From assembly GCA_004295055.1 (NCBI GenBank), contig SHNJ01000015.1:1-40206 (forward strand): 40,206 nt of DNA, read 5' to 3'. The notes beneath the pieces were generated by a model. It saw nothing but the letters and a program-made list of their open reading frames with translations. It ran no database searches and was not told the DNA's origin. The DNA is from Alphaproteobacteria bacterium. Lineage in GTDB: Bacteria; Pseudomonadota; Alphaproteobacteria; SHNJ01. Positions 1-40,206 of this stretch are shown here, in pieces. The position numbers and the translations under genes are program-made. Numbering within the stretch: the stretch's first letter is position 1; each line of letters starts with the position of its first letter.

Positions 1-99
1 CGAACGCGGTATGCTCGATACAGAGTTCCAGGCCATTAAATCAGAAATCAACCGCATGGCTGCCAGCACTACTTTCAATAACCAGCAAATCGTGAATTC
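1..99 (+). repeat. 99-bp exact direct repeat shared by the flagellin pair (copy 1)
   Basis: Bases 1-99 are identical to 1209-1307 inside the next flagellin. Identity stops abruptly after the shared GTGAATTC, where the variable domain begins. The window edge hides how far the identity extends upstream. Confidence 0.95.
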
Positions 100-892
100 A
101 TCGTTCAATTACGCGTGGGACACGGATTGGGTCAGTTTAACCGCTGGCATGATTTCCGACTTTACGATTTACAACACAGATGCCAATGCCAACTTTGATT
201 GGTATGTAACAAATTATCTGGATGGTTCGATATATTTCACCGATCCAACCAACAATAAAAATTATGAAATTGTTGTCAGTGGCAGCCCATATTTTAACTC
301 TGGAAACCTGACTTTTACTAGCCGTGCTACCTTTGCAGTCAATGAATTAATTCTTCAACCTGGCGGCGGCACTTCCCTTCGGGTGCCGGCCGGAAGCATT
401 ACGTTCAACGCTGGAGCGGATCTGAATCTGATCGATACCGGCAGCACAAACTATGTTTTCCGGGTTACTTCCGCTTCTTATTCATCACAATCCTATCGCG
501 TTAGCACGGGCGCCTCCAATTCCATTATTTCTGCCAGCCTATTCGGGGTTTCTGCCGCAAATCTCGGATTATCCTCTGCCAATATCACCAGTATCGCCAA
601 TGCCGAAGCCGCCGCCACTGCGGCACGGATTGCGATCGATATGATTGCCAAAGGCCGTGCAGAAGTCGCCGCCGCGCAAAACCGGATGGAGGCATCCCAA
701 CAAAACAATGCCACTACCGCCGAGAATCTGGAACTTGCCCGTTCCTCGTATATGGATCTCGATGTTGCGGCGGAAATGTCTGTCTTTACCAGTAAACAAA
801 TATTGGTTCAGGCTGGCATAGCCATGCTTACTCAAGCCAATCAAGTGCCTAAAAATTTGTTGCGCTTATTTGATGCGGGAGGCGGCCGATGA
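1..892 (+). CDS. Flagellin, 5'-truncated by window edge
   Basis: Flagellin subunit of the flagellar filament, exported through the flagellar type III system. The reading frame is open from base 2, with codons for Glu-Arg-Gly before the first Met, so the gene starts upstream of the window and the Met at base 11 is internal. What remains is the end of the conserved N-terminal D1 region (TERGMLDTEF, FNNQQIVNS), a variable central domain of about 150 residues, and the conserved C-terminal helix region (AAAQNRMEASQQNN, LDVAAEMSVFTSKQ, QANQVPKNLLRLF). It ends in a short DAGGGR tail that the downstream paralogue lacks. The stop overlaps the ATG of the next flagellin (ATGA), so the two are probably translationally coupled. 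Family assignment is certain; which filament protein it is cannot be told. Confidence 0.95.
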   Translation, partial: ERGMLDTEFQAIKSEINRMAASTTFNNQQIVNSSFNYAWDTDWVSLTAGMISDFTIYNTDANANFDWYVTNYLDGSIYFTDPTNNKNYEIVVSGSPYFNSGNLTFTSRATFAVNELILQPGGGTSLRVPAGSITFNAGADLNLIDTGSTNYVFRVTSASYSSQSYRVSTGASNSIISASLFGVSAANLGLSSANITSIANAEAAATAARIAIDMIAKGRAEVAAAQNRMEASQQNNATTAENLELARSSYMDLDVAAEMSVFTSKQILVQAGIAMLTQANQVPKNLLRLFDAGGGR

Positions 893-2067
893 GCCTTTCC
901 ATTAAATCCAATCAAGCCTCCAATATCGCTCTCCGAGCGCTCAATCAATCTGATCGGGCGATGACTGCCTCATTGTCAAAACTATCTTCCGGCTCCCGCG
1001 TCCAATCTGCCAGAGATGACGCCGCCGCTCTTGCCATCGGCTCCCGCCTCAAAGCCGAACTTTCTGCCCTAAAAACCGTGTCCAACAATGCCACCCAAGG
1101 CATTGCTATGCTGCAAATCGCAGAAGGCGCTTATGCCCGCGCCACCGACATGGTTATCCGCATGCGATCTCTCGCCACGCAGGCGGCTTCTTCCAATCTG
1201 TCCAACACCGAACGCGGTATGCTCGATACAGAGTTCCAGGCCATTAAATCAGAAATCAACCGCATGGCTGCCAGCACTACTTTCAATAACCAGCAAATCG
1301 TGAATTCCACAGTTACCTTGTCTTATGACCCTTCTTACATGCCCACCACTTACACGGACTATATTGCTGACTTCACAATATATGGAATTACCGGTATAGG
1401 CAGTCCTGGAGATTGGGTCATGGCTGGGAATAACGGCACATACAACTTTGTTTCCAACGTAACAGGTAAAACTTATTATGTGGATTACCATACCGCAATA
1501 GCGGCTGGCATTGTATCTCAAAATACGACAGCAGTTATATATGAAGCTGATAACATAACCGGCTTGCCCACCGGGGTCGTTGCGGGATCTTTTACCATAC
1601 TTCAGGGAGCAGATGATGGCGGGGTTTTTGTAGCGCTTGACGAAGCTTTCAACAACACGTCGGCTGGAATGTTGGCGCAAAGTTTCAAAGTTTCCACCGG
1701 ATCTACCAACAACTCTATCACTACCAATATTTTTGGAATTAGCGCGGCAAATCTAGGCCTATCCCAAGCCAGGATCAATACAGCCAACGATGCCAACAAT
1801 GCTGCCTTAGCAGCCAAAGTTGCCATAGACCTTATAGCCAAGGCGCGGTCAGAAGTCGCCGCGGCGCAGAACAGGATGGAATCATCCCAACAAAATAATG
1901 CAAGCACCACAGAAAATCTTGAATTAGCCAGATCTGCCTATCTGGACTTGGACGTCGCATCCGAAATGTCTTCCTTTACCAGCAAACAAGTGTTAATCCA
2001 GGCTGGAATTTCCATGCTTGCCCAAGCCAATCAAGTGCCCAAAAATCTATTGAAATTATTTCAATAA
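889..2067 (+). CDS. Flagellin
   Basis: Complete flagellin of 392 residues. The N-terminal D0/D1 region starts SLSIKSNQASNIALRAL and carries the typical SGSRVQSARDDAAALAI segment. Residues of roughly 140-275 form a Gly/Thr/Asn-rich variable domain with no resemblance to that of the upstream copy. The C-terminal helix (AAAQNRMESSQQNN to NQVPKNLLKLFQ) is conserved. The start is supported by GGGAGG six bases before the ATG and by the ATGA overlap with the upstream gene. The encoded stretch TERGMLDTEF to QQIVNS is identical to the upstream copy at DNA level, while the C-terminal coding regions differ at many silent positions. Probably both copies enter the same filament, or alternate as antigenic variants; that is inference. 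Confidence 0.97.
   Translation: MSLSIKSNQASNIALRALNQSDRAMTASLSKLSSGSRVQSARDDAAALAIGSRLKAELSALKTVSNNATQGIAMLQIAEGAYARATDMVIRMRSLATQAASSNLSNTERGMLDTEFQAIKSEINRMAASTTFNNQQIVNSTVTLSYDPSYMPTTYTDYIADFTIYGITGIGSPGDWVMAGNNGTYNFVSNVTGKTYYVDYHTAIAAGIVSQNTTAVIYEADNITGLPTGVVAGSFTILQGADDGGVFVALDEAFNNTSAGMLAQSFKVSTGSTNNSITTNIFGISAANLGLSQARINTANDANNAALAAKVAIDLIAKARSEVAAAQNRMESSQQNNASTTENLELARSAYLDLDVASEMSSFTSKQVLIQAGISMLAQANQVPKNLLKLFQ
1209..1307 (+). repeat. 99-bp exact direct repeat shared by the flagellin pair (copy 2)
   Basis: Second copy of the sequence at 1-99, inside the conserved N-terminal coding part of the downstream flagellin. The offset is 1208 bp. Exact identity here against ordinary divergence in the 3' parts suggests recent gene conversion. 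Confidence 0.95.
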
Positions 2068-2089
2068 AGTTTCTCTTGATTTATTATAA

Positions 2090-4225
2090 ATGTCATTCCA
2101 TATCGATAGGATGAACAAAGTCGATTTATATCCTTTGGCCGGATACGCCCAAACTGCCTTGGCAATTAAGCCTGCGGAATTTACGCTGACATCCGATTTT
2201 AAACCGGCTGGAGATCAACCGGCGGCAATTCAGGCTTTGTTAAAAGGAATTGAACAAGGTGAGCGCGACCAAGTGTTGCTGGGCGTTACAGGATCTGGCA
2301 AGACTTTTACAATCGCCCATGTTATCGCCCAACATAAACGTCCCGCGATTATTCTTGCTCCCAATAAAACATTGGCCGCGCAGTTGTATGGCGAGATGAA
2401 GGAATTTTTCCCGAATAACGCGGTTGAGTATTTTGTTTCTTATTACGATTACTATCAACCCGAAGCCTATGTACCGCGTTCCGATACTTATATTGAAAAA
2501 GAAGCCACGATTAACGAACAAATCGACAGGATGCGCCATTCCGCAACCCGCAGCCTGTTGGAACGGCGCGATGTGATTATTGTCGCATCGGTATCCTGTA
2601 TTTATGGCATTGGATCGCTGGAAACATACAGCAACATGATTATCCCGGTTAAAACCGGACAGAAAATCGAACGCAATGCGTTGTTAAAACGGTTTGTGGA
2701 ATTACAGTATAAACGCAACGATATTGACTTTTCCCGCGGCACATTCCGCGTGCGCGGCGACAATGTGGAATTATTTCCGGCTCACTATGAAGACCGCGCT
2801 TGGCGATTATCATTTTTCGGGGATGAAATTGAAGGAATTTTCGAATTCGATCCGCTGACCGGAGAAAAAATGGGCAAACTGGAAGAAATTTATGTATTTG
2901 CCAATTCGCACTATGTCACGCCGCGTCCAACATTATTGCAAGCTATTGAACAAATCAAAATTGACTTAAAGAAACGTTTGTCGGAATTGAACGCCGAAAA
3001 TAAATTACTGGAAGCCCAGCGTCTAGAACAACGCACCACTTTCGATCTTGAGATGCTGGAAACGGTAGGTACTTGCGCCGGCATTGAAAATTATTCGCGT
3101 TATTTATCAGGACGCAAAGCTGGCGAGGCTCCCCCTACTTTATTTGAATATCTGCCAAAAGACTCTTTGGTTATCGTCGATGAATCGCATGTGACCATGC
3201 CGCAATTATCCGCGATGTATAAAGGCGATTTTGCGCGTAAAAGAACCCTGGCGGATTATGGATTCCGCCTGCCATCGGCGATGGATAACAGGCCATTGAA
3301 ATTCGAAGAATGGGATGCGATGCGATCGCAAACCATTTACGTTTCCGCAACACCTGGGCCTAACGAACTTGCCAAAACTGGCGGCGCATTTATTGAACAA
3401 GTTGTGCGGCCAACGGGATTGGTCGACCCCCCATGCGAAATTCGCCCAACCAAATATCAAATCGACGATCTAATTGCCGAATGCAAAGCGGTTGCTTTGA
3501 GGTCGCAACGTGCGTTGGTTACGACCTTGACCAAAAAGATGGCGGAAAGTCTGACCGAGTATCTGACCGAAGCCGGATTAAAAGTGCGCTATATGCACAG
3601 CGATATTGAAACGCTGGAACGCATCGAAATCCTGCGCGATTTGCGCCTTGGGACATTTGATGTGTTGGTTGGAATCAATTTGTTGCGCGAAGGATTGGAT
3701 ATTCCAGAATGCGGTCTGGTCGCAATTTTAGATGCCGACAAAGAAGGTTATTTACGATCCCGCACGTCGTTAATCCAAACTATTGGCCGCGCCGCGCGGA
3801 ATATTGACGGCAAGGCCGTTCTATATGCCGACGTAGTTACCAAGTCGATGCGCGAAGCGCTGGATGAAACTTCTCGCCGCCGCGAAAAACAATTAATATA
3901 TAACAAGGAAAACGGCATCACGCCGGAATCGGTCCGTAAAAATATCAGCAATGTATTGTTAAGTGTTTATGACAAAGCCGATCACGTCGATATCGATCTT
4001 GGCGATGATCAGACGCCGCATCTGGTTGGAAAAGATTTGGGTAAATACCGCGAAGAATTGCATCAACGCATGCTTCTCGCCGCAGAGAATTTGGAATTCG
4101 AGGAAGCCGCAAGATTGCGAGACCAGTTGAAACGCCTTGATACTCAAGCGTTAGAAATTCCAAGCGGAATTTCCATTCAACAGGGTTCGGCACCGGTAAA
4201 TTCAAAACGCCGGGCAAAACGCTAA
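2090..4225 (+). CDS. uvrB: Excinuclease ABC subunit B
   Basis: UvrB, the DNA-damage verification helicase of nucleotide excision repair, which works with UvrA and then recruits UvrC. Visible in order: [11 protein letters not shown] near residue 37, Walker A GVTGSGKT at 65-72, the beta-hairpin that inserts at the lesion ([12 protein letters not shown]), the DEAD-box variant VIVDESHV, helicase motifs V/VI ([22 protein letters not shown]), and a C-terminal UVR motif ([16 protein letters not shown]) that contacts UvrC. At 711 residues it is longer than the usual 670 or so because about 26 residues precede the family start. Neither the ATG at 2090 nor the one at 2111 has a convincing ribosome binding site, so the exact start is open. 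Its stop overlaps the convergent neighbour by 4 bp. Confidence 0.98.
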
Positions 4226-4707
4226 CGATGTCTTCTTGCCAAACACAATAGACTTGCTTTGGTCTCATCATCTGACGCGGCTGCCAATTGTATCAAAAAT
4301 GGCCTGACCTTATTGGCGCAACGATGGCCAATTGGCAGCACCGGCGCTTTTGAAGGCGGAATAAAAGGCCTGCTTTCTTTTTCCTGGCACAGCGTGCCAA
4401 CAACTGGACCATGATGATTTTTTACAATTGAAAAATATCGGCCGGCTTTTACTTCGGCAACGGCCAAATCATATCCTTTGGCATAACTGCTAATTTGATC
4501 CCGCTTATATTTTAGATATATCAGTTCCGTATCTGGCGCTTCGAAAACCAAATAATTATCGTCAAAACCATTTTCGGGTTCTGAACCAACTTGGCAATGC
4601 GTATATTGGAAATAAGTGCGGCTATAACGATGATAAACCAGGCAAACACCGGACTGCCGGGCAGCGGTCGGGGAATAGAAATAATGAAAATATTTCCTAT
4701 TCCCCAT
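4222..4707 (-). CDS. Hypothetical protein, 161 aa
   Basis: Not recognised. It starts 13 bp after the stop of the small membrane protein at 4720-5040 and probably shares its transcript; it converges on uvrB with a 4-bp overlap. The middle ([22 protein letters not shown], then [21 protein letters not shown]) reads like a genuine folded domain. The first 45 residues are rich in Tyr, His and Arg and look poor. In another reading frame the same DNA (about 4590-4700) encodes a convincing hydrophobic helix, [20 protein letters not shown], without a plausible start codon. A natural frameshift, or a sequencing error joining an N-terminal membrane helix to this soluble domain, is therefore possible. 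No strong ribosome binding site is seen before the ATG at 4707. Confidence 0.5.
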
Positions 4708-4719
4708 GTCGCTTTGTCT

Positions 4720-5040
4720 TTAAGCCGCTTTGCGATTTTGTTTGGAATCGTTGGCGCTTGCTGGAATTTCCAAGGATTGTTCGCTGGTTTTGGATGCAAC
4801 CGGACGCATTCCAACCGCTTGCGCGTCGAACACATATAAGCCAAGCACCGCGAAGAACGTGCCCAAAGCAACCGCATAGCCATACATGGGTTTGCCCATC
4901 AATACCAAATTGGTCATAATACCGCCGAGCATGAACACACAAGCCATGGCAGAAACCAAAATGATCGAGCGGCCATCGCGCCATTGCTGATAAAGTTTGC
5001 CTTGCGGCAGGGAATTGGTCTGAGTGATATTGGTTTCCAT
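4720..5040 (-). CDS. Small membrane protein, two predicted TM helices
   Basis: Unrecognised 106-residue inner-membrane protein. After a polar N-terminus (METNITQTNSLPQ) come two hydrophobic segments, SIILVSAMACVFMLGGIMT and MYGYAVALGTFFAVLGLYVF, with a short loop between them and a polar C-terminal tail rich in Ser, Lys and Asn. The Met at 5040 is chosen over the upstream one at 5103 because GAGG lies eight bases before it and the extra 21 residues look unstructured. It lies 93 bp downstream of pyrC on the same strand and directly upstream of the 161-residue protein, so it may be transcribed with either. No function is proposed. Confidence 0.7.
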   Translation of the reverse strand: METNITQTNSLPQGKLYQQWRDGRSIILVSAMACVFMLGGIMTNLVLMGKPMYGYAVALGTFFAVLGLYVFDAQAVGMRPVASKTSEQSLEIPASANDSKQNRKAA

Positions 5041-5133
5041 GTCTAAGCCTCGCTTTTTGAATTTTTCAGCTATTTCTATAACAGAAACAACGGCGCTCGT
5101 CAATAGGGCCGATACTCTGAAATAATAACATAA

Positions 5134-6462
5134 CTAATTGTTATTAAAAGATATATGTTGTCCCCGTGGCGGGGTAAGAATCTGGCCTTCTTTAACCGCA
5201 ATTTGCCCACGCAAGATCGTGGCCACCGGCCATCCCGTGACTTTCATTCCATCAAAAGGGGTCCAACCGCATTTATACGCCATGTTCTTATGATCGATTT
5301 TCTCCACGCGGTTTAAATCGACCAGCACTAAATCCGCATCAAATCCGGTTTCAATTTTTCCCTTATTTTGAATATTCCAAATGCGCGCCGGATTGTGCGA
5401 CGTCAAATCCACCAATTTTTGCAAAGACAATTTCCCAGCCGCGACATGATTCAACATCAGCGGCAATAATGTTTGCACACCCGGCATGCCGGAATGGGAT
5501 TGCGGATAATGATGTTGTTTTTCTTCATGCGTATGCGGTGCATGATCGCTGCCGATCATATCGACAATTCCATTTTGCAACGCCTTCCATAACGCATCTT
5601 GGTGTTTTTGATCGCGAATCGGCGGGTTCATCTGCGCATAGGTTCCAAGCCGATCATAACATTCTGGCGCAGCCAGCGTTAAATGTTGCGGGGTGACTTC
5701 GACTGTTGCGATATCGCGATTCTTACCCAGCAGTTCCATTTCCTGCGCAGTGGTTACATGCAATACATGCACCGGGCGATTCCCGGCGGCACGCGACGCG
5801 TTCAACAATCTTGTGGTGGCCTTCAATGCGGTTTCTTCATCGCGCCAAATGGGATGAAAGCGCGGATGCGCGCCATCAATCGCGATTTGCTTGCGCTCAC
5901 GCAACCGCGGTTCGTCTTCTGCATGCACGGCAACGCGCTTTTTGCCGTTTTTCAAAATCGAGGTTAGAACTTCATCATCTTCAACCAGTAACGACCCTGT
6001 CGACGATCCCATAAATATCTTTACACCGGGACAGCCGGGCAAATTTTCCAATTCGTTCAACTGGCCTACGTTTTCCTTGGAACCGCCAATAAAAAAAGCA
6101 TAGTCGCAATAGGTGCGCCCCTCCCCTGCCTTTATTTTTTCCTGGTGCAGTTCGCGCGTCAAGGTCAATGGCACGGTATTTGGCATTTCAAATATGCCGG
6201 TCACGCCGCCCAAGATCGCTGATTTGGTTCCTGTCGATAAATCTTCTTTATGTGTCAGGCCAGGTTCACGGAAATGCACTTGCGTGTCAATCACGCCGGG
6301 CAATACATGTAAATTTTTTGCTTCTAAAATCTTAACCGCTTTGGCCGAAGATAAATTGTCCACCGCGGCAATTTTCTCGCCTGTAATGCCAATATCGGCC
6401 TGTACCACGCGGTCCGGTAAAACCACCGTTCCGCCTTTGATTAAAAGGTCAAAAGAATTCAT
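5134..6462 (-). CDS. pyrC: Dihydroorotase (class I)
   Basis: Dihydroorotase, the third step of de novo pyrimidine synthesis: reversible cyclisation of N-carbamoyl-aspartate to dihydroorotate. It is an amidohydrolase-fold, zinc-dependent cytoplasmic enzyme. The 442 residues carry the metal/substrate motif DTQVHFREPG (residues 59-68), the lysine region CPGVKIFMGSSTG, HVLHVTTAQE with metal-binding His, and the catalytic Asp motif GSDHAPHTHEEK. The usual HxH pair is QxH here. From memory this Gln form is common in alphaproteobacterial homologues that otherwise look active, so it is not taken as evidence of inactivity. No pyrB or other pyr gene is adjacent. No strong ribosome binding site is visible before the ATG. 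A hydantoinase/allantoinase relative is less likely given the FREPG and SDHAPH signature. Confidence 0.93.
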   Translation of the reverse strand: MNSFDLLIKGGTVVLPDRVVQADIGITGEKIAAVDNLSSAKAVKILEAKNLHVLPGVIDTQVHFREPGLTHKEDLSTGTKSAILGGVTGIFEMPNTVPLTLTRELHQEKIKAGEGRTYCDYAFFIGGSKENVGQLNELENLPGCPGVKIFMGSSTGSLLVEDDEVLTSILKNGKKRVAVHAEDEPRLRERKQIAIDGAHPRFHPIWRDEETALKATTRLLNASRAAGNRPVHVLHVTTAQEMELLGKNRDIATVEVTPQHLTLAAPECYDRLGTYAQMNPPIRDQKHQDALWKALQNGIVDMIGSDHAPHTHEEKQHHYPQSHSGMPGVQTLLPLMLNHVAAGKLSLQKLVDLTSHNPARIWNIQNKGKIETGFDADLVLVDLNRVEKIDHKNMAYKCGWTPFDGMKVTGWPVATILRGQIAVKEGQILTPPRGQHISFNNN

Positions 6463-6513
6463 AAGATATATGTAGAGGATTCTGACTTAAAAAAGAAGGG
6501 GCAAATAAAAAAT

Positions 6514-7587
6514 CTAAGCTGCCTTAGCATAAGAGCCCATCATGGCCACTTGTTCGTATAAATCGAAATAACGACGTACTACGGATTCTTGGCTATAGGT
6601 GGAATGATAGGTACGTTGCGCATTTTGCGCCAGCCGTTTACGCAACACATCATCGGTTAAAATATTGCGCATCGCATCGGCAAGTTCGCCGACATTGTCG
6701 ATCGATACCAGCAATCCATCTTGGTCATGGGTAACAATGCTTTTTGGCCCTTGCGAGGCGGCGGCCACTACCGGACATCCTTGCGACCAGGCCTCCAGAA
6801 TAACAATGCCAAATGGTTCATAACGCGATGGCAAAACAAATAAATCCGCCTCGCGCAGCAAAGCCTGATGATCGGTACGCCAGCCCAGAAACCGCACCCG
6901 ATCGGCCAACTTCAGATCTTCCGCCAACTGAGTTAATGGTTTGCGCAAATCGCCCTCTCCGGCGATCCATAAATATGCGTCCGGAACATCCACCATCGCT
7001 TGCAACAAAATATCTTGCGCCTTGCGAATATGCAGCCGTGCGGTCGATAAAATAACTTTGGCGTCTTCTGGCGTATCGAATTGCGCCCGGGTAATCGGCG
7101 CGGTCGGTTTTAACATCGCAAAAGGCGGAATCACATGTACTCGATCGCTAGACCAACCAGCGTCCAAGGCATGACGCTTCATATCATTGGTCAATGCAAC
7201 AACGTGGTCGCAAGTTTGGTAATATTTCATATCGTGATATCCGCCCAGCCAGCCAATATGCACAAAAGGTTGGCGCATGGTTGGCAGCGGAGTAAATTTA
7301 GTCGCACGGTTCATCCAGGTTTGCACAATGTGCGGACGGAAATTTTTAATTTCTTCGCGCATCACGAAACGGCTGCGCCAATCCAGCCATCCGCCAAATT
7401 GCAAGGCGGTCACATCGACCCCGCCTTTTTCCAATAATTCCAGGCGTGATAAATAAGGGCGCATTACCGCTTTTTGAACAATCGAAATCGGGGCTTTTTG
7501 GTAGTTTTTTATCGCGAGGATCAGTTCACCGAAAAATAATTCGGCCCCTCCGTGTTCGGCACCAGCTATGACTTGTAGTACACGCAT
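6514..7587 (-). CDS. Glycosyltransferase family 4
   Basis: GT-B-fold retaining glycosyltransferase of 357 residues, acting on the cytoplasmic side of the inner membrane on a lipid-linked acceptor. The N-terminal Rossmann half starts MRVLQVIAGAEHGGAELF with the glycine-rich acceptor loop. The C-terminal half has the nucleotide-sugar signature PSRYEPFGIVILEAWSQG, containing the E-x7-E pair. It is the last of four glycosyltransferase genes on the minus strand but is separated from the previous one by 225 bp of AT-rich DNA, so it may have its own promoter. AAGAAGGG directly before the ATG fits a ribosome binding site. Context suggests LPS core or another surface glycan; donor and linkage cannot be read. 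Confidence 0.9.
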   Translation of the reverse strand: MRVLQVIAGAEHGGAELFFGELILAIKNYQKAPISIVQKAVMRPYLSRLELLEKGGVDVTALQFGGWLDWRSRFVMREEIKNFRPHIVQTWMNRATKFTPLPTMRQPFVHIGWLGGYHDMKYYQTCDHVVALTNDMKRHALDAGWSSDRVHVIPPFAMLKPTAPITRAQFDTPEDAKVILSTARLHIRKAQDILLQAMVDVPDAYLWIAGEGDLRKPLTQLAEDLKLADRVRFLGWRTDHQALLREADLFVLPSRYEPFGIVILEAWSQGCPVVAAASQGPKSIVTHDQDGLLVSIDNVGELADAMRNILTDDVLRKRLAQNAQRTYHSTYSQESVVRRYFDLYEQVAMMGSYAKAA

Positions 7588-7812
7588 ACCCTTCTTTAAA
7601 CTCCACCCTGCTCTATCGGTTAACCCGAATATTAAGTTTAATGTCTTATTATCTGTCCGGATGATAGCGGAAAAGGAAATAAAAATCCAGACTAAAAAAG
7701 GATGTATTTTAGGTAATTTTATAAAAAATTATTTAATATCAATGTTTTATATAGGAAACAAATCATTATTTCAGCGATTTTATCGTATCACTCTCCTGAT
7801 ACATTATTTGCC
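7588..7812. other. AT-rich spacer inside the glycosyltransferase cluster
   Basis: 225 bp between two same-strand glycosyltransferases. It is markedly more AT-rich than the flanking genes. The open frame on the plus strand crossing it lacks coding character. Minus-strand promoter-like sequence exists (for example TTGTTT, 17 bases, TATTAA, read on the minus strand), but none is strong. No tRNA, terminator hairpin or repeat was recognised. Confidence 0.5.
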
Positions 7813-8853
7813 CTATATGGCTTCAAATGCGGCGGCGGCCCGATCCCAGGTCCAGGCTTGTTGAAGACGGATTGCATTCCGGTGCAATTCCATCCAATGA
7901 GTATCATCTTGCAAAATACGAATGGCGCGCCCTGCGAATTCCTCGTCACTATGCGCCACATATCCGGTCTGCCCATCCACCACACGTTCGGCAACACAGC
8001 CGACCGGTTGCACGATCGCGGGGACACCCATCGCTTGCGCTTCGCCAACCGCCAGGCAGAAAGTTTCACCCACATCGCCGCGATATAACAACGCGCGGGA
8101 TGAATACAATTCTTCGCGCAATTGTGGCTTTGCTATGGGATCGCGCAAAATGACCCCCTTGTTTTGCATAGCGCGAGCCGCATTCAATACCGCTTCCATT
8201 TTATCGCCCAATTTTGTTCCTTGCGCTTTATACGTAGAAGCGCCGGAAAAAATATGCAACTCCGCCTGTGGCAAAGCCGGATGAATATAGTTTTGCCAAA
8301 TTTGCAGTAACCAATCGAGTGAACGCAGAGGATTCGATGTAAAAATTACTTTTGGTGACGGAGCGTTGATGCGCTCTGTTGCGCCTAAAAAATCTTTTGA
8401 TATGCCGTATGGAATAATAATTCGAGAATTCGGCTTAAGCCAAGGCGGAGCAAAGGGCGGATATGTATCGGCATGATGCTGGCCGGAAAATACGATGCTG
8501 GGCCGATACCGGGCGATACGATGGAAATAGCGGAATTTCAAAAGATAATTAGCCGGATTATGAATCCAGAATATACGGCGTTTTATATCCGGCATTAAAT
8601 CGATCAATTGCCAGCCGCGATTGGCAACATACACATCCGCATCTTGCGGCCACGGCGCGCCAAGCGGCCGCCACGAAACACCATTGTGATCCAACGGCGC
8701 CAGGCATTTATTGCGTACACTGATTTTGTGACCGCGTTTTGCCAACGCCTCGCACATCGAAATGAAAGCCGATTCCGCACCGCCCAATGGCCCTCGCTCG
8801 ATACTTTGCCCATCGAAGACAATCGATTCATCGGCAAACAAAAAATGCGCCAT
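7813..8853 (-). CDS. Glycosyltransferase family 4
   Basis: Second GT-B retaining glycosyltransferase, 346 residues. The N-terminus (MAHFLFADESIVFDGQSIERGPLGGAESAF) carries the GGAES acceptor-side loop. The C-terminal donor domain has GETFCLAVGEAQAMGVPAI with the E-x7-E pair, followed by DGQTGYVA. Its ATG lies 26 bp inside the end of the upstream GT2 gene, indicating coupled translation. It belongs to the operon that starts with the GT9 gene at 10602, and probably adds one sugar to LPS core or a related glycan. Donor specificity is unknown. Confidence 0.9.
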   Translation of the reverse strand: MAHFLFADESIVFDGQSIERGPLGGAESAFISMCEALAKRGHKISVRNKCLAPLDHNGVSWRPLGAPWPQDADVYVANRGWQLIDLMPDIKRRIFWIHNPANYLLKFRYFHRIARYRPSIVFSGQHHADTYPPFAPPWLKPNSRIIIPYGISKDFLGATERINAPSPKVIFTSNPLRSLDWLLQIWQNYIHPALPQAELHIFSGASTYKAQGTKLGDKMEAVLNAARAMQNKGVILRDPIAKPQLREELYSSRALLYRGDVGETFCLAVGEAQAMGVPAIVQPVGCVAERVVDGQTGYVAHSDEEFAGRAIRILQDDTHWMELHRNAIRLQQAWTWDRAAAAFEAI

Positions 8854-9610
8854 TATTTTTCTCGTATAATTTTAAATAAGATAATAAGGGGAATAGCCCT
8901 GCGCACGCGGCAATTACCACGCCATAACCGCCTTCGCGCCAGCCGCCACGCAGCACATAACATTTGAAGAAACGGGAAAAAAACCGGCGGATTTGCGTAG
9001 CTAAATTTCCAACCGATTCGCCGCGGTTCAGTTTGTCTTGCCAATCCAGCGCCCGTAACGCGGCGTAACGATCAAGACGGCGAATCGTATCGGACAAATC
9101 TTTATCGACATAATGTATCAATCGGTTTTGCAACAGATGGCCTTTTCTGCCATTCCAAGTTAGGGATGGGTGTACGCGTTCCTGGCCCCAAATTTTTGCA
9201 TTTCTGCGGAATAACCCGCCATAAGCCGGCTTTCCAAACGATCCGCCCCAACCATGCCGTACCAAACGCGCGCCAATGTAATTATCTACCGGGATAAAAT
9301 AATAATCCGCCGCGCCGGACCCGGCCGCATTTTTCATCTCTATGCCTAATTCAGATGATGCGCGTTCATCCGCATCGATTTCAAAAATCCAATCGCCGCT
9401 GCAAGCTTGAATGCCGGTATTGCGCCGCTCGCCTTCGATGTCCCAACTACCCTCGACAAGTTTGGCGTTATGTTTTTGGGCGATGGATTTCGATCCGTCC
9501 GTGCATTTATCCAGTACTACTACAATTTCATCGGCAAATTTTAATGTGGCCAAGCAATCCGCCAATTGTTTTTCCTCGTTATGCACAACAACAAGCGCGC
9601 TGATACTCAT
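8828..9610 (-). CDS. Glycosyltransferase family 2 (WaaE/KdtX-like)
   Basis: Inverting GT-A-fold glycosyltransferase of 260 residues. It shows the family start SISALVVVHNEEKQL, the donor-site segment DEIVVVLDKCTDGS and the metal-binding acidic motif FEIDADERAS. The pattern VVHNEE, DKCTDGS and the WGQERVHPSL region resemble the LPS core beta-glucosyltransferase group (WaaE/KdtX). The Met at 9610 is chosen because AAAGG lies about seven bases upstream and the ATGA overlaps the stop of the GT9 gene; the longer frame from 9640 would add ten weak residues. A hydrophobic segment near the C-terminus (YGVVIAACAGLFPLLSYL) may attach it to the inner membrane. Confidence 0.9.
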   Translation of the reverse strand: MSISALVVVHNEEKQLADCLATLKFADEIVVVLDKCTDGSKSIAQKHNAKLVEGSWDIEGERRNTGIQACSGDWIFEIDADERASSELGIEMKNAAGSGAADYYFIPVDNYIGARLVRHGWGGSFGKPAYGGLFRRNAKIWGQERVHPSLTWNGRKGHLLQNRLIHYVDKDLSDTIRRLDRYAALRALDWQDKLNRGESVGNLATQIRRFFSRFFKCYVLRGGWREGGYGVVIAACAGLFPLLSYLKLYEKNNGAFFVCR

Positions 9611-10602
9611 GCAGCGGCCTTTGCTTGGATACGTTGCCATAATTGCCGCGCCGAACCTTCGACCACATCCACCGACAAACTGGTCATCAACGAATCTTGT
9701 TTGCTGGAATCAAATGTCGGGCTGTAGACTAATTCTTCATATGTTTCTTCGGTTTGCGCAAAAGCAACTTTACCTTTGCCCGACGGCCATGGCCCATAAT
9801 TATGAACCGGACTTGGCCCAAATAAGCCGATTACATTGGCGCCGCTCGCCGCCGCAATATGCATTAATCCGGAATCATTGCCGATATATAAAGAAGATTT
9901 TTGAAAAATTGCGGCGCAGGTAAGCAAATCCGGCTTGCCAATCAAATCTAACACCGGCCAGCCGGCTAAACTATCCAACATAGGTTGTGCCTGAGGCCTT
10001 TCATGCGCGGCGCCAAAAATTGCAATATTCGCGCCTGGAAAAATTCCATTCTGACCGGTCAGTCGTTTTGCCAGTTCCGCAAAACGATCTGCCGGCCACA
10101 TTTTTCCGCCCCAATTCGCCGTGGGCGCAATACACAGCAATGGTTTTTCGCCAAGGCCCGAAATCAGCGTCTTTGCCTTTTGTATATTTTCGTCGCCAAT
10201 CCACAGTTTCGGCACCGGCGGCGGATTGATGCCAATCAAATTTCCCATATCCTGCACACGATGCAAATTCGGATCAGTTTTTTTGTTAATGATCCGTTTG
10301 TTGGCACGCAAGAAATATGACAAGGCGGAACGGCGCAGATCGATCACATAATCCCAACGCGTGCCGACGGTTTGCCGCCAAAGATCTATCCAATGACCGG
10401 CGTAAGGTTTTTTCTCCACGACGATAATTTTTTCAAGATTGGGAACGGTTTTGAAAATTCCCGCCGCTGGCGCGCCGCACGCAATCGTCACCTGAATTCC
10501 CGGGTTCTGAGCAATTATATGGTTCAGTAAACCGGTCGATAAAACCGCATCGCCAATCCGGGTTGAGGTAATAAAAAGCAATTTCATGATTATTTTGTCC
10601 AT
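9607..10602 (-). CDS. Glycosyltransferase family 9 (heptosyltransferase-like)
   Basis: GT9 enzyme of the ADP-heptose:LPS heptosyltransferase type, which builds the inner core of LPS at the cytoplasmic face of the inner membrane. Evidence is the N-terminal FITSTRIGDAVLSTGLL, the central CIAPTANWGGKMWP, and the donor-site motif YIGNDSGLMHIAAASG followed by GLFGPSP. Length (331) fits the family. AGGGG about eight bases before the ATG at 10602 supports this start; the family-like Met five codons further in has no such signal. It is first in the glycosyltransferase operon and overlaps the next gene by ATGA. Other GT9 substrates are possible, so no waa name is given. Confidence 0.9.
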   Translation of the reverse strand: MDKIIMKLLFITSTRIGDAVLSTGLLNHIIAQNPGIQVTIACGAPAAGIFKTVPNLEKIIVVEKKPYAGHWIDLWRQTVGTRWDYVIDLRRSALSYFLRANKRIINKKTDPNLHRVQDMGNLIGINPPPVPKLWIGDENIQKAKTLISGLGEKPLLCIAPTANWGGKMWPADRFAELAKRLTGQNGIFPGANIAIFGAAHERPQAQPMLDSLAGWPVLDLIGKPDLLTCAAIFQKSSLYIGNDSGLMHIAAASGANVIGLFGPSPVHNYGPWPSGKGKVAFAQTEETYEELVYSPTFDSSKQDSLMTSLSVDVVEGSARQLWQRIQAKAAA

Positions 10603-10652
10603 TATGCGCCCCTAATTAACCATAAAAGCTTGTTTTTCGCTATTTTTTAATC

Positions 10653-10681
10653 TTGTGTCTGAAAAAGATATTGGTTATATT
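10653..10681 (+). promoter_or_regulatory. Candidate sigma70 promoter for the 385-aa gene
   Basis: TTGTGT (10653-10658), a 17-bp spacer and TATATT (10676-10681). The predicted start of transcription is only about ten bases before the ATG at 10698, giving a very short leader holding the GAGGG ribosome binding site. Confidence 0.5.
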
Positions 10682-10697
10682 CCGGCCGAGGGTGAAA

Positions 10698-11855
10698 ATG
10701 AATAGTAATAATAGTCCCAAAAAATTGGCGACCGATTTATTGGCAGATGCCGAGTACTTTGTCACTCGCGAGGTTTTCCGCGTCACCATGGCAAAACCCG
10801 GGGATGCTTTTCCTCAGATAGAGCGCGATTTAATCACCGGTAATAATACCTTAAAAAAGACAACCGCCAAACCAGGCGATGTCATCATATTGCGCAAGGA
10901 CAAGGGCGAATGGGTATTTCATGAATTTGTGCCTGGTCCTATGGTGCCAAAATTATACAGCGAAATTACCACCAATAGTAAAGATGAACATTGCGTTCGC
11001 GGATTAGTACGCGCTGTTTTCGTATTCAGTCCTATGACTATTATTGTACCTTATGCCAATCAGCAGCAGAACAATGATGGATGTTTCTTATGCCAAACTG
11101 GCACAAGAGATATAAGAGTTTTAAAACCATCCGAATTTGATGAAAAATACCTTTCATTTAATTGCGATCAATATGGAAGGCCCGCCCTAAGAAACAGAAA
11201 ATCCGATTTAGGTCCCATCCCAACAGAAGATTTATCAGAGCATTCTTCCGTATGGACAGAGTTTGATCGCAAATCCATGGTTGTTATCGATGATCGAATT
11301 TTTGAATCGTCCCCGGATAACCCGCCACCCGCTTTATACCGCCGCAAAAATAGCACCACGATCTGGCGCGCAAGCCCTATTCAAGCCAAACATTACATAC
11401 AAGAATTAGAAGCCAGCGAAGATCTTGCCGGTACTCCCACGCGTTCATATCGTGATATGGAATTATGGTGTTTGCCATCGGCGGATGGAACGAAATATCA
11501 TATAGTACCCAAAGATCAATTAAAACAAGGATTCACAATTGATGCTGAAAATACAGACCAAATTACCGGCGCAGCCTTATTTCAGGCTGTAAGAATACGC
11601 CGCCCTTTTATATATCATTCTGCAGATGGAAGTCAGCATATACGAGATGCCGGGGATGTCGCTGTATTGCGTTATATGAATGGTGAAGTTCATTTTATAC
11701 CCTGGAAGTTATTTACCAAAAATTGCATGCTGTATGATCCCCATCGGGACCCGGTCAAATCTAAAAAACATTCTGCAATTCCTAGTGGCCCAGTTTCAGT
11801 TGCGGATGACTTGGTATATAGGTTGGGAATCGCGCCAAATATGAAAATTCGCTAG
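10698..11855 (+). CDS. Unknown protein with repeated PGD-type small domains, 385 aa
   Basis: Not recognised as a named family. The ATG at 10698 is preceded by GAGGG and is preferred to the TTG at 10653. The protein holds several degenerate copies of a short unit of the form (K/A)-x-GD-x-hydrophobic, about 8 residues, GE, about 8 residues, F. Copies are TAKPGDVIILRKDKGEW (residues 56-72), a looser one at about 128-152 ending KPSEFDEKYL, another around LWCLPSADGTKYHIVPK, and RDAGDVAVLRYMNGEV (about 316-331). Units of this kind (PGDYLV, then GE, then P and F) occur in many phage and bacterial proteins of unknown role. No signal peptide or membrane helix is seen, so it is probably cytoplasmic. 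It stands alone between a divergent LPS operon and ygfZ. Confidence 0.75.
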   Translation: MNSNNSPKKLATDLLADAEYFVTREVFRVTMAKPGDAFPQIERDLITGNNTLKKTTAKPGDVIILRKDKGEWVFHEFVPGPMVPKLYSEITTNSKDEHCVRGLVRAVFVFSPMTIIVPYANQQQNNDGCFLCQTGTRDIRVLKPSEFDEKYLSFNCDQYGRPALRNRKSDLGPIPTEDLSEHSSVWTEFDRKSMVVIDDRIFESSPDNPPPALYRRKNSTTIWRASPIQAKHYIQELEASEDLAGTPTRSYRDMELWCLPSADGTKYHIVPKDQLKQGFTIDAENTDQITGAALFQAVRIRRPFIYHSADGSQHIRDAGDVAVLRYMNGEVHFIPWKLFTKNCMLYDPHRDPVKSKKHSAIPSGPVSVADDLVYRLGIAPNMKIR

Positions 11856-11903
11856 TTTCCATTGACATTATACTTGGCAATTCTATTGTTATTATAGGTC
11901 AAT

Positions 11904-12809
11904 ATGTCTCCTATCCTCCTTCCCAACCGCCAAATTATTTCCGTATCCGGAGTCGATGCAAAATCATTCCTGCAAGGTTTGATCAGCAACGATATCGAAC
12001 AAGTCAGCGGCGATAAATCCATTTATGCGGCGTTTTTATCGGCGCAAGGGAAGTTCCTGCATGATTTATTTATTTCCAGCCGGGATGGCGAGTATTTAAT
12101 AGATTGTGAATCCGCGCGCGCGGCGGATTTGGTCAAACGCCTGACCATGTATAAATTGCGCGCGCAAGTGGATATTAAGAACCGCGCCGATGATTTTGCC
12201 ATTATGGCAGTTATGGACGGAAAATCCGATTTGCCGCAACATAATGGCGAAACTGTAAGTTATGAGAATGGGATTCTTTACCGCGATCCAAGATTGGCGG
12301 ACATTGGCTGGCGAATGATTCTGCCGAAAAATAAACTGCCCACCAGCAGCGATTTTTATGAATATGATTACGTCCGCGCCAAATTGGGATTGCCGGATGG
12401 CAGCCGCGATATGGAAATTGACCGGGCGATTATTCTGGAAAACGGATTTCAAGAATTGAACGCGATCGATTGGCAAAAAGGCTGTTATGTCGGCCAGGAA
12501 TTGACAGCGCGCACTAAATATCGCGGCTTGGTGCGTAAACGCCTGTTGCCATGCGAAGTTACAACCGGTGTAAATGTTCCGGAGTTTGGCACCAAGATAG
12601 AATTGCGCCTGCCCGATGGCATGAAAATTGACGCCGGCGAAACCCGTTCCGCCATACAGGGCAAAGATGGCGATCCATCGCTAGTACTGGCGTTGTTACG
12701 GTTGGAACATGTGATGCAGCCGCATGAATTTTATACCGGCAACATCGTATTACGGCCATACATTCCGCACTGGATGCGATTGCCAGAACAAGAATCCGAA
12801 GAAATGTAA
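11904..12809 (+). CDS. ygfZ: YgfZ/GcvT-like folate-binding Fe-S maturation protein
   Basis: YgfZ (IBA57-type) protein of 301 residues, a folate-dependent factor that helps assemble or repair a subset of iron-sulfur enzymes and supports tRNA thiomethylation by MiaB. The defining motif K-G-C-Y-x-G-Q-E is present as KGCYVGQE, followed by LTARTKYRG. The N-terminus (ISVSGVDAKSFLQGLISNDI) matches the GcvT-like fold. The C-terminal barrel segment is present. The gene is convergent with ppdK, with only 2 bp between the stops. No promoter or Fe-S genes are obvious nearby. It is distinguished from GcvT itself by the KGCYxGQE motif and shorter length. Confidence 0.93.
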   Translation: MSPILLPNRQIISVSGVDAKSFLQGLISNDIEQVSGDKSIYAAFLSAQGKFLHDLFISSRDGEYLIDCESARAADLVKRLTMYKLRAQVDIKNRADDFAIMAVMDGKSDLPQHNGETVSYENGILYRDPRLADIGWRMILPKNKLPTSSDFYEYDYVRAKLGLPDGSRDMEIDRAIILENGFQELNAIDWQKGCYVGQELTARTKYRGLVRKRLLPCEVTTGVNVPEFGTKIELRLPDGMKIDAGETRSAIQGKDGDPSLVLALLRLEHVMQPHEFYTGNIVLRPYIPHWMRLPEQESEEM

Positions 12810-12811
12810 CT

Positions 12812-15691
12812 TTATGCCGCCCGGCGTTTTGCCGATTTGGCGGATGATTTCGATTTCTGTTTCTTCCGGCCGGCAGTCGTCAAACGAATTACTTTTTTAC
12901 CATTGGCAATCTTAGGCGCTTTTTTGGCAGCTGATTTTTTTGCTTTATTTCTTAAGGTTGCTTGCGCGGCCGCCAAGCGTGCCACTGGAATCCGGTAAGG
13001 CGAGCAGGAAATATAGTTCAAACCGGATTTTTCAAAAAACTGGATTGAATTCGGATCGCCGCCATGTTCGCCGCAAATGCCGATTTTCAAGTCTTTACCG
13101 GTTGCGCGGCCGCGTTCCACCGCGATTTCAACCAATTCGCCAACGCCGATCTGATCTATGGTTACGAATGGATCGCGCGGAAAAATATTATACCGCTGAT
13201 ATTCCGGCAGGAAACTGCCGGAATCGTCACGCGACAATCCAATCGCGGTTTGGGTCAGATCATTGGTGCCGAAACTGAAGAATTCGCATCCAGCATTTGC
13301 GAGATCGCCGGCACGCAAGGCCGCGCGCGGCAATTCAATCATCGATCCAATCGTATAAGGCACTTTGGCTGATTTTTCGCTAAACACCTGCTCGGCGGTG
13401 GTTTTAATCAATCTCTGAATAATGGAAAATTCTTGTTCGGTAGCCACCAGCGGAATCATAATTTCCGCAATCGGCGGCTTGCCGGATTTTTGCTTGGTTT
13501 CCAATGCCGCTTCGATAATGGCACGCACTTGCATCGCGTAAATTTCAGGATAGACGATCGCCAAACGGCATCCGCGCAAGCCCAGCATCGGATTGATTTC
13601 TTTCAATTGATGCACCCGGTCGCGCAGCGCATCTTCATCGACACCCGATGCCGCGGAAACCTCGGCAATTTCCTTTTCGCCATGCGGCAAGAATTCATGC
13701 AATGGCGGATCCAACAAACGAATCGTCACCGGCAATCCGGCCATTTCGCGGAAAATTCCAACAAAATCGGCGCGCTGCATCGGCAGCAATTTGGCCAGCG
13801 CCTTTTGCCGTTCTTCTTTGGTTTTCGATAAAATCATTTCGCGCATCGCGGCGATACGGGTTCCTTCGAAAAACATGTGTTCGGTGCGGCATAAACCAAT
13901 GCCTTCCGCGCCAAACCCTCGCGCAATCTTGGCATCCTGCGGCGTATCGGCGTTGGCGCGCACATTCAACCGGCGCGTATCATCCACCCAGCGCATAATG
14001 GTGGCAAATTCCTTGGTCATTTCCGGCTGCAACATCGGCACGGAACCGGCGATAATTTCACCAGTGGTGCCATCGATGGTGACGAAATCGCCAGCGCGCA
14101 AGGTTTGATTCGATGCGGTTAAGGTACCGTTGTGATAATCGATTTTGATCTGGCTGGCGCCAACAACGCAAGGCCGTCCCATACCGCGGGCAACCACCGC
14201 CGCGTGGCTAGTCATCCCGCCGCGCGTGGTGACAATACCCTTGGCGGCGTGCATGCCGTGAATATCCTCGGGGCTGGTTTCAATCCGCGCCAAAATGACA
14301 TTTTTGCCCTTATGGGTCAGATCTTCGGCTTCATCCGCGGAAAAGCTTAGAATGCCGGATGCCGCGCCGGGCGAAGCCGGCAATCCCTTGCCCAAAACAT
14401 TTTTCTGCGCGTTGGGATCAAGGCGCGGATGCAGCAATTGATCCACCGATTGCGCATCGATACGCAAAATCGCTTCTTCCTTGCTGATAATTTTTTCCGA
14501 CACCATTTCCGCTGCAATACGAATCGCCGCAGCTGCGGTGCGCTTTCCAGACCGTGTTTGCAGCAAATATAGCTGATCGCGTTCGATGGTGAATTCAATA
14601 TCCTGCATGTCGCCGTAATGTTTTTCCAGCAAAGTGCGAACGCGCTGCAATTCTTTATAAATGGCCGGCATCGCTTCTTGCATGGAAAGACCGCGCGTCA
14701 TCATAGGCTGCGCATTTTTTGGGCTTTTGCCATGGCTGCAAGCATGATCTTTTTCTTGTCTAATGGGTTGCGGCGTGCGAATTCCGGCAACCACATCCTC
14801 GCCTTGCGCATTGATCAAATATTCGCCGTATAAAAGATTCTCGCCGGTCGATGGATTGCGGGTGAAACAAACGCCAGTGGCGCAATCGTCGCCCAAATTG
14901 CCAAACACCATCGATTGCACCGTCACCGCCGTGCCCCATTCTTCGGGAATATGGTGGATTTTACGGTATGTTTTAGCGCGCGCATTTTGCCAGGATTCAA
15001 ACACCGCGCCAATCGCGCCCCATAATTGTTCGGCGATATCTTGCGGAAATTCCCGCCCCGCGCGGCGTTTTACCAAGGCCTTGTAATCCGCCACAATCGC
15101 TTTCATTTGCGGCGCGGTCAAATCCGTATCGCGCGCCACATTGGCCGATAATTTATGATGATCTAGCACTTGTTCAAACTCGTGATGATCGATATGCAGC
15201 ACCACATTGCTGTACATTTGAATAAAGCGGCGATAACAATCATAGGCAAAACGTTCATCATGCGATTGTTTCACAAGACCGAATACGGTGCGATCGTTCA
15301 ATCCCAGATTCAATACCGTATCCATCATGCCAGGCATGGATACGCGCGCGCCGGAACGCACCGAAACCAGCAATGGATTGGCATTATCGCCAAATTTTTT
15401 CCCGGTCGCTTTTTCAACCGCGGATAAAGCCATCGAAACCTGATCGACCAAATTTTTCGGATAGGATTTATTATTATCGTAAAAATAACAGCAAGTTTCG
15501 GTGGAAATGGTAAAACCTGGCGGCACGGGTAAACCCAATTTGCACATTTCCATCAAATGCGCGCTTTTCCCGCCCAGCAATTCGACGCGCGCCGCGTCAT
15601 TTGCGGCCGGTAAAGATTTTATTTTCCGGTCAAAACCGAAAACCCAGATTTTATTTTTGTTACTGTTGGCGGAAGCGCGGAAAGAAGCCAT
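12812..15691 (-). CDS. ppdK: Pyruvate, phosphate dikinase with lysine-rich C-terminal tail
   Basis: PPDK interconverts pyruvate, ATP and phosphate with phosphoenolpyruvate, AMP and pyrophosphate, feeding gluconeogenesis or a pyrophosphate-linked glycolysis. Domains in order: N-terminal ATP-grasp (GGKSAHLMEM, VRSGARVSMPGMMDTVLNLG), the swivelling phosphohistidine domain with catalytic His496 in GGMTSHAAVVARGMGRPCVV, and the C-terminal PEP/pyruvate TIM barrel (GIGLCRTEHMFF, SFGTNDLTQ, GICGEHGGDP with the catalytic Cys). The core ends near RLAAAQA at about residue 911. Another 47 residues follow, with 19 Lys/Arg and no acidic residue, reminiscent of histone H1-like tails. At 959 residues it is longer than the usual 880. 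A pyk gene lies in the same window, so both directions of the PEP-pyruvate step are present. Confidence 0.97.
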   Translation of the reverse strand: MASFRASANSNKNKIWVFGFDRKIKSLPAANDAARVELLGGKSAHLMEMCKLGLPVPPGFTISTETCCYFYDNNKSYPKNLVDQVSMALSAVEKATGKKFGDNANPLLVSVRSGARVSMPGMMDTVLNLGLNDRTVFGLVKQSHDERFAYDCYRRFIQMYSNVVLHIDHHEFEQVLDHHKLSANVARDTDLTAPQMKAIVADYKALVKRRAGREFPQDIAEQLWGAIGAVFESWQNARAKTYRKIHHIPEEWGTAVTVQSMVFGNLGDDCATGVCFTRNPSTGENLLYGEYLINAQGEDVVAGIRTPQPIRQEKDHACSHGKSPKNAQPMMTRGLSMQEAMPAIYKELQRVRTLLEKHYGDMQDIEFTIERDQLYLLQTRSGKRTAAAAIRIAAEMVSEKIISKEEAILRIDAQSVDQLLHPRLDPNAQKNVLGKGLPASPGAASGILSFSADEAEDLTHKGKNVILARIETSPEDIHGMHAAKGIVTTRGGMTSHAAVVARGMGRPCVVGASQIKIDYHNGTLTASNQTLRAGDFVTIDGTTGEIIAGSVPMLQPEMTKEFATIMRWVDDTRRLNVRANADTPQDAKIARGFGAEGIGLCRTEHMFFEGTRIAAMREMILSKTKEERQKALAKLLPMQRADFVGIFREMAGLPVTIRLLDPPLHEFLPHGEKEIAEVSAASGVDEDALRDRVHQLKEINPMLGLRGCRLAIVYPEIYAMQVRAIIEAALETKQKSGKPPIAEIMIPLVATEQEFSIIQRLIKTTAEQVFSEKSAKVPYTIGSMIELPRAALRAGDLANAGCEFFSFGTNDLTQTAIGLSRDDSGSFLPEYQRYNIFPRDPFVTIDQIGVGELVEIAVERGRATGKDLKIGICGEHGGDPNSIQFFEKSGLNYISCSPYRIPVARLAAAQATLRNKAKKSAAKKAPKIANGKKVIRLTTAGRKKQKSKSSAKSAKRRAA

Positions 15692-15889
15692 GAGAACCTG
15701 CCGGTGTTAGGAATTATGCAAGCCATTCTAATAATTCCGCATGGCCGGTAGCAAGGATAATGTCGCCCTTACCCCCGGCCATAAACATAATAAATCATTG
15801 CAAAACCAATATTTTCCGTGGCGCAAAGTAGTTGCCGAAGGTCCAGTTCTTGTATAGACTCGATCTTTGTGACTAAGGGTACAATATAA

Positions 15890-16309
15890 ATGATAGAACA
15901 TTTAGGATCACAAAACGAACCGTCCTCGTGGCAGAAATTAAGAATTATCTGGAATCAGCCCAATATACTTGGGCTTCCGGCCAGGATTTTATGCGCATTA
16001 TGGTTAGTTTCATATACGGCAATATTGGGTTTTAGTTTTGCAACCATCACATCTCTTGCCGCGGGACCCACACTGGGGTTTATTTTTCCAGTGCTCGGCG
16101 CCGCCGCTTCATGCGGATTCTTGACCTATAAATTACGGTTCAATCCCCATGTAGAAAATTCTATCAATCCGCCAACGCTAAGATCAATTACTTTACCCAG
16201 ACCATTCGATAGATATTCTTTGCCTTATTGCCGGGCGCCGCGTTCCACAGGCACTCGCCATGCTGGCCAGGATCGTTCCCCTGCCGCAGTTTCACGGGTG
16301 CGGGGATAA
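15890..16309 (+). CDS. Small membrane protein, unknown
   Basis: Unrecognised 139-residue protein. After about 30 polar residues come two hydrophobic stretches, ARILCALWLVSYTAILGFSF and a Gly/Ala-rich LAAGPTLGFIFPVLGAAASC, so it probably spans the inner membrane twice. The tail is Arg/Pro/Ser-rich and shows no fold. AAGGG lies some 13 bases before the ATG, farther than ideal. Its stop is one base before the ATG of the next gene, so the two are almost certainly expressed together. No homologue comes to mind. Confidence 0.65.
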   Translation: MIEHLGSQNEPSSWQKLRIIWNQPNILGLPARILCALWLVSYTAILGFSFATITSLAAGPTLGFIFPVLGAAASCGFLTYKLRFNPHVENSINPPTLRSITLPRPFDRYSLPYCRAPRSTGTRHAGQDRSPAAVSRVRG

Positions 16310-16310
16310 G

Positions 16311-17000
16311 ATGACACGCCTTCTCATCAAGACCTTGTTAAGTACGGCGGCGATTTCACTCGGCATGGGATTTTTTACCAATAGAGTTTTAGAAATGACG
16401 AAAACTTTATTTTATAGCGCAGCAATATACTATATTGCGCATATGGGCAGAAACAAAAGAGACGCGTTAGAAATAGTATCAGTACCAGTTAACAATTATC
16501 CAAATCCCTCAGAACCTCCAGTAACCATTAGACGGGCAACCGATCTACAAGCAGGGTTTAGAGTACCTGCGCCTTTTAAACCAACGAGCATATTTGAGGT
16601 AGATGGCTCTGAACCCACACCATCTGAATGTATACCGGAAGATGACTATACTCCGCCGACTTCATTTCATTTTATTTCAACTTCCGCAACAACACAGCAA
16701 CCGCCAACAGGAAATGAAGCAGCACCATATCAGTTTTGGAGTACGCCAGGACCATGTCGGGTTCAACCCAGCATTATTGATCTTGAAGCCGCCAAAAAGC
16801 CTCTGCCCGCAAAATTAGCGGAAAGAATAAATAATGCCGATTGGTCGCAATTGGCGCCTGTCGCAACTCAACCGGCAACAGGTAATGAGGCTACATTTCA
16901 AACGGAGCTGCCTAATTATACGCCAAAACCAATTCAAGATCGTGGCGCATTAATGGATGAACAAACAAGGCGGAATCTAAATCGCGAATATGTAAGGTAA
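16311..17000 (+). CDS. Membrane-anchored Pro/Thr-rich protein, unknown
   Basis: Unrecognised 229-residue protein. The start at 16311 is chosen over 16260 because GGGG lies eight bases upstream and it follows the previous stop by one base. Residues 5-45 are hydrophobic (LLIKTLLSTAAISLGMGFF, then TLFYSAAIYYIAHMG) and probably form one or two membrane helices. The remainder is a disordered-looking Pro/Thr/Gln/Asn-rich chain with a repeated short phrase: QQPPTGNEAAPYQF and TQPATGNEATFQTE share P-x-TGNEA. It converges on glyS with only 1 bp between the stops. Together with the upstream gene it looks like a small lineage-specific envelope pair; function unknown. Confidence 0.7.
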   Translation: MTRLLIKTLLSTAAISLGMGFFTNRVLEMTKTLFYSAAIYYIAHMGRNKRDALEIVSVPVNNYPNPSEPPVTIRRATDLQAGFRVPAPFKPTSIFEVDGSEPTPSECIPEDDYTPPTSFHFISTSATTQQPPTGNEAAPYQFWSTPGPCRVQPSIIDLEAAKKPLPAKLAERINNADWSQLAPVATQPATGNEATFQTELPNYTPKPIQDRGALMDEQTRRNLNREYVR

Positions 17001-17001
17001 A

Positions 17002-19098
17002 TCAGCCTTCGATTTTGGAAAAATCGGCAATCGTGTCGATAGTTGCGCGGATTTGATTTAACAGGCGCAAGCGATTGTCGCGGATTTCAGGATCTTCCGC
17101 ATTCACCTTTACATTGTCGAAAAATTCATCCAGCGGCGCACGCAGTTGCGACAAGGTCTGAATCGCCTCGCCAAATTTGCCTTGTTCGATCAAACGTTCG
17201 GCTGGGGCATAATTTTTCTGTAAAATCTCGAATACTTTGATTTCCGCAGGTTGTTGCAATAACCGGCTGTCGGCGGCGGCGCCATAATCGCGTTTGTCCT
17301 TGGCGGCTTCGGCCTTGACGATATTGGCGGCGCGGCGATAGGCAGCAAGCAGTTGCTGGCCTTCGGTTGCGGATAAATATTTCTGCACCGCTTCGGCGCG
17401 CTGTACGGTTTTACGTAAATCGCTTTCTCCGTCCAGCGACAATACCGATGCCACCACATCGTGACGAATGTCTTTGTCTTTCAAATAGACTTTCAGACGA
17501 TCATCAAAGAATTCGATGACTTCATCGCATAATTTTTCTTCGCCCAATTTAATATCTTCCAATTGTTCGGCATAATTTTGATATACGAGGCCAATCAATG
17601 GACGCAAGTTTAAAGAAACATTATTTTCCAAAATAATACGGATAATGCCAAGGCATGCACGGCGCAGCGCAAATGGATCTTTCGATCCGGTCGGTTTTTC
17701 GCCAACCATGAAAAATCCAACCAGCGTATCGATTTTATCGGCGAGCGCCAACGCGATGGACAAAGGCTGTTTTGGAATTTCATCGGCCGGACCCAGCGGG
17801 CGGTAATGGTTGGCGATGGCATCGGCAATGGCAGTACTTTCGCCTTCGGCCTTCAAATATTCGCCGCCCATATATCCTTGCAATTCTGGAAACTCGCCGA
17901 CCATGCCGGTCACTAAATCGGCTTTGCACAATAAGGCTGCGTCCAATGCTTCGACGGGATTTGCGCCGGTTTTATCCGCCAGAGCCCTGGTAATATTGGA
18001 CAAGCGGGTTGCTTTTTGACCAATCGTGCCCAATTTCGCGTGGAACACGATATCTTTTAATTTTGGCAAACGATCTTCCAAACGTGTTTTGCGGTCCTGA
18101 TCCCAGAAAAATTTGGCATCCGACAAGCGCGCGCGCAATACGCGCTCATTGCCGGCGATAATGGTTTTTCCGCCATCTTTCGCGTCAATATTCGCCACGA
18201 ACGCAAATTTATTGGCCAACGTGCCGTCCTTGTTCAACAGCGAGAAATATTTTTGATGTTGGCGCATGGATGTGATCAGCACCCGATCCGGCACACTCAT
18301 AAATTCAGCATCAATTGTGCCCACCAGAACCACCGGCCATTCCACAAGACCAACGACTTCTTCTAAAAGACCGATATCGTCGCGCACCGTTAGGCTCAGT
18401 TTCTTCGCGGCAGCCTCTAAACCTGCTTTAATTTTCTCTTTCCGTGCTTCGCGGCTTAGAACAACACAAGCGGATTCCAATTTTTTCTGATAATCGGCAA
18501 AGTTTTTCACCGCGAACGGTTTGCCATCACTCATAAAGCGGTGGCCCAGCGTATTCGATCCAAATGTAACTTGCACGCCATTGGTGAAATCTACCGATCC
18601 CACTAATGACTTGTCGTCCAACACCGCACAAACCGAACGTAATGGGCGCACCCAGGTTTTTTGCGATCCGCCCCAGCGCATGGATTTCGGCCAATCAAAT
18701 TCCGCAACTAGTTTTTGTACAATACCAGGCAAAATATCGGCGACCGGCATAGCAGGCTGTTTCATCTGGCAAAAATAAAAATCGCCTTTGTCGGTTTTAC
18801 GCACTTCCGCGTCTTCGATTTTTTTCAATCCAGTCGATTTCAGAAAACCTTGAATTGCTTGATCCGGCGATCCAACGCGCGGGCCCTTGCGTTCTTCGGA
18901 TTTTTCCGGGCGTGACGCCGGCAATCCATCCGCAACCAAAGTCAAACGACGTGGCGTTGTATGATGGACGATGGATTTCACAGTCAAATCGTTGGCAGCC
19001 AGTTGCGCGGTAAAAAATGCCTGTAAATCCTCGCCAGCTTTCGCTTGCATCCGCGCTGGGATTTCTTCGGAAAATAATTCTAATAAAAATTCGGCCAT
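17002..19098 (-). CDS. glyS: Glycyl-tRNA synthetase beta subunit
   Basis: Beta chain of the bacterial alpha2-beta2 class II glycyl-tRNA synthetase, which contributes tRNA recognition and is essential for glycylation. The 698 residues start with the family signature MAEFLLELFSEEIPARMQ and contain FAFVANIDAKD, VLRARLSDAKFFWDQD and SKDPFALRRACLGIIRI, with a C-terminal DALR-like anticodon-binding region (RLLLNQIRATI-like end). It lies two bases downstream of glyQ in the usual glyQ-glyS order, so both are cotranscribed. Length is normal. It converges on the membrane-protein pair at 15890-17000. Confidence 0.98.
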   Translation of the reverse strand: MAEFLLELFSEEIPARMQAKAGEDLQAFFTAQLAANDLTVKSIVHHTTPRRLTLVADGLPASRPEKSEERKGPRVGSPDQAIQGFLKSTGLKKIEDAEVRKTDKGDFYFCQMKQPAMPVADILPGIVQKLVAEFDWPKSMRWGGSQKTWVRPLRSVCAVLDDKSLVGSVDFTNGVQVTFGSNTLGHRFMSDGKPFAVKNFADYQKKLESACVVLSREARKEKIKAGLEAAAKKLSLTVRDDIGLLEEVVGLVEWPVVLVGTIDAEFMSVPDRVLITSMRQHQKYFSLLNKDGTLANKFAFVANIDAKDGGKTIIAGNERVLRARLSDAKFFWDQDRKTRLEDRLPKLKDIVFHAKLGTIGQKATRLSNITRALADKTGANPVEALDAALLCKADLVTGMVGEFPELQGYMGGEYLKAEGESTAIADAIANHYRPLGPADEIPKQPLSIALALADKIDTLVGFFMVGEKPTGSKDPFALRRACLGIIRIILENNVSLNLRPLIGLVYQNYAEQLEDIKLGEEKLCDEVIEFFDDRLKVYLKDKDIRHDVVASVLSLDGESDLRKTVQRAEAVQKYLSATEGQQLLAAYRRAANIVKAEAAKDKRDYGAAADSRLLQQPAEIKVFEILQKNYAPAERLIEQGKFGEAIQTLSQLRAPLDEFFDNVKVNAEDPEIRDNRLRLLNQIRATIDTIADFSKIEG

Positions 19099-19100
19099 GA

Positions 19101-20024
19101 TTATCCTACCGCGCGGCGTTTTTCAGGTTTCGCATTCGCCTCGTCCGCCGGATTTTGAGTTTTTACCCAGGCTTCGCAGCATTTTTTGGCCAGTTCCCGC
19201 ACCCGGCCAATATAAGCAGCGCGTTCAGCGACTGAAATCACCCCGCGCGCATCGAGCAAATTGAAACGGTGCGACGCCTTGATACATTGATCATAGGCTG
19301 GCAGCGCAAGACCGGCCGCCAATAAATTAGTGCATTCCAATTCCGCAGCCTGAAAATGTTCGAACAGCATTTCGGTATCGGCATGCACGAAATTATGCGC
19401 GGAAAATTCTTTCTCTGCCTGTAAAAACACATCGCCATATTTCAACGGTACCGGCGATTTTGGATGATTGAACGGCAAATCGTACACATTTTCATATCCC
19501 AGCACATACATGGCTAGGCGTTCCAAACCATAAGTCAATTCCGCCGAAACGGGATTGCATTCGATCCCGCCGACTTGTTGAAAATAAGTGAACTGGGTGA
19601 CTTCCATCCCATCGCACCACACTTCCCAGCCAAGGCCGGAAGCGCCCAATGTCGGGCTTTCCCAATCGTCTTCGACAAAACGGATGTCATGATTTTTCAA
19701 ATCGAAACCCAGCGCCGCGAGCGATCCCAAATATAGATCCTGCACATTTTCCGGCGATGGTTTCATGATCACTTGATATTGATAGTAATGTTGCAACCGG
19801 TTCGGGTTTTCGCCATACCGTCCATCCGACGGGCGGCGCGATGGTTGCACATACGCCGCAAACCATGGCTTCGGGCCAAGCGCGCGCAAAGCGGTTGCGG
19901 GATGAAAAGTGCCAGCGCCCATTTCCATGTCATAGGGTTGCAAAATGGCGCAACCTTGCGCCGACCAATAATTTTGCAGCGCTAAAATAATATCCTGGAA
20001 ACATTCCGGTTTTTGCATTTTCAA
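19101..20024 (-). CDS. glyQ: Glycyl-tRNA synthetase alpha subunit
   Basis: Catalytic alpha chain of the alpha2-beta2 glycyl-tRNA synthetase, activating glycine with ATP. The N-terminal [20 protein letters not shown] and the class II motif region [22 protein letters not shown] are nearly invariant in the family. [17 protein letters not shown] and [22 protein letters not shown] (motif 3) complete the active site. At 307 residues the length is normal; the last 12 residues are a charged tail. Its ATG directly abuts the stop of the small zinc-ribbon gene upstream, so it is probably the third gene of a four-gene operon. Confidence 0.98.
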
Positions 20025-20210
20025 TCAATCCTGCTGGGCATTGCATGTATGCGGCAAGCTTACATAAGCCTTGCATTTATCGCAATATTGTAAATCGGTG
20101 GAAATCGGCTTCTTAGGCTGATTTCTGGTGGGTTTGGATGCCGGAAATAACATTCGCCAACCCACATAAATCAGAACGCCCAAAAGAATATATCGCAAAA
20201 ACGTGCCCAT
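20025..20210 (-). CDS. Small membrane-anchored zinc-ribbon-like protein (PP0621-like)
   Basis: A 61-residue protein with an N-terminal membrane helix (MGTFLRYILLGVLIYVGWRML), a short basic/proline linker and a C-terminal cysteine knuckle: CDKCKAYVSLPHTC gives four candidate metal ligands, C-x2-C, then H and C. The layout matches small proteins of the PP0621 type (one helix, linker, CxxC) whose function is unknown. The gene abuts glyQ with no spacer and begins ten bases after the methyltransferase gene, so translation is probably coupled. The ribosome binding site is weak. Confidence 0.8.
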   Translation of the reverse strand: MGTFLRYILLGVLIYVGWRMLFPASKPTRNQPKKPISTDLQYCDKCKAYVSLPHTCNAQQD

Positions 20211-20219
20211 GGCCGGACT

Positions 20220-21047
20220 TTATTCGCCCCCGGCCTTAAAATCAAGGCTGCCGCCAGCACGAATAATATCCTGTGCTATAGGCGTATAAGATCCGTCTTC
20301 CGCATGCAACACCAAGCCTGGCAATAAGCGGGTTTTCCCGCTTTGTCCGCGCGCGGCCCGTATAATGACGCGCTTTGCGGCCATGCCTTGTTTTGGCCAA
20401 AGCGGAACAATGTCGGTTGTCCATTCTGGCGATGGGATAAGAGCCAAAATTTCCGCCAGCCGGTCGGCGCGGTGAATCATGGTCAACGTGCCTTTTGGAT
20501 TTAAATGCCTGGCGCAAAATTCCATCCATGTTTTTAAATCGGCGCTGCTTTCCACATTCGCCGCCGCCTTGATCGGATCGGGCGATGGATCGGCGGATGC
20601 AGCGGATAAATATGGCGGATTGGTCAAAATATGATCGAAACTTTGCATTTGCAGCAATTCATTTTGCGCAGCGATATCGGCGTGAATAAACTGAATCGGC
20701 AAATCGAACTTGTTAAGGATTTTATTTTCTTCCGCCAACTCCACCAATAATTTTTGACTATCGATGCCAACCAGGCCTTCCGGCATAACATTATTTTTGC
20801 GCGCGCGCGCCAAAACGCAAAATCCGGCCGTACCGACCCCGCATCCCACATCCAATATCCTCATGCCATTTTGCAAAGTCACGGCCGCAGCCAAAAGAAT
20901 CGGGTCGATCGCAACCCGGTATCCGGCGGCAGGTTGGGTTATTTTAACGCTGCCATCCAGTATCGTATCGACGCTAAGGGCGCGCACCAAGTTCACAAAA
21001 GGGTTGGTTTTCAAATTCATAGGGATTCCTGCCTCTTTTATACCCAT
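20220..21047 (-). CDS. TrmN6-like tRNA1(Val) adenine-N6 methyltransferase
   Basis: SAM-dependent N6-adenine methyltransferase resembling TrmN6/YfiC, which modifies A37 of tRNA1(Val). Evidence is the family N-terminus DTILDGSVKITQPAAGYRVAIDPILLAAAV, the SAM-binding ILDVGCGVGTAGFCVLAR and the catalytic NPPY in DHILTNPPYLSAAS. At 275 residues it is slightly longer than usual. Two starts are possible: 21047 (AAAGG upstream) and 21020 (AGGA upstream); the longer is given. It heads an operon with a membrane zinc-ribbon protein and glyQS, and is divergent from csaA across 43 bp. HemK/PrmC-like enzymes share NPPY but not this N-terminus. Confidence 0.85.
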   Translation of the reverse strand: MGIKEAGIPMNLKTNPFVNLVRALSVDTILDGSVKITQPAAGYRVAIDPILLAAAVTLQNGMRILDVGCGVGTAGFCVLARARKNNVMPEGLVGIDSQKLLVELAEENKILNKFDLPIQFIHADIAAQNELLQMQSFDHILTNPPYLSAASADPSPDPIKAAANVESSADLKTWMEFCARHLNPKGTLTMIHRADRLAEILALIPSPEWTTDIVPLWPKQGMAAKRVIIRAARGQSGKTRLLPGLVLHAEDGSYTPIAQDIIRAGGSLDFKAGGE

Positions 21048-21090
21048 TTTCCGCCTTTAACCGCAAGGCCAGCTGTGCTATGCGAATGCC

Positions 21091-21444
21091 ATGGAAAATA
21101 AGACTTTCCCCCAAATTGCCTATCCCGATTTTGAAAAAGTCGATATCCGCGTCGGCACGGTTATAGAGGCATCCCCGCTCGAAGGCGCGCGCAAGCCTGC
21201 TTATTGCTTAAAAATAGATTTTGGGCCGCAAATTGGCGTTAAACAAAGTTCGGCGCAGATTACCAAACATTACAGCGCCGAATCCTTGATTGGCAAACAA
21301 GTATGCGGCGTCGTGAATTTTCCGCCGAAAAAGATCGCCGGTTTTGAATCTCAAGTTTTAGTATTGGGTTTTGCCGATGAAAATAGCGATGTCGTCGTTA
21401 TAAGGCCGACTGTTCCCGTTCCCAATGGCATGAAGTTATTTTAA
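21091..21444 (+). CDS. csaA: CsaA-type tRNA-binding-domain protein
   Basis: A 117-residue single-domain protein of the EMAP/Trbp111 OB fold, closest in layout to CsaA, a dimeric secretion-related chaperone that also binds tRNA. Visible features are FEKVDIRVGTVIEA at the start of the OB fold, KPAYCLKIDFG, GVKQSSAQIT, the conserved VCGVVNFPPKKIAGFES and the C-terminal VPVPNGMKLF typical of CsaA dimers. It ends at 21444 and the polyprenyl synthase ATG begins at the next base, so they are translationally coupled. It is divergent from the TrmN6-like gene with a very short intergenic region. Confidence 0.93.
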   Translation: MENKTFPQIAYPDFEKVDIRVGTVIEASPLEGARKPAYCLKIDFGPQIGVKQSSAQITKHYSAESLIGKQVCGVVNFPPKKIAGFESQVLVLGFADENSDVVVIRPTVPVPNGMKLF

Positions 21445-22443
21445 ATGACCGCCGCACCCGCCCTGAAACAACCAATCCCGCCATCCGTTATCGAACGGCT
21501 GCAACAATATTTGACAACGGACTTGCAATCGGTGAATACCGAAATTATCGCGCGGATGCAAAGCGAAGTGTCATTGATCCCGCAAATGGCGGCGCATTTG
21601 ATCGCTGCCGGCGGGAAACGTTTGCGGCCGATGTTGACCCTCGCATCGGCGAAATTATGCCAATATAAAGGCCAAAATCATATTACATTGGCTGCGGCCG
21701 TTGAATTCATTCACACCGCCACATTGCTGCATGACGATGTAGTGGATGACAGCAAAAAACGCCGCGGCCGCGATACGGCAAACGCCGTATGGGGCAACAA
21801 ATCCAGCGTTTTGGTCGGCGATTTTTTGTTCAGCCGGTCATTTCAACTGATGGTCGGCGCGAATTCGATCGAAGTATTGAGAATTCTGTCCAACGCGGCG
21901 GCGATTATTGCCGAAGGCGAAGTGCATCAATTACTGACCGCAAATAATCTTGCCACAACCGAAGCCGATTATCTGCGGGTTATCAGCGCGAAAACAGCTG
22001 CCTTATTTGCGGCCGCATGTGAAATCGGCGCGGTAATTGCCAGCCGACCGGCGGCTGAACAAGAGGCCCTATATAATTACGGATTGAACCTGGGGCTGGC
22101 ATTTCAAATTTCCGACGACGTCTATGATTTCACGGGCCTGCCAGGCAAAGAAGCCGGCGACGATTTCCGGGATGGCAAAGTTACTTTGCCGCTGATTTTG
22201 TCTTTTGCAAAATCCGATGAAAATGAAAAACAATTCTGGAAACGTTGTATCGAACAGCAAGATTTTACTGCGGACGATTTTAAAACGGCTTTAAAAATAT
22301 TGGATAAACATGATGCTTTATCCAAGTCCTTGGCCAGCGCTCGGCATTATGCTCGCATTGCACAGGATGCCTTAAAAACATTTCCGGAATCGCCGGTTAA
22401 ATCCGCGATGCTGGATTTAGCCGATTATGCGGCCCAGCGATAA
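21445..22443 (+). CDS. ispB: Polyprenyl (octaprenyl-type) diphosphate synthase
   Basis: Long-chain trans-prenyl transferase that extends farnesyl diphosphate with isopentenyl diphosphate to make the ubiquinone side chain. The 332 residues contain the first Asp-rich motif LLHDDVVDDSKKRRG, the GGKRLRPML substrate-binding segment before it, and the second motif FQISDDVYDF followed by GDDFRDGKVTLPLI. No bulky-residue block before the first motif is obvious, consistent with a long product, but the exact chain length cannot be read. The gene directly follows csaA and ends 2 bp from the convergent hydrolase gene. Confidence 0.93.
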   Translation: MTAAPALKQPIPPSVIERLQQYLTTDLQSVNTEIIARMQSEVSLIPQMAAHLIAAGGKRLRPMLTLASAKLCQYKGQNHITLAAAVEFIHTATLLHDDVVDDSKKRRGRDTANAVWGNKSSVLVGDFLFSRSFQLMVGANSIEVLRILSNAAAIIAEGEVHQLLTANNLATTEADYLRVISAKTAALFAAACEIGAVIASRPAAEQEALYNYGLNLGLAFQISDDVYDFTGLPGKEAGDDFRDGKVTLPLILSFAKSDENEKQFWKRCIEQQDFTADDFKTALKILDKHDALSKSLASARHYARIAQDALKTFPESPVKSAMLDLADYAAQR

Positions 22444-22445
22444 TT

Positions 22446-23312
22446 TCATCGCGCCTGTTTGCTATAAAATTCAATAGCCTTTTTCACGCCGCCCTGACGC
22501 CACAAAGAATAATGGTTGGAATCCGGATCGATCCAAATTTGCTTTGGATTATTTGCCGCATCAAACAACTTACGGCCCATCTGTACTGGAACGAAATTAT
22601 CTATTTCTCCGTGCATGATATAAAGCGGCGTATGAATATTTTTAATACGGTCAATATTATTAAAATCATATTTTAAAATTAAATCTACCGGCAACCATGG
22701 ATATAAATACTTCACCACATCGCCTAATCTGGTAAATGGCGCGTACAAAACCAAACTGTCAATTTTTATATCCGGATTTTGATCCATCATTTGAATAGCG
22801 ACAGCCCCGCCAATAGATTCGCCGTAAATATGAATCGGCGCATTCGGCCCCAATTCGCGGCGCAAATATTTATATGCCACTTTTGCATCGACTACCAATC
22901 CGTCTGGCGTCGGCTTTCCGGGATTGCCGCCATAACCGCGATATTCCAGCATAAACAGGCCCCAGCCTTGTTCTAAAAACTGCCCGGCTATGCGCGGACG
23001 CTTGGCAATGTTTCCGCCATTGCCATGAAAATATAGAATGGTTGGCATGCCCGGCCTTATTGGCGGCGTATACCAAGACAATAGTTCCGATGGCTTGCAA
23101 TCCGGTTTAAGTTGATCGCATAAAAAAACCGGAATATGAATTTCCTTCAGCCGGGGCAAAGCGGTTGCCGCCAAATCCGGTGGGCCGCCATAATTGCGGA
23201 AAATCATATAATTTTGCAGAAGATAAAGCGATCCAACCACGCCCAAATAGGTTAAAATCAACAGCCATAAGAGCTGTTTCGATATTTCTCTGGCATCCCA
23301 TTTTCTTTTCAT
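22446..23312 (-). CDS. Membrane-anchored alpha/beta hydrolase (BEM46-like)
   Basis: Serine hydrolase of the alpha/beta fold, 288 residues, with an N-terminal membrane helix (LLWLLILTYLGVVGSLYLL) that probably anchors it in the inner membrane with the catalytic domain outside. The fold signature YFHGNGGN (oxyanion), the nucleophile elbow YGESIGGAV (Ser), the acid in MHGEIDNFVPVQMG and the His in DSNHYSLW are all present and in the right order. The group includes BEM46/ABHD13-like proteins whose substrates are unknown. It is convergent with ispB, and the tRNA-Pro locus lies upstream on the opposite strand. Confidence 0.88.
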   Translation of the reverse strand: MKRKWDAREISKQLLWLLILTYLGVVGSLYLLQNYMIFRNYGGPPDLAATALPRLKEIHIPVFLCDQLKPDCKPSELLSWYTPPIRPGMPTILYFHGNGGNIAKRPRIAGQFLEQGWGLFMLEYRGYGGNPGKPTPDGLVVDAKVAYKYLRRELGPNAPIHIYGESIGGAVAIQMMDQNPDIKIDSLVLYAPFTRLGDVVKYLYPWLPVDLILKYDFNNIDRIKNIHTPLYIMHGEIDNFVPVQMGRKLFDAANNPKQIWIDPDSNHYSLWRQGGVKKAIEFYSKQAR

Positions 23313-23362
23313 AGCTTCAATTTAGAATAAAAACCGCAAATTTCCAGTGGTTTGCGAGACAG

Positions 23363-23391
23363 TTGATTGCTCTCAAATTTGATTGTATAAC
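23363..23391 (+). promoter_or_regulatory. Candidate promoter for tRNA-Pro
   Basis: TTGATT (23363-23368), a 17-bp spacer and TATAAC (23386-23391). Transcription from about 23398 would carry the upstream copy of the tRNA 5' end and its palindrome as a leader before the tRNA itself. Confidence 0.5.
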
Positions 23392-23419
23392 CATGCAGCC
23401 TTTTATCAGGACATAGGTA

Positions 23420-23500
23420 TCGGAGTGTAGCTCAGCCCAAAGGCCGAAAGGCCGCCTTACAAAATCAGGCTGAGCGGCACGATGATAAATATTTTTATAG
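23420..23500 (+). repeat. Upstream copy of tRNA-Pro 5' end plus palindromic insert
   Basis: The 18 bases at 23420-23437 (T plus the first 17 bases of tRNA-Pro) recur exactly at 23501-23518, offset 81 bp. Between the copies lie 63 bases with strong dyads: GGCC-GAAA-GGCC at 23442-23453, and GCTCAGCC (23430-23437) pairing with GGCTGAGC (23468-23475). This is therefore a partial tRNA copy separated from the real gene by a foldable insert. It has no coding content. Confidence 0.85.
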
Positions 23501-23501
23501 T

Positions 23502-23578
23502 CGGAGTGTAGCTCAGCCTGGTAGAGCACTACGTTCGGGACGTAGGGGCCGTAGGTTCGAATCCTATCACTCCGACCA
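23502..23578 (+). tRNA. tRNA-Pro (anticodon CGG)
   Basis: Full cloverleaf by eye: acceptor CGGAGTG paired with CACTCCG, D arm GCTC/GAGC, anticodon stem CTACG/CGTAG with loop TTCGGGA (anticodon CGG), T arm GTAGG-TTCGAAT-CCTAT, discriminator A and encoded CCA. Length is 77 bases. The T stem uses one G-T pair. Both ends of the gene are partly duplicated in the flanks: the 5' end 81 bp upstream and the 3' end 106 bp downstream. Confidence 0.97.
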
Positions 23579-23685
23579 TCCTCCTACGCTCCTTCGGAGC
23601 TACGGAGGACGAGTGATAGAAATTATAGATTCGGTGGGACTCGCCCTGCGTAGCGCAACGCGCGAAGCGGGGTCACTCCGACCAT
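23579..23685 (+). mobile_element. tRNA-3'-end mini-element, copy 1 (after tRNA-Pro)
   Basis: Non-coding element beginning at the base after CCA. The left arm starts TCCTCCTACGCT and folds as a 6-bp outer stem, a 3x3 internal loop (TAC/TAC), a 5-bp inner stem and a TTC loop. A variable middle of about 25 bases follows. The right arm starts ACTCGCCCTGCGTAGCGC and also folds (CCCTGC with GCGGGG). The element ends in TCACTCCGACCAT (23673-23685), an exact 13-bp copy of the tRNA-Pro 3' end at 23567-23579. The same arms occur after tRNA-Val at 34681-34791, ending there in the Val acceptor strand. No recombinase is nearby; mobility is inferred. Confidence 0.7.
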
Positions 23686-23705
23686 TCATATGAGAGATCT
23701 ACTGC

Positions 23706-24509
23706 ATGCGTATTGCTATTTCGCAAATGAACTGCAAAGTGGGAGATCCATCAACCAATATCGATCATATTCACGTCCGCATCGAACAAGCCGCCAAGCA
23801 AAAATGTTCCTTGGTTGTATTTCCGGAAATGGCGGAGCTTGGTTATGATATGGAGGTCATCACAAAATCCGCCAAATCATGGAACGATGGCCCGGCCAAT
23901 ATTCTGGCCCAATACGCTAAACAATATAGTATCGCCGTGATTGCCGGAATTGCCGAACGCGAAGGCATGGCAATTTATAATACGCTGGCGGCCTTTGATA
24001 AAAACGGCGCGCTGTTAACCAAATACCGCAAAATTCATTTAATTACCGCCGATCCCATTTGCGAGGATAAGTTTTTACAAGCCGGACAAGAATTGTCATT
24101 ATGCACGATTGACGGAATTAAATGCGGCTTGATGACTTGTTACGATATTCGTTTCCCAGAGCTTGCCCGAGCCTTGTATGAGCGCGGCGCGCAATTATTG
24201 ATTGCTCCATCGGCTTTTCCATTGATACGCATCGAACATTGGCGCAGCATTTTGAAATGCCGGGCGATTGAAAATCAATTATATGTCGCTGGCGCCAACC
24301 GTATTGGCACCGATGCTGGCGTTGCCTTTGGCGGCGCAAGCCAGATTATCGATCCTCTGGGCGCGATTTTATCGTCCGCGTCCGAAACCGAAGATAATTT
24401 AATATTTGCAGATATTGCGGTGGATCAAATTGCCGCAGTGCGGCAACGTTTGCATATTGGCCAAGACCGCCGTCCTGCTTTATACCGTAATTGGAGCCAA
24501 TCCGCATAG
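23706..24509 (+). CDS. Carbon-nitrogen hydrolase (nitrilase superfamily amidase)
   Basis: A 267-residue amidase of the nitrilase superfamily with the full catalytic set: Glu41 in VVFPEMAE, Lys109 in TKYRKIHL and Cys145 in MTCYDIRFPE. Members hydrolyse small amides such as omega-amides, deaminated glutathione or carbamoyl compounds; the substrate cannot be read. The YRKIHL and CYDIRFPE context resembles the omega-amidase/NIT2 branch. It begins 20 bp after the end of the tRNA-associated element, and the ribosome binding site is weak (GAGAG). The following PLP enzyme starts 8 bp after its stop, so the two probably act in one pathway, for example transamination followed by amide hydrolysis of the keto acid amide. 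Confidence 0.9.
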   Translation: MRIAISQMNCKVGDPSTNIDHIHVRIEQAAKQKCSLVVFPEMAELGYDMEVITKSAKSWNDGPANILAQYAKQYSIAVIAGIAEREGMAIYNTLAAFDKNGALLTKYRKIHLITADPICEDKFLQAGQELSLCTIDGIKCGLMTCYDIRFPELARALYERGAQLLIAPSAFPLIRIEHWRSILKCRAIENQLYVAGANRIGTDAGVAFGGASQIIDPLGAILSSASETEDNLIFADIAVDQIAAVRQRLHIGQDRRPALYRNWSQSA

Positions 24510-24517
24510 GAGGAACC

Positions 24518-26032
24518 ATGTCTGTTGCCGCCATTCGCAAAACCGATCCAGATTTTTCCGCACCAAATTATTCGTTGATGAAAGACGGCGTTCCATTTCC
24601 ATCGCGCCCATGTTTCAACTGGCTGCCGCAGTATCGGTACGGGTTATTTGTATACAAAGCGTTGCAACAGGCCTGCGCCGGTTTGTTATCGTATCAAGGC
24701 GATAAAATAGATTTTGCCAAATCCGGCACGCGTGGCGCCGGTGATGTGCCGCTTCATCTGGTTCGCCCGGTATTGATGGATTGGGTGATACGCCAGGGAA
24801 ATTATTCGGGCTATGTGCTCAATGCCGCAGAATCAGCATTGCAGCCATTCACCAATGGCGAGTTATATTATCCATTGACCGCCGATTTGGCGCTGATTGT
24901 CGCCAAGCAAGAAGGGTCGAACGCATTATTAAATAACGTATTGCCTTATATGACCCCTGCCCCGCAAACCGTAGAGGCTTTGGCCGCTGTTGGCGGCGGA
25001 TATTATGGTGCAACGCCGGCGGAAATTGCCGCCGCCCATATCGCGCGTAAAACCGCCACTGAAAAATTTAATAGCAAATTGCGCGGCATGTACGGCGTAC
25101 AAAATCCAGATTCCTTGCGCACCCATTCCGCCGCGGTTGGCGGATTGATTGATGCCTGCACCAGGTATTTACATGCTACAAAACCCGGATTCCGCACCTG
25201 TATGATGGTTCCAGAATATTGGGATTTATTGCGTTGCGTATTGACATACTCCGCAAAAGGACTGCGTGCGGTCGAAGGCTTGGCGGACGGAAAATTCCCG
25301 GAAAAAGAATGGCTGACGGCAATTTCGCAACCGGATGTCGATTTTGCCTATATCAGCTATACCAATAACCCGCTAGGCCGGCCCACGCCGCATGCCTCTA
25401 TTATAAAGGCGATTGATGCCATTAGCGATGATGCTTTATTTTTCATCGACTGCACTTCGATTGATATCAAAGAATCATCCAACGAAGCCGTGGTCAGCGA
25501 TATTCTGAAAAAATTCCCTCACAAGAATCTGTTAATCGCCAAATCCTTTTCCAAGGAATATAACAAAGGCCATATACGATTGGGTTATGGGTTATTCACT
25601 CGCCCGGATTTTGCCAACGCCTTATGGCCGTATATGGCCGGCTATCCATCGGTTGCGAATATTGCCGAGGGATTGGAATGCCTGGACCAAGGCAATGCCC
25701 ACGTTCTTGGCGCGTATCGCGATATCTCGCGGCAATTGGCGGAATTTGCCAAAACCCGGCCGCATATTCGCGTTTCTGGCATGGAAAGCAATTACACCAC
25801 GTTATTTTTTGAATCCGAAGACGCTTGTTCCAAGGCGCGCGGCCTGATCGAGGCCGAATTCGGCAGCAAAGTATTTCCGGGCGAACTGCCAATGCAAGGC
25901 GGCGGCGATATGGGGCTGGGCCAAGGTGAAATCAATCTCACCTCGATCAAGCGGATTCCATTTCTACCGGCCAATGGCTTGCGGATTTTGATGACGACCG
26001 AAACCGTCGCCAATTTGTCTAAAGTGCTTTAA
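24518..26032 (+). CDS. PLP-dependent fold-type I aminotransferase-like protein
   Basis: Large (504 residues) class I/II aminotransferase-like protein. A perfect AGGAGG five bases before the ATG at 24518 fixes the start. Recognisable PLP features are YTNNPLGRPTP (counterpart of the NP-x-G loop), FFIDCTSID with the Asp that pairs with the cofactor, and the Schiff-base Lys in LLIAKSFSKEYNKGHIRLGYG, followed by the conserved Arg/Gly-rich stretch. The first 200 residues are unusual, with a long insert (GGGYYGATPAEIAAAHIARK) before the large domain. The C-terminus (NGLRILMTTETVANL) is typical. It is cotranscribed with the nitrilase-family amidase. Substrate unknown; a decarboxylase or lyase role is possible. 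Confidence 0.8.
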   Translation: MSVAAIRKTDPDFSAPNYSLMKDGVPFPSRPCFNWLPQYRYGLFVYKALQQACAGLLSYQGDKIDFAKSGTRGAGDVPLHLVRPVLMDWVIRQGNYSGYVLNAAESALQPFTNGELYYPLTADLALIVAKQEGSNALLNNVLPYMTPAPQTVEALAAVGGGYYGATPAEIAAAHIARKTATEKFNSKLRGMYGVQNPDSLRTHSAAVGGLIDACTRYLHATKPGFRTCMMVPEYWDLLRCVLTYSAKGLRAVEGLADGKFPEKEWLTAISQPDVDFAYISYTNNPLGRPTPHASIIKAIDAISDDALFFIDCTSIDIKESSNEAVVSDILKKFPHKNLLIAKSFSKEYNKGHIRLGYGLFTRPDFANALWPYMAGYPSVANIAEGLECLDQGNAHVLGAYRDISRQLAEFAKTRPHIRVSGMESNYTTLFFESEDACSKARGLIEAEFGSKVFPGELPMQGGGDMGLGQGEINLTSIKRIPFLPANGLRILMTTETVANLSKVL

Positions 26033-26073
26033 TTGCTTCGCCTCGACAGTCGCTTGGTGAATTCGCGGGATTA

Positions 26074-26571
26074 TTAGGATTTTTCCGGAATAAATTTTAA
26101 GGCAGCGCCGTTATTGCAATATCTTAATCCCGTCGGTTCCGGCCCATCGCTGAATACATGCCCATGATGCCCACCACAACGCGCACAATGATACTCGGTG
26201 CGTGGATATAATAATTTATAATCGGTGCGGGTTTCGACATGTCCCGGAATCACATCATAAAAACTGGGCCAGCCTGTACCGCTGTTGAATTTGAATTGGG
26301 ATGGAAATAATTCTAAATTGCACCCGGCGCAAACGAACATGCCCGTGTGTTTTTCATCATTCAAAGGGCTGGTAAAAGGCGGCTCGGTCCCCTCGCGGCG
26401 CAGAACATTATATTGCTGGTCCGACAAGCGTTTTTTCCATTCCCTGTCATCAAGATTAATTTTTTCAACGCCGGTTTGGGCAGGATCGGCCATAGCATTT
26501 CTCCCGTTGATAAAAAATAATGGCAGGCTGAGCATGCCTGCCGAAAATGTAAGAAATTTTCTTCGATTCAT
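26074..26571 (-). CDS. msrB: Exported peptide-methionine (R)-S-oxide reductase
   Basis: MsrB reduces methionine R-sulfoxide in oxidised proteins. The N-terminus NRRKFLTFSAGMLSLPLFFINGRNAMA looks like a twin-arginine (Tat-type) signal ending AMA, so the enzyme is probably periplasmic. The mature domain has both zinc CxxC pairs (CAGCNLE, CARCGGHHGHVF), NSGTGWPSF and the catalytic Cys in GLRYCNNGAALKF. The position that holds the recycling Cys in many MsrBs (GCGWPSF) is Thr here, so recycling must use another thiol or a reductant directly; this variant is known in the family. At 165 residues including signal, the length is normal. It converges on the PLP-enzyme gene. Confidence 0.95.
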   Translation of the reverse strand: MNRRKFLTFSAGMLSLPLFFINGRNAMADPAQTGVEKINLDDREWKKRLSDQQYNVLRREGTEPPFTSPLNDEKHTGMFVCAGCNLELFPSQFKFNSGTGWPSFYDVIPGHVETRTDYKLLYPRTEYHCARCGGHHGHVFSDGPEPTGLRYCNNGAALKFIPEKS

Positions 26572-26628
26572 AAATGCGCTCCGTTGTTTAACATAGCGCG
26601 CTGAATTTAAAATCCAAGTAGATCGGAA

Positions 26629-26736
26629 TTATATTAATACCCAAATATTCACGATCAGGCTAAGAACACAAATAACGACAGATTGGGCCCATACAGTAAT
26701 GGCTTCTACATCATCGTGATCGAATAAATTTTGCAT
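26629..26736 (-). CDS. 35-residue single-helix membrane peptide
   Basis: Short gene below the usual ORF cutoff. It encodes MQNLFDHDDVEAI, then a hydrophobic helix (TVWAQSVVICVLSLIVNIWVL), and stops at TAA. The start is supported by a very good ribosome binding site, AAGGGAGAG about five bases before the ATG. The acidic N-terminus suggests the N-terminus faces the cytoplasm only weakly; topology is uncertain. It lies 57 bp upstream of msrB on the same strand and could be cotranscribed with it. Function is unknown; similar small single-helix proteins often modulate a larger membrane protein. Coding status rests on the ribosome binding site plus the composition. Confidence 0.6.
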   Translation of the reverse strand: MQNLFDHDDVEAITVWAQSVVICVLSLIVNIWVLI

Positions 26737-26887
26737 ATTATCTCTCCCTTGAAATATGGTTATTGTTTATTGAATCAACCATGCAAATTCTTTGCCAAAA
26801 AGGAACGCGCTTAAACCGCAGAAAACATGTGTTTTAACCGATCGTTAAGCAGGCAAAAAAATCTTGCTGGCACAAAGCTGCCGAGTT

Positions 26888-26917
26888 GCATCGGCACCCG
26901 GAATAATCAGCCGATGC
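26888..26917 (+). promoter_or_regulatory. Perfect dyad in the apt leader
   Basis: GCATCGGC (26888-26895) and GCCGATGC (26910-26917) form an exact 8-bp inverted repeat with a 14-base loop, about 40 bases before apt. No T-tract follows, so it is not a standard terminator. It may be a leader-RNA hairpin or an operator. The rest of 26737-26956 shows nothing clear. Confidence 0.4.
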
Positions 26918-26956
26918 GCTCACCGCTACTTGGCGTGAAGCGACGATTATGGTTTG

Positions 26957-27475
26957 ATGCAAATCATGAATCTAATCGACTATATCGCCAAAGTTCCGAA
27001 TTTTCCCAAACCCGGCATTATGTTTTATGATATATCGCCCCTGCTGGCGAACGGTCCCGTATGGCAAATGACGATTAAAACATTGGCGGAGCATATCAAA
27101 CCCTATAATCCCGATTTAATTATTGGTATCGAATCCCGCGGGTTCTTATTGGCCGCGCCCCTCGCTTTTCATATGGGAATAGGGTTTGCGATGATCCGCA
27201 AATCCGGCAAACTGCCCGGCAAAACGTTAAAGTTCGATTATGGTTTGGAATATGGCCAAGCTACTTTGGAATTACAGCAAAATGTCATTAAACCGGGCGA
27301 GAAGATTGTCGTGGTGGATGACGTGCTCGCCACCGGCGGCACGATCAACGCAGCCATCCAATTGTTGGAACAGGCCGGCGCCAAGGTAACTTGCACCGCG
27401 TTTTTAATTGAACTCTTGGCCTTAAAAGGCGCGGAAAAAATCCGCGCCGATAAAAAGTCGCTGATTCAAATTTAA
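26957..27475 (+). CDS. apt: Adenine phosphoribosyltransferase
   Basis: Salvages adenine to AMP using PRPP. The N-terminus (LIDYIAKVPNFPKPGIMFYDISPLL) is diagnostic for Apt. GIESRGFLLAAPLAF and the PRPP-binding VVVDDVLATGGTINAAI complete the site. It is a type I phosphoribosyltransferase of normal size, about 170 residues. Two starts are close together, ATG 26957 and ATG 26966; neither has a strong ribosome binding site, and the second matches the usual family start better. The gene stands alone, with gapR convergent downstream. Confidence 0.96.
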   Translation: MQIMNLIDYIAKVPNFPKPGIMFYDISPLLANGPVWQMTIKTLAEHIKPYNPDLIIGIESRGFLLAAPLAFHMGIGFAMIRKSGKLPGKTLKFDYGLEYGQATLELQQNVIKPGEKIVVVDDVLATGGTINAAIQLLEQAGAKVTCTAFLIELLALKGAEKIRADKKSLIQI

Positions 27476-27492
27476 ATTAATTCATGCCCCAC

Positions 27493-27813
27493 TTAATTCA
27501 TTCCAAGCGCGTGCAAGTACAATTCCAGCAATTCTTCTTGCTCTGCCCGCTGTTCCGGCTCCAGCTTGCGGATTTTTAAAAGACTGCGCATTGTTTTGGG
27601 ATCAAACCCATTGCCCTTGGCCTCGGCATAAACTTCGCGAATATCCGCGGCAATGCTGGATTTCGATTCTTCCAGTTTTTCGATCCGTTCAATATATTGT
27701 TTCAAAATTCCCGGGGTAACGCCGCCAGCGGTGCCTGGACGCGGCTTTTTATTGGAATTGGCCGGGGTGTCGGTTTCATCTTCATCGTCAATTTTGTAAT
27801 TCTGGTTCGCCAT
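27493..27813 (-). CDS. gapR: GapR/DUF2312 nucleoid-associated protein
   Basis: Small DNA-binding protein of the alphaproteobacterial GapR family; Caulobacter GapR is known to coat overtwisted DNA ahead of replication and transcription. The conserved domain occupies residues 35-106: GILKQYIERIEKLEESKSSIAADIREVYAEAKGNGFDPKTMRSLL, ending ELLELYLHALG. The coiled-coil dimerisation helix and the EVYAEAKGNGFD signature are clear. A disordered, charged N-terminus of about 34 residues precedes it, longer than in Caulobacter. The Met at 27813 has GAGG nine bases upstream and is preferred to the longer frame from 27861. It is divergent from pyk. Confidence 0.93.
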   Translation of the reverse strand: MANQNYKIDDEDETDTPANSNKKPRPGTAGGVTPGILKQYIERIEKLEESKSSIAADIREVYAEAKGNGFDPKTMRSLLKIRKLEPEQRAEQEELLELYLHALGMN

Positions 27814-27914
27814 TATGTGCTGCCTCTTGCTTAACTTTGGGTTTGTCTTTAAGATGCGCAAAATAGCAAAAATACCAAGGAAATCCTTCTTTTAATTATC
27901 CCCAAGATATCTAT

Positions 27915-29330
27915 ATGCGCCGCTTACGAAATACCAAAATTGTCGCCACGCTTGGCCCCGCCAGTTCCACCCAAGAACAGATTATCGACCTGATTAAATC
28001 CGGCGCCGATGTTTTCCGCCTGAATTTCAGCCATGGCAGCCACGAAGATCATAAAAAGCGGTTTGACAATATCCGTGCCGCGGAAAAGAAATTGGGCCGC
28101 ATCGTTTCTATCCTGGCCGATTTACAAGGCCCAAAATTGCGCGTTGGCGTATTCAAGGATGGTCCGGTGATGTTAAAATCCGGCGCGAAATTCCGCCTCG
28201 ATCTCGACAAAAAACCGGGCGACGAGAAACGCGCCAACATGCCGCATCCGGAAATTTTTGCGGCCTTGGAAAAAGATACGGATTTATTGTTGGATGACGG
28301 CAAGATTCGCCTGCGGGTAAAGAAATTCGGCAAAGATTTTGCCGATTGCGAAGTTATTACCGGCGGCAAATTATCCGAACGCAAAGGCGTGAATGTTCCA
28401 GGCGTCGTTCTTCCTATTTCCGCGCTGACCGAAAAAGACCGCAAAGATATGCGCTTTGCCCTGGATTTAGGCGTTGATTATGTCGCGTTGTCGTTTGTGC
28501 AACGTCCGCAAGACGTGGCCGAAGCGCGCAAATTGATTGCAGGCCGCGCGGCAGTGCTAATCAAAGTGGAAAAACCGCAGGCGGTCGATTGTTTGGATCA
28601 ATTAATTGAATTGACCGATGCCGTCATGGTGGCACGCGGCGATTTGGGCGTTGAAATGCCTACCGAAGACGTGCCCGGCATTCAAAAACGCATCGTGCGC
28701 GGTTGCCGGAAATTGGGCAAGCCAGTAATCGTCGCAACGCAAATGCTGGAATCGATGATTACATCGCCGACGCCAACCCGCGCCGAAGCATCGGATGTCG
28801 CGACCGCCGTGTTCGATGGCGCTGATGCAGTGATGTTGTCGGCGGAAACCGCCAGCGGCCAATATCCGCTGGAAGCCGTGTCGATCATGAATCGCATTAT
28901 CGAAAAAGTGGAAAAAGATCCGTTATACCGTCAAATTATGGATGCCGAGCATCCTGCAACCGAAAATACCGAATCGGATGCGATGACTACCGCCGCATCC
29001 ATTGTTGCCGAAAAAATAAACGCCAATGCGATCGTCACATTTACTACATCCGGGTCCACCACCTGGCGCGCTGCGCGTCAACGCCCGATGGTGCCGGTGA
29101 TCGGCTTAACCACCAGTATTCTGACCGCGCGGCGCCTGGCGTTGGGTTGGGGCATTCATCCGATCGCCGCATCTGACGTCAATGATTTTGAACATATGGT
29201 AGAAATTGCGACAAAACACGCGGCAAAAGCCGGATTTGCGAAAAAGAACGACCGGATTGTGATTACCGCTGGCGTGCCATTCGGCACCCTCGGCGCGACC
29301 AATATCCTGCGTATTGCGCGCATTGCTTAA
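27915..29330 (+). CDS. pyk: Pyruvate kinase
   Basis: Final ATP-yielding step of glycolysis: phosphoenolpyruvate plus ADP to pyruvate plus ATP. Evidence is the N-terminal TKIVATLGPASST, NFSHGSHEDH, the active-site segment VLIKVEKPQAVD (catalytic Lys region), VMVARGDLGVEMP (metal-binding Glu/Asp) and VATQMLESMITSPTPTRAEASDVA. The C-terminal allosteric domain is present, and the protein has the normal 471 residues. No recognisable ribosome binding site precedes the ATG. Transcription ends at the strong hairpin at 29337-29364. Coexistence with ppdK implies regulation of PEP-pyruvate flux. Confidence 0.98.
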   Translation: MRRLRNTKIVATLGPASSTQEQIIDLIKSGADVFRLNFSHGSHEDHKKRFDNIRAAEKKLGRIVSILADLQGPKLRVGVFKDGPVMLKSGAKFRLDLDKKPGDEKRANMPHPEIFAALEKDTDLLLDDGKIRLRVKKFGKDFADCEVITGGKLSERKGVNVPGVVLPISALTEKDRKDMRFALDLGVDYVALSFVQRPQDVAEARKLIAGRAAVLIKVEKPQAVDCLDQLIELTDAVMVARGDLGVEMPTEDVPGIQKRIVRGCRKLGKPVIVATQMLESMITSPTPTRAEASDVATAVFDGADAVMLSAETASGQYPLEAVSIMNRIIEKVEKDPLYRQIMDAEHPATENTESDAMTTAASIVAEKINANAIVTFTTSGSTTWRAARQRPMVPVIGLTTSILTARRLALGWGIHPIAASDVNDFEHMVEIATKHAAKAGFAKKNDRIVITAGVPFGTLGATNILRIARIA

Positions 29331-29336
29331 ACGCAA

Positions 29337-29364
29337 AAAAGCGGCAGAAATACCTGCCGCTTTT
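29337..29364. terminator. Bidirectional Rho-independent terminator between pyk and rpmJ
   Basis: AAAAGCGGCAG, a 6-base loop, and CTGCCGCTTTT form a perfect 11-bp inverted repeat with A- and T-tracts on both sides, seven bases after the pyk stop. It can end pyk from the left and rpmJ from the right. Confidence 0.92.
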
Positions 29365-29382
29365 AAATTTCTAGAACCAATA

Positions 29383-29508
29383 TTAAGCCTGACGCGCTTT
29401 GTAACGGCGTTTTTTCTTGTTAATCACGTATACTTTGCCGCGGCGACGCACGACCTGACAATTTTTGTCCCGGTTTTTAATGGTTTTTAATGAACGTACG
29501 ACTTTCAT
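29383..29508 (-). CDS. rpmJ: Ribosomal protein bL36
   Basis: Large-subunit protein L36, 41 residues: [17 protein letters not shown], then [24 protein letters not shown]. The spacing of basic residues and [10 protein letters not shown] are typical of the longer L36 paralogue found alone in proteobacteria; only one Cys of the zinc-binding set remains (the C-minus form). It stands by itself on the minus strand, with a near-consensus promoter and a small hairpin in its leader. The size puts it below usual ORF cutoffs. Confidence 0.96.
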
Positions 29509-29521
29509 AATTTCCCTACCT

Positions 29522-29538
29522 GCCGAAATTTCTTCGGC
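29522..29538 (-). promoter_or_regulatory. Hairpin in the rpmJ leader
   Basis: GCCGAA / TTCGGC dyad with a 5-base loop, about 14 bases before the rpmJ ATG and inside its predicted 5' leader. It could be an autoregulatory hairpin; the only T-tract beside it (GTTTTAATTT) is on the plus strand. Confidence 0.4.
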
Positions 29539-29558
29539 GTTTTAATTTCAAGGGCTGG

Positions 29559-29587
29559 AAAATAACCGCCTGACCCGATTCTGTCAA
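29559..29587 (-). promoter_or_regulatory. Strong sigma70-type promoter of rpmJ
   Basis: On the minus strand TTGACA (29582-29587), a 17-bp spacer and TATTTT (29559-29564). The -35 is perfect consensus. Predicted transcription start is near 29552, giving a leader of about 45 bases. Confidence 0.75.
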
Positions 29588-29634
29588 CCGGAAATCGTTC
29601 GGATTTTAAGAGAAAATGCTTAAAAATCGGTATT

Positions 29635-30600
29635 TTAAGGGGTTTTTTTGCGTTCCATAGCCGGTTTACGCCGCGCATAGATACGATATAGCGCCACTTC
29701 GCCGCTTTGCAGGATCTCGATCCGTTTGGCCCACAAGGTCACTTCGCGCAACAACCAGGGCAAATAAGACGGATCTGGCAGGTCTTCGACAATTTTATCG
29801 AGATATTTTTTCCACCCCACGGTGATTTCCTTGATATATTTTTTGGAGATATTGTCTGCCGCGCGCACTTCCATATCATTGCGTTTCTTCAACATATCCA
29901 AGGTGCCATCCAGACTAAGCACATAAGGCGTGCGCGATTCCATATCCACCCATTCATTAAACCGGCCCGATGGCGCCCCGTCCTTTTCCCGCACGAAATC
30001 GGTTATCAGCAATTGGCCGCGGTCCTTCAAACTGTCGCAAACCTTGTTCAGAAAGGCCTCTTGATGTTCCACCTGAAATAAGAACTCGCGAATCAATACG
30101 CAGTCATACGCATCTTTGGGCAAAATGACTTTGTCGGGGTGATAATGCTTTAGCGGCATATTCAACGCGTCGGCGCGTTTTAAATAATCCTGGCCAGCCC
30201 GCAGTAAAGGTTCGTACGATTCATATCCATGCACGGTAAGATTGTATTTTTTGCCAATGGCCGTCATGGCTCCGCCCAGATTGGCATTCATGTCGGCAAA
30301 ACTCATTCCAGACTCCAACGGCGAAAAATGCTTGGCGAGGGATAATGTAAAATCCAATCCGCCAGGGCTGCAAAAACCATCGCCCCAAATCTCTTGCGCA
30401 ATGTCGATTCTGGTTCCCGCCCAAATAGGATCATCCGCCGATGCCAGAGGCGCTGCAATTTTTTTAGGTTTTGGCTCGGGCGCTGCCTCGACTGACGGTA
30501 TGGCCGGTTTTGCATCCTCTGCAACAGGCGCGACCGCCTTGTGATTTTTCTGCGGCCTATCCAATAACTGCGATAAAAGAGTTTTGATTTTGCCGAACAT
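29635..30600 (-). CDS. Class I methyltransferase-like protein, degenerate SAM motif
   Basis: A 321-residue protein. Residues 1-55 are a disordered Pro/Ala/Lys linker (PKKIAAPLA). The rest has a Rossmann methyltransferase layout: SGMSFADMNANLGGAMTAIGKKYNLTVHGYESYE corresponds to motif I, where the usual D-x-G-x-G-x-G reads DMNANLGG; DCVLIREFLFQVEHQEAFLNKV corresponds to motif IV; LKDRGQLLITDFV corresponds to the post-IV strand. The motif I glycines are partly lost, so SAM binding is uncertain. It lies 90 bp downstream of fabI on the same strand. Substrate unknown. A catalytically dead relative is possible. Confidence 0.7.
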   Translation of the reverse strand: MFGKIKTLLSQLLDRPQKNHKAVAPVAEDAKPAIPSVEAAPEPKPKKIAAPLASADDPIWAGTRIDIAQEIWGDGFCSPGGLDFTLSLAKHFSPLESGMSFADMNANLGGAMTAIGKKYNLTVHGYESYEPLLRAGQDYLKRADALNMPLKHYHPDKVILPKDAYDCVLIREFLFQVEHQEAFLNKVCDSLKDRGQLLITDFVREKDGAPSGRFNEWVDMESRTPYVLSLDGTLDMLKKRNDMEVRAADNISKKYIKEITVGWKKYLDKIVEDLPDPSYLPWLLREVTLWAKRIEILQSGEVALYRIYARRKPAMERKKTP

Positions 30601-30690
30601 GGCGAAAAAGCCTTAGAAGTATAGGGTATTTCCCAAGCCTAACCTATTTCTATGGATCAAGGCTGGATTTTACAATGTTTCTCCGAATAA

Positions 30691-31482
30691 TTAGCCCATA
30701 ATGTGGTAACCGGCATCCACCGGCAAAATCATTCCGGTAATGGCTTTGGATGCGTCGCCCACCAAAAATACCGCTAGGGCGCCAACGTCTTCCAAGTTAG
30801 AAAGCCGGTGCAGCGGCGATTTGGCAATCGCTTGTTGCTGCAACTGATCGAAATGCAGCAGGCCCCCAGCAGCCCGTGTAGGCATCGGCCCCGGTGAAAT
30901 GGCATTGACGCGAATATTATTGGGGCCAAGTTCACTGGCCAATTCCCGCACACTGGCTTCTAAAGCGGCCTTTACCGGGCCCATCATATTATAATTTTCA
31001 ATTACTTTTTCCGCGCCGTAATAGGACATGGTAATCATGGATCCGCCTTTGGACATTAACGGCAGCGAGGCGCGCGCGAGGCGAATAAAAGAATGGCAGG
31101 AAATATCCATTGCCTGCAAAAATCCATCCCTGCTGCAATCGACCACCCGGCCATATAAATCGTCATGCGGCGCATAGGCAATGCAATGAATCAAGAAATC
31201 CAAACTGCCCATCTGCCGGGTTATTTGGTCAAATAAAGATTTTACTTGATCATCGTCGGTCAATTCACACTCTGTCAGTATTTTTAGATTCTTTGTTTGG
31301 ACAGAATCCAGTTGCTTTACAGCCGATTCCACATAAGGCCTGGATTTTGGACCTTGATAAGTTACGGCGAGGTTGGCGCCGGCCTCTAAACATTTGCGCA
31401 TGCATCCAAAAGCGATGGAGTGATCGTTGGCAAGACCCAAAATCAATCCATTTTTATTTTGCAATGTAAAACTATCGGCCAT
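30691..31482 (-). CDS. fabI: Enoyl-[acyl-carrier-protein] reductase (NADH)
   Basis: Last reduction step of each round of type II fatty-acid synthesis, and the target of triclosan and isoniazid-type inhibitors. It is a short-chain dehydrogenase fold with the FabI-specific N-terminus GLILGLANDHSIAFG and catalytic Tyr-x6-Lys in ENYNMMGPVKAA. SPGPMPTRAAGG and the C-terminal GMILPVDAGYHIMG are characteristic. The Met at 31482 is chosen because it gives the usual 10-12 residues before the first beta strand; the Met five codons upstream is possible. It follows the 320-residue unknown gene by 40 bp and may share its promoter. Confidence 0.96.
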   Translation of the reverse strand: MADSFTLQNKNGLILGLANDHSIAFGCMRKCLEAGANLAVTYQGPKSRPYVESAVKQLDSVQTKNLKILTECELTDDDQVKSLFDQITRQMGSLDFLIHCIAYAPHDDLYGRVVDCSRDGFLQAMDISCHSFIRLARASLPLMSKGGSMITMSYYGAEKVIENYNMMGPVKAALEASVRELASELGPNNIRVNAISPGPMPTRAAGGLLHFDQLQQQAIAKSPLHRLSNLEDVGALAVFLVGDASKAITGMILPVDAGYHIMG

Positions 31483-31522
31483 GGCCCGTGATACCATGGG
31501 CGCGGGAAAAACAACAGTATAT

Positions 31523-32485
31523 TTAAGCCATTAAGGTTGCGCGCGGTTTAACCGATTGATCTTCGCCTTCGAAGATAGTGATGGCGCGGCGCGGCGCGAT
31601 TTCGGCTTTCATAAACCGCAAGTCAAAATATCCATGGTCAATATGAATCGCAAAGGAAGACGATTCGTTCAATCCAGCGCGAATTTCATGAATATAGTAC
31701 TTTGCCAAGATAACAAACTCGCGGCTTTTATAGGCATTGCCCATCAATCGTTGCGGCACGATATTCAACCGTAAACGGTCATATTGAAACATCAATTTGC
31801 CGTCTTGAATCACCAAATAAATAATATCGCGATCTGGAACGCCGGATAAATGGTTGCGGAAACTTTTACCGTCGAACTGCGCTTCGATTTTGGCAACCGA
31901 CCAGCCGACCGTTTTTAGAATTTCTTTTAAATTGGCATTTTCCCGCGCATCACGCATGATTTTGGTCATGACCAGGGCCTGACGCATCAATGGTTCCACC
32001 GGCGCAGAAACGCCCAGCGCGCGTTGCGCCGCATCGTAGTCGGCAATTACGGATTTCATTTTTAAAATAATATCGGTACGGTCGCTGCTATATCCGCGCT
32101 TGGATTGTCCGGCATCGACATGCTGGTTCGATGCTTTGTCCAGTAAATCTTCGATATTATGGATGAATACTTGATGATTGGATTTTACCAATAAATCCTG
32201 CGCACGGGCGGATAATTTCTTTTGCGCGCTCAAGCGTTTTTTAACGTTCAACAAAGCTTCGTGGGACAGGAAAAATGGAACATCACGGAAATTGACGCTG
32301 CGCACCAAAGCGATTGCATCGATTAAATTATTTTTTGCGCGTTCATAAGCCAGGGATGAAACATCTAGTTTTCTTCCCTCCCCGCCGCCAGCCTGCAACA
32401 ATTGACGGGCCATAAACAGCACCAGTCCGGCATAATCACCGATAGAATAAACAGCTTCCGATTTGTTGGTAATCAGGTTTCCCAT
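31523..32485 (-). CDS. Unknown protein, 320 aa
   Basis: Not recognised. The Met at 32485 is preferred: AAGGA lies six bases upstream, whereas it touches the alternative ATG at 32491. The N-terminal half is helical and charged (RAKNNLIDAIALVRSVN, ALLNVKKRLSAQKKLSARAQDLL). The second half is more beta-rich (SGVPDRDIIYLVIQDGKLMFQYDRLRLNIV, SFAIHIDHGYFDLRFMKAEI). No signal peptide or membrane helix is apparent. A good promoter sits upstream at 32542-32570. It may be cotranscribed with fabI, and its divergent neighbour is also unknown. Confidence 0.7.
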   Translation of the reverse strand: MGNLITNKSEAVYSIGDYAGLVLFMARQLLQAGGGEGRKLDVSSLAYERAKNNLIDAIALVRSVNFRDVPFFLSHEALLNVKKRLSAQKKLSARAQDLLVKSNHQVFIHNIEDLLDKASNQHVDAGQSKRGYSSDRTDIILKMKSVIADYDAAQRALGVSAPVEPLMRQALVMTKIMRDARENANLKEILKTVGWSVAKIEAQFDGKSFRNHLSGVPDRDIIYLVIQDGKLMFQYDRLRLNIVPQRLMGNAYKSREFVILAKYYIHEIRAGLNESSSFAIHIDHGYFDLRFMKAEIAPRRAITIFEGEDQSVKPRATLMA

Positions 32486-32541
32486 AGCCATTCCTTAGTT
32501 TTTATAATTATTAACTATTATAACGTTACTGTTATTAGTAG

Positions 32542-32570
32542 ATTGTAACACATTCTTTAATAGGATACAA
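32542..32570 (-). promoter_or_regulatory. Candidate promoter for the 320-aa gene
   Basis: Minus strand: TTGTAT (32565-32570), a 17-bp spacer and TACAAT (32542-32547), predicting a leader of about 50 bases. The whole spacer 32492-32639 is AT-rich and serves two divergent genes. Confidence 0.6.
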
Positions 32571-32639
32571 TACCCACCCTATATCGTTAAAATGGGTTAT
32601 AGAAAAATACTAAAAACTATGATATGATAATATTATTAC

Positions 32640-33575
32640 ATGGCAGTTGAACTGACCAAAAACCGCCCATTTGGGGTGGTAGAGCGACCTAAGGCCGCAG
32701 GCCTAATGACCTGGGCACGCAGCTTTTTTGCACCTAGGGGCGAATCTGAAACCTTACAGCCCGATTTTACACCCGCATCTCAGAGCATTCTTTTAAACCC
32801 TAAAACGACGCCGCGCACCGACCGGGATTGGGAAATGCTGCAAACCTTAGACCCGGATCATCCTTTGCGCCGTAAAATTGAAGGCAAAGTAGCCGTCAAA
32901 CAAGCGGCCATGGAGCAATTGTCCAAAGGACATGAAATATCCACCCGCGAAGCGTTCGATGCTTTATGGCGGCAGATGAATAACCATCAAAGTGGCAATT
33001 TATTGCGCCAGGATTTGCATGCCGCTTTGTCCATACAAATGGTTGCACCGATGTCGGCCCAGAATACGGGCAATCAAGCCAATCGCCATGGCCTTGCCGC
33101 AAAGCCGCCGTCCCGGCCACAAAAAGCCCATGGTGCGCGCGAAGCGATTTCTCATCAATCGAGCGAACGCAATCCGGCAGCATCGAAACGCCAGCATCAA
33201 AAATTGAAACAAACTGCCGAACGGGTCGCCGATATCCGGCGCGGACTTGAAACCGCCGACGCTTCGGAATTAGCCCACCGTGTCAACGAAGCGCGCGAGG
33301 TTGGTGCCGCATATGATTTAAAAGATCCAGCCGCCATTCGCCAGGCAGAACGCATGGGTCTACAAGTAGAACAGCAAGTTTCTACCGAGGCTAGATCCCG
33401 TCTGGGCGGCAGAGCAAGCCAGACCAACGACATAGAAAGAGATTTGCGCGGCGTGCAGGCAAAAGAGGATGCGGAAAAAGCCAGATTGAATGAAGCGGCG
33501 ATGGCTTTGACGCCTGTTGGTCTGGTGCGTGGCTTGGCGCATGCCATGGCTGGAAAATCCGCAGGCGGCCGTTAG
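32640..33575 (+). CDS. Unknown charged, probably disordered/helical protein, 311 aa
   Basis: Not recognised. It is rich in Ala, Arg, Gln and Glu, with low-complexity linker sequence in the centre (AAKPPSRPQKAHGAREAISH) and a helical, coiled-coil-prone C-terminal half (QKLKQTAERVADIRRGLETA, then ARSRLGG, then DIERDLRGVQAKEDAEKARL). No ribosome binding site precedes the ATG; instead the AT-rich TATGATATGATAAT ends about nine bases before it, so the message may be leaderless. No membrane segment or signal is seen. The codon pattern resembles its neighbours. Function cannot be proposed. Confidence 0.65.
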   Translation: MAVELTKNRPFGVVERPKAAGLMTWARSFFAPRGESETLQPDFTPASQSILLNPKTTPRTDRDWEMLQTLDPDHPLRRKIEGKVAVKQAAMEQLSKGHEISTREAFDALWRQMNNHQSGNLLRQDLHAALSIQMVAPMSAQNTGNQANRHGLAAKPPSRPQKAHGAREAISHQSSERNPAASKRQHQKLKQTAERVADIRRGLETADASELAHRVNEAREVGAAYDLKDPAAIRQAERMGLQVEQQVSTEARSRLGGRASQTNDIERDLRGVQAKEDAEKARLNEAAMALTPVGLVRGLAHAMAGKSAGGR

Positions 33576-33616
33576 TTTCCATATAAAAAAAATTAATCTT
33601 CCGATATGCTGGGCAC

Positions 33617-34051
33617 ATGAGCCGATTTATTCAAATTCTCGATGGCGATTATGGCGCGCAAACGGCGGAATTCACGCTGATTGGATTGCAGCAAAAACCA
33701 GCCATCGCATTGCATATTCCTAAAACTTATCGCAATTGGCTGCGCCGGATCAAAACCCGCATGGTCAAAGTGGTTTGGCCGATTGAGGAAAAAATAGCCC
33801 GGGTTGAAAAGATTGACGAAGGCAATTGGCAGCCAGGATCTAAAGAATGGAATTTCTCGGTCATTGAACAAGAATCGCTGTCCGAATCGTTCGGCAAATT
33901 CACCGATAAATTTTCGGCGCCTGCCGATACTGGTCCGATGCGCAACGTAAAAAAAATTCATTTCCGTTTATGGTTCAAAGACGGCACGCAATTAACTGCC
34001 ATCGCCGATGCGCGCGTGTTTCAGAACCTGCATGCAGTGACGGAATCTTGA
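33617..34051 (+). CDS. Hypothetical protein, 144 aa
   Basis: Unrecognised. It looks like a small soluble mixed alpha/beta protein: MSRFIQILDGDYGAQTAEFTLIGL at the start, a central charged helix region (NWLRRIKTRMVKVVWPIEEKIARVEK) and a beta-rich end (VKKIHFRLWFKDGTQLTAIADARVFQNL). The last segment resembles a short antiparallel sheet unit. GGG five bases before the ATG is a weak ribosome binding site. The gene follows the 311-residue protein by 41 bp on the same strand and may share its transcript. Coding potential is supported by composition and length only. Confidence 0.65.
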   Translation: MSRFIQILDGDYGAQTAEFTLIGLQQKPAIALHIPKTYRNWLRRIKTRMVKVVWPIEEKIARVEKIDEGNWQPGSKEWNFSVIEQESLSESFGKFTDKFSAPADTGPMRNVKKIHFRLWFKDGTQLTAIADARVFQNLHAVTES

Positions 34052-34133
34052 CCGGAATCAAAGGCTTATATCGTCTCCCTAGACAAGAATTGACCAATAC
34101 AATAATTTAGCCCTGAATAAACAAAGGCATTTT

Positions 34134-34565
34134 ATGTTAGCCCGTTGTGTCGATTTTCTGGATTTTTTAATCTTTGCAGTCGAGGATCTTTTTTCAAAGC
34201 GTCGCAAACCTCGAGTAATTGCGACGCATTATGATGATGGGCATTTTTATAAATTCGAAGCTTTGGATCATGCGGGCGAAGAATGCGTGGGAACAGTATG
34301 TGCGCCAAATATGCGCATGGCGGTGCGGCGTGTTTGTGGTTATGAATATGCTCTTTTGCCTACAAAAGTTACGCTGGAAAAACCTCTTCCTCCAACACGC
34401 ATAATAACTCATGAAAGAAATGGCGATCGGTATGGTTTCAAAGCATTTGATAAAAACGGTTATGAGAAATTTGGAACCATACGCGCTTCCTCCCCCATAG
34501 AGGCGGCTACTCTTTTGCGTCGTCGTTACAGAGTTTTTCCTGCTGCAATAACACGCGCACGATAA
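34134..34565 (+). CDS. Protein with two GspF/PilC N-terminal-like repeats, 143 aa
   Basis: Not a known named protein, but its two halves are repeats: residues 27-80 (YKFEALDHAGEECVGTVCA...AVRRVCGYEYALLPTKVT) and 88-140 (YGFKAFDKNGYEKFGTIRA...AATLLRRRYRVFPAAIT). The pattern Y-x-F-x-A-x-D-x-x-G, G-T, A, then a helix ending LLRR and a final hydrophobic-P strand, matches the short N-terminal domain that precedes the membrane domain in type II secretion GspF and pilus PilC proteins. Here two copies stand alone without the membrane domain. The N-terminus has a short hydrophobic segment (DFLDFLIFAVEDLF). AAAGG six bases before the ATG supports the start. No secretion genes are nearby. Confidence 0.7.
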   Translation: MLARCVDFLDFLIFAVEDLFSKRRKPRVIATHYDDGHFYKFEALDHAGEECVGTVCAPNMRMAVRRVCGYEYALLPTKVTLEKPLPPTRIITHERNGDRYGFKAFDKNGYEKFGTIRASSPIEAATLLRRRYRVFPAAITRAR

Positions 34566-34578
34566 ATAGGTTTAAAAA

Positions 34579-34652
34579 GGATAGCCTGCCGAGCCGTAGC
34601 CGACGACCGCACCGGCCCGCCTATGTTCCTTCGGAACTTCGGCGCGGCATCC
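34579..34652. repeat. Palindromic element with CTTCG hairpin core
   Basis: 74-bp GC-rich element bounded by GGATAGCC and GGCATCC-type ends. Its core GTTCCTTCGGAAC (34625-34637) is a 5-bp stem with a TTC loop, the same geometry as the inner hairpins of the two tRNA-flanking elements (GCTCCTTCGGAGC, GCTTCTTCGAAGC). It is non-coding and begins 14 bp after the preceding gene's stop. Confidence 0.6.
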
Positions 34653-34686
34653 TTCAACTTATGTTTATTATAATGGGCGAAGGATG
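34648..34686. repeat. Inverted repeat CATCCTTC / GAAGGATG
   Basis: Exact 8-bp dyad (34648-34655 and 34679-34686) around a 23-base AT-rich loop, bridging the palindromic element at 34579-34652 and the copy of the tRNA-Val 3' end. On the minus strand this could act as a terminator-like hairpin downstream of tRNA-Val. Confidence 0.55.
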
Positions 34687-34791
34687 GTGGGTACAGCCCT
34701 CCTTCGCGCGGCGCGCTACGTAGGGCGAGTTCCTGTTGAATGTATAGGAGTTATGGCTTGTCCTCCGTAGCTTCGAAGAAGCGTAGGAGGA
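34681..34791 (-). mobile_element. tRNA-3'-end mini-element, copy 2 (after tRNA-Val)
   Basis: Read on the minus strand it begins right after the CCA of tRNA-Val with TCCTCCTACGCT. Over its first 35 bases it matches the element behind tRNA-Pro at 32 positions. The middle differs. The right arm ACTCGCCCTACGTAGCGC is again conserved and folds (GCCCT with AGGGC). It ends in the tRNA-Val 3' strand: on the plus strand AGGATGGTGGGTACA at 34681-34695 equals 34788-34802, offset 107 bp. Two of the three left-arm differences (34779 and 34773) are a compensatory C-G to T-A change in the inner stem. Confidence 0.7.
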
Positions 34792-34866
34792 TGGTGGGTA
34801 CAACAGGGATTGAACCTGTGACCCCTACCATGTCAAGGTAGTGCTCTCCCGCTGAGCTATGTACCC
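34792..34866 (-). tRNA. tRNA-Val (anticodon GAC)
   Basis: Minus-strand cloverleaf: acceptor GGGTACA/TGTACCC, D arm GCTC/GAGC, anticodon stem CTACC/GGTAG with loop TTGACAT (anticodon GAC), T arm ACAGG-TTCAATC-CCTGT, discriminator A and encoded CCA. Length is 75 bases. It is divergent from bioD and followed by a mini-element that repeats its 3' end. Confidence 0.97.
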
Positions 34867-34884
34867 GGTCACAAACGTGCGTAT

Positions 34885-34913
34885 CCAGTATCAGGAAAAC
34901 CCTGGCCGGTCAA
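34885..34913 (-). promoter_or_regulatory. Candidate promoter for tRNA-Val
   Basis: Minus strand TTGACC (34908-34913) with a weak -10 (TACTGG, 34885-34890) at 17 bp, or GATACT at 15 bp. The -35 is good and the -10 poor. Confidence 0.35.
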
Positions 34914-34970
34914 TAGTTTTAAATGGATTGCGTACACCCACAATGACGATTTTCCAATCACTTATGGTTC

Positions 34971-34999
34971 TTGATATCGGGTTGTTACGGCCTTACAAT
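34971..34999 (+). promoter_or_regulatory. Candidate promoter for bioD-bioA
   Basis: TTGATA (34971-34976), a 17-bp spacer and TACAAT (34994-34999), about 25 bp before the bioD ATG. No BirA-type operator or BioR-type TTATNNATAA box was recognised around it. Confidence 0.65.
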
Positions 35000-35023
35000 G
35001 GTGGTGAAACAGGGGGAAGATCA

Positions 35024-35674
35024 ATGTTGAAACAAGGATTTTTTATTGCCGGCACCGGCACGGATGTCGGGAAAACCGTAGTCTCTGCCTGGATGCTGAC
35101 CCATCTCGGCGCGGATTATTGGAAACCGGTGCAATCCGGCATGAATCAAATTGACCGCGCCACCGTACGCGAAATCACCGGATTGACTCCCGATCATTTT
35201 CATCCATCGACTTATGAATTGGTGGATCCATTGGTCCCGATTGAATCGGCCCGCCGCATGGGAATTACCCTCGATCATAATCGCTTTATGCTGCCCGTTA
35301 CCCCGCGCCCATTATTGGTCGAAGGCGCGGGTGGATTGTTGGTTCCCATCAACGAAGAATTTTTGATGATCGATTTGATCGCCAAGTTGGGATTGCCAAT
35401 CGTTTTGGTATGTTCGTCGAAAATCGGCACCATCAATCACACGTTATTAAGCCTAGAAGCGATCCGGTCGCGCAAACTGCCGTTGCTGGGAGTTGTAATG
35501 AATGGCCCGTTATTGTCATACAATAAGGAAGCGGTAGAATCGTTCGGCCAGGTCAAAATTCTGGCCGAAATTCCGCAAATGGATCAGATCACCGCCGATA
35601 AATTGCGTTCCATCCGGCCACATCTACCATTCTCCCGCTGGACGCGCGAAGAATTATTGCATGCGGTGGCATAG
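35024..35674 (+). CDS. bioD: Dethiobiotin synthetase
   Basis: ATP-dependent carboxylation and ring closure of 7,8-diaminopelargonate to dethiobiotin, the penultimate step of biotin synthesis. The start at 35024 has GGGGGA six bases upstream and gives the family N-terminus GFFIAGTGTDVGKTVVSAWML with the P-loop at residues 10-17. YWKPVQSG carries the catalytic Lys, and VEGAGGLLVPI is the second signature. At 216 residues the length is normal. An upstream in-frame ATG at 34859 would run through tRNA-Val and is not used. It is the first gene of bioD-bioA. Confidence 0.97.
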   Translation: MLKQGFFIAGTGTDVGKTVVSAWMLTHLGADYWKPVQSGMNQIDRATVREITGLTPDHFHPSTYELVDPLVPIESARRMGITLDHNRFMLPVTPRPLLVEGAGGLLVPINEEFLMIDLIAKLGLPIVLVCSSKIGTINHTLLSLEAIRSRKLPLLGVVMNGPLLSYNKEAVESFGQVKILAEIPQMDQITADKLRSIRPHLPFSRWTREELLHAVA

Positions 35675-35684
35675 TTTTTAAAAT

Positions 35685-37025
35685 ATGAAGAATTATTCGG
35701 ATTTAGATAAACGGCATATTTGGCACCCCTATACCCAGGCATCCAGCGCCTTTGATTCGATCTGCATCGCCAAAGCATCAGGCAATAAATTGTTTGATGT
35801 CGAAGGCCGCGAGTATCTGGATATGGTTTCATCCTGGTGGGTGAATATTCATGGCCATGCCCATCCGAAGATTGTATCCGCGATTGCCGCGCAAGCATCC
35901 GAACTGGATCATGTGATTTTTGCAGATTTCACCCACGCCCCAGCCGCGGAATTGGCCGCACAATTGGTGAAATCATTGCATCGCGCCACAACCGGTCAAT
36001 TGAACCGCGTTTTCTATAGCGAAAGCGGATCATCGGCGGTTGAAATCGCGTTAAAACAAACACTGCATTATTGGAAAAATGTCGGCAAGGCCTATCGCAC
36101 TGGGTTGATTGCCTTCGATGGCGGATATCATGGCGATACGGTCGGCGCGATGTCGGTCGGACGTAAAAGTGGATTTTTCGAACCTTATGCTGAATTTCTA
36201 TTCGATGTCGAAACCGTTCCATTCCCGCATACCTGGCCAGGCGACGAGAAAATCGAACAAAAAGAGAAAAAGTCGCTGGAAGCTTTACAAAAAATATTGG
36301 CGACCCGTGGCCGGGAAATTGGCGCGATTATTTTTGAACCGTTGGTCCAAGGCGCATCGGGCATGCGCATGTGCCGTCCGGAATTTGTGGCCCACGCCGC
36401 GCAAATGGCGCGCGATTACGGCCTGCTGATTATTTTCGACGAAGTCATGACCGGATTCGGCCGTACGGGTACATTTTGCGCTTATGAACAATGTGGCGTT
36501 GTGCCGGATATTCTATGCCTGGCCAAAGGATTGACCGGCGGATTTTTGCCATTGGCCGTCACAATATGCGATGAAAAGATATACGATGCGTTCAAAGGCG
36601 CTGGATTCGATCGCGCCCTGGCGCATGGCCATTCCTATACCGCCAACCCCATCGCTTGTGCCGCAGCATTGGCATCGCTGTCTTTATTCAAAACCGAAAA
36701 CACGCTGCAAAAAATTGAAATGATCCAAGCCTGCCATCAAAAACAGTTTATGCCATTAGCAGCGCATTCATCGGCGCGACATTGCCGCATATTGGGCACA
36801 ATTGCAGCGGTGGACTTGGATATGGACACGGATTATGGCAGCAAATTAAGCCGCGATATGCGTTTGTTCTTTTTGAATCGCGGGATATTGATTCGCCCGT
36901 TGGGCCAGACGATTTATATTTTGCCGCCCTATTGCACGACAGCAGAGGAATTGCAAAAATCTTACGATGTTGTGTCCGAAGCCCTGACAGTATTCGGCAG
37001 GTCGGCAATACCCGAAGTTGCCTGA
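35685..37025 (+). CDS. bioA: Adenosylmethionine-8-amino-7-oxononanoate aminotransferase
   Basis: PLP enzyme that uses SAM as amino donor to convert KAPA to 7,8-diaminopelargonate. The BioA hallmarks HIWHPYTQ, SSWWVNIHGH and YSESGSSAVEIALK are present, as are the cofactor Asp in IIFDEVMTGFGRTG and the Schiff-base Lys in CLAKGLTGGFLPLA. At 446 residues the length is normal. It follows bioD by 10 bp without a clear ribosome binding site. Its last 64 bp overlap the end of bioC on the opposite strand, an unusually deep convergent overlap for this locus. Confidence 0.97.
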   Translation: MKNYSDLDKRHIWHPYTQASSAFDSICIAKASGNKLFDVEGREYLDMVSSWWVNIHGHAHPKIVSAIAAQASELDHVIFADFTHAPAAELAAQLVKSLHRATTGQLNRVFYSESGSSAVEIALKQTLHYWKNVGKAYRTGLIAFDGGYHGDTVGAMSVGRKSGFFEPYAEFLFDVETVPFPHTWPGDEKIEQKEKKSLEALQKILATRGREIGAIIFEPLVQGASGMRMCRPEFVAHAAQMARDYGLLIIFDEVMTGFGRTGTFCAYEQCGVVPDILCLAKGLTGGFLPLAVTICDEKIYDAFKGAGFDRALAHGHSYTANPIACAAALASLSLFKTENTLQKIEMIQACHQKQFMPLAAHSSARHCRILGTIAAVDLDMDTDYGSKLSRDMRLFFLNRGILIRPLGQTIYILPPYCTTAEELQKSYDVVSEALTVFGRSAIPEVA

Positions 37026-37771
37026 TACGCGCCAAAAATTACTTCATAATTCACCACAAATGGTTTCATTCGATTGGCTTCGGCCAAGGCGCGTTTCATT
37101 TGCTTCGGAGTTAAAGGTTGATGCCCCAATCGCGGCGTACCGGAGCCGATCGATTTTAAATTCATCAAGAACCCTTCGGCATTGTCGAAGAATGTTTGAA
37201 TTTTTTCCTGAACGGCAAAAACTCCCGGTGTGGTTTTTACATCGGCCAATGGCACATAATCCCACAGGCCACAGGATACTCCCACTTTGTCGCAAGCCTG
37301 GCGCCAGGAACTGAAACTTTTCTTTTCCAAAAATGCAAACGCAAATACGCCGCCCGGCACCAGCAGTCTGCCAATGTCCTGAATCGATTGAATGGGATCC
37401 GGCAACCACTGTAAAATCATGCTGGAAACGATTAAATCGAATGGTCCTTCCACCGCCAGTTTTCCAGCGTCCATCGCCACATAATTTATGCCCCGGCGCG
37501 TGCCGATATTCATCCGCGCCCTTTTCAGCATGTCGATACTGACATCGGTCACGATGTAATCGGCGTGCGGCCACAATTGATTTAACTTACGCGTCAAAGT
37601 ACCGGTGCCGGCGCCAATTTCCAAAATACGCGGTTCAAATGGCAGCGCAAAGTGCTGTACTTTGTGCACCAGTTTCTCAACAATCTGTTGTTGTACGATG
37701 GCGTAATCGTCATACACTGGCGCGGCGCGCCCAAAACTGCGGCGGATGTTTTTTCCTGTTGGCGTGGACAT
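36962..37771 (-). CDS. bioC: Malonyl-ACP O-methyltransferase
   Basis: BioC methylates the free carboxyl of malonyl-ACP so that the fatty-acid machinery can elongate it to pimeloyl-ACP methyl ester, starting biotin synthesis. The 269 residues show the N-terminal RRSFGRAAPVYDDYAIVQQ typical of BioC, SAM motif I ILEIGAGTGTLT, FDLIVSSMILQWLPD and LLVPGGVFAFAFL. The C-terminal helical region RLGHQPLTPKQMKRAL is also BioC-like. Its start follows the hydrolase stop by one base, making it the third gene of bioF-bioH-like-bioC. Generic methyltransferases are excluded by context and N-terminus. Confidence 0.93.
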   Translation of the reverse strand: MSTPTGKNIRRSFGRAAPVYDDYAIVQQQIVEKLVHKVQHFALPFEPRILEIGAGTGTLTRKLNQLWPHADYIVTDVSIDMLKRARMNIGTRRGINYVAMDAGKLAVEGPFDLIVSSMILQWLPDPIQSIQDIGRLLVPGGVFAFAFLEKKSFSSWRQACDKVGVSCGLWDYVPLADVKTTPGVFAVQEKIQTFFDNAEGFLMNLKSIGSGTPRLGHQPLTPKQMKRALAEANRMKPFVVNYEVIFGAYQATSGIADLPNTVRASDTTS

Positions 37772-38410
37772 TTATTTACAAAATTCTTGAATCTGCTCGG
37801 CGCACCATTGCGGTTGGCTTAAGGGTAAAATATGCCCGCCAACCGGCGATAAACGCAAGTCAAAACGCGCCCCCATGTCTTTAAATGCTTGGCTATGGGG
37901 CAGGAATATAAGCGGGTCATCCTCGGCCGAAAGCGCTAAAACGGGGCAATCCCAAGCTTTCAGCCCCGGGCGGCCATCGATTGCATTCAAATCCTGTAAA
38001 CCTGTCAACAAAGCCGCCTGGTCTATAATCTCTTGGTTTAAATCATAACCGGCACGTACCAATTCTTGAAAATCCTGCAATACAATCAAGGGTTCCGTCT
38101 GCCATTTTTTTTGCATCTTGCGTAAATAGGCCTGCGGAACGCCATTTGGAAAATCCAGACTTTGGGTAAACTTAGGAAAAGAATTAATCGCAATTGCCGA
38201 TTTAGGTTTTGGCAGATTTTTCAAAGCCCACAACAGTCCCGCCGAGTGGGCAATTAATATATAATCGTCATCCATAGAATCAGGCTGTTGTGCGCGGTTA
38301 TAATAACCTAAATCCAAACAGGCGGATTTTTTCAACGGCAGTTGTTGCAATAGTGGGCGCCAAAAACGCGCATCAAAACCCCAACCGTGAACAAAAACAA
38401 ACTGGCTCAT
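37772..38410 (-). CDS. BioH-like pimeloyl-ACP methyl ester esterase (short)
   Basis: Alpha/beta hydrolase of 212 residues between bioF and bioC; by position it should remove the methyl group from pimeloyl-ACP methyl ester and end chain elongation. The fold start FVFVHGWGFDARFW resembles BioH (HGWG). The nucleophile elbow is IAHSAGLL, i.e. A-H-S-A-G; the acid lies in SAEDDPLIFLP and the His in VGGHILPLS. It is about 40 residues shorter than E. coli BioH, with a reduced lid, and may instead belong to the BioG- or BioV-like substitutes. It overlaps bioF by 4 bp (ATGA), supporting cotranslation. The biotin role rests on context. Confidence 0.8.
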   Translation of the reverse strand: MSQFVFVHGWGFDARFWRPLLQQLPLKKSACLDLGYYNRAQQPDSMDDDYILIAHSAGLLWALKNLPKPKSAIAINSFPKFTQSLDFPNGVPQAYLRKMQKKWQTEPLIVLQDFQELVRAGYDLNQEIIDQAALLTGLQDLNAIDGRPGLKAWDCPVLALSAEDDPLIFLPHSQAFKDMGARFDLRLSPVGGHILPLSQPQWCAEQIQEFCK

Positions 38411-39603
38411 GCAGCGATATTGGAAATATCCGGCTTATGCTTGCACCAACGGAACAAGGCCTGAATCAGCTGATCGACATGGTGCGTCGAATGCGCCGCG
38501 GTCATGGAAATGCGCAAACGGCTGGTACCTTGGGGCACCGTTGGTGGGCGGATCGCCATACACAAAATTCCTTGATGTTCTAAACTCTTTTGCAATTGCA
38601 TGGCGTCTTTCGCTTCACCAACAATCAATGGCGTGATATGCGCATCGCTATGCATCGTTTCCAATTGCAATGGCCTGATGGCGCTGCGGAAATAATCGGC
38701 ATTGGCCAGCAATTTTGACCGTGACACCGATAATCCCGGAATCATATCGATCGCCGCATCGATAGTGCCCCAAATCAATGGCGACAAGCCAGTGGAGAAC
38801 ATAAAGCCCGGGCAACGATTAATTAAATATTCGCGCAAAACATGGCTGCAGGCGACATACGCACCAGACGATCCAAATGCCTTGCCAAACGTGCCCATAA
38901 TACAATCGATCTGATCTGCATATTGCGCCGTCAGGCCCCAGCCATTCTGACCCAATACACCGACCGCATGAGCATCGTCCAAATATAAAAATGCATTATA
39001 TTTCTTAGCCAATGCAATCAAGCCCGGTACATTGGCTCTGTCGCCATCCATACCGAACAAGGTTTCACTGACAATAAACCTGGAAATTTTCCGCATCATG
39101 GATTTTTTCAATAAATCTTCGAGATGATTTAAATCCAAATGCCGGTACCGGCGCAATTCCGCGCCAGCCAATTTCACGCCAGTCACCAGCGAATTGTGAT
39201 TGAGGCGGTCGGCAAAAACAACCACATCCAGGCCCAATACATGCCGGTCCATTAAGGCCGGCAAAACGCTGCTGTTGGTTTGATAGCCGGAAGAAAAAAT
39301 CAAAGTCGAAGGTTTGCCTATGGCGTTGGCCAGTTTATGCTCGATTTCTTCGAATGCAGTCAAATTGCCAGTAACCAAACGCGACGCCGTAGACCCGCAT
39401 CCAAATTGCTGAGCAAAGGAAATCGCCCGCATCCGCATTTCGCGGCTTTGCGAAAGATTCAAATAATCGTTGCTGGAAAAATTGATAAAATCTTCCATAT
39501 CGCGCCGAATTTGTCCGGACGCGCTGGGGCTATAGGGCTGCAATTCGCGCCATTCGCCCTTGTTTTTTAAGCCTTGAGTAAATTTTTGATACGGTGTATC
39601 CAT
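38407..39603 (-). CDS. bioF: 8-amino-7-oxononanoate synthase
   Basis: Decarboxylative condensation of pimeloyl-ACP with alanine to KAPA; PLP-dependent alpha-oxoamine synthase, 398 residues. Evidence is INFSSNDYLNLSQS, GCGSTASRLVTGN, the cofactor region LYLDDAHAVGVLGQNG, and the Schiff-base Lys in GTFGKAFGSSGAYVA. The C-terminal SRLRISMTAAHSTHHVDQLI is typical. AAAGGA about seven bases before the ATG supports the start. It heads the minus-strand bioF-bioH-like-bioC unit, divergent from bioB as in many biotin operons. Confidence 0.97.
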   Translation of the reverse strand: MDTPYQKFTQGLKNKGEWRELQPYSPSASGQIRRDMEDFINFSSNDYLNLSQSREMRMRAISFAQQFGCGSTASRLVTGNLTAFEEIEHKLANAIGKPSTLIFSSGYQTNSSVLPALMDRHVLGLDVVVFADRLNHNSLVTGVKLAGAELRRYRHLDLNHLEDLLKKSMMRKISRFIVSETLFGMDGDRANVPGLIALAKKYNAFLYLDDAHAVGVLGQNGWGLTAQYADQIDCIMGTFGKAFGSSGAYVACSHVLREYLINRCPGFMFSTGLSPLIWGTIDAAIDMIPGLSVSRSKLLANADYFRSAIRPLQLETMHSDAHITPLIVGEAKDAMQLQKSLEHQGILCMAIRPPTVPQGTSRLRISMTAAHSTHHVDQLIQALFRWCKHKPDISNIAA

Positions 39604-39684
39604 GCCCTGTTCCTTTGGCTATTGTCGCTGAAGGCGGTCATTTTGTCTATTGCCTAATAAATATACTATTCATAAGGATTTAAT
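39604..39684. promoter_or_regulatory. Divergent bioF/bioB control region
   Basis: 81-bp AT-rich spacer between divergent bioF and bioB. TATACT at 39662-39667 is a plausible -10 for bioB but lacks a good -35. AAGGA sits six bases before the bioB ATG. No palindromic BirA operator or BioR box could be recognised, so the regulator is unknown. Confidence 0.45.
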
Positions 39685-40206
39685 ATGACTTCCTGTTCTG
39701 CCCACCGCTCGTCCAAAAATAAAATTTGTGCTGCCGATGGCAAGGCGATCCGTTATGACTGGACGATTCCCGAAGTCGAATCTTTATTACAAGCGCCATT
39801 GATGGATTTGGTATATCAAGCCCAAACCATTCATCGTCAATATCAGGATGATTCCATACAGCTCGCCAGTTTGTTGAGCATTAAAACGGGCGGATGCCCG
39901 GAAAATTGCGCCTATTGTCCACAAAGCGCGCATTACGCCAAAACCACCGGCCTTGCCAAAGAACCATTGATGCAAGTGAACGATGTTTTGGCCAAGGCGA
40001 AAATGGCCAAAGATGCCGGCGCAAGCCGGTTTTGCATGGGCGCCGCCTGGCGCGAAGTAAAAGACGGCGAAGAATTCGATCGCGTATGCGAGATGGTAAA
40101 AGGCGTCAGCGACATGGGCATGGAAGCCTGCGTCACGCTGGGCATGTTGAATGAATCTCAAGCACAGCGCTTGGCCGATGCCGGATTGACCGCGTATAAT
40201 CATAAT
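39685..40206 (+). CDS. bioB: Biotin synthase, 3'-truncated by window edge
   Basis: Radical-SAM enzyme inserting sulfur into dethiobiotin, the last biotin step. The first 174 residues are in the window and the frame is open to the last base. The radical-SAM cluster motif C-x3-C-x2-C appears as CPENCAYC (Cys71, 75, 78), followed by PQSAHY as in all Bio[15 protein letters not shown] and [16 protein letters not shown] are also family-typical. AAGGA six bases before the ATG confirms the start. It is the sixth biotin gene of the locus and is divergent from bioF. Confidence 0.97.

Follow-up and report, generated by a model that had tools for sequence, protein, structure and literature searches.

Hairpin elements directly behind the CCA of tRNA genes: a candidate insertion-element family associated with a small GIY-YIG nuclease

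The tRNA-Val and tRNA-Pro loci

The window analysed here, 40,206 nucleotides of contig SHNJ01000015.1, comes from an Alphaproteobacteria bacterium whose genome is referred to as G000. It contains tRNA-Val(gac) on the minus strand (34792–34866, CCA at 34792–34794) and tRNA-Pro(cgg) on the plus strand (23502–23578, CCA at 23576–23578), each followed on its own strand by an element of about 95 bp. Both elements start with a left hairpin that contains a TAC/TAC internal loop and whose first base abuts the CCA. At tRNA-Val this hairpin occupies 34757–34791 on the minus strand (TCCTCC-TAC-GC..GC-TAC-GGAGGACAAG, motif at offset 0), and at tRNA-Pro 23579–23613 on the plus strand. A spacer, a hairpin with a GWA/GWA internal loop and a copy of the tRNA 3' end complete the arrangement, which is designated type B.

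The second hairpin of the Pro element (23643–23672, plus strand, GTA/GAA internal loop) is also matched weakly (23644–23672, 12.2 bits) by R1, a covariance model built from 15 G000 copies of the type A element described below. Its Val counterpart (34696–34726, minus strand, GCCCTAC-GTA-GCGCGCCGCGC-GAA-GGAGGGC) has the form C-GTA-G...C-GAA-G and was not flagged by the strict internal-loop motif scan. The family proposed in this study is characterized by a TWC/TWC hairpin at +1 followed by a GWA/GWA hairpin; in the Pro element both were found by motif scan, in the Val element the left hairpin was found by motif scan and the second by reading the sequence.

The first-pass annotation of the window had described the two bodies as homologous, with a common right arm, and this was confirmed. 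The first 35 bases after the CCA (TCCTCCTACGCTTCTTCGAAGCTACGGAGGACAAG for Val, TCCTCCTACGCTCCTTCGGAGCTACGGAGGACGAG for Pro) are identical at 32 positions, and two of the three differences form one compensatory T-A/C-G pair in the inner stem of the left hairpin. Over 90 bp the bodies share 79% identity (BLAST, E=8.5e-15), and the right arm corresponds to the second hairpin. The ends are target-specific, as had been claimed, each being derived from the 3' end of its own tRNA: a 12-nt copy, TGTACCCACCAT, behind tRNA-Val (34684–34695, minus strand; source at 34791–34802) and a 13-nt copy, TCACTCCGACCAT, behind tRNA-Pro (23673–23685, plus strand; source at 23567–23579). The Val repeat had originally been given as AGGATGGTGGGTACA, at 34681–34695 and 34788–34802. 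Its coordinates and the offset of 107 are correct, but only the 12 nt of TGTACCCACCAT are derived from the tRNA; the additional CCT arises because the next element also starts with TCCT. This neighbour, at 34582–34684 on the minus strand, is a type A element, a different subtype with three stems (H1, H2, and H3). It is recognized by R1 with 101.5 bits (E 7e-25) and is similar to other tRNA-adjacent copies.

Upstream of tRNA-Pro, a copy of the tRNA 5' end (TCGGAGTGTAGCTCAGCC) is located at 23420–23437 on the plus strand, followed by a hairpin segment (23438–23500). It is a 5'-side version of the partial tRNA duplication.

Elements and tRNA-end copies in the source genome

The genome G000 contains about 40 tRNA genes (ARAGORN and RF00005). 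By inspection, hairpin-rich sequence was found at or near the CCA of 23 of 39 tRNAs, and an element also lies behind the CCA of the acceptor piece of the permuted tmRNA, so the two copies of the window are not the only ones. The commonest form is type A, with a length of about 100 nt. It consists of a perfect stem H1 starting at the base after the CCA, a TG dinucleotide, H2, which is a hairpin with a 3x3 internal loop GWA/GWA, and H3, which ends with GGCAAGCCA. All four values are seen for the first base, x, and it covaries with its partner. Pairing is possible between the TG behind this partner and the CA of the tRNA CCA, and H1 is often extended by exactly 2 bp in this way. Among the 15 aligned copies, 95% of the cells are paired and 43 double changes were counted, compared to 14 in shuffles; when the alignment was slid out of register, at most 46% were paired. 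Copies resemble other copies within the same genome. Three G000 tRNA-Ser genes (L243, L244, and L245) have elements in antisense orientation abutting their 5' ends.

Exact copies of a tRNA 3' suffix of at least 10 nt were found within 400 bp downstream of six G000 tRNAs, compared to 0.11 expected from the ends of other tRNAs, and none in the upstream windows. Copies of the 5' end (at least 11 nt, upstream) were found for five tRNAs versus 0.03 expected. The terminal repeats of Val and Pro are real and do not reflect chance. The tRNA 3' end is frequently duplicated in G000, G001, and G011, and no such copy was found in G015 and G059. In a general sample of genome contigs no enrichment was detected (three copies versus 2.8 expected, two of them tandem repeats). 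The duplication is lineage-restricted and hence no obligatory product of insertion, and some copies possibly stem from tandem duplication or from a tRNA fragment.

Some further observations concern these copies. The 5'-end copies (12–18 nt) lie upstream of tRNA-Pro, Arg, Thr, and Met with a hairpin between copy and gene (23420–23437 in the window; L039, L029, L023, L144, and L171), and the one at tRNA-Thr(cgt) is common to G000 and G001. Inverted T-arm copies precede some of the 3' copies (L020, L050, L231, and L228). At tRNA-Leu(taa), G000 and G001 both have the sequence CCTAGGTTGGTTAGGCGGTGGC, which is found again upstream of tRNA-Ser(gct).

At tRNA-Val, tRNA-Gly(tcc), and tRNA-Leu(taa) of G000, a type A element directly follows the tRNA 3' copy. 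The resulting order of tRNA, newer element, 3' copy, and older element is most simply explained if the newer unit was inserted at the CCA and the tRNA end was duplicated in the process. Such copies could also be produced, with no mobile insertion, if the tRNA 3' end and its trailer underwent tandem duplication or slippage. In the E. coli tyrT repeats (rtT RNA), the downstream repeat unit carries the tRNA 3' end and is co-transcribed, and real arrays occur at tRNA-Phe of G000 and at tRNA-Leu(gag) of G001 and G011. Whereas tyrT represents tandem duplications at one locus, the elements described here are found behind many tRNAs, with homologous bodies, target-specific ends and a GIY-YIG ORF; no Rfam family, rtT and group I and II introns included, matches them. 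As the interval at Val, Gly, and Leu(taa) is unrelated to the sequence behind the copy, it was inserted, and both empty and filled sites exist (see below). Tandem duplication is therefore an unlikely general explanation. With many further copies, each tied to its own tRNA, separate insertion at each tRNA, as initially proposed, is favoured over duplication of one locus.

Distribution, covariation and turnover

A covariance-model scan of sister genomes had been suggested for the Val and Pro copies, and with R1 it was productive: 8 of the 58 further alphaproteobacterial genomes gave matches, in most cases immediately behind the tRNA CCA, and R1 matches in general lie nearly all at tRNA ends. R1 also recognizes members in Opitutales, Betaproteobacteria, and Patescibacteria (e.g., L279 at 3e-15). 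The TWC/TWC hairpin was analysed downstream of the tRNAs of G000, G015, G059, and G011 and starts at offset 0 in nearly all cases, compared to a shuffled expectation of less than 0.1 per genome. A count of hairpins at +1 that allowed G-U pairs did not discriminate, and the internal-loop motif test was used instead.

Genome contigs were additionally scanned for a T-arm followed by CCA and xCCTWCGC...YGWAGG, with no protein criterion, which yielded at least 118 loci. The matches listed include Bradyrhizobium, Rhizobium, Mesorhizobium, Caulobacteraceae, Hyphomonadaceae, and Sphingomonadales as well as Verrucomicrobiota, Lentisphaerae, Kiritimatiellota, Acidobacteriota, Armatimonadota, Beta- and Deltaproteobacteria, Patescibacteria, and others. 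As about ten chance matches are estimated for the whole collection, a single match per phylum proves little. Members are present behind the CCA in Alpha-, Beta-, and Deltaproteobacteria, Verrucomicrobiota, Acidobacteriota, Kiritimatiellota, and Patescibacteria, with further phyla represented by the pattern only. What had appeared to be a private pair of copies is instead part of a structured family spread across many phyla.

In a cross-phylum alignment of 92 distinct rows, 94% of the positions are paired, both partners changed in 20 of 23 pairs, and 245 double changes were counted versus 60 in shuffles, the alignment being fitted to the model. On the sense strand, G-U pairs outnumber A-C mismatches by 21:6 in an unfitted and by 79:31 in a model-fitted alignment, suggesting that it is the tRNA-sense strand that folds.

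Occupancy was compared between relatives. G015 and G059 are congeneric, and the gene downstream of tRNA-Pro(tgg) aligns in both; in G015 the CCA is followed by TTTACTTCGG, in G059 by an element of about 95 bp that starts exactly after the CCA. This is the one clean empty/filled pair found. Element presence or type also differs between these genomes at Lys(ctt), Met, Ala(cgc), Ser(tga), and others, whereas the element-free tRNAs (Asn, Cys, His, Trp, and Leu) align from the CCA with almost no shift. In G001, the only genome of the same family as G000, tRNA-Val(gac), also located beside bioD, and tRNA-Pro(cgg) precede unrelated sequence. The arms are not a tRNA leader or trailer conserved at these loci in all relatives. 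In G059, H2-type hairpins are nested within other H2 hairpins (L189, L201, and L184), which suggests that the hairpin alone can insert.

The tRNA-Ala site of Bradyrhizobium behaves differently. An element was present in 50 of 50 genomes examined and no empty site was detected among them; the elements belong to at least two unrelated subfamilies and show compensatory pair changes. Sites thus turn over but are rarely empty there, and this site looks maintained more than recently mobile. Such conservation with compensatory pair swaps would be expected of functional tRNA 3' trailers, selected for maturation, stability or read-through control. In that case gene conversion or copying would occasionally spread them, and the presence of the nuclease gene would be incidental. 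The excess of G-U over A-C, expected if the sense strand folds (the second alignment being model-fitted), and the frequent reach of H1 into the tRNA CA point in the same direction. However, many tRNAs of the same genomes lack an element, congeneric orthologues differ in its presence and type, copies resemble others of their own genome, antisense copies lie upstream of tRNA-Ser genes, and the association with GIY-YIG ORFs described below is strong. As a full explanation we regard trailer function as possible though rather improbable; a role as RNA trailer nevertheless has to be taken seriously, either as an alternative or in addition to mobility.

The GIY-YIG nuclease ORF and the origin of the elements

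Downstream of elements at the pattern-selected loci, small ORFs starting with YVYIL were seen. An HMM built from ten of them and run on these loci identified 28 GIY-YIG ORFs in the 118 loci listed, 23 of them immediately behind an element in the same orientation and three immediately before an element-bearing tRNA. The element-linked ORFs match PF01541 at 1e-14 to 1e-16 (E 2.7e-16 for the G000 protein), and Y5, Y16, R26, and E62 are invariant among them. The nearest solved structure is that of UPF0213 (1zg2, E 5e-6), while NCBIfam holds no model for the tRNA-linked ORF and a plasmid search with it gave no match. Full-length copies, about 350–560 bp in size, comprise CCA, left hairpin, stem H1, hairpin H2, and an ORF of about 80 amino acids ending with FEKYLKSGSGRAFAKKRL. 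Most copies have no ORF, so the nuclease could be cargo. G000 has one intact gene copy, 130 bp behind tRNA-Leu(tag), and the left hairpin there has GCTCCTWCGGAGCTACGG in common with the Pro copy. A protein-first search of viral contigs yielded two loci, both with hairpins. In one (L435), a canonical element (R1, 2e-9) is preceded by a tRNA-Ser-like CCA end and immediately followed by the ORF. In the other (L436), a left-hairpin-like sequence precedes and a GAA/GAA hairpin follows the ORF, with no recognizable tRNA; this contig also has a match to LOOT RNA (RF03000) at 1799–1910.

The first-pass annotation had held that any recombinase would act in trans and had suggested a search for a tyrosine recombinase. 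Action in trans is plausible with one intact element-linked nuclease gene in the genome, but the enzyme linked to the elements is a GIY-YIG nuclease, and a tyrosine recombinase is not indicated. An origin as remnants of tyrosine-recombinase integrative elements (attL/attR with the interior deleted) is very improbable. Although att sites classically lie in tRNA 3' ends, several copies begin in the T-loop, and the viral element lies behind a tRNA-Ser-like 3' fragment, att remnants would not be expected to show one homologous body beside many different tRNAs with target-specific ends, a size of 100 bp, a precise junction at the CCA, or conserved hairpins, and the Val and Pro copies span the acceptor strand only.

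REP and REPIN palindromes have a RAYT (Y1 HUH) transposase as partner (PMC3733652, PMC8266576). The elements resemble them in being short, dispersed, imperfect palindromes whose partner enzyme is encoded by one gene that many copies lack; the conservation of internal loops within imperfect hairpins, the units of two hairpins, and the nested copies are further similarities. Unlike them, they have a GIY-YIG partner, a location at the tRNA CCA, and tRNA-end duplications, and direct repeats are not expected of the Y1 mechanism. PF01797 (Y1) was found in none of G000, G001, G015, G059, and G011, three of which are nearly complete and element-rich, whereas control genomes were positive. Movement by a RAYT is thus hardly credible. 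Assignment to REPs was also rejected on their terminal tag (GTAG/CGTC) and mainly intergenic non-tRNA location, as the elements start with xCCTWCG directly after the CCA.

Another small GIY-YIG subtype (...TLYVGVTNDLxRRVxEHK..GFT...) has no link to tRNAs. The seven copies examined (L365, L366, L368, L370, L371, L372, and L375, from G011, G001, G015, and G059) all lie beside CGTC-REP-like palindromes (GTCATYCCCGC..GCGGGRATCCA) or similar ones, several with palindromes on both sides in inverted orientation. CGTC REPs are said to have no dedicated transposase (PMC3733652). On a speculative and quite doubtful reading, more than one family of palindromic repeats, CGTC-type REPs included, would have a GIY-YIG nuclease as partner.

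Two further systems were compared. Free-standing or intron-borne GIY-YIG homing endonucleases (PMC1564403) similarly place the catalytic domain on a small selfish-looking element. Here, in contrast, there is no Rfam intron, the protein is a single catalytic domain of about 80 amino acids with hairpins directly upstream of its ORF, and spread appears to be to non-allelic tRNA genes rather than to the cognate allele; occupancy differs at orthologous tRNAs, but the copies also occupy many different tRNAs. Casposons insert at tRNA 3' ends with a reported median target duplication of 15 nt (PMC4046053), similar to the 12–22 nt seen here. Casposons are large and carry Cas1 and PolB, whereas the elements span 50–560 bp and even their ORF-bearing copies (350–560 bp) are too small to carry these genes.

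The common architecture, the precise placement at the CCA, the differences in occupancy between species and the association with the nuclease ORF support a family of insertion elements with autonomous (ORF-bearing) and non-autonomous members. We conclude that the Val and Pro elements were probably inserted in separate events, as non-autonomous members of this family of short structured elements abutting the tRNA CCA, and that they are possibly mobilized in trans by the GIY-YIG nuclease. For the mechanism, we infer that the nuclease would nick DNA at the end of the tRNA gene, and that the element, recognized via its hairpins, would be joined or copied in directly behind the CCA. If the nicks were staggered by about 12–20 nt, gap filling would duplicate the tRNA 3' end and leave the tRNA whole; insertion in the D-arm would duplicate the 5' end instead. 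Copies with no ORF would move in trans. At the Val locus, the newer element would have been placed between the tRNA and the older element (34582–34684), and the element structure may also serve as an RNA trailer on the tRNA transcript or be retained as one at a later stage. Because the cuts made by GIY-YIG enzymes are usually only a short distance apart, this model does not account for duplications of 12–22 nt. A more speculative version, which we consider quite doubtful, would have a nuclease-bound, guide-type RNA between tRNA and ORF, transcribed from the tRNA promoter and bordered at its 5' side by the tRNA 3' end, steer the GIY-YIG protein to tRNA genes. Such RNA-guided homing would involve a new nuclease class and would be analogous, though unrelated, to IscB and TnpB with their RNAs.

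The defining features of each known family considered failed or were not seen, although in general outline the elements and their nuclease are reminiscent of REP/RAYT pairs. In open-access papers nothing was found on GIY-YIG nucleases with tRNA-end palindromes, and a multi-phylum family of hairpin elements at the tRNA CCA is apparently undescribed. If the interpretation is correct, the elements would constitute an undescribed class of bacterial mobile elements, structured and 50–560 bp in size, that are linked to a GIY-YIG nuclease, occur across many phyla and are located where tRNA genes end in the universally conserved CCA. Partial tRNA copies beside tRNA genes would thereby be explained, many orphan annotations as 'GIY-YIG nuclease family protein' would be accounted for, and palindromic repeats would gain a testable candidate enzyme. 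Furthermore, the elements raise the question of whether the RNA of a selfish element was adopted as a tRNA trailer.
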